Positions 1-38,675 of a stretch of DNA of 38,675 nt are shown here, piece after piece. Origin of the DNA: a virus; IMG/VR virus record IMGVR_UViG_3300044678_001237, positions 1 to 38,675 of that record; one strand, written 5' to 3'. A program made the translations under genes and the position numbers. The notes beneath the pieces were generated by a model that was given only the letters and a program-made list of their open reading frames with translations, had not been told where the DNA came from and searched no databases. Positions within the stretch are counted from its first letter, which is position 1; each line of letters opens with the position of its first letter.

Positions 1-421
1 TCCGATTACGGCTGCCGGGGCTACGCCGTCTGTCGCTCCAGTTTCGGCAGATGTCCATACGTTCGTGGCAAAATCGTAGAACCTGAATAAGTTGGCTGTC
101 GTCGTGCCCGCAGAGGCAACAGCGTTCAAGATATACCAGCGTGGGGTAAGAAGTCGGTAAGTGGTGGAGGCGCTGAACGCGCTGGCTTGTGCTGCGACAG
201 TGATTGTTGCGTTGGTGCCGATTGTGTTGCTGACAATGGCCAGCGTCACACCGGCATTAGGCCCACCGGTGATGTGAATGCTGTAACCACGCAAGTCCCG
301 CGCCAGCGTCAGGTTCGTGACGATGGTCGATGTGGTGCCGCTGGTTGCTGTGCCAGAGGGACCGATTGCAGTTCCAGTTCCACATGCTCCGGCAGCGAAG
401 GCACCACCAAGGGCGGGTGAA
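1..421. repeat. Left copy of the imperfect terminal overlap of a circular genome
   Basis: Bases 1-421 align without gaps to 38255-38675. I count 10 single-base differences, at 31, 34, 79, 90, 124, 166, 262, 268, 364 and 391. Nine fall on third codon positions of the overlapping minus-strand gene and are synonymous; position 90 changes Leu to Ile. Joining the ends gives one uninterrupted frame, so the molecule is circular or circularly permuted. The differences look like natural strain variation captured by the assembler rather than read errors. Confidence 0.93.
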
Positions 422-615
422 GGAAGCGCCACCCACCCGTCCTCATTCGGATTGTACATCTGCGCGCCTGTGGCAGATGTAACCAGCATCTGCTGCTGCC
501 GATAATGACGCGACGACACAATGAAGTGCGCCGCTGCCGTGGCCTGCGGGGCCGGGGTGCAGAACTCCCACCGCTTCAGGTCGAGGATTTTCCGATTGCC
601 ATTGGTCGTGGCCAT
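1..615 (-). CDS. Propeller-like virion protein, N-terminal 205 residues (continues at right end of window)
   Basis: The gene begins at ATG 615 (TAATG overlap with the stop of the upstream gene) and runs off the left edge in frame. After joining at the 421-bp overlap (1 = 38255) it continues to the stop at 37430, giving 479 residues in total. The N-terminus begins MATTNGNRKILDLKRWEF and is followed by a Gly/Thr/Ala-rich stretch; the rest contains recurring W-Y/R-Y-D-x-A strand patterns like Kelch or other beta-propeller phage virion proteins. It lies between portal-proximal genes and the scaffold gene, so a head or tail decoration role is likely. No specific family is recognised with confidence. 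Confidence 0.85.
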   Translation of the reverse strand, partial: MATTNGNRKILDLKRWEFCTPAPQATAAAHFIVSSRHYRQQQMLVTSATGAQMYNPNEDGWVALPSPALGGAFAAGACGTGTAIGPSGTATSGTTSTIVTNLTLARDLRGYSIHITGGPNAGVTLAIVSNTIGTNATITVAAQASAFSASTTYRLLTPRWYILNAVASAGTTTANLFRFYDFATNVWTSAETGATDGVAPAAVIG

Positions 616-1055
616 TACGTCACCGCTATGTTTCTACGCAGGCTGTCCGCCTGCAAATGCATGAGGGCAGGAATGTGGTCCTGCATGGCGAAGGTTCCCG
701 CCTGGGACTGGTTGGTCACCGTTGAAACTGTCGTGACGGTTCCAGAACCAATCGTTGCGGTCACGTTGAGGTTGGCCGCTGTCGGGTTTTCAGCCAGCAC
801 ACGAAGCCTGCCCGCCGTATCCGGCATGGCCATGCCTTGCGTGCGGGTCAAAGACTGCACCGCCATGCGCAGGGCTTCGATGGCCTCCAACAGTTCGCCG
901 CGCTCTTCGGTCGGAAGCGGATTTCCGTTGGACGTTTCGTGCGCAATACCGTCTGCGCCGTGAGTTATCTTGACGCGCTGGTAAAGCACACCGCCAATGT
1001 CGTCGGCAGCAATGGTGGCTCCAGAGCCGGGCGTATATCCTACGTTATCAGCCAT
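615..1055 (-). CDS. Small virion structural protein (146 aa)
   Basis: A 146-aa protein in the late operon, coupled on both sides: its start at 1055 overlaps the upstream stop and its TAA overlaps the next ATG (TAATG at 613-617). The N-terminus, with VLYQRVKITHGADG, resembles a sequence frequent in small phage structural proteins encoded near portal and tail genes. A helical segment (about residues 50-72) is followed by a Thr/Val-rich beta region. There is no signal peptide, Cys cluster or enzyme motif. The virion role is inferred from position between portal and the propeller-like protein. Confidence 0.75.
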   Translation of the reverse strand: MADNVGYTPGSGATIAADDIGGVLYQRVKITHGADGIAHETSNGNPLPTEERGELLEAIEALRMAVQSLTRTQGMAMPDTAGRLRVLAENPTAANLNVTATIGSGTVTTVSTVTNQSQAGTFAMQDHIPALMHLQADSLRRNIAVT

Positions 1056-1462
1056 CAGGCGTTCCCGTCTGTAAGCGTGAAGGTGTTGATGGTGAAGGAC
1101 TGCCCCGCCGTGAAGGACGTGCTGCTGACTTCCATGTCCCCGCCGCCACCCGTCGCCGTGACCGTGCCTTGCAGGTGACAGGTGGTGCCAAGGCTGTCGT
1201 AAAGCCGGAAATGCGCCGCCGTGCCCGTGTTGTTGGCCGACAGGTCTTGCCAGCTTCCCGCCAAGGCTTTCGTGCCGCCCGACGCATTGGCCATCCAGTC
1301 ACTAGGCAGTGTCAGTTCAGCCAGGATGGTCCCGCTGTCAGCCGTTCCGCAGTTGGCAGGGGCAGCCCCCGTGCGGATGCGGATGATGGCACTGGTCCCC
1401 ACCGTGGTTTCAATTGCGTCGAGGCGCGCATTGCGCACCGCTGTCGATAGCTGAATGGCCAT
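1055..1462 (-). CDS. Small virion protein, beta-rich (135 aa)
   Basis: A 135-aa protein immediately after the portal gene; ATG 1462 overlaps the portal stop (TAATG). The N-terminal helix (AVRNARLDAIETTVG) followed by a Gly/Thr/Ser-rich beta region is typical of short phage virion proteins found beside portal or tail genes in many genomes, usually left unnamed. There is no catalytic motif. It is probably a head-surface or connector-associated protein; this rests on position and composition. Confidence 0.75.
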   Translation of the reverse strand: MAIQLSTAVRNARLDAIETTVGTSAIIRIRTGAAPANCGTADSGTILAELTLPSDWMANASGGTKALAGSWQDLSANNTGTAAHFRLYDSLGTTCHLQGTVTATGGGGDMEVSSTSFTAGQSFTINTFTLTDGNA

Positions 1463-3642
1463 TAGTTGATTGACCCCGTCACAATTTCCACCCGCTTCTC
1501 ACCCGTGCGCGGGTCTTTGACCAAACGCTTGGGCGCGGCCATGACCCCGGCCACTTGTGCAATCGCCTGCGCCGCCTGCCCGATGCCGTCCGCCGCTTGG
1601 GCCATGACCTGTGCGTTCTGCGCCATGACTTCCGCCGTCTGCGCCTGCACCGCGATAATGGCCTGTGCCGTCTGCTGCTGTGCCGCCACCATGGCTTCCT
1701 CGCCCGGCGTCAGGTAGCTGATGCTGGGCTCTTCCATGTCGTCGCCTTCCATGGGTTCTGCCGTGGCACGGGCGCGAATGCTCGACTTCATGCTGGCCTC
1801 GCGCATGGTGTTGACGTGGCCCTGCCGGTCGCTCACAAACTTGAACTGCGCTAACTGCATGTCGCGCTGATGCTTCATGTCTTCGGCTTGCTGCTGGCGG
1901 ACCATTTGCTGCTGCTGGGCTTCGGCGTCCATGGCCATTTGTTCCCGCTTGGCCATAAGGATGAGCGCCTGCTTTTCCTTCTCCGCCTCAATCTGCACCA
2001 TGGCCGGATTGGGCTGCTGCTGGGCCATTTGCGCCTGCTGTTCCTGCGCCTGTTTCAGCTTGTCCAGCAAATTGCGCTTCTTCGGCAGGCTCGAGGCTTC
2101 AATCAGCACGTCGGGCGGAATGGGCATGCCCGCCTGCACCAGTTCAGCCAAACGCTGGAACTGCTCTTCCTGAATGACTGCCGTGTCCGGGGTCGAGTCG
2201 ATGACAATGTCCACGTCCATGTCGGCGGGCGCGTTCTGCATCTGCATGGCAGGCTGTCCCGTCATGGGGTCAATCTGCGGCATGCCGGTCATCGGGTCCA
2301 TGGCAGGCTGGGGCACGTTCAAGCCCACAAAGCGCGGGGCATTCTCGTCGTCGGTCACCCGTATCCACTTCGGCTGGTTCCAGAACTGCTTGATGGCGTC
2401 CCAAAAGGCCCGGTAGCACCGCAGCGTCCAATCATCGAACTGCGCCAGAAGCGGGGCTTGCTCGGTGAGGCCAGCCTGCTGCTCGGCCAGAATGGCGCGG
2501 CCCGATTGGCTGGCCCCCTGCCGACCGACAATGCCAGGCGTCGGGCTTTGGCGGCGCATTTCTTCCTTGGCGTCCCGCAACAGTTCCAGATGACCCGGAG
2601 CCAAGTTCCGGTCGCCCAGCTCCTCAATCTGACCCTCGCGCGCCTCGATAATCCCGTCTGGCTTCGCCCACTGCTGCCTGACCGTATCAATGTCGATGAC
2701 GCCGGGGTCAACCCTGAGCTTGGCCACGTTCAGGATATGCACGGCCTTCGAACGCGCCTTGTTGATGGCGTCCTGCGGCCCGAGCATGTCGCGGACAATG
2801 CCATAGCGGCAGTTGTCGATGTCCACGTAAGCCGACTGCGCAAGGATGGCACAGCGCGGGCGTCCGGTCTTGCTGTCGAGGAACGGGCTTGGGCCGCTTT
2901 CCAAGATGCCCCCGGAGACGAAGACGCACTTCTCCCAGTCGCCGCCTTTGCGCTTGTACATCTCGAAGCACATGATGCGGCGCGCTCGGCTGTCCACCCA
3001 CGCCCAGCCGTCCTTCGGGCGGTCGCGGTAGGTGTCGGAAGCACTCTGGTCGTAATTGAACGACGTGCGGATGGTTTCGGCTTGGTCAGGGTACAGGTCG
3101 ATGATGTCCTGCTCGTCCATCCACTTGGCGATGCCCAGATACCTTGCGTCACCAAAGTCCGTGTCGCGTGAATACGGGTCATAGAAGAACTCTTCAGGCC
3201 GAATGCGGCGCAGGCCAATCTCCGCCCCTTCCGCCATTTCGGTCACGCCCGCACAAATGCCCCAGACCAGAAAGTCCTTGAGGCAATCGCGGCGCTTTGA
3301 TTGGAACCGCGTCACGTCCGCCACATAGCGCAGCCCGTCCGTGGCGACTTCGGCGCTGTCCTGGTCCTTCGGTGTGCGGCCCCACCCCTTCGGGTCAGTG
3401 CGGCCCCGTTCCACAATGCCGATGATGGCGTTGACCGCAGGCTTCACATGATTGAACGCAAGCGCGGGCTGGCCACGGGCCTCGAGCGTGCGGCGCTCGG
3501 CGTCGGTCCACTGATTTCCGTCGTAATACGCTTGCCAGACCTGAGCGTCCCGGCGCGCGCGGTCCAGCATATCCATGGCGACCGTGGCTTTGCGCTTCAG
3601 GTCGGCAAGATAGGCGTCCGCTTCTTTCTGGTCATAAGCCAT
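1462..3642 (-). CDS. Portal protein, P22 gp1-like
   Basis: A 726-aa protein, almost exactly the length of P22 gp1 (725 aa). It forms the dodecameric ring at one capsid vertex through which DNA is packaged and ejected. The N-terminus has the typical portal pattern W-x-Y-Y-D-G-x-Q-W-T followed by a conserved region (PALAFNHVKPAVNAIIGI, about residues 59-76). The C-terminal third is rich in Gln/Ala/Met (about 540-700), compatible with the long helical barrel of P22-type portals. The start ATG 3642 overlaps the TerL stop (TAATG), the usual terL-portal order. Confidence 0.95.
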   Translation of the reverse strand: MAYDQKEADAYLADLKRKATVAMDMLDRARRDAQVWQAYYDGNQWTDAERRTLEARGQPALAFNHVKPAVNAIIGIVERGRTDPKGWGRTPKDQDSAEVATDGLRYVADVTRFQSKRRDCLKDFLVWGICAGVTEMAEGAEIGLRRIRPEEFFYDPYSRDTDFGDARYLGIAKWMDEQDIIDLYPDQAETIRTSFNYDQSASDTYRDRPKDGWAWVDSRARRIMCFEMYKRKGGDWEKCVFVSGGILESGPSPFLDSKTGRPRCAILAQSAYVDIDNCRYGIVRDMLGPQDAINKARSKAVHILNVAKLRVDPGVIDIDTVRQQWAKPDGIIEAREGQIEELGDRNLAPGHLELLRDAKEEMRRQSPTPGIVGRQGASQSGRAILAEQQAGLTEQAPLLAQFDDWTLRCYRAFWDAIKQFWNQPKWIRVTDDENAPRFVGLNVPQPAMDPMTGMPQIDPMTGQPAMQMQNAPADMDVDIVIDSTPDTAVIQEEQFQRLAELVQAGMPIPPDVLIEASSLPKKRNLLDKLKQAQEQQAQMAQQQPNPAMVQIEAEKEKQALILMAKREQMAMDAEAQQQQMVRQQQAEDMKHQRDMQLAQFKFVSDRQGHVNTMREASMKSSIRARATAEPMEGDDMEEPSISYLTPGEEAMVAAQQQTAQAIIAVQAQTAEVMAQNAQVMAQAADGIGQAAQAIAQVAGVMAAPKRLVKDPRTGEKRVEIVTGSIN

Positions 3643-5111
3643 TATGCTGTCTTCCAGTTCTGCTGTGCCGCCAAGGACCGCGTGCGGGCGTAGCGGTCTT
3701 CACCCTTGGGAGGGGCCGCCAGCCTGTAAACGGCACTCGACGTGTCAGCGACCGCGCGCCCGATGAGGCTGCAAGCGTCCACTGCGTCGTCATGCTTGCC
3801 AGCCGGAAACCGCACCAACTGGTCAATGATGTCATTCGCCCACGGGGCTTTCGGAAACGCTACTTTGCCATTGGCAGCTAGAGCTTGAAACGCCCGCGCC
3901 CGCGTGGGCTTGTCGTGAATGGAACTGACCCACTCCATTGCAACCCATGTCTTGCGTTCAGTCATGCGGCGGTCGAGTACGCCCTCGATGGCCCGCTTGA
4001 TGACGCCCGCCTCGCTGAACCAGATGAGCGGCTTGTGCTTCGCTACCAGGTCCAGTTGCTTGTCTATCCAGACGCTGGCATTCGTCTGCCCACGCCACCA
4101 GTCGAGCGCATAGATGGTGCTGTCGGGACCGATGCCCCAGACCGCATGCTCCGTGTAGTCACCCCCTTCGTCCGTCACGGCCAAGTCGCTGGTGCCATAG
4201 ACGTTGACCTTGGGAAGGTCGTCGTAGCGCTTGAACCAATCGGCCTTGAAGAACGTGCCCTCGTCAGGCTGCGGGTCTTGCTGGTAAAGCGCCGACCAGA
4301 AGCGCGGCAGCGTGTTGCGCTTGATGCGCTGCAACGCCTCAATCGGATAGGCTTCGGGCCACAGGGCGTGGCCTTCGTCGTCAATGGCGGGCAATTCCAC
4401 CACTTCCCACTTGTCGCCACCGTTGGCTTGCTGTTCCAGCAAATAGCCCGACAAGTCGTCTTCATGCATGCGGTGGTTGATGAGGATAATCGCCCCACCC
4501 GGCATGAGACGGTTGTAGACGCTGCCCTGATACCAGTCTTTCACCCTTCGCCGTTCGACTGGGCTTTGGGCGTCGGCCATGGAGCCAAAGGGGTCGTCGA
4601 TGATGAACTCGTCCGCGCCTTTGCCGAGAATCTGCGAGCCAACACCAACCGCATAGAAAATTCCACCGTGCCTTGTGTGCCAGCGGCCTGATGCCTGGCT
4701 GTCGTCGGCAAGTTCGACGTGAGGGAACAGCCTTCTGTAGGGTTCGTCCCGGATGATGTTCCTGACTTCACGTCCGAAGTCATGGGCGAAACTTTCTGAT
4801 GCACTGGCACTGATAATCTGGCGGGTCGGGTTGCGGCCCAACACCCAAGCCGGATAGCGCCGTGAGGCGATTTCCGATTTCCCATGGCGCGGGGGCACCA
4901 AAAGCATGAGCCGGTCGATTTCGCGGCGTTCGACCCGTTCCAGGTGACCGGCAATGACCCGGTGGTGGTTTGCGGTCTTGTAGCGGTCGTAACTGTATTC
5001 CGTGAACTCAATGAGACTTTGCCGCGCCTTCACCCTTGCGCGCTTCTCCTGCAAGGCCAGCAATAGCTGCGTCGAGTTGTTCTTCGGTCCATTCGGTAAC
5101 TGGACGTTCAT
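3642..5111 (-). CDS. Terminase large subunit (TerL)
   Basis: The 489-aa packaging motor and nuclease. Visible motifs are the adenine/Walker A region VPPRHGKSE (about residues 72-80), a Walker B-like FIIDDPF (about 168-174), and nuclease acidic positions in TSDLAVTDEGGDYT (about 305) and KHDDAVDAC (about 440). Length and motif order fit podovirus and siphovirus TerL of about 490-500 aa. The start overlaps TerS by 104 nt; the N-terminal helix before the HH-x-x-x-x-x-x-LE motif is conserved in the family, so a shorter start is unlikely. Confidence 0.95.
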   Translation of the reverse strand: MNVQLPNGPKNNSTQLLLALQEKRARVKARQSLIEFTEYSYDRYKTANHHRVIAGHLERVERREIDRLMLLVPPRHGKSEIASRRYPAWVLGRNPTRQIISASASESFAHDFGREVRNIIRDEPYRRLFPHVELADDSQASGRWHTRHGGIFYAVGVGSQILGKGADEFIIDDPFGSMADAQSPVERRRVKDWYQGSVYNRLMPGGAIILINHRMHEDDLSGYLLEQQANGGDKWEVVELPAIDDEGHALWPEAYPIEALQRIKRNTLPRFWSALYQQDPQPDEGTFFKADWFKRYDDLPKVNVYGTSDLAVTDEGGDYTEHAVWGIGPDSTIYALDWWRGQTNASVWIDKQLDLVAKHKPLIWFSEAGVIKRAIEGVLDRRMTERKTWVAMEWVSSIHDKPTRARAFQALAANGKVAFPKAPWANDIIDQLVRFPAGKHDDAVDACSLIGRAVADTSSAVYRLAAPPKGEDRYARTRSLAAQQNWKTA

Positions 5112-5334
5112 GCGTGACGGTCACTTGTTCCTTGGGCTTGCCGTGGCCCCGGTCGAGAATGAGTTGTGCAGCTTTCAGCCTGTCGGAATTGCTGGCTTCG
5201 GTGTTCAGCAGGATTTGTGCGGCAACGTCGATGGCGTGCTTGGCGTGAAGCCGTGCGTGGGCTTCGAGTTCCAAGTCTTTCTTGCTTCTGCCGCCCAGAG
5301 TGTTTCCCGGCTGAAAACCGTGTTTGTTCGTCAT
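5008..5334 (-). CDS. Putative terminase small subunit
   Basis: A 108-aa protein just upstream of TerL. The N-terminus (NKHGFQPGNTLGGRSKKD) is the DUF5681-type opening seen in many small packaging proteins. A helical middle (IDVAAQILLNTEASNSDRLKAAQLILDRGHGKPKE) resembles the helix-turn-helix/oligomerisation part of TerS proteins. Its role would be recognition of packaging-initiation DNA and regulation of TerL. The start at 5334 is preceded by AGGA. Position and sequence both support the call; the cognate pac or cos site is not identified. Confidence 0.8.
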   Translation of the reverse strand: MTNKHGFQPGNTLGGRSKKDLELEAHARLHAKHAIDVAAQILLNTEASNSDRLKAAQLILDRGHGKPKEQVTVTHERPVTEWTEEQLDAAIAGLAGEARKGEGAAKSH

Positions 5335-5370
5335 GTCCTGAAATATTCTTTCGCGCTCTCGCCGAGCATT

Positions 5371-5466
5371 TTACACTTTATTGCGCCTGACCCATTCGGC
5401 GAGGCGCTTGTCCCAGTCGGTGGGCGGTGTTGTGCGCTGGGGCGGGCGGTCGAAGTTGTCGTGCAT
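5371..5466 (-). CDS. Mini-protein of 31 aa between tail spike and TerS
   Basis: A short frame starting MHDNFDRPPQRTTPP and ending DKRLAEWVRRNKV. Its ATG (5466) overlaps the spike stop in TGATG, which argues for translational coupling, and it ends 36 nt before the TerS start. It has a Pro-rich front and an amphipathic basic tail (DWDKRLAEWVRRNKV). The family is not recognised. The overlapping start codon and the otherwise empty gap are the main support. Confidence 0.55.
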   Translation of the reverse strand: MHDNFDRPPQRTTPPTDWDKRLAEWVRRNKV

Positions 5467-8400
5467 CAGTAGAGTTCCTCGACAATCAGAGTCCCGTTGT
5501 TGATGTTGATGTCACCTGTGCCGTCTGACCTGAAACGACCCTTCACAGTGTGAGAGCCAGCCCCGACATCCAGAAGGTAGACACAATTGACGCCTGAATA
5601 GTTTGAATCGTTGTGCACGATTGCCTGCGGGGCCAAGTAGTCAGTACCGTCCACGTTCAGGCAGAAATACCCAAATCCGCCTGTAAACTTTGCGGCAGCA
5701 CCCGCAAGCGTAATTTTGAGCCTTGAGTCCGCTTTCGTCGTGAGTGTCACGCTGTAGTCGGTGATGTCCTGAAAGGTGCTGCTCGACGTTGCCCGGTTGG
5801 TCGTGCTTGACGCCATTGTAACCTGGCGCGACCGCCAAGCTCGCTTGCCGCTGATGTATTGCTTGCCGTCGCTTGTTATCCCGCTGACCCCGGATACAAC
5901 GTCCAAGCCTCCACCACCGTCAGATGTGGGGAATGGCATAAAGAAATTGCCACCGGTTGAGCCGATGTCACCGTTGCCACCTACACCGCGCGTCATGCCG
6001 AGGTTGCAAAAATAATTCTCAACCGGGAAAAGCCCGCCCTCGGTTGTCCACTGCTGGAGATATATGTCGTACCCTTGCGCGACGACGGAGTAACTTAGCG
6101 TGCCAGTGCCGTTGTTTGTGTGGCTGATGAATGTTCCTGCGTTGGCGTTGGCGATGCTTGTCGCATATTTTGAGGTCGTGGCACTCTGTCGCTTCGTGTA
6201 ATACGTCACACCCTCAGAAAGCCCCGTCGGCAGCGTGCCGGAACCAAATTTGCTGAACCTGACCGCGCTTAAGTCTGCATGGTCAGTTGTGTATGTTCCG
6301 AGGATGTGACCGCCGCTGGCCGAGAATGTGAGGGTTTCACCCAGCCCGGCTGGAAGGAACTGCACCTCAAACAGCGCGTTGTTGTCCGCCCCCATCAGCC
6401 AGCAACCGTGAGACGATGCGGTGTAGTTGTAGAAGTATGTGCCGCCAATAAATACATTTCTGGCACTGTCAGGCTGGCCGACCATCGACTTCGCATAGCC
6501 GTGCGTTCCAGAGCCTGCAGTCGAATAGCTGATTGCTGTTCCCGCCTGCGCGTTTGACACTGAGGTCGCATACTTTGCGGTCGTCGCACTTTGACGGATG
6601 ACGTAGTAATCAACGCCAGGGGACAGGCCCGAAGGCAAAGTCCCGGTCGTGTAAAATTCTATGCGTGCGTAGTTTTCGATGTCTGTCGCGTAAGTCCCGA
6701 GGATATGCCCGCCCGAATTGCTGAACGTCACCGCCTCGTTGTTTGCCCCCGTGTGCAAAACAATGCCGCGAATGTTGTTTGTCGAAAAGGCGTCAAGGAA
6801 CCCGTAGCAATCGGTGAACCTGTTGTCAGCATTTCCAAACGCGCAGCCGGTTGGATTGCCCGTGCGGGTGGTCAAGAAATAGCCGACATTTGTGTAATTG
6901 CGACAAGTAACACGATGAAATGTTGACTGAGTTACGTGAATGCACAAAAGCCCATACCCGGCCTTGTTATCACAGTCGAGCGTCAGGTTTTCCATGCCGA
7001 CGCTGTGCATCGGGCCTGCGAGTTGAACGACGTGCGCGGTCGTGGACGCGGTGCCAGTAAACAATATGCGCGAAGAGCCATTGACTTGCTGGTTCGTGAT
7101 ACCCGTACCGCTTCCGCTATTGGCACCGACAAGCCGGATGCGGTTTCCCGATGTAGCCATTGCAGTGTTGCTGCCATTGCCCAGCGTGATGCCGGTCGTG
7201 GTCGCGTAGGTTCCGGGCGGAAAATATACCACGCCGCCGCCTGCCGAATTGACCGCTGCAATCGCGTTGTCGATGGCCGTTGTGTCGTTCGTGACACCGT
7301 CGCCGGTCGCACCGAAGTCCTTGACCGAAACCCAACCGTCCTTGAGTTTCGCGTCTACCGTGCGGCTTGAAGCGCCCGCGCCTGTCTGCGTGAAGGCCAG
7401 CTTTGTTCCAGCAATTGCGGCGCTGGCATTCACGTCGGCGTCCACGATGACACCCGAACCAATCGCCGTGACACCGGCATTGCTGACTGTCACGTCACCC
7501 GTCAGTGCGGTCACGGTCGGGACGTTTGAGGCGTTGCCCAACAGCACGCTGCCGCCCGTCATGCTGGCCAGCTTGCTGTAAGCGATAGCCGCCGAGGCAT
7601 TCACGTCGCCGTCTACAATGACCCCTGTGCCGATAGCGGTGGTGAACGACCCAGTACCCGACCCCGTCACGTCACCCGTGAGGGTTATCGTCTGGTCACC
7701 GCTGTTGGTTCCCGTCAGGCCCAAGTCGGTTTTCAGGGTGGCCAGGGTGTTGACCTCAGGCGCACCCGAACCCGCCGTCTTTCTGTAAATCAGGCTCGAG
7801 GTGGCCATGTTGGCCATTTGCGATAGACCAACCGCCCCTGCTGCAATTGTCGTGGCAAACGAGCCTGTGCCCGAGCCTGTGACGTTGCCGGTCAGCGTAA
7901 TTGTCTGGTCGCCGGAATTGGTGCCGGTCAGGCCCAAATCAGTCTTGAGGGTCGCCAGCGTCTGGACTTCCGGGTCGCCCGTTCCGGCGGTCTTCCGGTA
8001 AATCACACTGGCCGTCGCCATGTCAGCCATTTTGGCCAAGGTCACGACGTTGTTATCAATCGTCCAGACCGTGCCGGTGCTGGAAACCGTTATGTCGCCA
8101 TAATCCGCGTCACTGACCGGGCCACCGCCACCCCCACCACCCGGCGGGGTTGCCCATGTGCCGTCAGCGCGCAGGAAATTGCTGGTGCCGCCGCCAGAGG
8201 CCGGGGTGATACCCTTCAGCGTATCGGTGAAGACGTTCAGACTGGCAACCGCAGTCGGGTCCAACGTCCACGTCGAGCCGGCACTGGAAACGATTACGTC
8301 GCCCTTGTCGCCGTCGAGCGCAGTAATCCCGCCGCCGCTACCAGCCGTTAAAAAAAAAGCGGGGTTTGCCGCGCGAGGCTGGATATAGACCCGGAATTGT

Positions 8401-8687
8401 TCAGTATCACCCGCCGAAGTCTGCACCCGAAAATCAACGTGACCATAACCAGCCAGGCGCTGCGTCAGGCGGGTCGTCGTGTTCGAGGCGTTGGAAATCA
8501 CAACCCCCGTCGGCGTCCTTGTGACCAAGACAATGGTCGCGCCGTCAAGGTAGGCTCCCATATCGACGATATAGGTCAGGTTGTCGTCGTCTTCTTGGTA
8601 GGCCAAGAACTCCTGCGGGTTCACGACCGACAGACCACGGGTGGCATGGCGCTTGTTCTGGGCCAGCAATATGGTCCGGTCAGCCAT
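5466..8687 (-). CDS. Tail spike with pectate-lyase-type beta-helix (1073 aa)
   Basis: The start is ATG 8687 (MADRTILLAQNKR); a TTG 33 nt upstream is less likely. Order of parts: an N-terminal virion-binding region (about 1-115); Gly-rich linkers including a run of Gly near 8120-8140; two copies of a roughly 70-residue repeat containing TDLGLTGTNSGDQTITLTG (DNA about 7630-8035); a pectate_lyase_3-type segment VSVKDFGATGDGVTNDTTAI (about 455) opening a right-handed beta-helix; two inserted copies of a SGGHILGTY...YATS...AGT module (about 655 and 790); and a C-terminal beta-sandwich (about 955-1073). It probably binds and may depolymerise host surface polysaccharide. It is unusual in standing first in the late operon, before terminase. 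Confidence 0.88.
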   Translation of the reverse strand: MADRTILLAQNKRHATRGLSVVNPQEFLAYQEDDDNLTYIVDMGAYLDGATIVLVTRTPTGVVISNASNTTTRLTQRLAGYGHVDFRVQTSAGDTEQFRVYIQPRAANPAFFLTAGSGGGITALDGDKGDVIVSSAGSTWTLDPTAVASLNVFTDTLKGITPASGGGTSNFLRADGTWATPPGGGGGGGPVSDADYGDITVSSTGTVWTIDNNVVTLAKMADMATASVIYRKTAGTGDPEVQTLATLKTDLGLTGTNSGDQTITLTGNVTGSGTGSFATTIAAGAVGLSQMANMATSSLIYRKTAGSGAPEVNTLATLKTDLGLTGTNSGDQTITLTGDVTGSGTGSFTTAIGTGVIVDGDVNASAAIAYSKLASMTGGSVLLGNASNVPTVTALTGDVTVSNAGVTAIGSGVIVDADVNASAAIAGTKLAFTQTGAGASSRTVDAKLKDGWVSVKDFGATGDGVTNDTTAIDNAIAAVNSAGGGVVYFPPGTYATTTGITLGNGSNTAMATSGNRIRLVGANSGSGTGITNQQVNGSSRILFTGTASTTAHVVQLAGPMHSVGMENLTLDCDNKAGYGLLCIHVTQSTFHRVTCRNYTNVGYFLTTRTGNPTGCAFGNADNRFTDCYGFLDAFSTNNIRGIVLHTGANNEAVTFSNSGGHILGTYATDIENYARIEFYTTGTLPSGLSPGVDYYVIRQSATTAKYATSVSNAQAGTAISYSTAGSGTHGYAKSMVGQPDSARNVFIGGTYFYNYTASSHGCWLMGADNNALFEVQFLPAGLGETLTFSASGGHILGTYTTDHADLSAVRFSKFGSGTLPTGLSEGVTYYTKRQSATTSKYATSIANANAGTFISHTNNGTGTLSYSVVAQGYDIYLQQWTTEGGLFPVENYFCNLGMTRGVGGNGDIGSTGGNFFMPFPTSDGGGGLDVVSGVSGITSDGKQYISGKRAWRSRQVTMASSTTNRATSSSTFQDITDYSVTLTTKADSRLKITLAGAAAKFTGGFGYFCLNVDGTDYLAPQAIVHNDSNYSGVNCVYLLDVGAGSHTVKGRFRSDGTGDININNGTLIVEELY

Positions 8688-8705
8688 GCAGGGACACCTG
8701 AAAAG

Positions 8706-8745
8706 AACAGGCGCGCGCAAGGCCCGAGGCCCGCGAACGCCTGTT
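8706..8745 (-). terminator. Hairpin with U-rich tail before the late genes
   Basis: Perfect 8-bp arms AACAGGCG (8706-8713) and CGCCTGTT (8738-8745) enclose GC-rich inner pairing. On the minus strand the hairpin is followed by CTTTTC. It lies in the 164-bp gap (8688-8851) between the DUF6456-like gene and the tail spike, just upstream of the spike start. This looks like an intrinsic terminator at the early/late boundary. I see no convincing late promoter in the gap. Confidence 0.6.
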
Positions 8746-8775
8746 CAAGTTTGTCGTAACGGAGGAGGAGAAACG

Positions 8776-8809
8776 GCGGGCAAACGCGAATCAGACGCAG
8801 TTCGCCCGC
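8776..8809 (-). terminator. Upstream hairpin of a tandem pair at the early/late boundary
   Basis: Ten-base arms GCGGGCAAAC (8776-8785) and GTTCGCCCGC (8800-8809) pair with one G-U in RNA around a 14-nt loop. On the minus strand a GTTTCTCC stretch follows a few bases later, a weaker U-run than that of the second hairpin. It could be a terminator or an RNA element acted on by an antiterminator. Confidence 0.45.
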
Positions 8810-8851
8810 TACACGTTTTCTGAATTAGTTCTTTTTCGGCTGCAAGCGGAT

Positions 8852-9352
8852 TTATGTCCTGAAGCCATAGTGCTTGGCCAAGGCGGTTGCCGCATGCCGC
8901 AGGAGGTTCAGGGCTTCGTTGGGACTGCCCCCGTTGTGCTGCATCATCCACCGCCCGGCGCTGATACCTGACAGGGCGACCGCGTCCACCAACTGGACCG
9001 CATGACGGTGCAGGGCCATGAGGGCCGAGATAGCATGGTCACGGCGGGCTTGGGCGGCAAGGCGGGTATTCGACAGGTCACCCGTCGCCCCGGATATGGC
9101 TTGCTGATAGCTGCCAATGCAGGCGGGAAGCAGCCCCGCCAAGTAGGCGTCGGCGTGCCAGCGCTTAAGGGCGTCGGCTTCGTGGGTGTCGAGGTAGGAG
9201 CGCCGCAAGTACCAATCCACCATGTCCTGCTCCACCCTGACACGGCGGGTGGAGCGGTCGCGGGGGTCTGGCTGTTCGAAGACCCAGTGCGCATGGGTTC
9301 TGGCTTCGTCGGGGCCGTAGTCGGGGGGCTGGTTGTCGGGCTGGCGCTTCAT
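8852..9352 (-). CDS. DUF6456-like protein at the end of the early operon
   Basis: 166 aa from ATG 9352, which forms an ATGA overlap with the upstream stop; a TTG at 9367 is in frame but less likely. The protein has a mid region VEQDMVDWYLRRSYLDTHEADALKRW, a paired-helix region with ARRDHAISALMALHRHAVQLVDAV, and a C-terminal LLRHAATALAKHYGF that matches the end of DUF6456 proteins of alphaproteobacteria and their prophages. Its place is that of lambda Q: last early gene, followed by two hairpins and the late genes. A late-gene activator or antiterminator role is inference only. Confidence 0.65.
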   Translation of the reverse strand: MKRQPDNQPPDYGPDEARTHAHWVFEQPDPRDRSTRRVRVEQDMVDWYLRRSYLDTHEADALKRWHADAYLAGLLPACIGSYQQAISGATGDLSNTRLAAQARRDHAISALMALHRHAVQLVDAVALSGISAGRWMMQHNGGSPNEALNLLRHAATALAKHYGFRT

Positions 9353-9906
9353 GGTTTGGTTCTGCAATTTTGCTGTGAGATGGCACGCTGTGCCGCAACG
9401 CTGGCCTTCAGGGCCTCGCTGACGCCCGGAAACTGACTGGCGGGTGCAGCGCTAGCCGAAGGTGCCTCCCCGCCGTCCACGACCTTCTGAAAGCCACTGT
9501 CGGCCTTCCAGCGAAGGACTTGTGCTGCGCGGTGCGCCATCTCTTCGGCTTCGGTTCGCCCGTCGCGGCAGAAATCTTGCTCAAGCTGAAGATGGCGCGG
9601 CAGTCCCGGTGGCGGCATCTGCTCGCGCATGATGTCCACCAGATTGGCAACGGTGGGCCAGTAGGTCGAGCGGCGGATGTGTTCGGTCAGCGCGGCGTTC
9701 AGCCGTTCGGCGGGATAGGCCCCGAGGCTTGCGTGCCATTCCGCCGCCATCAGCCGCATGTCCGCGCCTCGTCGCTCGCCGTAATTCGCCAAACAGCGGG
9801 CCAAGAGCCTGGCAACGTCAGTCGATGACGCGCGCTGCGGCAAACCCGTGGCGGGCAATGTCGGAAAGCTGTTCGAGTTGCGATTTTCCGCTAATTCGTT
9901 GACCAT
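9349..9906 (-). CDS. Helicase-loader/inhibitor-like replication protein
   Basis: A 185-aa protein whose N-terminal half (DVARLLARCLANYGERRGAD...W...L..YPAERLNAALTEHI...YWPTVANLVDIM, about residues 29-92) resembles G39P-type helicase loaders/inhibitors and lambda P-position proteins. It would load the host DnaB helicase. It overlaps the upstream replication protein by 89 nt; the conserved region begins well before the next in-frame Met, so the long start is kept. The C-terminal half is Ala/Ser-rich and probably disordered. Confidence 0.65.
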   Translation of the reverse strand: MVNELAENRNSNSFPTLPATGLPQRASSTDVARLLARCLANYGERRGADMRLMAAEWHASLGAYPAERLNAALTEHIRRSTYWPTVANLVDIMREQMPPPGLPRHLQLEQDFCRDGRTEAEEMAHRAAQVLRWKADSGFQKVVDGGEAPSASAAPASQFPGVSEALKASVAAQRAISQQNCRTKP

Positions 9907-10624
9907 TTCGCGCTCCGTGGGCGTTCAAGGCCCAGTTAATCCACGTCCGTTTCCAGTCGATTTTCGTAGCCCCGCCGCCGCTTTTTGCGGCCCAGTAGTT
10001 GGCGAATTTCGTGGCCTCGGCGCGCAAGTCGATGGCAGGCAACTGGCCTTCAATCCGCGCATTTTCGCCGTCTTCCAGCCAATCGTCGGGCACGACCGCG
10101 TCGGCAGGCCAGCGGGTTCCGCGAACTTCCCGGCTTGGTTTTTTCAAAACGGGCTTGGCAAGGATTTGGGGTTCTGGTGGGTCAGCGCGAACTTGTTCGC
10201 GCGCCTCTCTAATCTTCTCTTCTCTATTCTTATCTGTATCTACTCTTATCTGCGCCGTTTCTGAAACGTTACACGGCGTTTCATCGTGCGCCTCATTGAG
10301 TTTTTGGCGCTTTTGTCGGAATTTTCTAACCCGGTCGGTTGAATTATCGCTGCTCTTCTGGTGGTCGTCCCAGTCGTGCAAGCGCAGCCCTGCGTTACCA
10401 ACACGAACAATGAGTCCGTTTCTCTGTAACGTTGCAAGAAACGTTTCAACCTGCGTTTCACCAAGGCGCATTGTCCAAGCAATGTCAGCCACTGAAGGCA
10501 AGCGCCCATCATCGTCTGACAGGCAGAGGCAGTTTGTCCAAAACCCAACCACCTCAAGACCCAGGCGTTGAAGTTTCGGGTTGTTGACAGTCCCCCGATA
10601 AAGGCGAAGCCATGGCTGGGCCAT
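9818..10624 (-). CDS. Replication initiation (lambda O/DnaD-like) protein
   Basis: 268 aa, starting directly after the upstream stop (TGA then ATG 10624). The N-terminal winged-helix-like part (about 1-90: LQRLGLEVVGFWTNCLCLSDD...LPSVADIAWTMRLGETQVETFLATLQRNGLIV) resembles phage replisome organisers. A charged linker is followed by a C-terminal module (LRAEATKFANYWAAK...KIDWKRTWINWALNA, about 200-240) typical of O-like proteins that contact a helicase loader. Repeats and an AT-rich purine tract lie inside the gene, as with the lambda origin in O. Confidence 0.75.
   Translation of the reverse strand: MAQPWLRLYRGTVNNPKLQRLGLEVVGFWTNCLCLSDDDGRLPSVADIAWTMRLGETQVETFLATLQRNGLIVRVGNAGLRLHDWDDHQKSSDNSTDRVRKFRQKRQKLNEAHDETPCNVSETAQIRVDTDKNREEKIREAREQVRADPPEPQILAKPVLKKPSREVRGTRWPADAVVPDDWLEDGENARIEGQLPAIDLRAEATKFANYWAAKSGGGATKIDWKRTWINWALNAHGARNGQRISGKSQLEQLSDIARHGFAAARVID
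10205..10460. other. Candidate replication origin inside the O-like gene
   Basis: CGTTTC motifs occur at 10256, 10277, 10417, 10442 and 10454. Three 12-bp near-palindromes share the AACGTT core: TGAAACGTTACA (10262-10273), TGTAACGTTGCA (10425-10436) and AGAAACGTTTCA (10437-10448). Next to them (10205-10251) is a 47-nt, nearly pure pyrimidine (+ strand), A/T-rich stretch that could unwind easily. Iterons followed by an AT-rich tract within the initiator gene is the lambda arrangement. Binding by the encoded protein is inferred. Confidence 0.45.
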
Positions 10625-11185
10625 TCAAAATGCCTCCGCGAGTTGCTTGTTCTGCAAGGCCAGTGGCTTTGCCGTGTTCAGGATGATGCCAGCGTCGTTC
10701 AGGTCCGCGATGGGGACGCAGCGCCCCCACGTGTCGTTCAACTGGTCGCGTCGGCTCTGGGGCTTTTCCTCGTAGCGGTAGAGGTTGCCTTCGCTGAAGG
10801 CCCACTGCTTCAGGGCGAAGAAATCCAGCGTGTGCAGCTCATCCCGGTCGAGGAAGTGGTAGAGAAGCAAGTCGGCCTTCAGCTTGAACATCCAGCCTGG
10901 GTTCGACCCGCGTTCGGCATGTGAATGGCGGTTCTGCAAATTGCGGTTTGACCACGTCTCGAGAAACAGGTTCCCCGTGTATCGGCTTTCAGCCTTCACC
11001 TCGACCGAGCGAAGGAAGCCCTGCTTGTTCGTGAACAGCATGTCGCCCACGGTTTCCTGCAAGGCCATGGCGAGCGGCCCCTTGTCGTTCCAGACAAGCT
11101 GCCCGTCCGTCTTCTCTTTGAGATACGGGCGCAGGATGGTCATGCTCTCGACTTCGACCATGCGGGCGGATTGGAAGGCTGACAT
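10625..11185 (-). CDS. Possible PD-(D/E)xK-fold nuclease, early operon (186 aa)
   Basis: The start is ATG 11185, giving a TAATG overlap with the upstream stop. D48 (VGDMLFT) and E62-x-K64 (LRSVEVKAESRYTGN) form a D...ExK pattern with the expected beta-strand context, as in PD-(D/E)xK nucleases, followed by a conserved-looking FLETWSNRNLQNR. The family name is not recognised. Context (between DUF1064 and the O-like protein) suggests a DNA metabolism role. Confidence 0.6.
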   Translation of the reverse strand: MSAFQSARMVEVESMTILRPYLKEKTDGQLVWNDKGPLAMALQETVGDMLFTNKQGFLRSVEVKAESRYTGNLFLETWSNRNLQNRHSHAERGSNPGWMFKLKADLLLYHFLDRDELHTLDFFALKQWAFSEGNLYRYEEKPQSRRDQLNDTWGRCVPIADLNDAGIILNTAKPLALQNKQLAEAF

Positions 11186-11400
11186 TATGCCCTCACCGCC
11201 TTGTTGATTTTGAACCGTGGCACCCCGCCGACCATGTCGGAGCGGATGCCAATAACCGTGTGCGCGCTTTCGGTCTTGCCCTGGCTTTCGATTTCCACGT
11301 TGACCAGATAGCCCCGCGCCGACCAGTAGGCCGTGATAATGCGGGCGAGCGCCTTTGCGCCCTCCACGTTGCACCAGTCGCGTGTCGGCAGTTCTTTCAT
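11185..11400 (-). CDS. Small early protein (71 aa), unknown
   Basis: The frame starts at ATG 11400 (ATGA overlap with the DUF1064 stop) and ends in a TAATG overlap, so it is tightly coupled on both sides. The sequence reads as one helix (EGAKALARIITAYWSARG) followed by beta-strands (YLVNVEIESQ... TVIGIRSDMVGGVPRF). This resembles many unnamed phage proteins beginning near K-x-L-A-x-x-I-x-x-Y-W. No catalytic motif is seen. Confidence 0.7.
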   Translation of the reverse strand: MKELPTRDWCNVEGAKALARIITAYWSARGYLVNVEIESQGKTESAHTVIGIRSDMVGGVPRFKINKAVRA

Positions 11401-11708
11401 GCTTCCACCACGTCGATATTGAGCAGCGCCTTCATGAGTTTCTTCTTGAGCTTGTAGACGGGTGTCTTGACACCCTTCACGTCCACGACCACGCGCTTGC
11501 CAGTGGCGGTGTCGGTGAACACTTCGTCGGCGATGAAGTCGCAAATGTGGTGCGGGCCGATTGCCAGCTTGAAGCGCACTTGGCGTTCCAAGTCTGTCAC
11601 CCAGCCCGCCTTCTCTTGCAGCTTCATTTCGCACCAGTGCTTGTATTCGCGCTGGCTGGCGAAGCGGCCTTCTTCGGTCGTGACGGGGCGGGCTTTGTAC
11701 TTGTTCAT
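11397..11708 (-). CDS. DUF1064 phage nuclease-like protein
   Basis: 103 aa from ATG 11708; a longer open frame upstream is rejected because its extra residues are Arg/Pro-rich shadow sequence and ATG 11708 has an ATGA overlap. It matches the DUF1064 pattern: F-x-S-x-x-E-x-x-x-W-x-E-x-x-L, then L-E-x-Q-V-x-F-x-L, ICDFIADEVF with D57, VVVDVKG with D76-x-K78, and YKLKKKLMKAL at the C-terminus. This is a minimal PD-(D/E)xK fold, often placed among phage replication genes and proposed to act on branched DNA. Confidence 0.85.
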   Translation of the reverse strand: MNKYKARPVTTEEGRFASQREYKHWCEMKLQEKAGWVTDLERQVRFKLAIGPHHICDFIADEVFTDTATGKRVVVDVKGVKTPVYKLKKKLMKALLNIDVVEA

Positions 11709-11797
11709 GAGTGCGCGGCCCCGGCAGGAGGGTGAAGCCGGAGCCGCGCGGGCACTGCACCGCCGGGCACGATTAGGCTGTGCAGTGCGTTGTTCAT
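11705..11797 (-). CDS. Mini-protein of 30 aa bridging two early genes
   Basis: ATG 11797 overlaps the upstream stop (ATGA), and its own TGA overlaps the next ATG (ATGA at 11705-11708). The product starts MNNALHSLIVPGGAVPARL and is Pro/Ala-rich. Double ATGA coupling in an operon where almost every junction overlaps makes it likely to be translated, perhaps mainly to carry ribosomes to the DUF1064 start, which lacks a good Shine-Dalgarno. No function is recognised. Confidence 0.5.
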   Translation of the reverse strand: MNNALHSLIVPGGAVPARLRLHPPAGAAHS

Positions 11798-12078
11798 AGG
11801 CCAGCCGCCTTTGTAAGCTGCGCGGCCTTCTCAGCCGTGGCACTGGGCATGGGCTTATCAAGAACCAGCGCCGCCGGGTCACGTACAGGCGTGCCCTTGA
11901 TTTGCGCCGAGCAAATGCGCCAGTGCGCAAGCAGACGGTCAACCAAGTGCTGCTTCTTGGACATGGTGCCCAGACCGATAAGCGGGTCGCGGTTCACCTC
12001 GTCGATAATCTTGGCGATACTGTCGGCAGTCATTTCCTGAATGCCGCTTTCGCGCTTGATAGCTTCAAGCAGTTTCAT
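11794..12078 (-). CDS. Early protein of 94 aa, unknown
   Basis: The start ATG 12078 has a GAGGTG ribosome site seven bases upstream and overlaps the DnaA-domain gene by 14 nt. A helical N-terminal half (LEAIKRESGIQEMTADSIAKIIDEVN) precedes SKKQHLVDRLLAHWRICSAQIKG and a basic/Ala tail. It resembles small unnamed proteins in replication regions of alphaproteobacterial prophages. No motif is seen. Confidence 0.7.
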   Translation of the reverse strand: MKLLEAIKRESGIQEMTADSIAKIIDEVNRDPLIGLGTMSKKQHLVDRLLAHWRICSAQIKGTPVRDPAALVLDKPMPSATAEKAAQLTKAAGL

Positions 12079-12607
12079 GCTTCACCTCGTCCGTTTGGGG
12101 TTGACCCACCATTTCAGCCAGTCGTTTCGCGCTGGCTTTTCTTGTCTGCCATTGGATTTCACGCTGCGTGGGAACGCGCGGGAGCTTCGGCAATCGCGGC
12201 GGTCGCGGCAGATTGATTGGCGGGCACATGGTCGGCTGTGCCAGGTTGTGCATGACCGTCGTGTGGTCCTTGCCGCCGAAATACTGACCTATGCGCGGAT
12301 ACGACCAGCCCCGCACTTCGCGGAGACGACGCATGGCGTCACGGCGCGCATAGACATAAGGCCGCTTGCGTTCGCTGCTGCACAGGTCGGCGAAGGTGAT
12401 TGACGTGGCATTCAGCGTGTTGTGCCACCACAGTACTTCTTCGACGAGCGAGCGCGTGTCTTGGCCCGGCGTGCGAATGTCGTCCGCAATCTTGCGCGCG
12501 TTCCAGATTGTCGATTCGGGGACACGAAGTCGAAACGACGCTTGCCGCGTGCATTCATTGTGAATTGGTAAATTTGATTGCGCGCATTCTTCCTTCACGA
12601 TGACCAT
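12065..12607 (-). CDS. DnaA domain IV-like DNA-binding protein
   Basis: 180 aa with GGGGAG seven bases before ATG 12607. Residues about 86-121 read as the C-terminal DNA-binding domain of DnaA, including the signature GKDHTTVMH (112-120) after AMRRLREVRGWSYPRIGQYFGG. The AAA+ ATPase part of DnaA is absent. The front (about 25-60) looks like a short HTH or arm-type segment, and the tail is Pro/basic. It could bind DnaA boxes or phage origin sites, recruiting or blocking the host initiator. Its place as second gene after the Cro-like gene fits early replication control. Confidence 0.8.
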   Translation of the reverse strand: MVIVKEECAQSNLPIHNECTRQASFRLRVPESTIWNARKIADDIRTPGQDTRSLVEEVLWWHNTLNATSITFADLCSSERKRPYVYARRDAMRRLREVRGWSYPRIGQYFGGKDHTTVMHNLAQPTMCPPINLPRPPRLPKLPRVPTQREIQWQTRKASAKRLAEMVGQPQTDEVKHETA

Positions 12608-12619
12608 GACAGTCTCCCC

Positions 12620-12865
12620 CTATTCTGCTGCTGACTGCTCGAATGCGCGGCGCGGTCCGGGCTTGCTGGTTTCCAGCAGGCTGTCGGAAATGGCGAACTT
12701 GTTTTCGCCCGCAAGGCTGATGACACGCGGGATGACCCACGCAGGAAGCCTGTTCGACTTCCGCCAGTTTGAGACGGCGGACGGGTTCACGGCAAAGAAC
12801 ACAGCGGCCTTGGAGGTTCCGCCTATGCGCTCGATTAGCTGGTCTACAGTTGTGATTTTCGTCAT
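12620..12865 (-). CDS. Cro/YdaS-like HTH regulator
   Basis: 81 aa. TTVDQLIERIGGTSKAAVFFAVNPSAVSNWRKSNRLPAWVIPRVISLA (about 5-52) is a YdaS/Cro-type helix-turn-helix with recognition-helix region NPSAVSNWRKSNRLP. It is the first gene of the leftward early operon, divergent from the 88-aa repressor, which is the cro position. The promoter for the gene overlaps operator O1 and its predicted start point coincides with the ATG, so the mRNA may be leaderless. Confidence 0.85.
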   Translation of the reverse strand: MTKITTVDQLIERIGGTSKAAVFFAVNPSAVSNWRKSNRLPAWVIPRVISLAGENKFAISDSLLETSKPGPRRAFEQSAAE

Positions 12866-12871
12866 GTCGCC

Positions 12872-12901
12872 AGTCTATTCAAGCTGCTTGAACAGTGTCA
12901 A
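12872..12901 (-). promoter_or_regulatory. Leftward early promoter (pR-like) with operator in the spacer
   Basis: On the minus strand there is TTGACA (12901-12896), an 18-bp spacer, then TAGACT (12877-12872). The spacer contains operator O1 almost exactly, so bound repressor would cover the space between the two hexamers. Seven bases downstream of the -10 is ATG 12865. Confidence 0.65.
12878..12892. promoter_or_regulatory. Operator O1 (TTCAAGCTGCTTGAA)
   Basis: A 15-bp palindrome with perfect 7-bp arms around one central base. Two further copies (13283-13297 and 13314-13328) lie on the other side of the repressor gene, so this is a lambda-like oR/oL pair of regions. It sits between the -35 and -10 of the leftward promoter. 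Confidence 0.8.
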
Positions 12902-12952
12902 GACCCCTGAATGTGAACTGACAGCGCGCCCGACTGAAAACATCATGTCGCC

Positions 12953-13219
12953 ATGAATCAACGTTCCTCACTCCCCGCCATTGCCAAGCGTCTCGAATTG
13001 ACGCGGACGGTTCTCGGGCTGTCGCAAGCCGAATTTGCCGAAGGTGCAGGCATAGCCAGGAACACCTATAATCAGTGGGAGAAGGCCAAGGGCAGGCCGC
13101 AGTTGGATGGGGCGATGGCGCTGTGCCAGACCTATGCCCTCACCCTCGACTGGATATACTTTGGCGAAAAAGCGGGCCTGAGCTATGCGCTCGCCCAGAA
13201 GCTCAACACCGCCGCTTGA
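12953..13219 (+). CDS. CI-type phage repressor, short XRE family HTH (88 aa)
   Basis: The XRE/HTH_3 domain covers about residues 8-65: IAKRLELTRTVLGLSQAEFAEGAGIARNTYNQWEKAKGRPQLDGAMALCQTYALTLDWIYFG. It lacks the C-terminal LexA/S24 self-cleavage domain of lambda CI, so RecA-driven autocleavage is not expected. ATG 12953 is chosen because an upstream ATG (12945) meets a stop at once. It is divergent from the Cro-like gene and flanked by O1 and O2/O3. Its own promoter is not obvious: TTGAAC at 12888-12893 overlaps O1, but no good -10 follows. Confidence 0.85.
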   Translation: MNQRSSLPAIAKRLELTRTVLGLSQAEFAEGAGIARNTYNQWEKAKGRPQLDGAMALCQTYALTLDWIYFGEKAGLSYALAQKLNTAA

Positions 13220-13282
13220 CAAAATTTGCAGACTGAATCACGGCGGCCTACCGCACCGTCAGGAATATTGCTAAAATTTTAA

Positions 13283-13297
13283 TTCAGGCTGCTTGAA
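13283..13297. promoter_or_regulatory. Operator O2 (TTCAGGCTGCTTGAA)
   Basis: One mismatch in the left arm relative to O1. Its centre (13290) is 31 bp from that of O3 (13321), three helical turns, which would place two repressor dimers on the same face of DNA and allow cooperative binding. Confidence 0.72.
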
Positions 13298-13305
13298 CTT
13301 TTCGC

Positions 13306-13334
13306 TTGCATGATTCAAGCGGCTTGAATACAAC
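13306..13334 (+). promoter_or_regulatory. Rightward early promoter (pL-like)
   Basis: TTGCAT (13306-13311), a 17-bp spacer, and TACAAC (13329-13334). The spacer contains O3 exactly, the same design as the leftward promoter. The hexamers are imperfect. The predicted transcript would start near 13341 and lead into the GTG at 13360 with its GGAGGAC ribosome site. Confidence 0.5.
13314..13328. promoter_or_regulatory. Operator O3 (TTCAAGCGGCTTGAA)
   Basis: Perfect 7-bp arms; it differs from O1 only at the central base. It lies between the proposed -35 and -10 of the rightward promoter. Confidence 0.78.
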
Positions 13335-13359
13335 AACCACGTCACAACGGAGGACGGAC

Positions 13360-13617
13360 GTGGGCAAATTCATCAGCTACGCGGCGGCTCAGACCGCCAA
13401 CTGGACCACCAACGGCGGCAATATGAGCAATGCCGCGTGGGACGTGGTAGTAATGGCCGGACGCATTGAGCGTCTGGCCCGGAACGCCAAGCGGCGCGGG
13501 GCCGCTGGCATCAGCGCGTACATCGCGCTGGTTGAACTGATGGACGACGACTGCTCCGTCGTCCGAGACACTGCCGCATTGGCAGTGCGCGACCTGACAG
13601 GAGGCGCTCATGTTTGA
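13360..13617 (+). CDS. First gene of rightward early operon, unknown (85 aa)
   Basis: The start is GTG 13360, preceded by a strong GGAGGAC; an in-frame ATG at 13306 lies inside the promoter/operator region and is rejected. The product (VGKFISYAAAQTANWTTNGG...) has a helical core, VVVMAGRIERLARNAKRRGAAGISAYIALVELMDDDCSVVRDTAALAVRDL. No family is recognised. Its position matches lambda N or kil-region genes. Confidence 0.65.
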   Translation: MGKFISYAAAQTANWTTNGGNMSNAAWDVVVMAGRIERLARNAKRRGAAGISAYIALVELMDDDCSVVRDTAALAVRDLTGGAHV

Positions 13618-13765
13618 GCGCCTCACCGCCACTGTTATTGCAGTGGCAATTTTTATGGGGGCGGGTCTGACCGCCTTCAATATCGGGCGCTATGACGCCC
13701 AGAGCCGCACAACATGCCGTGCGCTCAAGCCCCTCACCCTTCCAGTGAAGGGGACGCTGCCATGA
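13610..13765 (+). CDS. Small single-pass membrane protein (51 aa)
   Basis: ATG 13610 has a GGAGG site five bases upstream and overlaps the previous stop by 8 nt; its TGA overlaps the next ATG (ATGA at 13762). Residues about 6-22 (TATVIAVAIFMGAGLTAF) form one transmembrane helix, followed by a short polar tail with one Cys. Early, pL-operon membrane peptides in other phages include Kil- or exclusion-type proteins; nothing here decides between them. Confidence 0.65.
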   Translation: MFERLTATVIAVAIFMGAGLTAFNIGRYDAQSRTTCRALKPLTLPVKGTLP

Positions 13766-13977
13766 TTAAAACCAGATTTGAAATTGAAGAGGTGACGCAG
13801 TCACCGGAACTCGTCGCTGCGTCGGAAGAGCTGACAGCGGCAACGCTGGTCAAGGAAGAGTTGGCCTTGACCCGCAATGACAGCGTCTCGCTGTCGATTG
13901 CTTACGAGCTGGCCCTCACGCAATGGGCGCGCGCGTCCATGAAGTTTGAGCGGCTCCTGTCGGAGGCGCTGGCATGA
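13762..13977 (+). CDS. Small early protein (71 aa), unknown
   Basis: Starts at ATG 13762 in an ATGA overlap with the membrane protein stop. Glu/Ala/Leu-rich and helical throughout (ELVAASEELTAATLVKEELALTRND...AYELALTQWARASMKFERLL). No recognised family. It is part of the run of small genes before the exonuclease. Confidence 0.65.
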   Translation: MIKTRFEIEEVTQSPELVAASEELTAATLVKEELALTRNDSVSLSIAYELALTQWARASMKFERLLSEALA

Positions 13978-14198
13978 CCAACGTCACCAACCTGTTTTCA
14001 GAGACGGAGCGCCTGAGCAGTCAGGACGCTTTGAAGAGCGCCATCAGGCAGCAACTCGCAGCAGCGATTGGAATCTTGCAACGCGAGGAAACCGCCGACG
14101 CTGACATTCTGTTCGTCCTGCGCCGCATGGAGGAGGCCGCGAACCTTGTTCGCGTCATGTACGAAATGCGCGAATTGAAGGAGGATGTCCGTGTATAA
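13974..14198 (+). CDS. Small early protein (74 aa), unknown
   Basis: ATGA overlap with the previous gene. Helical, with LFSETERLSSQDALKSAIRQQLAAAIGILQREETADADILFVLRRMEEAANLVRVMYEMRELKED. An AAGGAGG at 14178-14184, near its 3' end, serves the next gene. The family is not recognised. Confidence 0.65.
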   Translation: MTNVTNLFSETERLSSQDALKSAIRQQLAAAIGILQREETADADILFVLRRMEEAANLVRVMYEMRELKEDVRV

Positions 14199-14436
14199 AA
14201 GTTACGTGGGTCCAGACAGCAAGTGGCTGGATGAAGACGTGGACGACATCGCCGCCGTCCAGCAGCAAGTCGAAGCCCTTCGCCGCCTTGTTACGCGCCT
14301 GAAAATGAACAGCGTGGCGGGCAAGAAGTGGCAGGAAGAAATCTACGACTTGCTGGAAGTCGCACTGCACGACAGCAGCACTGAATGGCTGGTCAAGAAG
14401 GGCCGCGACCTTGTAGCCATACGGGAGCCGTTCTAA
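14191..14436 (+). CDS. Small early protein (81 aa), unknown
   Basis: GTG 14191 is chosen over ATG 14185. The AAGGAGG at 14178-14184 touches the ATG directly, but is six bases from the GTG, a normal spacing. The protein is charged and helical (DEDVDDIAAVQQQVEALRRLVTRLKMNSVAGKKWQEEIYDLLEVAL). Its TAA overlaps the exonuclease ATG (TAATG). Confidence 0.65.
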   Translation: MYKSYVGPDSKWLDEDVDDIAAVQQQVEALRRLVTRLKMNSVAGKKWQEEIYDLLEVALHDSSTEWLVKKGRDLVAIREPF

Positions 14437-15200
14437 TGGACCGCAAGGGATATATCGGCGGGTCAGACGCAAATATCATTCTGTCGGGCGATGCACAGCG
14501 CATTGCCCGGCTGGTCGCGGAGAAGCGTGGGGAAGTTGAACCCGAAGACCTGTCCCGGTCGCTTCCGGTTCAGCTTGGCGTGTGGACGGAGCAGTTCAAT
14601 CGCCAATGGTACGAACTGCAGACCGGGCAGCAGGTCACAGGCGTTGACGAAGTTTGGACGCACCGGGACCACACCTTCATTCGTGCCAGGCTGGACGGCT
14701 TTGTGGGCGACGCAGTTTATGAAGCCAAGCACGTCAACCCCTTCGGCGATATTGAAGGCGTCGTGCAGCGGTACATGCCGCAGCTTCACCACTATATGAC
14801 GGTGACAGGCAAGCGCACGGCAATCCTGTCGGTACTGGTCGGCACCCAGCGCTGGGAATGTTTCACCGTCGATTACGACCCGTTCTATGCCGACTTGCTG
14901 CTGAATGCGGAATTGCAGTTCTGGGCCAATGTCCAGAACGGCGGGGACGTGACCCCGGTGACCGCAGAACCACCCAAGCCGCGCGAAGCAAAGCTAAAGG
15001 TGGACATGACGGGGCACAATGAGTGGGCCGCGCTGGCGGATACGTGGCTGGCGACCAACAAAGCCGCGCGCGACAACACGGCGGCAAAGGACGGCCTGAA
15101 GAAGTTGATTGAAGACGACGTGGCCGAAGCGTTTGGCCATGGCGTGTCTATCAAGCGCGGTGCGAAAGGCGCACTGACAATCCGCGAGGCGCGGTCATGA
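14436..15200 (+). CDS. YqaJ-family viral exonuclease (recombination)
   Basis: 254 aa from ATG 14436. The start carries the family opening YIGGSDAN. Catalytic-type residues are E52 (LGVWTEQFN), D87 (RLDGFVGD), E96-x-K98 (YEAKHV) and Q116 (YMPQLHHYM), the PD-(D/E)xK pattern of YqaJ/lambda exonucleases. It degrades one strand of double-stranded ends to feed a single-strand annealing protein. Here that partner is the ERF protein one gene downstream, the usual exo/annealase pairing. Confidence 0.88.
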   Translation: MDRKGYIGGSDANIILSGDAQRIARLVAEKRGEVEPEDLSRSLPVQLGVWTEQFNRQWYELQTGQQVTGVDEVWTHRDHTFIRARLDGFVGDAVYEAKHVNPFGDIEGVVQRYMPQLHHYMTVTGKRTAILSVLVGTQRWECFTVDYDPFYADLLLNAELQFWANVQNGGDVTPVTAEPPKPREAKLKVDMTGHNEWAALADTWLATNKAARDNTAAKDGLKKLIEDDVAEAFGHGVSIKRGAKGALTIREARS

Positions 15201-15559
15201 AGCGCCCCGCAATCAGCGCCAGCATGAAGCTGGAAGCCCTGAAGGCGGGTCAGGTTCAGGCGGCTTGCTATATCTGCAAGCGCGTCTGTCCGTGGGACCA
15301 GTTTAATTTTGACCACGTGCAGGCGCTTGTGGATTCCGGCACCCACGAAGCAAGCAATTTAGCGGTGATTTGTGTATGGTGTCACCGGGAAAAGTCGGCG
15401 TTTGAACACCAGCGAAACGCCAAACATAAGCGCCTGAAAGTGGCGCGCGAACTGCACGAAAAGATTGTGTCGGGCGAAATGGTCCGCCCGCAAAGCAAAC
15501 TGAAAGGCCGCAAATTTAGCGGCTGGCGGAAGTTCAACGGGGAAAGGGTGAAGTCATGA
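15197..15559 (+). CDS. HNH endonuclease (120 aa)
   Basis: ATGA overlap with the exonuclease. The HNH core reads CYICKRVCPWDQFNFDHV, then SNLAVICVWCHREKSAFEH: first Cys pair C-x2-C, catalytic D-H, Asn, then C-x2-C-H. A basic C-terminal tail follows. Because it sits inside a tightly overlapping recombination operon, it is more likely a working part of DNA processing than a homing insertion; that is inference. Confidence 0.82.
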   Translation: MKRPAISASMKLEALKAGQVQAACYICKRVCPWDQFNFDHVQALVDSGTHEASNLAVICVWCHREKSAFEHQRNAKHKRLKVARELHEKIVSGEMVRPQSKLKGRKFSGWRKFNGERVKS

Positions 15560-16185
15560 ACATGGAACATGGAAACGCCGCGCTGTTTGCGGCATTGGCC
15601 CAAGCGCAGGGCGCAGTCGAAAACGCCACGAAGGGTTCAATCAACCCGCACTTCAAGTCCCGATATGCCGACTTGGCGGAAGTGTTGAACACGGTACGCC
15701 CGGTCTTTTCGGCCTATGGGCTTGGTATCCTGCAATCCAGCGCCTTTGACGGTGCGACCGTGTCGGTCACGACGACAATAACGCACAAGGACGGCGGCTA
15801 TGTCAGTTCGACGGCAAGCTGCGTTCCGGCCAAGTTCGACGCGCCTGGCATTGGCGCCTGTACGACTTACCTTCGCCGCTATGGCCTAGCCGCCATGACA
15901 GGCGTGGCGCAGGAAGACGACGACGGCAATGCTGCTTCTGGCCGACCAAGCCAGCCCGCCGACAACAACCGCCAGCCCGACCGCAGTCAGGCGGCGCGTG
16001 CGTTTGTCACTGAAAGTATCAAGGCCATTGGTTCACTGAAGACTGAAACCGCGCTCGACGATTGGTATGCGGAGAACGCACCGAAGCTGGCGAGGCTGAA
16101 AGAAAGCTACGCAGAAGAGGCCAAAATGATTTCAGGGGCCTTGGCAGAACAACGCAAGACGCTGGTCAGGGTGGCGGCTGAATGA
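15556..16185 (+). CDS. ERF-family single-strand annealing protein
   Basis: 209 aa. ERF superfamily signatures: INPHFKSRYADLAEVLNTVRP (about 29-49), GLGILQ, a beta-hairpin region with ITHKDGGYVSS, and TTYLRRYGLAAMTGVAQEDDDGN (about 108-130). ERF proteins form rings that anneal complementary strands, as in P22 Erf. The C-terminal third is a linker plus helices. The start overlaps the HNH stop (ATGA); Met3 is an alternative. Confidence 0.9.
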   Translation: MNMEHGNAALFAALAQAQGAVENATKGSINPHFKSRYADLAEVLNTVRPVFSAYGLGILQSSAFDGATVSVTTTITHKDGGYVSSTASCVPAKFDAPGIGACTTYLRRYGLAAMTGVAQEDDDGNAASGRPSQPADNNRQPDRSQAARAFVTESIKAIGSLKTETALDDWYAENAPKLARLKESYAEEAKMISGALAEQRKTLVRVAAE

Positions 16186-16505
16186 ACACGAACAAGCGCC
16201 CCCAATCTGAATTGTATCGCGAAGCCGCCATGAAGTGGGCGGATTTGGACGCTGCCGCGCGCATGCTTGAAGAAGGCAAGAGCGCAGTTCTTTCCCAGCG
16301 CATGACGGCGCTAGGAGACATGGCCGTCAGCAAGGCGGAACTCACCGTGAAGGCCAGCGACTTCTGGTCGGACTATATCAAGAAAATGGTGCGCGCCCGG
16401 ACATTGGCGAACCAGGCAAAGGTAGAAGTCGAATTTCTCCGCATGCGCCATTGGGAAGCCACGCAGGACAGGGCTGACCACAGGTACGAGGCCCGAATGT
16501 CATGA
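16182..16505 (+). CDS. Unknown helical protein (107 aa)
   Basis: ATGA overlaps at both ends. An all-helical, charged protein (WADLDAAARMLEEGKSAVLSQRM...KAELTVKASDFWSDYIKKMVRARTLANQAKVEVEFLRMRHWEATQDRADHRYEARM). Similar unnamed proteins commonly follow recombinases in phages. Probably cytosolic. No motif is recognised. Confidence 0.7.
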   Translation: MNTNKRPQSELYREAAMKWADLDAAARMLEEGKSAVLSQRMTALGDMAVSKAELTVKASDFWSDYIKKMVRARTLANQAKVEVEFLRMRHWEATQDRADHRYEARMS

Positions 16506-16708
16506 CCAGTAGCACAGCAGAAATCGTGAAGAAGCTCTGTGCGGAAGAAACACCCGCCGCAACCTCGCTTGTGTGCGAGTGGAGAGACCTCGGTCATGAG
16601 TGGAGTTCGTCTTGCAAGGTTCGGTTCGAAGCATTTGCTTCAACGAAGGGTAGGTTTTTCTGCCCATCATGCAGCAAACCCATCAAGTTCAAGGAGGGCA
16701 GCGAATGA
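16502..16708 (+). CDS. Small Cys-containing protein (68 aa)
   Basis: ATGA overlaps on both sides. It has C-x-W pairs (LVCEWRDLGHEWSSSCKV) and FFCPSCSKPIKF, a C-x2-C knuckle near the C-terminus; with the two earlier Cys it may form a zinc ribbon. Function unknown. Confidence 0.65.
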   Translation: MTSSTAEIVKKLCAEETPAATSLVCEWRDLGHEWSSSCKVRFEAFASTKGRFFCPSCSKPIKFKEGSE

Positions 16709-17010
16709 GCAGTGACATCAAGCAAAGACTGCGCGCCCCGTGGGGTGGCAGTCCTGATAATTGCAAAGAAGCCGCCGATGCCATCGAAGCCCTTGAGGGT
16801 GAGCGGGACAAACTGAAGTGGTCAATGGAGTGGTATGAGGACAGAGCCGAAGCCGCAGAAGCACGCGCGGAGCGGCTGCGTGCGGCGCTCGAGGCTATCG
16901 CCGTCAGGGCGGGGACGTTCGAGGGTCGCGGCAGTTACATTGCTTACGTCGAATTGGCTGGTGAGATTGAGAAAATGGCCGACTCCGCGCGAAACGGTGA
17001 AGAGCCATGA
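16705..17010 (+). CDS. Ead/Ea22-like early protein (101 aa)
   Basis: ATG 16705 is used because it overlaps the previous stop (ATGA) and AGGAGG lies 7 bases upstream; an open extension to 16669 is rejected. Residues about 28-70 form a coiled coil (EALEGERDKLKWSMEWYEDRAEAAEARAERLRAALEAIA), followed by YIAYVELAGEIEKMADSAR, as in small phage Ead-type proteins of unknown function. Confidence 0.65.
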   Translation: MSSDIKQRLRAPWGGSPDNCKEAADAIEALEGERDKLKWSMEWYEDRAEAAEARAERLRAALEAIAVRAGTFEGRGSYIAYVELAGEIEKMADSARNGEEP

Positions 17011-17135
17011 CCAACACCCCCGACCCTTCACGTCTTGAGCGCCTGATAGCGGCCCTTCTTGCTTTGCTGGCAGACAGAGATGCAACGATTAAGGGGCTGC
17101 GGCGGGAACTGGACAGGAAGGACGAAGAGCCGTGA
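17007..17135 (+). CDS. Small coiled-coil protein (42 aa)
   Basis: ATG 17007 overlaps the previous stop (ATGA) and its own TGA overlaps the next GTG (GTGA at 17132). The product is a single Leu/Ala-rich amphipathic helix with a charged end (SRLERLIAALLALLADRDATIKGLRRELDRKDEEP). Coupling at both ends supports it. Function unknown. Confidence 0.55.
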   Translation: MTNTPDPSRLERLIAALLALLADRDATIKGLRRELDRKDEEP

Positions 17136-17335
17136 CCGCGCACCCCTGCCCCAACTGTCGCGGCACTGGAATTGTCCGTCCGCACCGGAAGCTAACCGAC
17201 GAACAGGTTTCCAACATGCGCCGCGACCTGGACGCGGGCGAGGCATTGGCGTCGGTTGCCGCGCGCTACGGAGTAGCACCCAGCACGGCAGGGGCTATTC
17301 GCGACGGGCACTTGAGGAAGGAACGAAGGGTATGA
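17132..17335 (+). CDS. Zinc-knuckle plus HTH protein (67 aa)
   Basis: GTG start in a GTGA overlap. The N-terminus CPNCRGTG is a C-x2-C DnaJ-like knuckle. The rest (LTDEQVSNMRRDLDAGEALASVAARYGVAPSTAGAIRDG) is a resolvase/homeodomain-type helix-turn-helix. It is a small DNA-binding protein directly before excisionase; a role in controlling xis/int is possible but not shown. Confidence 0.65.
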   Translation: MTAHPCPNCRGTGIVRPHRKLTDEQVSNMRRDLDAGEALASVAARYGVAPSTAGAIRDGHLRKERRV

Positions 17336-17607
17336 CCGTATTCAGCCCAAAAACCCTTGCCGAACGCTGGGATTGCCACCCGTCCGCCATTCGGAAACTT
17401 ATCCATGAGGGCCGCTTGCAATCTTTCCGCGTTGGGAACTTAATGCGCATTCAGCTAGCCGAAGTGGAGCGGTTTGAATGCAGCGGCACCGTGTCGCCCG
17501 ATACAGGGGCGGGTTCGTCCTCGAATACTATGACGGCGGAAAGCGATACCGAAGAGCGCTGCGTGCGTCTAACGTGGGCGCAGCGCACGCAGAGGCCGGG
17601 GACTTAA
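17332..17607 (+). CDS. Excisionase-like HTH protein
   Basis: 91 aa from ATG 17332 (ATGA overlap). FSPKTLAERWDCHPSAIRKLIHEGRLQSFRVGNLMRIQLAEVERF (about 4-48) is a MerR/AlpA-type winged HTH of the excisionase family. Its C-terminal part overlaps the integrase start by 130 nt in another frame, like the overlapping xis and int of lambda. It probably directs prophage excision. Confidence 0.75.
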   Translation: MTVFSPKTLAERWDCHPSAIRKLIHEGRLQSFRVGNLMRIQLAEVERFECSGTVSPDTGAGSSSNTMTAESDTEERCVRLTWAQRTQRPGT

Positions 17608-18440
17608 TCCGGGCAATTGAACGGGGGAAGCTGGGGCGGCTGACCATTGCCGGGGCTATCAGGCACTACCTAGAGAAGTCCAAAGCCATAGGACTGCCGA
17701 TTATGGAATTGCAATCCCGCCATGTGGTCAAGGGGCTGGGCGACATTCCCGCCGACGCCATCAATCAGGACGCCGTTGACCAGTATGTGTCAGGCCGCAA
17801 GGCCAGCGCCGGCACGATTAGGAAGGAATTGGGTATCCTGCGGGCGGCCCTTCGCCATTGCGAAAAGCAAAGGCTAATCACCAAGGCCCCGCATATCAGC
17901 CTGCCGACAGCCCCACCCCCGCGCGACCGAAGATTGACCCGCGACGAATTCGCAAGGCTGCTGGACGCCTGCAAGGCCCACCATGTCTGGCTGTTTTGCA
18001 TGTTGGGCTGGCACACGGCGGCGCGGGCCAGTGCCATTCTGGAACTGACATGGGCGGACGTGGACTTGCCCGGTCGCAAAATCCACTACAAGGCCGCTGG
18101 ACGGCAAAAGCGCCGCGTATCGGTGCCTGTCAATGATAGCCTGCTTCCGGCCTTGGAAGAGGCCAGGCGCGGGGCCATGACGCCATTCGTGATTGAGTAT
18201 GCCGGGAGGCGGGTCGCCAGTATCAAGCGCGCCTTTGCGGCCAGTGCCGAAAGGGCGGGGCTGGACGACGTAAGCCCGCATGTCCTGCGCCATTCAGCCG
18301 CCTGTGCCATGGTTGAGGCCGGGGTTCCCATGGAAGCCGTGGCGCAGTTCCTGGGGCATTCAAACCCGTCCGTGACGTTCAGGGTCTATGCAAGATTTAG
18401 CCCGACATGGTTGGCGGGGGCGGCGAAGGCTTTGGGCTAA
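17478..18440 (+). CDS. Tyrosine-type integrase
   Basis: 320 aa. An N-terminal arm/SAM-like region (about 1-150) is followed by a catalytic domain. The active-site set is R183 (HTAARASAIL), H268 and R271 (HVLRHSAA), H294 (FLGHSNPSVT) and the Tyr nucleophile Y304 (RVYARF). It inserts the circular genome at a host att site and, with excisionase, removes it. It is the last gene of the rightward operon. A candidate attP (19996-20020) carrying a tRNA 3' end lies about 1.55 kb downstream. Confidence 0.93.
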   Translation: MQRHRVARYRGGFVLEYYDGGKRYRRALRASNVGAAHAEAGDLIRAIERGKLGRLTIAGAIRHYLEKSKAIGLPIMELQSRHVVKGLGDIPADAINQDAVDQYVSGRKASAGTIRKELGILRAALRHCEKQRLITKAPHISLPTAPPPRDRRLTRDEFARLLDACKAHHVWLFCMLGWHTAARASAILELTWADVDLPGRKIHYKAAGRQKRRVSVPVNDSLLPALEEARRGAMTPFVIEYAGRRVASIKRAFAASAERAGLDDVSPHVLRHSAACAMVEAGVPMEAVAQFLGHSNPSVTFRVYARFSPTWLAGAAKALG

Positions 18441-18460
18441 AGATAATTTCGTATGACCTC

Positions 18461-18489
18461 TTGACCCTGCCTTTGTCGTGCCCTATCTT
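18461..18489 (+). promoter_or_regulatory. Promoter for the accessory gene group
   Basis: TTGACC (18461-18466), a 17-bp spacer, TATCTT (18484-18489), in the 101-bp gap after the integrase. Downstream is an AGGAGG (18531-18536) five bases before ATG 18542. No operator is nearby, so the three genes that follow could be expressed in the lysogen. Confidence 0.5.
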
Positions 18490-18541
18490 TAGGACATGGC
18501 GCAGGGCAATCAGGCCCGCGTTGATTGGCTAGGAGGCCAAA

Positions 18542-18739
18542 ATGATTACATATCACGACGCTACTGTTGACGGTCACAGGCGTGTTCTGAAAGCGTCATG
18601 GCCGCACGCAGGGCACTACTCTGACAGCAAGTTCGGTCCTGAAATTGGTCGCCCAGATGATTTAGACTCCTGGATGATTTACGACCGTTTCTGGAAGGAC
18701 GGAGCGGCCTGCCTTGTGCTCTCAGTCGACGGAGACTAG
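18542..18739 (+). CDS. Accessory protein of 65 aa, unknown
   Basis: ATG 18542 with a perfect AGGAGG five bases upstream. The product (MITYHDATVDGHRRVLKASW...) is rich in His, Asp and Trp, without Cys clusters or hydrophobic helices. The family is not recognised. It is first behind its own promoter candidate, outside the operator-controlled operon, so it is a possible lysogenic-conversion gene. Confidence 0.6.
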   Translation: MITYHDATVDGHRRVLKASWPHAGHYSDSKFGPEIGRPDDLDSWMIYDRFWKDGAACLVLSVDGD

Positions 18740-18745
18740 CCCTAA

Positions 18746-18964
18746 ATGGCATACGTCACTTATGTTGTAGACCGCGACGACACAGGCACGGCAATCGCCG
18801 CCGCCATGACCGAAGCGGAAGCCCGTCGTGTTGGGACAGTCCGCCTCCTGAAGCATATAGCAAAGCTGGGCACGTCTGGCTGGCTTCAGACATTGGAGCG
18901 CGACCTGACCGAAAGCGAGACCGCCACTATCGACAAGATACTGGCGGAAGCCTTGGAGCAATAA
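18746..18964 (+). CDS. Accessory protein of 72 aa, unknown
   Basis: MAYVTYVVDRDDTGTAIAAAMTEAEARRVGTVRLLKHIAKLG... followed by a helical C-terminus (TLERDLTESETATIDKILAEALEQ). No clear ribosome site precedes ATG 18746. Its TAA overlaps the next ATG (TAATG at 18964). Function unknown. Confidence 0.6.
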   Translation: MAYVTYVVDRDDTGTAIAAAMTEAEARRVGTVRLLKHIAKLGTSGWLQTLERDLTESETATIDKILAEALEQ

Positions 18965-19170
18965 TGCGAGGCGACCTGATAAAAGTGGGAGAGGCCCTTT
19001 ACGGGCCTCTTTTTCAATCCGCGCTGGCCCGTGACTTGGGCGTCAGCGACCGCACCATGCGCCGCTGGGTAGCGGGAACGCACCAGCCGCCTGAAGGCCT
19101 GCAGGACGAGTTGCACGCCCTAGTGCGCGCCCGCATTGCCCTGCTGCAAAAACTGCTGCCAAAGAGATAG
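18964..19170 (+). CDS. Small HTH DNA-binding protein (68 aa)
   Basis: TAATG coupling to the previous gene. IKVGEALYGPLFQSALARDLGVSDRTMRRWVAGTHQPPEGL (about 6-46) is a YdaS-type helix-turn-helix commonly annotated as a transcriptional regulator in alphaproteobacterial genomes. Its stop lies within the first 18-bp direct repeat (19165-19182). Confidence 0.75.
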   Translation: MRGDLIKVGEALYGPLFQSALARDLGVSDRTMRRWVAGTHQPPEGLQDELHALVRARIALLQKLLPKR

Positions 19171-19182
19171 TTCCCGCTGTCA
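19165..19182 (+). repeat. Direct repeat R1 (AGATAGTTCCCGCTGTCA) with inverted repeat
   Basis: Matches 17 of 18 bases with 20048-20065. It runs into an inverted repeat, CTGTCA-ggatt-TGACAG (19177-19193). The gene-free stretch up to the tRNA (19171-19390) also holds a TTGACA at 19187 without a good -10, and short inverted repeats (GGATT...AATCC; ACACTgtaAGTGT), and nothing else I can support. Together with R2 it brackets the tRNA and HNH-like gene. Confidence 0.7.
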
Positions 19183-19390
19183 GGATTTGACAGGCACCCT
19201 GAACGGAAATAGCACGAGAACCGAACGGAATGCACACACCCTGGCGAAAAAATGCAACAATTTGGCGGATTTGCTTGCAATCCGGTAACTTCACACTGTA
19301 AGTGTCAGTGGAAAGGTAGAGGCATGAAAACTGAGCAAAACGGCCAATTCTGTGACGAAAAAGATAGTGTGCATTGTCGATTTTCTGACA

Positions 19391-19465
19391 GGGTGCGTAG
19401 CTCAGAGGGAGAGCGTTCGCTTCACACGCGAAATGTCGTAGGTTCGATTCCTACCGCGCCCACCA
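19391..19465 (+). tRNA. tRNA-Val (anticodon CAC), CCA encoded
   Basis: 75 nt folding as a full cloverleaf: acceptor GGGTGCG/CGCGCCC (one T-G pair), D stem GCTC/GAGC, anticodon stem TTCGC/GCGAA with loop TTCACAC (anticodon CAC at 19423-19425, reads GTG), T arm GTAGG-TTCGATT-CCTAC, then A-CCA. The 3' CCA is encoded. It may supply Val tRNA for GTG-rich phage genes or be a host gene captured at an att site. Confidence 0.93.
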
Positions 19466-19479
19466 GAAAAAAGCAGACG

Positions 19480-19986
19480 GTGCTGATTTGCCCCAAGCCA
19501 TACCGGGCAAAAAATGGAACGTCGTCGGCCACAGCTTACATCGACGGGCAGCGCGTGCGCCTAACGATACCGCGTGAGCACGATTTGCGCTTAGTCAATG
19601 AGATGGTTGCGTCCGTGTCTGGGTACACAACGTCCGAAATCGTAACACCAGCCGTCAGAGCCATCCTCCAGCACCGCCTATGCAGCGCAAAAAGTCGAAA
19701 GTATCGCAACAACATTCATTGCAACCTTACGATTGACGACCTTGAGCAGATGTACGGCGATTTAAAGGGGCGATGCTCAGTATCCAACGTCCCATTCGAC
19801 ATAACGAATACCGACGATAAAAAGTGGCGCAGGCCATTTAGGCCCAGCATTGACCGGATAGATTCCTCCGGCCACTACACCCGAGACAATAGCAGGCTGG
19901 TTTGCTCACTGGTCAATTTCGCAATGGGAGCATGGGGCGAAGGCGCAATGATTTTTATGATTGCGCACTTTAGGTCTGGAAGATAA
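19480..19986 (+). CDS. HNH-superfamily-like protein downstream of the tRNA
   Basis: The frame is open from 19252, right through the tRNA, so the start is uncertain. GTG 19480 just after the tRNA is the most upstream plausible one (168 aa); ATG 19603 is an alternative. The C-terminal half has CSVSNVPFD then RPSIDRIDSSGHYTRDNSRLVCSLVNFAMGAWGE, the pattern of phage HNH/His-Me proteins (S-x-D-R-I-D, G-Y-T-x-D-N, L-V-x-x-x-V-N). The first zinc-type C-x2-C is incomplete. It is followed within 10 nt by a tRNA 3'-end fragment, suggesting insertion at a tRNA. Confidence 0.55.
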   Translation: MLICPKPYRAKNGTSSATAYIDGQRVRLTIPREHDLRLVNEMVASVSGYTTSEIVTPAVRAILQHRLCSAKSRKYRNNIHCNLTIDDLEQMYGDLKGRCSVSNVPFDITNTDDKKWRRPFRPSIDRIDSSGHYTRDNSRLVCSLVNFAMGAWGEGAMIFMIAHFRSGR

Positions 19987-19995
19987 CAGCCTTAT

Positions 19996-20020
19996 GGTTC
20001 AATCCCAGCAGCGCCCACCA
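19996..20020 (+). other. tRNA 3'-end fragment, candidate attP core
   Basis: A 25-base stretch equal at 20 of 25 positions to the T-loop-to-CCA end of the tRNA-Val (19441-19465). The last ten bases, GCGCCCACCA, are identical. No tRNA 5' half precedes it. Phages that integrate into a tRNA carry exactly such a 3' end in attP. It lies downstream of int, beside R2 and its inverted repeat. Which host tRNA it matches cannot be told from here. Confidence 0.5.
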
Positions 20021-20047
20021 CCTTTTCAGCCAAATTTACTACGAAAC

Positions 20048-20065
20048 AGATAGTTCCCGCCGTCA
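20048..20065 (+). repeat. Direct repeat R2 (AGATAGTTCCCGCCGTCA) with inverted repeat
   Basis: 17 of 18 bases match R1, and weaker similarity extends about 15 bases upstream. It opens an inverted repeat CCGTCAA (20060-20066)/TTGACGG (20081-20087), paralleling the one at R1. A hairpin CGCTTC-aaac-GAAGCG lies further on, at about 20100. These may be integrase arm sites, regulator sites or scars of an insertion. Confidence 0.65.
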
Positions 20066-20174
20066 ACAACTTGCCAACCTTTGACGGTTATCCTTTGGGC
20101 GCTTCAAACGAAGCGGCCCCAGCCGGGACGGCAATCCCGAACTGAGGCCTAACCCAAACACATGAGGATGAGTC

Positions 20175-20294
20175 ATGCGTCGAGCTGTGCGCTCCATAGC
20201 AATTTCAATTTACATAGTCACGGTGCTGTTGCTGGACTTGGCCATGGCACTGATTGTGCTCGCCGGGGTCGCCATTGCGGTCGGCACGCCATGA
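20175..20294 (+). CDS. Tiny membrane protein (39 aa)
   Basis: ATG 20175 follows GAGGATGAG. The product starts MRRAVRSIAISIYIVTVLLL and is a single long hydrophobic helix with a basic N-terminus, ending AIAVGTP. Its TGA overlaps the next ATG (ATGA at 20291), pairing it with another membrane protein. Function unknown; superinfection exclusion or lysis timing are possible jobs. Confidence 0.55.
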   Translation: MRRAVRSIAISIYIVTVLLLDLAMALIVLAGVAIAVGTP

Positions 20295-20473
20295 CCCGGC
20301 GCGTCTTGAAGCGCCCGCCGCAGGGCTGGGCGAGAACCCGCGAGGAGCGCCTGGACCATGCCTGCGCCAGCGTCTGGCCGTTCTTTGTCTTCTGGTGCTT
20401 TCTGTGCGCCATAGCCATATCCAGCTTCGGCGCAAGCGTGTCGCTGATTAATCAGTGGCTGGCGTGGGGTTAG
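20291..20473 (+). CDS. Small membrane protein (60 aa), paired with the previous gene
   Basis: Starts at ATG 20291 in an ATGA overlap; an open extension to 20162 is rejected. A basic N-terminus (MTRRVLKRPPQGWARTREERL) is followed by one transmembrane helix (about 29-46: VWPFFVFWCFLCAIAISSF) and a short tail. Its TAG overlaps the TAA of the convergent polyvalent-protein gene, leaving no room for a terminator between the two strands. Confidence 0.6.
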   Translation: MTRRVLKRPPQGWARTREERLDHACASVWPFFVFWCFLCAIAISSFGASVSLINQWLAWG

Positions 20474-22452
20474 CCACCGATTTGGCTTGCGACTTCCGGC
20501 GGCATGTCTTGGCCCATGACCATCATGCCGCCGCCTGCCGCCGCTGTCATGGGAATGCCGTAACGCTTGAGGATGTCGATGATGCTGTCGTCAAAGATGA
20601 CGTAGTTGTAGGTACCACCTTCTGCGCCACGGCTTCCCGCGTCCTTGTAGCGAATACCCTTGATGCCTTGGTCTTTCAGCGAAATTAAGTCCTGACCACT
20701 AAGGCTTTCCACGATGTCCTTCGTAGTCATGTCGCCCCAATCACTGCCACCACCTGAAAAATGAGGGGAGTTTTCAAGCCTGCGAAGTAAATTCTGCGGC
20801 TGCTCACTAAGAGGCTTATCCCAATCAAGCAGCTCGTCAGGCTTTACGTTCAGGCGGACTTGGTACATGGAGCCGGGGTTCCTGTTTACAAAGTCTTTCC
20901 ATCCATACCTGTTTGCCAACTCATCCAGCGCGCTAGCGATTTCATCTTCCTTGCCGCGCGGCGCAATCTGCCGGACCTTGTCTGTCAGGCGGCTCCAGTC
21001 TGGACGGCTTGACCCGCCTTGCATAATGTCAATCTGCAATTCCTCTAAGGCTCTGTCTGCGAGCGTATAGGCGTCATCTTGCGCTTCAGTCCAGTCCATC
21101 CGCTGTTGCCAAGGAATGGCCGGGAGCGCCTGCGGCTGGTCTGACAACATACCTCGATATGTTTTTGCCACGTCTTCCGCTTCGGCAAAGTATAGCCCAT
21201 GCCCATAAGCCTGCGCGCCTTCGCCCGTCCCAATCTTGTCCATGCTGAACTTGTCGAATGTATGTGGACTGCCGTGGTAGGCGATAAGCCCACCGTCAGC
21301 CTCGTTCACCAGCGGCGTCAATGTCGGCCCAGAGCCATAACTTGCAGAGCCGCCCTTAGAACGTTTGTCCACTATTTGGTGATAAGGCGCAGTATCCGCT
21401 GTGCGCCAAGGGGCAAACGCCTGCGTCGTCAACTGCTCTGGACTGAGGCTTAGGCGGGTTTCTACGTTGCGCGCCTCAACCTCACCGGCTGACCGTTTGT
21501 AGCGGCTGATGTCTTTTGCTTTTGGATTGTCTTTCAGGCGCGCGCCTGAAGAAAACCCTTCGCGCGCCTGAAGTGCGTGCTGCAACTCATGCAGCAATGT
21601 TGAGTGCGCATTATTGTCACCAACGAAAATAGCCTCCCCTGCGGACGACTTTTGTGGCATGTACATGCCTTCGTCTTGGTTCCTCAAGCCATATAGCTTG
21701 ATAGTCGCCAAATCAGGATACGCTTCGAATAGTTTCGGATGTGAAAGCACGTCCCCCACGCTTGCCTTAGTTCCGATGTCGCGTGTCATCTGAGACTGTT
21801 GGTCCGGTATCTCAAACCGCCACTTGTCGTCTACACCCTTAAACCATCCAGTTTCGCTAAATATGTCGTCACTTGACGCGCCGTCTTTTGCCATTTGCTT
21901 TGCGCGTGCAAGTTTAGCCTTGTCTGCCGTCAGGGCTGTCGGGCCGCCGAATGTGAAGCGCACGGACGGGTCAGGCTGAAACGTATACCCCGCCCTATTC
22001 GCCATGCCTTCCACCTGGTCTGCTGCCCGCGCAAGGTAAGGACGTGTCACGCCCAAGCCCTTCACCGCCCCCAAGGTCAATCCCGTCATGGCAAGGTCAT
22101 TGGTAATGTCAGCCGGATAGCCTGTCAGGTCTTCCACGGGCTGGCCGACATAGGTGTTGACCGCTTCGCCCACGGGCTGAAGGATTGGGTTCAAGATTGG
22201 ACTAAGCGCGGCGCTGACAGGTGCGCCCATCCAGCTTGTCCCACCCAAGGCCAAGCGTGGAATGCCCGTCAGCACGTCGCCGCGTTCGACGATATCGCCC
22301 AAGCCCTGCGCGCTGCGTTCGGCCCCGGCCATGAAGTCCTCCCGCACCCGCCCGCCATAGGCTTGAATCTCGTCGGCTATCTGTTCGAGCCGCGTCTTGC
22401 GGCGTTCGGGCATTTTCTTGCCGACTTGTTTGGCCAAAGCATTATCCGCCAT
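20470..22452 (-). CDS. Polyvalent protein: zincin metallopeptidase plus ADP-ribosyltransferase-like domain (660 aa)
   Basis: N-terminus about 1-135 with amphipathic/hydrophobic stretches like ejection proteins. Residues about 195-220 read DDIFSETGWFKGVDDKWRFEIPD, an LPD23-type segment of large polyvalent proteins. A zincin motif follows, LLHELQHALQ (H288, E289, H292), with AGEVEARN about 30 residues later supplying a likely third ligand. Then an ART-like domain: LIAYHGSPHTFDKF (H393), GHGLYFAE (Y421) and a final NYVIFDDSIIDILKRYG, the H-Y-x class pattern. Such proteins are packaged and injected to modify host targets. It is the last late gene, after the spanins; the start overlaps Rz1 by 11 nt. 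Confidence 0.8.
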   Translation of the reverse strand: MADNALAKQVGKKMPERRKTRLEQIADEIQAYGGRVREDFMAGAERSAQGLGDIVERGDVLTGIPRLALGGTSWMGAPVSAALSPILNPILQPVGEAVNTYVGQPVEDLTGYPADITNDLAMTGLTLGAVKGLGVTRPYLARAADQVEGMANRAGYTFQPDPSVRFTFGGPTALTADKAKLARAKQMAKDGASSDDIFSETGWFKGVDDKWRFEIPDQQSQMTRDIGTKASVGDVLSHPKLFEAYPDLATIKLYGLRNQDEGMYMPQKSSAGEAIFVGDNNAHSTLLHELQHALQAREGFSSGARLKDNPKAKDISRYKRSAGEVEARNVETRLSLSPEQLTTQAFAPWRTADTAPYHQIVDKRSKGGSASYGSGPTLTPLVNEADGGLIAYHGSPHTFDKFSMDKIGTGEGAQAYGHGLYFAEAEDVAKTYRGMLSDQPQALPAIPWQQRMDWTEAQDDAYTLADRALEELQIDIMQGGSSRPDWSRLTDKVRQIAPRGKEDEIASALDELANRYGWKDFVNRNPGSMYQVRLNVKPDELLDWDKPLSEQPQNLLRRLENSPHFSGGGSDWGDMTTKDIVESLSGQDLISLKDQGIKGIRYKDAGSRGAEGGTYNYVIFDDSIIDILKRYGIPMTAAAGGGMMVMGQDMPPEVASQIGG

Positions 22453-22708
22453 GCGCGCATTCCTTGATATGCCAATCCGCCAATGCGTTGTGCTTCAGGC
22501 GCAGTTCTTCAAAGCGCCCGATATCTTCGACATATTGCCCCAGCACTTCCCCTTGCGTGACCGCCGGGGCTTCGCCCTTAGTCCCCAGCGGCTTCGCTGG
22601 CAGCAGCAGTTCCGCCGGGGGCTGGGGGCACGTCGGCCCCTTCCCGAAGGCGCTGCAACTGGCTAGCGACAGGGTCAGGCAAGTCACACTCAGGATTCTG
22701 CGGGACAT
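22442..22708 (-). CDS. Outer-membrane spanin (Rz1-like lipoprotein)
   Basis: 88 aa from ATG 22708; a longer open frame is rejected. The N-terminus MSRRILSVTCLTLSLASCSAF is a lipoprotein signal with lipobox LASC, so Cys18 would be lipidated. Then a Pro-rich stretch (GPTCPQPPAELLLP) typical of Rz1, and a helical end. It begins inside the Rz gene in another frame (131-nt overlap), the classic nested Rz/Rz1 arrangement. Pairs with the inner spanin to fuse the two membranes at lysis. Confidence 0.85.
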   Translation of the reverse strand: MSRRILSVTCLTLSLASCSAFGKGPTCPQPPAELLLPAKPLGTKGEAPAVTQGEVLGQYVEDIGRFEELRLKHNALADWHIKECAHGG

Positions 22709-22952
22709 ATTTCGTGACAGTCTGTTTGACGATTTTGACTTTTTCGACCACGCGCGCCTGCGCTGTTGCCAGTTCACGCTGCGCCTTCAGCCGGGCCACG
22801 TCGGCAGCGACCCGGCGTTCTAGTTCGTTGCGCAGTTCAAGCCGATAGCCTTCAGCCGTGGCGGCTTTCAATCGCCAGCCATTGGCCACCCACCCTGCAT
22901 AGACAAGCCCCAGAACGAACGCGGCCCAAAGGCCGAGCCGAAGATAGGTCAC
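22578..22952 (-). CDS. Inner-membrane spanin (Rz-like)
   Basis: 124 aa, GTG start in a GTGA overlap with the holin stop. One N-terminal transmembrane helix (about 5-24, LGLWAAFVLGLVYAGWVANG), a long coiled coil (about 30-75, LRNELERRVAADVARLKAQRELATAQA), and the Rz-like NPECDLPDPVASQLQRLR near residue 90. N-in, C-out topology fits an i-spanin. The Ala/Pro/Gly tail overlaps the Rz1 signal sequence in DNA. Confidence 0.82.
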   Translation of the reverse strand: MTYLRLGLWAAFVLGLVYAGWVANGWRLKAATAEGYRLELRNELERRVAADVARLKAQRELATAQARVVEKVKIVKQTVTKYVPQNPECDLPDPVASQLQRLREGADVPPAPGGTAAASEAAGD

Positions 22953-23188
22953 GGCTTCGGCAGGTTGTTGGGCTGGTTGGCAGCACCCACGGCGGTCAAG
23001 GCAATCAGCAGGGCATTCACTTCGTTCAGGTAGGGAATGGTGAAGCCCGCACCGAAGGTGTCCAGCACAACACTGACCGCCACAATCAGGGCCGACAGGA
23101 CGGCAGCGACAGCGGCAATGCGGGTCTTATAGCCGGGGAAGTAATTCAGCGCCGAGACAATCACGTCAATCGCAAGTTTCCAGTTCAT
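22949..23188 (-). CDS. Holin-like two-helix membrane protein (79 aa)
   Basis: AAGGAAG precedes ATG 23188. After a short N-terminus (MNWKLAIDVIVSALNYFPGYKTR) come two hydrophobic helices (about 24-44 and 55-69) with a Pro-rich C-terminus. Placed between an endolysin/XhlA-like pair and spanins. The endolysin has no signal sequence, so a pore-forming holin is needed for its release. Confidence 0.7.
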   Translation of the reverse strand: MNWKLAIDVIVSALNYFPGYKTRIAAVAAVLSALIVAVSVVLDTFGAGFTIPYLNEVNALLIALTAVGAANQPNNLPKP

Positions 23189-23200
23189 GGGTCTTCCTTT

Positions 23201-23422
23201 CTACTGCGTTCCGATTTTCACGCCAAAATACGCAAGCAATCCCGCGACAGCGGCTATCACGGAATATCCGAGAATAATCACGTAGCGTGCACCGCGAAGC
23301 TGGTGCAGCACGCTGGTCAGCGTCTGCACTTCTGCCCGCAGGCGTGACACTTCATTGGTCAGGCCGATAACCTGGCCCTGCAGCTTTCCAACGTCTTGGT
23401 GAAGTTCTGCAATCGTGGTCAT
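23201..23422 (-). CDS. XhlA-like coiled-coil/tail-anchored protein (73 aa)
   Basis: ATG 23422 in an ATGA overlap with the endolysin stop. The N-terminal coiled coil (IAELHQDVGKLQGQVIGLTNEVSRLRAEVQTL) and single C-terminal membrane helix (YVIILGYSVIAAVAGLLAYFG) match the layout of haemolysin XhlA-type proteins, which sit in lysis cassettes and act with holin and endolysin. Confidence 0.65.
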   Translation of the reverse strand: MTTIAELHQDVGKLQGQVIGLTNEVSRLRAEVQTLTSVLHQLRGARYVIILGYSVIAAVAGLLAYFGVKIGTQ

Positions 23423-23793
23423 GGGTAGGATTTCCTGTCGAGTTCGATGTGAGGCCCGTCCTTGAAGGTTCGGAAATCTCCTCCCCAGACGATGGGCACC
23501 TTGAGTTCCTGCGCGGCCTTCTTGAACGCGTCCGCCACCGGCTTGAACGCAGGCCACTTCCATGTGATTTGCCCACCCACGACAGGCACGAAGTCGATGG
23601 CGTGACCCGTCAGGTGGCGCGAGTTCATGGTCTTCGACGCGCCCTTGGCGACCAGTTCTTTCTGGCGCTCGACCGTGCGCACGCCTTCGGTGATAATGAA
23701 CGGCGTGGGGCTAAGTTCAGCGGCGCGCTTGACCACGCGCACAAGGTCGCCGTGCACGCCTTTCAGCGCGGTGAGGCTTCGGGTGTTGAGCAT
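23419..23793 (-). CDS. Endolysin, M15-type (VanY-like) L-alanyl-D-glutamate/D-Ala peptidase
   Basis: 124 aa. The zinc site is SRHLTGHAIDFVPV (H60, D67) and DGPHIEL (H115), the M15/VanY pattern, with W103-GGDF between them. Length is that of short single-domain phage peptidases. No signal peptide is present, so it accumulates in the cytoplasm until the holin fires. It cuts peptide stems or bridges of peptidoglycan. Confidence 0.88.
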   Translation of the reverse strand: MLNTRSLTALKGVHGDLVRVVKRAAELSPTPFIITEGVRTVERQKELVAKGASKTMNSRHLTGHAIDFVPVVGGQITWKWPAFKPVADAFKKAAQELKVPIVWGGDFRTFKDGPHIELDRKSYP

Positions 23794-23796
23794 GGG

Positions 23797-25002
23797 TTAC
23801 TGGTCGCCCATGAAGATTGCATGCACCGTTCCAACGTCTTGGGCACTGCCTGCGCTGGCCGATTGGCACAAAATGTTGCACGTTGTCGTCGCCAGCGAAT
23901 TGCAAGTGACAAGGATGTTGCTGCCTATCGTCGTCTGCACCGTGCCTACGGCAACGTAGGTTGTGCTGGACATGGCATTTGTGAAGGTCACGATGTAAGT
24001 TCCGGCCCCAGAACGTGAGACGCCAGTAACATTGTGGCTGCTGCTTATCGTGCAAGCGCCGTCAGTTCCACGCGCCACAAACGAAACCCATGCCTTGGAA
24101 GCACCGGGGTGGAACCTTGCGCGGCCTGCTGTTACCAGTGCCGTGGTGGACGAAGCGGCTTCCATGTCCGCTTGCGTTGCAATGAAGTCCGCGTTGTTGA
24201 CGGGCGAACCGGAAGCCCGCTGGTAGTTCACGCACCGCCAGTTTGACCCGGTCGCGTCCTGCGCCGCGTCGTTGATGAAGTCCACCACGTCGCCTGCCAC
24301 GGTCGTGATATTGACCGCACCCGGCAGAATGAAACTGGTGCCGTTGTGTGTCAGTTGCAGCGCCCCAGCAAAGCGCAAGGATACGCGCCGCCCGCCCGAG
24401 CCTGTCGATATACCCGTGACCGTGGTCGTGCCCGTGACCGTAAACACCCCACCCCCCGTTGCCGGAAGCGAAATCGTGCTGGCCGACGCAATGTCAGTCC
24501 CCCGTTGCCAAAGCCCCGCAAGCGCGTCCGGCGTCACCGCCTTGGTCGCGTCGGTGCCCGTCAGGACTTCAGACACATTGGCAGCATTGATAAGGCTGTC
24601 CACCCCGCCTTCAAGAATCCAGGCGCTGTTGGCTGCATTGCGGCGGTAGACATTCCCGTCCGTCGTGTTGTGATAGCGCAGGAACGGATAGGCCGTGGCC
24701 GGCGCACTGGCCACGCTGATAATCTGGCTTGTCCCGTCCACCGGGTCCAGCGTGTCAATGGCCACGTCGGCACTGGTGGTCAGCACCACCTTGTAACGAC
24801 CGGCGACGAGGTAAATTTCCCCGAAGCGCCCGTTCGCGTCTGCAACCACAGGGTTTGCATTGACGCTAGTCAATCCTGCGTCGGAATAAGTAGCCTTCGG
24901 GGTGGTGGTTCCTGTTTCATAGAACCAGGCTTTTGCGGCAATATGTGGTGCACCGTTGCCGTCAGAAAGCTGTTGGCCGGAAAGCCAGAAGAGTTGAGCC
25001 AT
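23797..25002 (-). CDS. Second tail fibre/spike with P22-like head-binding N-terminus (401 aa)
   Basis: AAGGT precedes ATG 25002. The N-terminal region (LSDGNGAPHIAAKAWFYETGTTTPKATYSDAGLTSVN...ANGRFGEIYLVAGRYKVVL, about 11-80) resembles the particle-binding domain shared by many podovirus tail proteins. A Thr/Gly/Ser-rich beta region and a distinct C-terminal domain follow (FHPGASKAWVSFVARGTDGAC...). Between its start and the gp16-like stop is a 107-nt gap with no minus-strand gene. Confidence 0.8.
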   Translation of the reverse strand: MAQLFWLSGQQLSDGNGAPHIAAKAWFYETGTTTPKATYSDAGLTSVNANPVVADANGRFGEIYLVAGRYKVVLTTSADVAIDTLDPVDGTSQIISVASAPATAYPFLRYHNTTDGNVYRRNAANSAWILEGGVDSLINAANVSEVLTGTDATKAVTPDALAGLWQRGTDIASASTISLPATGGGVFTVTGTTTVTGISTGSGGRRVSLRFAGALQLTHNGTSFILPGAVNITTVAGDVVDFINDAAQDATGSNWRCVNYQRASGSPVNNADFIATQADMEAASSTTALVTAGRARFHPGASKAWVSFVARGTDGACTISSSHNVTGVSRSGAGTYIVTFTNAMSSTTYVAVGTVQTTIGSNILVTCNSLATTTCNILCQSASAGSAQDVGTVHAIFMGDQ

Positions 25003-25109
25003 GGGATTACCTTTGCGAAGCGTGCAATGAAATGACAGCCGTGGTTACATTCGCCGCGCTTGTGGCATTCATTCGCGGCGTGCCAGTGCTGTTTAACTGG
25101 GCTGTCCGT

Positions 25110-26885
25110 CTACTGCGGCGCAGGAAGCAGCGCAGGGCGCTCAAGGCTTTGCCCCCGCCCAGCGACACCGGCAGAACCTGGCACTGAGCCTCGAGCCGAT
25201 TGAGCAGCCATGACGCGCGGGTCAAATTTGCGCGCGTTGCCACCAGCACGACGCAGCGCACCCGCAACCATGCGGGCACCAAGTTTTTTGCTTTCCAAGA
25301 GCGACTTGATTATCTTTGAGCCGCCCCACACTGTGGCGGCGGGAGCAATGACTTGCGGGGCCAAAACCGCTGCCCCTCCCGTGCCCAAGGCTGTATAGAG
25401 AAGCTGCCTTTCGGGCGTCTGCGAACCGGGAATTTCCTTCAGGAACTGCTGCCCGCCTTGGGCCAGCTTGCCTAGCTTCCCACCGCCCGTATACGCCATG
25501 TTCTTGTCGTTGGTCATGACCTTCTGAAGCAGAAGCGCAGGGCTGATATTCCCGTCAGCCGCCTTTGGCACCAAGTCCTGAACGACTTTCATGGCCCGAT
25601 ATTGTCGCTTGGCGTCATTGAGCATGGCCACGTCTTCGGGTGCTGCAAAGCGTGCAAATGCGTCGTCCATGGCCTCGCGGACTTGGCCAGCGTAGTACTT
25701 GATATTCGGGTCTGCGCTGCTTGTGAGATTCTGCAACGCGCCGCCCTTGCTGGTGAAAGCGTGATACTTGCGCCCGTTAAGAACGCCACCACCCTTGTTC
25801 GTTTCCGTCATAATGCTGGCAATGGCCTTGCCTACGTCATTGGCCTGTGCGTCCGTCAGATTTGTTGTAGCGCGCAACTGAACGTCGGCAAGGTCGTCAA
25901 GCAACTTCTGGTCTGCGAAAATGTTGTTGCGCTCAAAGACGTTATTGAACATGCCGCCAATGCGCTCGCGCGCGCGCGACATGACTTGTGGCGTGATTGC
26001 GTCGGCCTGCTCGCCAAACGTGCGCGCGACGGCAGAATTGAACTGCCGCAACTGGCGCGCACGGTTCGCATTGCCTGTAAATGGCACCTTGGACACGGCG
26101 TCATAGACAATCTTTGCAGGCTTCGTGCCGACTTGCCCCGGAAACAAGTCAATGCCTTCGTCAATCATGTCCTGCGCCAAGCGCGCCGTTTCTTGCGTCA
26201 TGCCGCCCGTGGGAACCCTTGCCGACCGAACTGCCGATACCGCAGAGGGGGCAATTCCCCCAAGCAACCCGCCGACAACAGGTGCCCACGGATTATCAGG
26301 GAAGGCGTCTTGCGCTGCCTGCGAACCAATGCCACCCGTGACGCCAGCCGTCACGACAGGGGCAATCAGCTTTGCGGGCGCAAGTGCAGCGCCGGGACCG
26401 ACAAATTCGCCAATCCGCCTTGCATACTCTTCCGCTTTGTTTGTCGGCCTTGGTCCAAAAATGTCGGGGCTTACATACGCCTCGAACATATTCTTGACGT
26501 TCTGGGAACCGAAGGGGTTGTTTGCATACTGCTCCGGCGTCAAAGGCTTTGCGCCAAACTGCTGACCCACCTTGTCAACACCCATAAGCGCAAGGTCGTT
26601 GACCGCACCGGGCAGCGTCAGAAGTGCCTCGACGGCACCGCCTGCAAAGTTTCCAGCCAGGCCCTGAGCACCGCGCCCAATCTGTTCCATGAGCGACGAC
26701 TCGCCTTGCTGCGAGGTATCAGCGATTTGCGGGTCAGAGCCTGGCGCGGCCTGCGTTGCAACCTGACCAGTACGAAGCTGCTTATAAACCTCGGCAACGC
26801 GCTGAAACTCGGGCGTGCCTGACTTGTCTTTGTTTGCACGCAACCACTGGGCGGAGGCCGCTAGCCGCTCTTCATTTGTCGCCAT
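25110..26885 (-). CDS. DNA ejection protein, P22 gp16-position (591 aa)
   Basis: TAATG overlap with the gp20-like gene. The N-terminus is short and charged (NEERLAASAQWLRANKDKSGTPEFQRVAEVYKQLR), a motif opening common to large phage internal proteins. Gly/Ala-rich amphipathic segments follow (about 70-200), then a long helical middle and C-terminal hydrophobic stretches. P22 gp16 (609 aa) enters the host with DNA and aids its passage. Length, gene order (gp7, gp20, gp16) and composition support the call. Confidence 0.75.
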   Translation of the reverse strand: MATNEERLAASAQWLRANKDKSGTPEFQRVAEVYKQLRTGQVATQAAPGSDPQIADTSQQGESSLMEQIGRGAQGLAGNFAGGAVEALLTLPGAVNDLALMGVDKVGQQFGAKPLTPEQYANNPFGSQNVKNMFEAYVSPDIFGPRPTNKAEEYARRIGEFVGPGAALAPAKLIAPVVTAGVTGGIGSQAAQDAFPDNPWAPVVGGLLGGIAPSAVSAVRSARVPTGGMTQETARLAQDMIDEGIDLFPGQVGTKPAKIVYDAVSKVPFTGNANRARQLRQFNSAVARTFGEQADAITPQVMSRARERIGGMFNNVFERNNIFADQKLLDDLADVQLRATTNLTDAQANDVGKAIASIMTETNKGGGVLNGRKYHAFTSKGGALQNLTSSADPNIKYYAGQVREAMDDAFARFAAPEDVAMLNDAKRQYRAMKVVQDLVPKAADGNISPALLLQKVMTNDKNMAYTGGGKLGKLAQGGQQFLKEIPGSQTPERQLLYTALGTGGAAVLAPQVIAPAATVWGGSKIIKSLLESKKLGARMVAGALRRAGGNARKFDPRVMAAQSARGSVPGSAGVAGRGQSLERPALLPAPQ

Positions 26886-27943
26886 TATTTTAACCCCAAG
26901 AGCGCGTCAACGTCTGAAAAATCGTCCCCTTGCGCCGTTGCGTTACCGCCCTGATAAGTCAATCCCATTTCACTTGGGAGCGTAACGCTTGCTGGGTCAA
27001 ACAACGGGAAATTGTTGCGCTGGCGGCGAATGTTTATCTTCTGCATTTTCAAGGCCGCAGCTTGCGCGTTTAGCTGTTCAATTCGCTTTAGGGCACCAAT
27101 GACATAATCTTGGTCGTTCAGCCCGGCAATGAGGGCATTCCATTCGCGAATGGCGTCACCTTCAGTCTGCACGCCAGCATTTAGCCGCAAACTGTCATTC
27201 CGCATGGATTCCAAGTCGTTCTGGAATAGTTGCAGTTCGCGACTGTTAGTGGTTGATAAACCTGTTTGTGTCCCAACTATGCGAGCAAGTTGGCTGACAG
27301 GCCCTGTCTCAAGTCCGCCCTTCTCAAATCTGCGCCGCCACCCTGCAACTTTTGTTTTGAGGGAGTTTGCGCCTTGCAAGGCGTCGATGTCTTTGTCTTC
27401 AGCAGCCTGCAAAGGCGTTGCCATTGGCTTGGACGGTGCAGAAGTTGCTGGGACGCCAGGGGCACTACCACCAGCACCACCACCACTTGCCGCCGCATAA
27501 CGCTGCGAAGCCAAGGCGCGGGCAGCACGGCCTTGTTCCTGTTCGGTGCCAATCTGGGCTTGCTTAAACCTCAGTTCCAGTTCCTTCAGGGTCTGGCCCG
27601 TCTGCAACTTAATGCGCGGAATGTCGGCCATGGTGATTTGCGCCACGTCTTCCGGCTTGCCGCCGAAGGTGGTCAGATACCGCTGCTTGGCAATCTCAAG
27701 CGTTTGCGGATTGCGTTCGTCCACGCCTGCGAGAATCTCATTCATGGCCGCGCCACGACGAAGCGCCATATCAAGTTGACCCGCGTCCATATCGAACTGA
27801 AACCGCTGTTCCGACATTTGGTCCGAACGGTCCTGCCGCATGCGCTGGCGTTCGGCTGCCTTCTGGGCCTCCTGGCGCTCAAGGCCAGACTGATAGGCAT
27901 TCAGGAAGTTGCCGACAATGTTGGGCTGCATGAGTTCTGCCAT
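26885..27943 (-). CDS. DNA ejection protein, P22 gp20-position (352 aa)
   Basis: ATG 27943 forms a TAATG overlap with the gp7-like stop; a GTG 12 nt upstream is not needed. Gln/Arg/Met-rich helical N-terminus (about 15-100: LERQEAQKAAERQRMRQDRSDQMSEQRFQFDMDAGQLDMALRRG) and a mostly helical remainder. Position second of the three ejection genes and size support an internal virion protein expelled ahead of DNA. Confidence 0.7.
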   Translation of the reverse strand: MAELMQPNIVGNFLNAYQSGLERQEAQKAAERQRMRQDRSDQMSEQRFQFDMDAGQLDMALRRGAAMNEILAGVDERNPQTLEIAKQRYLTTFGGKPEDVAQITMADIPRIKLQTGQTLKELELRFKQAQIGTEQEQGRAARALASQRYAAASGGGAGGSAPGVPATSAPSKPMATPLQAAEDKDIDALQGANSLKTKVAGWRRRFEKGGLETGPVSQLARIVGTQTGLSTTNSRELQLFQNDLESMRNDSLRLNAGVQTEGDAIREWNALIAGLNDQDYVIGALKRIEQLNAQAAALKMQKINIRRQRNNFPLFDPASVTLPSEMGLTYQGGNATAQGDDFSDVDALLGLK

Positions 27944-28605
27944 TAAATCCCCCACATGTAAGGCGTCGAGCCAGCAGCGGCAGGCGGCTTGTTGAACATG
28001 CCGCCCTGATAAGCGCCGTACAACTGCGCGCCCTGACTGAGCGCGTTGTTGATACTGTTGCCCGTGTTGATGTAGCCCTGCGCCCGTGCATTGCCCGCAG
28101 CCTGATACGCATTGGCCTGACCAGCGGCGGCGTTCTGTCCGAAGTTGCCCGTCTGCGCGGCGGCGTTCTGGCCCGTATCCACCATGCCACCCAAGCGACT
28201 GAGATAGTTGTTAAAGTCGCCGAGATAAAGCTGGCCCGTGCGGTCGCCGATTTCCTGCGCGGTCGCGCCCGAGAACAGGCCCCCGCGTGCCGCGCGCGAA
28301 GCGTCTACAGCGCCGACCGTGTCCTGTACCATGCGGGCGAGGAACGGGCTTTGCGTGTAGCCCTTAAGGGCTGCCTGATAGGCGTCCGGCCCCCCCATGC
28401 CAAGCAAGTCACCATAGCGGCCCAAGGCGGTAGCACCCGTGTCACGATAGGGTGCAAGGTCGGCGCGTGTCTGTTCGTACTGCTGGCGCTGAATGTCGGC
28501 AGACTGCTGCGCGGCTTTCTTCTGCGCGCTTGCGGCCTTGTTGCCAGAATAAACACTGGCACCCGCGCCGACTACGGCACTTCCAACGATTGCACCTACT
28601 GGCAT
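27943..28605 (-). CDS. DNA ejection protein, P22 gp7-position (220 aa)
   Basis: N-terminal hydrophobic glycine-zipper-like segment (VGAIVGSAVVGAGASVYSGN), then Ala/Gln-rich helices (KAASAQKKAAQQSADIQRQQYEQTRADLAPY), a middle part around PFLARMVQDTVGAVDASRAARGGLFSG, and Asn/Ala/Gln-rich repeats. The front and the ARGGLFSG region are typical of gp7-like internal proteins found before gp20 and gp16 types. Start overlaps the gp14-like gene by 10 nt. Confidence 0.78.
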   Translation of the reverse strand: MPVGAIVGSAVVGAGASVYSGNKAASAQKKAAQQSADIQRQQYEQTRADLAPYRDTGATALGRYGDLLGMGGPDAYQAALKGYTQSPFLARMVQDTVGAVDASRAARGGLFSGATAQEIGDRTGQLYLGDFNNYLSRLGGMVDTGQNAAAQTGNFGQNAAAGQANAYQAAGNARAQGYINTGNSINNALSQGAQLYGAYQGGMFNKPPAAAGSTPYMWGI

Positions 28606-29354
28606 GGCAACACCTCAAAATCTGTTCGGTCGTCTGTAATCTTCAAGCGGCTTTCGCCCATGTCCAAAATCAGCGGGTCGTGGCTTTCAATCAATATCGG
28701 CATGTAGCCCGCAAACATGGCCCAGCGATTGTAAAGCAGGCATGCCTTGCCCACTTGCCCCGCCCCTATCATGGCGCAGCAAGCGCCCACCCGCTTGTCA
28801 TGCTCCGCGTCGTCGGCATGCGGGTCGTCGCGCTTCGTGCGTGCGTCGAGCCGGTCATGAAACGACTTGCCTAAATCTTCCAGCCACGTTGCGCGCCTTA
28901 TCCAGTCTGGATACCGCAGCGCATGGAAGCTGGCCCCGATACGAATGCCATTGCGCACGAACAAGTCGTCCCGCCGGAAGTCCTGCACAAAGCCCATGTG
29001 CCGGGGCGGATGAGCCAAGGGGTTGTCGTCCGGGGCCACCGTCAGGATTTCAAGGCAGTCCGTCTGCACGAACATGAAGTCCGCCGCGTCATGGGCCGCA
29101 AGCAGCGCATGCCGCCCGCGCCCTTCCCTTCGGAAGAACGTATGCAACTGATAGACGCCGGGTTCCTGCCGGATAAACAGGAAGCCCCCGTGCGGCGTTG
29201 TCAGCAATACGTTGCCATTCACGCCCACATGCGGTGCCAAGTCGATTGACGTGGTGCCGTCAAATGCCACCAAGGGCAGGACTTCAGGGTCGTTCAGGAC
29301 TTCATTGGCAAAGGTGGCGTCGGTCGATAGCTGGACAATGCGCTGCCGCTTCAC
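28596..29354 (-). CDS. Head assembly protein, P22 gp14/DUF2824-like (252 aa)
   Basis: ATGA overlap with the collar-like gene. The middle (EPGVYQLHTFFRREGRGRHALLAAHDAADFMFVQTDCLEILTVAPDDNPLAHPPRHMGF, about 72-130) has the GNAT-like arrangement of DUF2824, the gp14 family: Gly/Arg-rich loop, helix, strand, then N-x-x-A...MGF. In P22 gp14 takes part in assembly of functional particles next to the ejection proteins, the same position as here. Whether the acetyltransferase-like fold is active is unknown. Confidence 0.7.
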   Translation of the reverse strand: MKRQRIVQLSTDATFANEVLNDPEVLPLVAFDGTTSIDLAPHVGVNGNVLLTTPHGGFLFIRQEPGVYQLHTFFRREGRGRHALLAAHDAADFMFVQTDCLEILTVAPDDNPLAHPPRHMGFVQDFRRDDLFVRNGIRIGASFHALRYPDWIRRATWLEDLGKSFHDRLDARTKRDDPHADDAEHDKRVGACCAMIGAGQVGKACLLYNRWAMFAGYMPILIESHDPLILDMGESRLKITDDRTDFEVLPCQ

Positions 29355-29644
29355 CGCACCCTCACGATAAAGCCAACGTCATTGGGAATGGTCACGGTCG
29401 TGGCCGTGGTCACATAGGCAGCGTCGGTCTGGGCGTAGTCCCAGAGGTCGGGATAATCCGCCTTGCTGACCGTCTGCCCGGTCTTGGCCAGAAAGCGCGC
29501 GTTGGGCGTGCCTGCGTATTTGATAGACCCACCCACCGGAATAAGGCTTTCCTCATAGTCCAGAATGGCCTGAAGAAAGCCCAAGACTTCCCGGTCGTCC
29601 CCGTGCAGCTTTGCGGGCACGTTGGGCCTGACGCGGCGCACCAT
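29351..29644 (-). CDS. Tail-collar-domain-like small protein (97 aa)
   Basis: After a short helix (REVLGFLQAILDYEESLI) it reads PVGGSIKYAGTPNARFLAKTGQTVSKADYPDLWDYA...TVTIPND, the pattern of phage tail-collar domains (P-x-G-S-I, F-L-x-x-x-G-Q-x-V-S-x-x-x-Y-P-x-L, IPN). It lies where P22 encodes its tail needle, so it could be a needle-tip or tail-closure protein. Confidence 0.65.
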   Translation of the reverse strand: MVRRVRPNVPAKLHGDDREVLGFLQAILDYEESLIPVGGSIKYAGTPNARFLAKTGQTVSKADYPDLWDYAQTDAAYVTTATTVTIPNDVGFIVRVR

Positions 29645-29648
29645 AAGT

Positions 29649-30074
29649 TCAGTATCCGTCCAGCATGCGTTGACGGGCCTGCATGCGCGCGGCGTCGTCC
29701 ATGCGCTGCATGATACGCTGGTTATTCATTGCCATGTTGCCCGCCCCCCCGGCCATGGCCGCGCGGGGGTCCTGCCCGCGCTCCCGCCCAAACAATGCAA
29801 GGAAATTCTGGAAGGGTGACGATTGCGGGCGCGGCATGGGTTGCGTGTTCGGCATGACACCCTGCGCGCGCGCAATGTAATCACGAATACTTTCGGGCTG
29901 GGGCTGGGCCGCGCCTTGCGGAAGCGACCCCATAAGCGCCTGGCGTTCGGCTTCCCGCTGCTGCTGGTAGTACGCTTCCAGTTCCGCTTCCTTCTGCATG
30001 GCCTGAAGCCTTTGCATTTCGCTGACGTTGATACCGCCCTGACCGTTGCCCAGTTTTGAAAGCATGTTCGGCAT
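29649..30074 (-). CDS. Gln/Met-rich coiled-coil virion protein (141 aa)
   Basis: ATG 30074 in a TAATG overlap with the gp10-like stop; a longer frame to 30197 is rejected. A coiled coil at about 18-50 (VSEMQRLQAMQKEAELEAYYQQQREAERQALMG) precedes a Pro-rich linker and a C-terminal Met/Arg/Gln helix (MNNQRIMQRMDDAARMQARQRM). Directly after gp10 is the P22 gp26 place, but sequence is too short and different to call a needle. Confidence 0.65.
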   Translation of the reverse strand: MPNMLSKLGNGQGGINVSEMQRLQAMQKEAELEAYYQQQREAERQALMGSLPQGAAQPQPESIRDYIARAQGVMPNTQPMPRPQSSPFQNFLALFGRERGQDPRAAMAGGAGNMAMNNQRIMQRMDDAARMQARQRMLDGY

Positions 30075-31504
30075 TAGTTGGTTCCTACCTGAATGTCTGC
30101 CCACGCGCCGAGAAACACGGCCTTCACCGGGTCGGACACGCGAAAGCGAATAATGCGTTGACGATAGCTGCCGCAGGCAAACCACACCGCGCGCCATTTG
30201 TTTTGCCCCACTGGTCCCATGGACGCAGGGCGCGGGTCAGACCATGTCCGCCCGCCGTCGTCCGAGTAGCACATGAGCACTTGAGGGTTAGACCCCTGCC
30301 CCGTCACCAAACCCACACCGGCTTCGATATCAAGTTCGAGACGCGGCATGAATGCACGCCTGCCGTCATGGTGCAGTTGCAGGCTGGTGGCTTCTCGGAC
30401 GAGGCCCATGCCCCCTTCGGCATAGCTTTCGGCCAAGAGTTCGTAGAGGTTCCCGTCGCTCGAGCCGACCACTTGGCGCTGGCCGTTCAAGGTCAGGTTG
30501 CGCGCGTCCCAGCCCCCCGTCGCGTCCGACCCCATGGGCCAGGTGCCTGACTTCCGGTAGGACCAGAGGTTCGTGGATATGTCCCACGCGAAGGACCATT
30601 CGTTAGGAAGGGTCAGCACATAGAACAAATGCCCACGCTGCTGGTAGGTGAAGGCACTGAGCGCCGAGAGGTCGGACACCTGTTCCAGATAGTTGTCCAC
30701 TTCCGGCGGGCTAATCTTGCGCGGCGCATAACCTTCGGCGCGATAGACGCTGACCCCGCCTGCCCGTCCGTCACGCCCCACCCATGTCAGGCCACTATCA
30801 ACGACAACAGCCGTGTCACGAGCAACGCAGCCGATATTGGCCGCAGCCGTTGCGGTCTTGGCGAAGGCATTCGCCCCGCTGTCGCCGGTCGGCCCCCACC
30901 ATTCAACGGAGCGTGACCCCAGCAATGCCACGTCATTGGCAACCGCACGAATGGCAACGAGATTGTCGCTTTCCGCTTCACCCGTGGCGAAGTTGTTGGC
31001 CGGGAACGTCGTGTCGTTGATAATCTTCCAGCGAAAGCGCCCGGAGTTCGCAACCGCAATCAGCGAATAGCTGGCAATCGACGTGCAGCTTGACGCCTGT
31101 TCGAACCCACCCCCTGAATGTTCACTCAAGGCCAAGGTCGGCACGTCGAACTGGTAGGATTTGATTTCGCCGACGATATCAATCTGCGCGCCGTTGTAGG
31201 CCATATCGACCGGCAAACTGCCTTCAATGGTGCCGAGCGCCGTGGTTGAACCACTTCCGGTCACCGCATGCAGGGTCGTCCCGACCACCACGTAATGCTG
31301 GTCGCCCGCCGTGATTTGCCCCCGCACTTGCCCCCCGCCAATGGTGGAGAAAAGATTGCGCGTCGGCGTGCCATAGCAGACAAAGTCCGTGCGCCCTTCG
31401 CCTTCGACCGGCTCGCCATACATGTTGACGAGCGAGGTCATGCCCGCCGATTTCGACCGACCGACATTGAAGGCTCGCCCGAAGGGCACGCGGATACGGG
31501 GCAT
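30074..31504 (-). CDS. Packaged-DNA stabilisation/tail accessory protein, P22 gp10-like (476 aa)
   Basis: ATG 31504 (TAATG overlap). The N-terminus MPRIRVPFGRAFNVGRSKSAG with VNMYGEPVEGEG is typical of gp10 proteins, which open with an R-x-x-N-x-Y-x-E pattern. Internal motifs such as LLGSRSVEWWGPTGD, YAPRKISPPEVDNYL and EWSFAWDISTNLWSYRKSG fit a beta-propeller-like accessory factor. Length matches P22 gp10 (472 aa). It plugs the portal-gp4 channel after packaging and connects to the needle and spikes. Confidence 0.85.
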   Translation of the reverse strand: MPRIRVPFGRAFNVGRSKSAGMTSLVNMYGEPVEGEGRTDFVCYGTPTRNLFSTIGGGQVRGQITAGDQHYVVVGTTLHAVTGSGSTTALGTIEGSLPVDMAYNGAQIDIVGEIKSYQFDVPTLALSEHSGGGFEQASSCTSIASYSLIAVANSGRFRWKIINDTTFPANNFATGEAESDNLVAIRAVANDVALLGSRSVEWWGPTGDSGANAFAKTATAAANIGCVARDTAVVVDSGLTWVGRDGRAGGVSVYRAEGYAPRKISPPEVDNYLEQVSDLSALSAFTYQQRGHLFYVLTLPNEWSFAWDISTNLWSYRKSGTWPMGSDATGGWDARNLTLNGQRQVVGSSDGNLYELLAESYAEGGMGLVREATSLQLHHDGRRAFMPRLELDIEAGVGLVTGQGSNPQVLMCYSDDGGRTWSDPRPASMGPVGQNKWRAVWFACGSYRQRIIRFRVSDPVKAVFLGAWADIQVGTN

Positions 31505-32094
31505 TACGACCAAACTACCTGAATATATCCGCCAAAGCCGGGGTCACTGGACTGCGAGGCCAAAGCACCGTCGCCCGGTGCGCCAAGGTTTGAACCCATA
31601 AGCGCCCCTGAAAAGCCAAACCCTCCGGCCCTTCCCGGCGTGCCGGGTGCTTCTTCCCCCGGCGGTGTGGAGACATAGCCAGAGCCGTCCCCGCCGGTGA
31701 TATTGGTGTCCCCGCCAGAGGCGGCACCGCCAGTCCCGTCCGCAAGGCTGGTGCCCTTCGTGCCACCATTGCACGTCACCGACACGGCAGAACCGTTCAG
31801 GGTTCCTGATACCGTGGTATTGCCACCATTGTTGCTGGCCGACCCTGACCCAATCGCGACAGTGAGCGTGGTTCCCCATTCACCGGCCAGAACCGCGCGC
31901 GTGAGGTAGGCAAAGCCACCCCCGCCCCCGGCCGACCCGTCAACAGGCGAAAGCCGACCAAAAGCGGCCCCACCCGCCGCCTGCGCCCATATCTGCACCG
32001 ACGCAACCCCATTGGGAATGGTAATCGACGTGGTGCCAGCCAGGTAAAGGTCGCCCATGTTGAACGGCTGGCCGGTAATGACGACGCCCGTCAT
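31504..32094 (-). CDS. Gly-rich virion/fibre protein (196 aa)
   Basis: ATGA overlap with the upstream gene. An N-terminal beta region with ITIPNGVASVQIWAQAAGGAAFG precedes Gly/Ser/Thr-rich repeats to the end, finishing GGYIQVVWS. This is the glycine-rich trimeric fibre-tip type (polyglycine sandwich) common in phage receptor-binding proteins. It lies between head-completion genes. Confidence 0.65.
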   Translation of the reverse strand: MTGVVITGQPFNMGDLYLAGTTSITIPNGVASVQIWAQAAGGAAFGRLSPVDGSAGGGGGFAYLTRAVLAGEWGTTLTVAIGSGSASNNGGNTTVSGTLNGSAVSVTCNGGTKGTSLADGTGGAASGGDTNITGGDGSGYVSTPPGEEAPGTPGRAGGFGFSGALMGSNLGAPGDGALASQSSDPGFGGYIQVVWS

Positions 32095-32534
32095 GAAGAC
32101 AATCCGGTGCTGCCGGTGATTATCCAGGTGTTGGTCGCCACCTTGCGCAAGGTTGCGCTGTTGCCACGCGCCAGCGTGCGGGTCGCCGGGTCTGCACCCA
32201 GCGTGCCCACCCCGTCACCGCGCACAATGACGACACTTGCGCCCTTCGCAATCGTGACCGTGGTGGCTGTGGTTGAACCGCCATTCGTATTGTCCAGCAG
32301 AATGGCTGTGCCAATCGGGAAGGCTACCGTGGCATTCGCCGGGACCGTCCACGTCTGGGCCGTGTTGTCGCCCTTGTAAATCACCTTGCCCGCGTCACTG
32401 AGGGCCAGCGTGTAGCCCGTGCCACCCGTGCGGGTGTTTATGGGCGTGCCGCGAAAACCGACAGATTTTTCTGTCGCGGGGCCGGTGTCGGTCGTGTCAA
32501 CGTCGCCGGTCGTGCTGTTCTTGACCACACCCAT
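32091..32534 (-). CDS. Beta-rich fibre/decoration protein (147 aa)
   Basis: ATG 32534 starts one base after the upstream stop; an ATG 18 nt upstream is not needed. The stretch VGFRGTPINTRTGGTGYTLALSDAGKVIYKGDNTAQTWTVPANATVAFPIGTAI is typical of small phage fibre domains, with repeated TWTVP/VAFPIGT and WIITGSTGL at the end. Structural role inferred. Confidence 0.65.
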   Translation of the reverse strand: MGVVKNSTTGDVDTTDTGPATEKSVGFRGTPINTRTGGTGYTLALSDAGKVIYKGDNTAQTWTVPANATVAFPIGTAILLDNTNGGSTTATTVTIAKGASVVIVRGDGVGTLGADPATRTLARGNSATLRKVATNTWIITGSTGLSS

Positions 32535-32535
32535 G

Positions 32536-32832
32536 TCAGGGCACCGAGACAAGGTTGGAGAAAATGCCGGTCGGCGAACCTGTAATCAGCACGCGCACTT
32601 CAGCGTCGGCCCCGAGTGTCACTTCAAGGAACCCGTTCGCCGTGAGGCTGGCTCCCGTGATATTCGTCGCCGTGCCGTTGGCGTTCCTCGCCTGAAGCTG
32701 CAAGGTCGCCGCGTTGAACGTGCCTTCCGCTTCCCAAATGTAATCGCCACCCTTGACGGTGACATAATTCCCCGTCGCCGCTGCATTGCTCAGGAGCGTA
32801 AGGTTTTCGACATAGTAGGTATTCATGGACAT
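32536..32832 (-). CDS. Small virion protein (98 aa)
   Basis: ATG 32832 has AAGGA at about nine bases; ATG 32826 would be too far from it, and an open extension to 32988 overlaps the gp4-like gene wholly and is rejected. Beta-rich (YYVENLTLLSNAAATGNYVTVKGGDYIWEAEGTFNAATLQLQARNANGTATNITGASLTANG). Looks like a one-domain jelly-roll or fibre-attachment protein. Confidence 0.65.
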   Translation of the reverse strand: MSMNTYYVENLTLLSNAAATGNYVTVKGGDYIWEAEGTFNAATLQLQARNANGTATNITGASLTANGFLEVTLGADAEVRVLITGSPTGIFSNLVSVP

Positions 32833-32845
32833 TGCGTGTGTTCCT

Positions 32846-33193
32846 TCAGAAATAGTCCGTGACCACGGGTTCCTTGGCTGACCGCTGGCTGACATGCCGT
32901 TCGAGAAGGCGATAACCCGTGTCGCCCAAGGCATAGGGAATTTCACTGCCCGGCCCGCGCCCATAGATTTCCGCGCATTGGCCCGCAATCACTTGCGCGT
33001 AAGGAAGCGCAGCCGCGTCGGGAATGGCACTGTCAATCCAGTACACCAGACCCTCTTCAATCAGCCACGCACGCACCTTGTCGGCCCGCCGTTCAATGCG
33101 GTCGCGGTCGTCTGCCGACAACGCTTGACCCGGACCAATCAAGCCCAGCTCCTCGCCGACCAACTGATAAAGGTCTGTGTTCGTGATTGTCAT
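32846..33193 (-). CDS. Head-tail adaptor, P22 gp4-position (115 aa)
   Basis: ATGA overlap with the upstream gene. A helical protein: TDLYQLVGEELGLIGPGQALSADDRDRIERRADKVRAWLIEEGLVYWIDSAIPDAAALPYAQVIAGQCAEIYG. This pattern of helices with a W/Y-rich turn is seen in short gp4/gp7-type adaptors that bind below the portal ring after packaging. P22 gp4 is longer (166 aa); no lysozyme-like motif is visible here. Confidence 0.7.
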   Translation of the reverse strand: MTITNTDLYQLVGEELGLIGPGQALSADDRDRIERRADKVRAWLIEEGLVYWIDSAIPDAAALPYAQVIAGQCAEIYGRGPGSEIPYALGDTGYRLLERHVSQRSAKEPVVTDYF

Positions 33194-33447
33194 TCGGCAG
33201 CCTCGTCAGCCACGACCTTGCGGGGCCGTCCGCGCTTGGGCTTCGGCGCGTCGAAGACGTTCTCGACCATGACCGTGTCAGCCTCTTCGTCCATGGCTTC
33301 GAAAAGCGGGTGTCCCTTCAGCTTGGAAAGGGCATGCGCATCATCGACATTGACCCACTGGTTGCGCGGGAAGGTAATCCCGTAAACCGTGGTCTCGTCG
33401 GGAAGGTCGGCCACGTCCAGAGCGCCGCCTGTGAATCTGATAAGCAT
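33190..33447 (-). CDS. Small late protein with AT-hook-like tail (85 aa)
   Basis: ATG 33447 with GGAG at a normal distance; an open frame to 33483 is rejected. N-terminal beta region (MLIRFTGGALDVADLPDETTVYGITFPRNQWVNVDD) as in small phage proteins encoded after capsid genes, and a C-terminal KPKRGRPRKV, an AT-hook-type minor-groove-binding motif. Virion DNA contact or assembly role is possible. Confidence 0.7.
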   Translation of the reverse strand: MLIRFTGGALDVADLPDETTVYGITFPRNQWVNVDDAHALSKLKGHPLFEAMDEEADTVMVENVFDAPKPKRGRPRKVVADEAAE

Positions 33448-33461
33448 GGTTTCTCCGTCGC

Positions 33462-33494
33462 AAAAACGGCCAGGGGCGGACATAAGCCCGCCCC
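33462..33494 (-). terminator. Hairpin with T-run inside the structural operon
   Basis: Arms GGGGCGG (33473-33479) and CCGCCCC (33488-33494), 8-nt loop. On the minus strand it is followed after six bases by TTTTT (33466-33462). It lies in the 60-nt gap after the decoration-like gene, and could trim read-through so that capsid and decoration genes are made in excess over the genes that follow. Confidence 0.45.
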
Positions 33495-33507
33495 CGTGCC
33501 TTCATGA

Positions 33508-33939
33508 TTAGGACGGCAGTCCCTGATAGACGCCATACAGTGACAGGATGACGGTTCCCGTCGCACCCGTGGTCACCGTGCCACCAGCAGCACCCGTGAC
33601 GATGGTGTCGTCCGGGTACTGGTAGTGAAGGCCAGCAACTGCCGCCGTGTAGTTGGCAGTTCCCGCCTGCGCCACCGTGGCGGCGTTGAACAGGCGTGTG
33701 CCCGACCCGCTGTCACCCACCGAAATGGTGACGCCGGTACCGGCTTCCATGTCGGTGGCTTCAAGCGTTGCACCGAGGATGCGGAACCCCTTCGGCACCT
33801 TGCCGAAAGTGAACGTGTCGGTCGCCGTGAGCGCAGACGTGACGGCGAGTTCAAAAACGAAGCCAATCACGTTGCCGGGATAAGCACCAACACCCGCGTT
33901 GGGGTTGTTGGTGAACTGCCTAGAAGTATATGCAGGCAT
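33508..33939 (-). CDS. Head decoration-like protein (143 aa)
   Basis: AAGGA about ten bases before ATG 33939. A beta-rich, Ala/Thr/Gly-heavy protein: VIGFVFELAVTSALTATDTFTFGKVPKGFRILGATLEATDMEAGTGVTISVGDSG. This is the usual form of small head proteins encoded after N4-gp56-type capsid genes, often present in many copies. Role inferred from position and shape. Confidence 0.7.
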   Translation of the reverse strand: MPAYTSRQFTNNPNAGVGAYPGNVIGFVFELAVTSALTATDTFTFGKVPKGFRILGATLEATDMEAGTGVTISVGDSGSGTRLFNAATVAQAGTANYTAAVAGLHYQYPDDTIVTGAAGGTVTTGATGTVILSLYGVYQGLPS

Positions 33940-33964
33940 GGTAAGTTTTCCTTTCGCTCCTATA

Positions 33965-33980
33965 TGAATGTATACATTCA
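33965..33980. promoter_or_regulatory. Perfect 16-bp palindrome TGAATGTATACATTCA
   Basis: A fully symmetric 16-mer between the divergent starts of the decoration-like gene (33939, -) and the HNH endonuclease (33997, +). It contains TATACA on both strands, which could serve as a -10. Candidate operator for HNH self-regulation. Confidence 0.5.
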
Positions 33981-33996
33981 GAAGGAGATTTCAGAG

Positions 33997-34533
33997 ATGA
34001 ATGTAGTTTGGAGAGATGCATTCGGATACGAGGACCGCTACTTGGCCTCTAGCAATGGTGACATCAGGCATAAGACGCCGAGGCGCGGGGTAGGAAACCT
34101 GAAGGCATACAGTGGCGCTTGCACCCACGGTTATTCCCGCGTTTGCATTTGCAGAAAAAATGCCGACGGAACCTTTAAGCGGTCGCGCTCCGAATTAGTC
34201 CACAGGCTCATCTGGCAAAGCTTCAATGGCCCGATACCTGAAGGGCTGGTCATCAACCACAAGAATGGCATCAAGTCGGATAACCGCTTATGCAACCTTG
34301 AGGCCGTCACACCCTCTCAAAATGCCAAGCACGCTTTTGACACGCTTGGCAGAGTTCACCCTCTTCGCGGCTCCAAGAACAATCACGCCGTCCTCACAGA
34401 GGAAAACGTGACTGAAATTCGGAAGCGAATAGCCAAAGGCGAAAGCAAAGATAAACTCGCCCTCGAATACGGAGTGACGCGGATGGCTGTCTGGAATCTG
34501 CACTGGCGCAAAAGCTGGGCGCATATCCCATAA
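33997..34533 (+). CDS. Free-standing HNH homing endonuclease
   Basis: 178 aa from ATG 33997, with GAAGGAG nine bases upstream. NUMOD4-like N-terminus (VVWRDAFGYEDRYLASSNGDIRHKT), HNH core (VHRLIWQSFNGPIPEGLVINHKNGIKSDNRLCNLEAVTPSQN, about 67-108, with N-H-x-N-G and D-N-x-x-N-L-E), and a C-terminal helix-turn-helix (LTEENVTEIRKRIAKGESKDKLALEYGVTRMAVWNLHWRKSW). It is the only plus-strand gene within the minus-strand late operon, between capsid and decoration genes, so a mobile insertion. Confidence 0.9.
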   Translation: MNVVWRDAFGYEDRYLASSNGDIRHKTPRRGVGNLKAYSGACTHGYSRVCICRKNADGTFKRSRSELVHRLIWQSFNGPIPEGLVINHKNGIKSDNRLCNLEAVTPSQNAKHAFDTLGRVHPLRGSKNNHAVLTEENVTEIRKRIAKGESKDKLALEYGVTRMAVWNLHWRKSWAHIP

Positions 34534-34548
34534 GCCAACCGCCAGCAC

Positions 34549-35703
34549 TCAGTCTCCAGTTCCCGAAGTGTATACGGTCACAATCCCATGCTGTTTCGAC
34601 GCCGAGCTTGCGCCCGTCGCAAAATGCAGCTTGGCAATGCCCCGCAGTTCCTCGATTGCAACGCCAGGACGGAACTTGTAGTCGCCCGTCGTGTCGGTAA
34701 TCGGCGTCGGCTCCTGACCCCACGCAACCGCCATGGCCTGCTGGCCGCAAAGGAAGTTGGGTTCGACCGAAATTGAGCTGGCCCCCGCCGCCACGAAGGT
34801 GGACGACGTGGTAATCAGCGTCGAAATTTCCTCAATCTGACGGACGATGACGCCGTCATAAATGAGGTCGCCGTCCTGGAACAGCGGGTTCGAGTTCATG
34901 CCGCCACCTTCACGCGCGCGCGCGTCACGGTTGGCATTTATCATCACGCTGTCATTCTTCAGGTCGCGGAACGAGCGAGCGCCCGCGAACATGACGAAGT
35001 ACTCGCGCCCGTCTTCCAGACGGAACGGACGAATGGCAGGGCTTGCAGCCTTGGCCATGCGCTTGGCAAGCGAAACCACCGAAGCGGTCAGCTTGTCGTT
35101 CGTCGAGTCAACGGCACCCAGACCCGTGGCATGCGTTGCGCTGTAGTTCGACAGGGCCGACCCGTAGAGGATACGGTCCTGATTGGCAGCCGACCACGTA
35201 TTGTAGTTCGCAGCCGTCGCACCCGTCACCACGACGTTGCCGTCGCTGTCCACGATATCCGTCGCCGGAACCGAAGACGTAGTGACCGTGGGGCCTGCCA
35301 TGTACCTAATCATGTCAGCCCGCAGCGTGTCCGAAGACCACAGCTTGAGCATGTCACGACCGGCATTCAGCAGGTCGATTTCGGTCTTGTACTGCGTGGA
35401 CTTCGGCACCTTGACGGCGTTACGAATCCAGTCAACCGAAACAGCGCAGTTGTAGTTGCCGAGCTGCTCTTCCTTGCCGTCGAGAACGCCCGAACCACGA
35501 ACACCAGCCGCGGTGAGTTTCGTCACCAGCGGGATGTTGATGGTCTTGCCGTTTTCGGAAGCAAGTTCGTACTTGGTCATGATGATGGAAGACGACTTGC
35601 GGCCCATGTAGGGCAGGAAGCCGGACTCGCGGACATATTCCGCAAGGTAGTCGCTCGACCACTTTTGCTTTTCCAAAGCGGACGAAAGAAGTGTCTCTGC
35701 CAT
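34549..35703 (-). CDS. Major capsid protein (N4-gp56/P22 coat-type, HK97 fold)
   Basis: 384 aa, AAGGA overlapping the scaffold stop and ATG 35703. N4_gp56-family features: an N-terminal ALEKQKWSSDYLAEYVRESGFLPYMGRKSSSIIMTKYELASENGKTINIPLVTKL, then VRGSGVLDGKEEQLGNYNCAVSVDWIRNAVKV, and a C-terminal GEEPTPI-like region (AVAWGQEPTPITDTTGDYKFRPGVAIEELRGIAKLHF). Assembles the icosahedral shell on the scaffold encoded just upstream. Confidence 0.93.
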   Translation of the reverse strand: MAETLLSSALEKQKWSSDYLAEYVRESGFLPYMGRKSSSIIMTKYELASENGKTINIPLVTKLTAAGVRGSGVLDGKEEQLGNYNCAVSVDWIRNAVKVPKSTQYKTEIDLLNAGRDMLKLWSSDTLRADMIRYMAGPTVTTSSVPATDIVDSDGNVVVTGATAANYNTWSAANQDRILYGSALSNYSATHATGLGAVDSTNDKLTASVVSLAKRMAKAASPAIRPFRLEDGREYFVMFAGARSFRDLKNDSVMINANRDARAREGGGMNSNPLFQDGDLIYDGVIVRQIEEISTLITTSSTFVAAGASSISVEPNFLCGQQAMAVAWGQEPTPITDTTGDYKFRPGVAIEELRGIAKLHFATGASSASKQHGIVTVYTSGTGD

Positions 35704-35715
35704 GGCAGATGTTCC

Positions 35716-36501
35716 TTATGAACGGAACACCGCGTTAAACGCCTCCCCCGGCCCGACGGGCACGTTGGGGCCTTTGCCGCCCGCACTAGGTGCAGACGCC
35801 AAGCTAGGGCGTGGTAGCGGTGTCGATTGCGGGGACGGTGCAGATGTCCCGGCGTTCACCGCTTGTGTCTGGGGTTTGACATAGCCATTCGCTTCGGCCC
35901 ATTTCTGTGCCCAGGCTTCAGGGTCGTCATCGCCAATCTTCGACAAGCGCATGGAACGCTGGTGCTGCTGCACCACGAAGTCATAAGGGTCGACCTGACG
36001 TTGGACGGTGGTCCAGAGATGCGGATTGGACTGCAGTTCGCCTGCAAGCCATTCCTCCGCAGCCTTGACCTTTTCAGCCCCATGCTGGCGCGAGGCCGTG
36101 GCATGGCTGATGGACGTGATGATTTCCCAGCGGTCCCTGGCCCGTTGCGTTTCCAGTTGGCGATTGAAGCCGTCCGGGTCTGCAATGGGGTCAATCAACT
36201 GCTGAGGCTTTTCAGCCGCTTCCACCTTTCGGCGATACTCGTCGAGTTCGCGCTCGAGGCGTTGGCGCTTTTCGCGTTCGTCCAGAACAGCGGCCATGGG
36301 TATGTATCCGGGCGGTGGCTGTACGGGCGCACCAGCCGGCTGAACCGGGGCTGTGGTCTGGCTTTCCAGAGCGGGCGCTGGGGGCGGCGGCTCAGGGTTG
36401 GCAGGCGGCGCGGAATTGGCTTCCGGCGCGGGCTGCGTGTCTTCTTTCGGCGCGAAACGTCCTTGCTCGTCCCGTAAGAACGAGAGCTTGTCGTCTGTCA
36501 T
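35716..36501 (-). CDS. Scaffolding protein
   Basis: 261 aa from ATG 36501 with AAGGG upstream; an open frame to 36540 is rejected. Acidic/Pro/Ala-rich N-terminus (about 10-75), a coiled-coil centre (DEREKRQRLERELDEYRRKVEAAEKPQQL, about 82-110), a helical middle, and a Pro/Ser-rich, basic C-terminus. Located directly before the coat gene, as in P22 (gp8 before gp5). Guides coat assembly and then leaves the procapsid. Confidence 0.83.
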   Translation of the reverse strand: MTDDKLSFLRDEQGRFAPKEDTQPAPEANSAPPANPEPPPPAPALESQTTAPVQPAGAPVQPPPGYIPMAAVLDEREKRQRLERELDEYRRKVEAAEKPQQLIDPIADPDGFNRQLETQRARDRWEIITSISHATASRQHGAEKVKAAEEWLAGELQSNPHLWTTVQRQVDPYDFVVQQHQRSMRLSKIGDDDPEAWAQKWAEANGYVKPQTQAVNAGTSAPSPQSTPLPRPSLASAPSAGGKGPNVPVGPGEAFNAVFRS

Positions 36502-36581
36502 GTTTTCCCTTGGGTGTACGCCCGTCAAAGTCGGCGGCACTTGTGAACGCCCGTTCCTACGGCGGCGGCCCGTGTCTGCTG

Positions 36582-37250
36582 TCAGTGCAACAGCAACAAG
36601 TCTTCGTCTTCGTCTTCGTCCGCTTCGCGCGCCAGGCGCACACGTTCACGAACGAGCCGATAGAATTCGTTGATTTCGTCCAATGCCTGCACCAATGCGG
36701 CGCGGGCGTCGGTATCAAGGCCGGTCGGCGCAAGGGCAAGCACTTCGCGTGCGGCCTGCTTCGCCTCTTCAGCCTGTTCGATAATCTCAGGCGGGGCGTC
36801 TTCAAGGTCGCGCCCCAGAATGTCCGCCATGAACTGGCGAACGTCTTCAATCTTGTCCCGCCGCTTGTTCCGGCGCTTGTAGGCGTAAGGGTCAAAGCCA
36901 CCCTTGGAGCCGCCTTCGTCAACCGGCGTGCCCGACAGCGTGCCCGTGGCCGATAGCGTCAACAGCCCAAGCGTGGCCGACAGGCTTCCCGATAGCCCGC
37001 CGCCCGATACCGTGCCGTCTGACACAAGGGTCAGCGTGCCCAAGGTCTTCGATAGCGTGCCGGTCAGGCCCGCCGCCAAGGTGCCCGAGGCCGACAGCGT
37101 GGCCGTGCCCAGCGTGGCCGTCAGCGTGCCCGTCAGGCCATTGGCCAGCGTGCCGGAACCTGAAAGCGTCACCGCCCCCAAGGTCTTCGACAGCGAGCCG
37201 TTGATATCGCTTCCCGCTGCCTGCGGTCCAAGCAGCGTGAGAAGCGTCAT
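36582..37250 (-). CDS. Virion protein with four 23-residue repeats and acidic tail (222 aa)
   Basis: Residues about 17-110 are four tandem copies of a roughly 23-residue unit with consensus G-T/S-L-S-x-T-L-G-x-x-T-L-S-x-x-G-T-L-x-x-G-L (DNA about 36930-37200). A basic linker (YAYKRRNKRRDK) is followed by a helical domain (IEDVRQFMADILGRDLEDAPPEIIEQAEEAKQAAREVL...) and an acidic tail EADEDEDEDLLLLH. The repeats look like a beta-solenoid or stacked strands. Placed upstream of the scaffold; exact role unknown. The following 80 nt (36502-36581) contain no gene. Confidence 0.72.
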   Translation of the reverse strand: MTLLTLLGPQAAGSDINGSLSKTLGAVTLSGSGTLANGLTGTLTATLGTATLSASGTLAAGLTGTLSKTLGTLTLVSDGTVSGGGLSGSLSATLGLLTLSATGTLSGTPVDEGGSKGGFDPYAYKRRNKRRDKIEDVRQFMADILGRDLEDAPPEIIEQAEEAKQAAREVLALAPTGLDTDARAALVQALDEINEFYRLVRERVRLAREADEDEDEDLLLLH

Positions 37251-37263
37251 GGAAGCCTAGCCT

Positions 37264-37428
37264 TCAGACGAGCGTCAGAAGCTGGTTGAGCGTGGCCTGC
37301 GTCTCGTCAATCCGGTTGTCGATGTCCGCGATTTGCTCCACGTCGCCGAGCGACACAGCCGAGGTGCGAAGCTGCGTGAGGTGCGCAAGCCGGGACCGGC
37401 AGAGGTCAATCAACTGTTGCACGCTCAT
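37264..37428 (-). CDS. Small helical protein (54 aa)
   Basis: ATG 37428 begins one base after the upstream stop (37430). MSVQQLIDLCRSRLAHLTQLRTSAVSLGDVEQIADIDNRIDETQATLNQL forms two helices with a short turn, like a helical hairpin. It ends 13 nt before the repeat-protein start. Similar short helical-hairpin proteins are common in phage structural operons; function unknown. Confidence 0.68.
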   Translation of the reverse strand: MSVQQLIDLCRSRLAHLTQLRTSAVSLGDVEQIADIDNRIDETQATLNQLLTLV

Positions 37429-37429
37429 G

Positions 37430-38675
37430 TCAAATCACCATCTGCCGAAGCATGACGTTGGACGTGTTCAGCACCATGTAAATATAGTCGATTTCCGTGG
37501 CCCCGTCCTTGTAGGTCACGTCAAATGCCGTGTCGCCCAGAACCGCAGCGCCGTTCGGGTAAAGCATGGTGTTCCAACCATCCATGGATGACTGCGCAAA
37601 ATCGTACCTGAACCAGCGACCCGTCGCGTCCTTATGAATGTAGAGCCAGTCATTGTTGTACACGTACTTGCTGCCAGTCGTGAAAGTTTCGACGGCAGGG
37701 CTGTATGTGATGGCACTCCAGCTATTCGCTGCAATATCGTAGCGGTCAAGCAAAGCGCCAGCCGCCCCTCTGAACGAGTAGATGTAGCGACCGTTCAGGA
37801 TGGCGTTTTCGGTGTTCCAATCGCTCGCCGACACACTGTGAACCCACTGACCTGACATGCCAACACCCGGTGCGCCACCGCGAGCAACGCCTGGCGTCAG
37901 CGTGGTCCAAGTGCCACCACTGATGCTGTAGCGGTACAGAGTGACGGCGTTTGACCCCATGTAGTAGATGAAGTCGTCATTGCCCTCGATGCTGTAGGCC
38001 GAGTCGGTGCTTGGCTGCGTCGTCCATGCAGTGCTCGTTGTGATGACAGTCGCTGTGTTGCTGGCAATCGTGCGTATCTGCCCGGCACCAGTCCCGCTAA
38101 CAATTCGAATCTGAGAGTTCGTCCACTGGTTGGTGGCCCAGTTCTTGGCGCTGTTGGTCAGCGTGGAAGCGCCGCCTGCCGTGGCAGTGCCCGTGGCAAA
38201 TGCCTTGTATCCGTCGTCAAGCCAAGATGGCGTTGCGATGAGGCGACTGTCGGTTCCGATTACGGCTGCCGGGGCTACGCCGTCCGTTGCTCCAGTTTCG
38301 GCAGATGTCCATACGTTCGTGGCAAAATCGTAAAACCTGAATATGTTGGCTGTCGTCGTGCCCGCAGAGGCAACAGCATTCAAGATATACCAGCGTGGGG
38401 TAAGAAGTCGGTAAGTGGTCGAGGCGCTGAACGCGCTGGCTTGTGCTGCGACAGTGATTGTTGCGTTGGTGCCGATTGTGTTGCTGACAATGGCCAGCGT
38501 CACACCGGCATTAGGTCCACCAGTGATGTGAATGCTGTAACCACGCAAGTCCCGCGCCAGCGTCAGGTTCGTGACGATGGTCGATGTGGTGCCGCTGGTT
38601 GCTGTGCCAGAGGGACCTATTGCAGTTCCAGTTCCACATGCTCCAGCAGCGAAGGCACCACCAAGGGCGGGTGAA
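37430..38675 (-). CDS. Propeller-like virion protein, C-terminal part (start lies at 615 across the junction)
   Basis: The frame is open to the right edge and, via the 421-bp overlap, continues into 1-615, giving a 479-aa protein. An internal ATG at 38548 is not the real start. Motifs repeat at intervals: WYILNAVASAGTTTANIFRFYDFATNVW, TNSAKNWATNQWTNSQIRIVSGTG, FIYYMGSNAVTLYRYSISGGTW, YIYSFRGAAGALLDRYDIAANSW and WLYIHKDATGRWFRYDFAQSSMDGW, consistent with blades of a beta-propeller. In the right-hand copy residue 90's codon is Ile (Leu in the left copy). Confidence 0.85.
   Translation of the reverse strand, partial: SPALGGAFAAGACGTGTAIGPSGTATSGTTSTIVTNLTLARDLRGYSIHITGGPNAGVTLAIVSNTIGTNATITVAAQASAFSASTTYRLLTPRWYILNAVASAGTTTANIFRFYDFATNVWTSAETGATDGVAPAAVIGTDSRLIATPSWLDDGYKAFATGTATAGGASTLTNSAKNWATNQWTNSQIRIVSGTGAGQIRTIASNTATVITTSTAWTTQPSTDSAYSIEGNDDFIYYMGSNAVTLYRYSISGGTWTTLTPGVARGGAPGVGMSGQWVHSVSASDWNTENAILNGRYIYSFRGAAGALLDRYDIAANSWSAITYSPAVETFTTGSKYVYNNDWLYIHKDATGRWFRYDFAQSSMDGWNTMLYPNGAAVLGDTAFDVTYKDGATEIDYIYMVLNTSNVMLRQMVI
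38255..38675. repeat. Right copy of the imperfect terminal overlap
   Basis: Equals 1-421 with 10 substitutions and no gaps. Differences are nearly all synonymous in the propeller-like gene. This marks the circular joint of the assembly, not a terminal repeat placed between genes. Confidence 0.93.

What the first reader, a model, noticed from the sequence alone, without database searches (positions are those of the whole stretch)
20470..22452. Late-operon effector joining a zincin metallopeptidase to an ADP-ribosyltransferase-like domain
The 660-aa protein holds HELQH with a downstream GEVEAR, an LPD23-like WRFEIPD segment, and an H-Y type ART region (AYHGSPHTF, GHGLYFAE, final NYVIFDD). It is the last late gene, after spanins, and has an ejection-protein-like N-terminus. 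This fits a virion-packaged polyvalent effector delivered with the DNA, possibly cleaving and ADP-ribosylating host machinery on entry. The combination in a P22-like temperate phage is worth attention.
Basis: partly seen in the sequence, partly recalled or inferred. Interest (0 to 1): 0.75.

Follow-up and report, generated by a model that had tools for sequence, protein, structure and literature searches.

The report
Phage protein carrying two swappable enzymes
Next to its lysis genes this bacterial virus carries one protein that fuses a predicted protein-cutting enzyme to a predicted protein-tagging (ADP-ribosylating) enzyme behind a conserved front segment, probably injected with the DNA; sister viruses keep the front segment but swap the enzymes, which makes the delivery idea testable.

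Summary
The gene lies on the minus strand (22452-20470, 660 aa). It has LPD23 (E 9e-23), HELQH plus AGEVEAR, and an H-Y ART (ART-PolyVal; just under the Pfam cut-off in the whole protein, above it for the isolated domain). It starts inside the spanin gene Rz1 and is the last late-strand gene. The zincin reading is strong: all 49 distinct LPD23 copies found have HExxH downstream and 48 the third-ligand motif, so LPD23 looks like the front half of the peptidase. The ART keeps H393 and Y421, but the usual third acidic residue is replaced (conserved N616). Nothing supports an 'ejection-protein-like' N-terminus. The new part is modularity. A sister phage keeps residues 1-157 (dN/dS 0.08) and the hinge, lacks the zincin, and has an unrelated payload whose homologue is fused to a portal protein elsewhere. 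Related phages lack the gene. Three other N-terminal families each occur with either zincin or ART, mostly among head genes. A homologous zincin block lies in an MS-verified virion protein of phage H66. Best reading: a short, accessory, MuF-free polyvalent effector packaged in the virion; new variant of a known kind. Packaging and both activities are untested.

The parts
20470..22452 (-). whole effector gene, 660 aa, ATG start overlapping the end of Rz1 by 11 nt
21982..22452 (-). residues 1-157: conserved N-terminal segment (putative packaging/delivery anchor); GC3 0.71; mildly hydrophobic Gly/Ala-rich middle
   Evidence: 98% aa / 95.5% nt identical in L002/L003, dN 0.013, dS 0.156; no family match; hydropathy and GC3
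21358..21960 (-). residues 165-365: LPD23-zincin domain (GC3 0.565 over residues 158-371), absent from sister phages L002/L003
21790..21954 (-). LPD23 (167-221), read here as the N-terminal half of the peptidase
   Evidence: Pfam PF18838 E 9.4e-23; one compact AF2 model with the HExxH helix, pTM 0.85
21577..21591 (-). HELQH (288-292), predicted zinc ligands and general base
   Evidence: H288, E289, H292 invariant 43/43
21469..21486 (-). GEVEAR (323-328), predicted third zinc ligand E324 or E326
   Evidence: at least 90% conserved; 48/49
21289..21339 (-). hinge YGSGPTLTPLVNEADGG (372-388), kept in sister phages with and without the zincin
   Evidence: 41 bp at 90% identity in L002; motif scan
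20545..21291 (-). residues 388-636: ART-PolyVal-like domain
21256..21282 (-). AYHGSPHTF (391-399), strand 1 with H393
   Evidence: H393 31/32
21181..21204 (-). GHGLYFAE (417-424), strand 2 with Y421
   Evidence: Y421 32/32
20587..20607 (-). NYVIFDD (616-622), penultimate strand; no acid at the usual catalytic position (N616 in 24/30)
22442..22777 (-). Rz1-like outer spanin, overlaps the effector start
   Evidence: reading frame, nesting in Rz and lipobox-like sequence
22578..22952 (-). Rz-like spanin
   Evidence: PHROGs
22949..23188 (-). holin-like small membrane protein
   Evidence: sequence and position; no PHROGs match
23419..23793 (-). endolysin
   Evidence: PHROGs phrog_465 E 5.6e-60

Best explanation
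An accessory polyvalent effector of a P22-like temperate phage. It is translated late, coupled to the spanin genes, and is probably packaged in the virion through its conserved N-terminal segment and injected with the DNA. In the host cell the zincin cleaves a protein target (or the effector itself) and the ART transfers ADP-ribose from NAD+ to host macromolecules, favouring the incoming genome. The zincin and ART are exchangeable payload cassettes behind a constant anchor and a hinge. Shown: the domains, their conserved residues, the cassette exchange, purifying selection on the anchor, and absence of the gene from relatives. Inferred: packaging, injection, both enzyme activities, and targets.
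For: LPD23 and ART-PolyVal matches. Metal-site residues invariant; 17 of 43 zincin relatives match DUF6782 'putative metallopeptidase' and single members match M78 and SprT-like. AF2 models pLDDT 87 / pTM 0.85 and 83 / 0.71; the ART model matches BFVD proteins named ART-PolyVal (E 3e-15 to 1e-4), and weak PDB hits include tankyrase, PARP1, PARP4 and RES. Exchange: L002/L003 keep residues 1-157 and the hinge, lack residues 158-371, and replace the ART by a domain of about 230 aa whose homologue is the C-terminus of a portal protein. Anchor dN/dS 0.08. Head context of relatives: L035 (same zincin-then-ART order, 664 aa) is directly followed by a P22-type portal; L013 overlaps the portal stop and precedes scaffold and coat; phiGT1 gene 5 lies between portal and scaffold; L051 follows a SU10-type portal, L037 and L093 flank virion structural genes, L087 follows terminase. 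H66_0060, containing the zincin block, is annotated as MS-verified in the virion, as is another H66 protein encoded after the lysis genes.
Against: No direct evidence that this protein is in virions. The gene lies after the lysis genes, not in the head operon. The anchor has no detectable relation to any ejection or head protein. Third ART catalytic acid not identifiable. PDB fold matches are not significant for either domain (best E 0.23 and 0.14).
Confidence: 0.58

Rival explanations
1. A late-expressed cargo (moron) that is not packaged: it acts in the producing cell late in infection, or in lysogens, for example in superinfection exclusion or host modification.
For: Last gene of the late strand, next to lysis genes and opposite the early/integrase side; absent from related phages L115 and L126; cassette GC3 lower than the anchor.
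Against: Same-strand overlap with Rz1; relatives of both domains sit among head genes; H66_0060 is in virions according to its record.
Confidence: 0.22
2. The zincin is an autoprocessing protease that frees the ART from the anchor, so the protein has one true effector. (A sub-mechanism, compatible with packaging.)
For: Iyer et al. 2017 propose this role for polyvalent MPTases (PMC5512222); here the zincin sits between anchor and ART.
Against: 17 complete short proteins carry the zincin with no other recognised payload, and 16 carry the ART without it; the hinge is kept in L002/L003, which have no zincin.
Confidence: 0.3
3. The ART-like domain is catalytically dead or a pure NAD/ADP-ribose binder.
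For: The strand that carries the catalytic acid in PARPs and in the HYD2 clade has Y615-N616 here and N in 24 of 30 relatives.
Against: H393, Y421 and the GEGAQAYGHGLYFAE loop are nearly invariant; from general knowledge, PARP-family mono-ADP-ribosyltransferases without the glutamate can be active; D543, D545 or D604, also conserved, might substitute.
Confidence: 0.2
4. The cassette exchange between the window and L002/L003 is an assembly chimera.
For: All are metagenome contigs.
Against: Two separate records from different samples (L002, L003) are identical over the first 15 kb; a third phage (L004, about 75-80% nt) has anchor, hinge and ART without zincin; three unrelated N-terminal families also carry alternative payloads.
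Confidence: 0.04

Closest known systems
Polyvalent proteins (Iyer et al. 2017, PMC5512222)
   Same: Zincin-like MPTase, ART and LPD domains in one polypeptide; phage late-gene setting; predicted delivery with DNA
   Different: Short (660 aa, two payloads); a conserved clade-specific anchor with recent, clean cassette exchange; LPD23 shown here to be inseparable from the zincin (the paper's LPD section names LPD28 as the MPTase-linked LPD)
MuF polymorphic toxins of temperate phages (Jamet et al. 2017, PMC5576092)
   Same: Constant N-terminus with variable C-terminal enzyme; metallopeptidase (20%) and ART (14%) among their payloads; proposed injection with DNA
   Different: No MuF domain; no same-strand small immunity-like ORF downstream; the gene lies after the lysis cassette
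H66_0060 of Pseudomonas phage H66 (F116-like)
   Same: Homologous LPD23-zincin block; MS-verified virion protein (record note)
   Different: 3787-aa giant protein in the structural operon; no ART of this subfamily detected in it
Phage T4 Alt
   Same: Head-packaged, injected ART is the functional model
   Different: R-S-E class ART of another family, one enzyme, no zincin (from PMC5512222 and general knowledge)

Membership tests
Polyvalent proteins | two or more disparate domains of the polyvalent network in one chain | tested here: met
   LPD23-zincin and ART-PolyVal
Polyvalent proteins | gene in the vicinity of late/virion genes | tested here: met
   last gene of the late strand after ejection, tail and lysis genes; relatives in head operons
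Polyvalent proteins | transfer with the DNA at infection | not testable with these tools
   indirect only: H66_0060 record note
LPD23 (PF18838) | Pfam gathering score | tested here: met
   80.2 bits against 27
Zincin-like MPTase | HExxH plus a glutamate on a later helix | tested here: met
   43/43 and 48/49; helices 133-149 and 173-185 in the model
Zincin-like MPTase | zincin fold | tested here: inconclusive
   no significant PDB match; weak hits include several HExxH enzymes; DUF6782 matched by 17/43 relatives
ART-PolyVal / Tox-ART-HYD2 | Pfam gathering score | tested here: inconclusive
   29.1 bits (whole protein) and 32.6 (domain alone) against 31.2; 20 of 26 relatives match at E<0.01
ART-PolyVal / Tox-ART-HYD2 | H in strand 1 and Y in strand 2 | tested here: met
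   H393, Y421; strands E16-22 and E47-50 in the model
ART-PolyVal / Tox-ART-HYD2 | D in strand 5 | tested here: inconclusive
   position has Y/R-N in this subfamily; other conserved Asp residues nearby
MuF polymorphic toxins | N-terminal MuF domain | tested here: not met
   no Pfam or PHROGs match in residues 1-158
MuF polymorphic toxins | small immunity ORF directly downstream | tested here: not met
   the neighbouring gene is convergent, on the other strand
P22-like podovirus | P22-type portal and connector proteins | tested here: met
   P22_portal E 6e-97; Hc3 phrog_578; DNA-ejection phrog_598 and 26400

The most novel reading that the evidence does not exclude
A MuF-independent polymorphic effector system packaged in podovirus-type virions: several short N-terminal adaptor families, each with exchangeable enzyme payloads (zincin, ART, and the unnamed portal-fused domain of L002), the window protein being a two-payload member, with LPD23 redefined as the front half of a zincin peptidase family.
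Probability: 0.4. Interest if true: 0.65.

Novelty: new variant of a known kind. Interest (0 to 1): 0.52.

Why it matters
Polyvalent effectors are usually giant proteins whose parts are hard to test. Here a short version comes with natural variants (zincin plus ART, other payload, no gene) in nearly the same phage backbone. That makes two open questions directly testable: what sequence sends an effector into a phage head, and whether the embedded zincins process the chain or attack the host. The LPD23 result gives a function prediction to a domain of unknown function.

Tried and rejected
N-terminal 149 aa against phage records: no match at E 0.1; against viral contigs: only the same three contigs; first 157 aa against 385 genomes of the class of the Roseovarius genome: none, which without a positive control shows little. 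Zincin profile against 198 genomes of the Roseovarius order: none, same caveat. A joint alignment of both domains was misaligned and not used. Sequence profiles against the PDB: no ART hit, one non-significant metalloprotease. Phage collection search for the L002 payload: none. Weak adaptor matches L094-L005 and L093-L014 (E 8e-6, 8e-5) were discarded because decoys reached 3e-6; only the three pairs at E below 1e-16 are used. Considered and rejected: plus-strand reading; the tRNA-Val as part of the system. No paper with 'LPD23' as a domain name was found in the held library.

Full report
What is there. The gene is on the minus strand, 22452 to 20470, 660 aa. Pfam finds LPD23 at 167-221 (E 9.4e-23) and ART-PolyVal at 389-433 (29.1 bits, cut-off 31.2). 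Scanned alone, the C-terminal domain scores 32.6 bits. PHROGs matches to residues 150-360 lie inside giant phage proteins of 1600-3400 aa. The start codon lies 11 nt inside an Rz1-like gene, downstream of ejection proteins, a tail-type protein, an endolysin, a holin-like gene and Rz. The record is a 38,675-bp virus contig with P22-type portal, Hc3, coat and ejection proteins and an integrase.

The peptidase. Most relatives were collected by LPD23 peptide patterns, and I asked whether the metal site follows. In 49 of 49 distinct copies an HExxH (one HExxxH) lies 72-171 residues downstream, and in 48 a G/N-E-x-E motif follows; the exception is cut by the contig end. In the alignment H288, E289 and H292 are invariant in 43 of 43, and E324/E326 are at least 90% conserved. 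AlphaFold2 puts LPD23 and the metal-site helices into one compact domain (pLDDT 87, pTM 0.85). Foldseek gives no significant PDB match; the weak hits include several HExxH enzymes. 17 of 43 relatives match DUF6782, 'putative metallopeptidase'. I conclude that LPD23 is the N-terminal part of a zincin-like family of its own.

The ART. H393 is conserved in 31 of 32 and Y421 in 32 of 32 relatives. The model (pLDDT 83, pTM 0.71) matches viral models named ART-PolyVal-like, and weak PDB matches include tankyrase 2, PARP1, PARP4 and RES; the top PDB match is a chain of the cyanophage A4 pre-ejectosome (E 0.14, not significant). The strand that carries the third catalytic acid in PARPs, and the Asp in polyvalent ARTs (PMC5512222), has Y615-N616 here and N616 in 24 of 30 relatives (comparison by eye with the canonical copy in L022; the profile comparison aligned only the first 41 columns). 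Activity is therefore plausible, not shown.

Cassette exchange. L002 and L003 (two records, identical over the first 15 kb) are sister phages, 97% nt identical over a 2.9-kb structural stretch. Their gene in the same place encodes 415 aa: residues 1-157 at 98% identity, then directly the hinge YGSGPTLTPLV, then a different domain. The zincin block (158-371) is absent and the ART is replaced. The anchor is under purifying selection (dN 0.013, dS 0.156). The new payload has a homologue at the C-terminus of a portal protein in L109. L004, a more distant relative, has anchor, hinge and ART without the zincin; its ART reading frame is shifted in that contig, really or by sequencing error. L115 and L126, with the same lysis genes, lack the gene. 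GC3 falls from 0.71 in the anchor to 0.57 in the zincin block and 0.62 in the ART.

A wider pattern. Among fetched loci, 17 complete short proteins carry the zincin alone and 16 the ART alone; 13 distinct proteins, the window's included, carry both, mostly giants; L035 has the same order and nearly the same length as the window protein. The N-terminal segments of three pairs are homologous although one member carries the zincin and the other the ART: L087/L011 (E 4e-21), L039/L026 (4e-18), L089/phiGT1 gene 5 (1.5e-17). Reversed and shuffled decoys reached 3e-6 at best, so weaker pairs were dropped. These short genes lie among head genes in most contigs examined: next to a P22-type portal (L035), between portal and scaffold (L013; phiGT1), after a SU10-type portal (L051), next to virion structural genes (L037, L093), after terminase (L087). 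In phage H66 the 3787-aa protein with the zincin block is recorded as MS-verified in the virion, as is a protein encoded after the lysis genes.

Mechanism. Most likely the anchor takes the chain into the virion and the enzymes act after injection. That both domains occur alone behind similar N-terminal stretches argues that each is a payload in its own right; autoprocessing by the zincin remains possible (Iyer et al. 2017 propose both roles). The hinge is kept where there is no zincin, so it is unlikely to exist only as a zincin cleavage site.

Comparison and novelty. The protein belongs with polyvalent proteins by domain content and context. It behaves like MuF polymorphic toxins but is not one: no MuF domain and no downstream immunity ORF (PMC5576092). 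I rate it a new variant of a known kind. Main uncertainties: packaging, both activities, the third ART residue, and how far the adaptor pattern extends; it rests on three cross-matching pairs plus the window clade.

Noticed in passing
window 19391-19465 (+): A tRNA-Val (CAC) gene about 1 kb downstream of the integrase, overlapping the 5' part of an ORF (19252-19986) whose C-terminal half matches HNH/endonuclease VII families; no tRNA was found in the related loci scanned.
   Followed up: partly
window 20162-20473 (+): Convergent small ORF ending against the effector gene; its last 60 codons encode a conserved one-helix membrane protein, also present but displaced from the effector by about 1.6 kb in L003 (12824-13006).
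   Followed up: partly
L003 7108-8385: Sister phages carry an extra 425-aa gene that looks like a calcineurin-type phosphoesterase between endolysin and holin, absent from the window; similar-looking ORFs occur in L115, L119 and L126.
   Followed up: no
L109 1961-4117: Portal protein (Phage_portal_3) with a C-terminal domain homologous to the L002 payload, followed by an ORF that resembles a MuF-type head protein: a portal-fused payload of unknown function.
   Followed up: partly
L010 6506-8464: 652-aa protein joining an inorganic pyrophosphatase domain (InPase) to this ART subfamily.
   Followed up: no
PDB 9k3a chain B, compared with window 20506-21333: Best, not significant, PDB fold match of the ART model is a protein of the cyanophage A4 pre-ejectosome; worth checking whether that virion protein holds an ART-like domain.
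   Followed up: no
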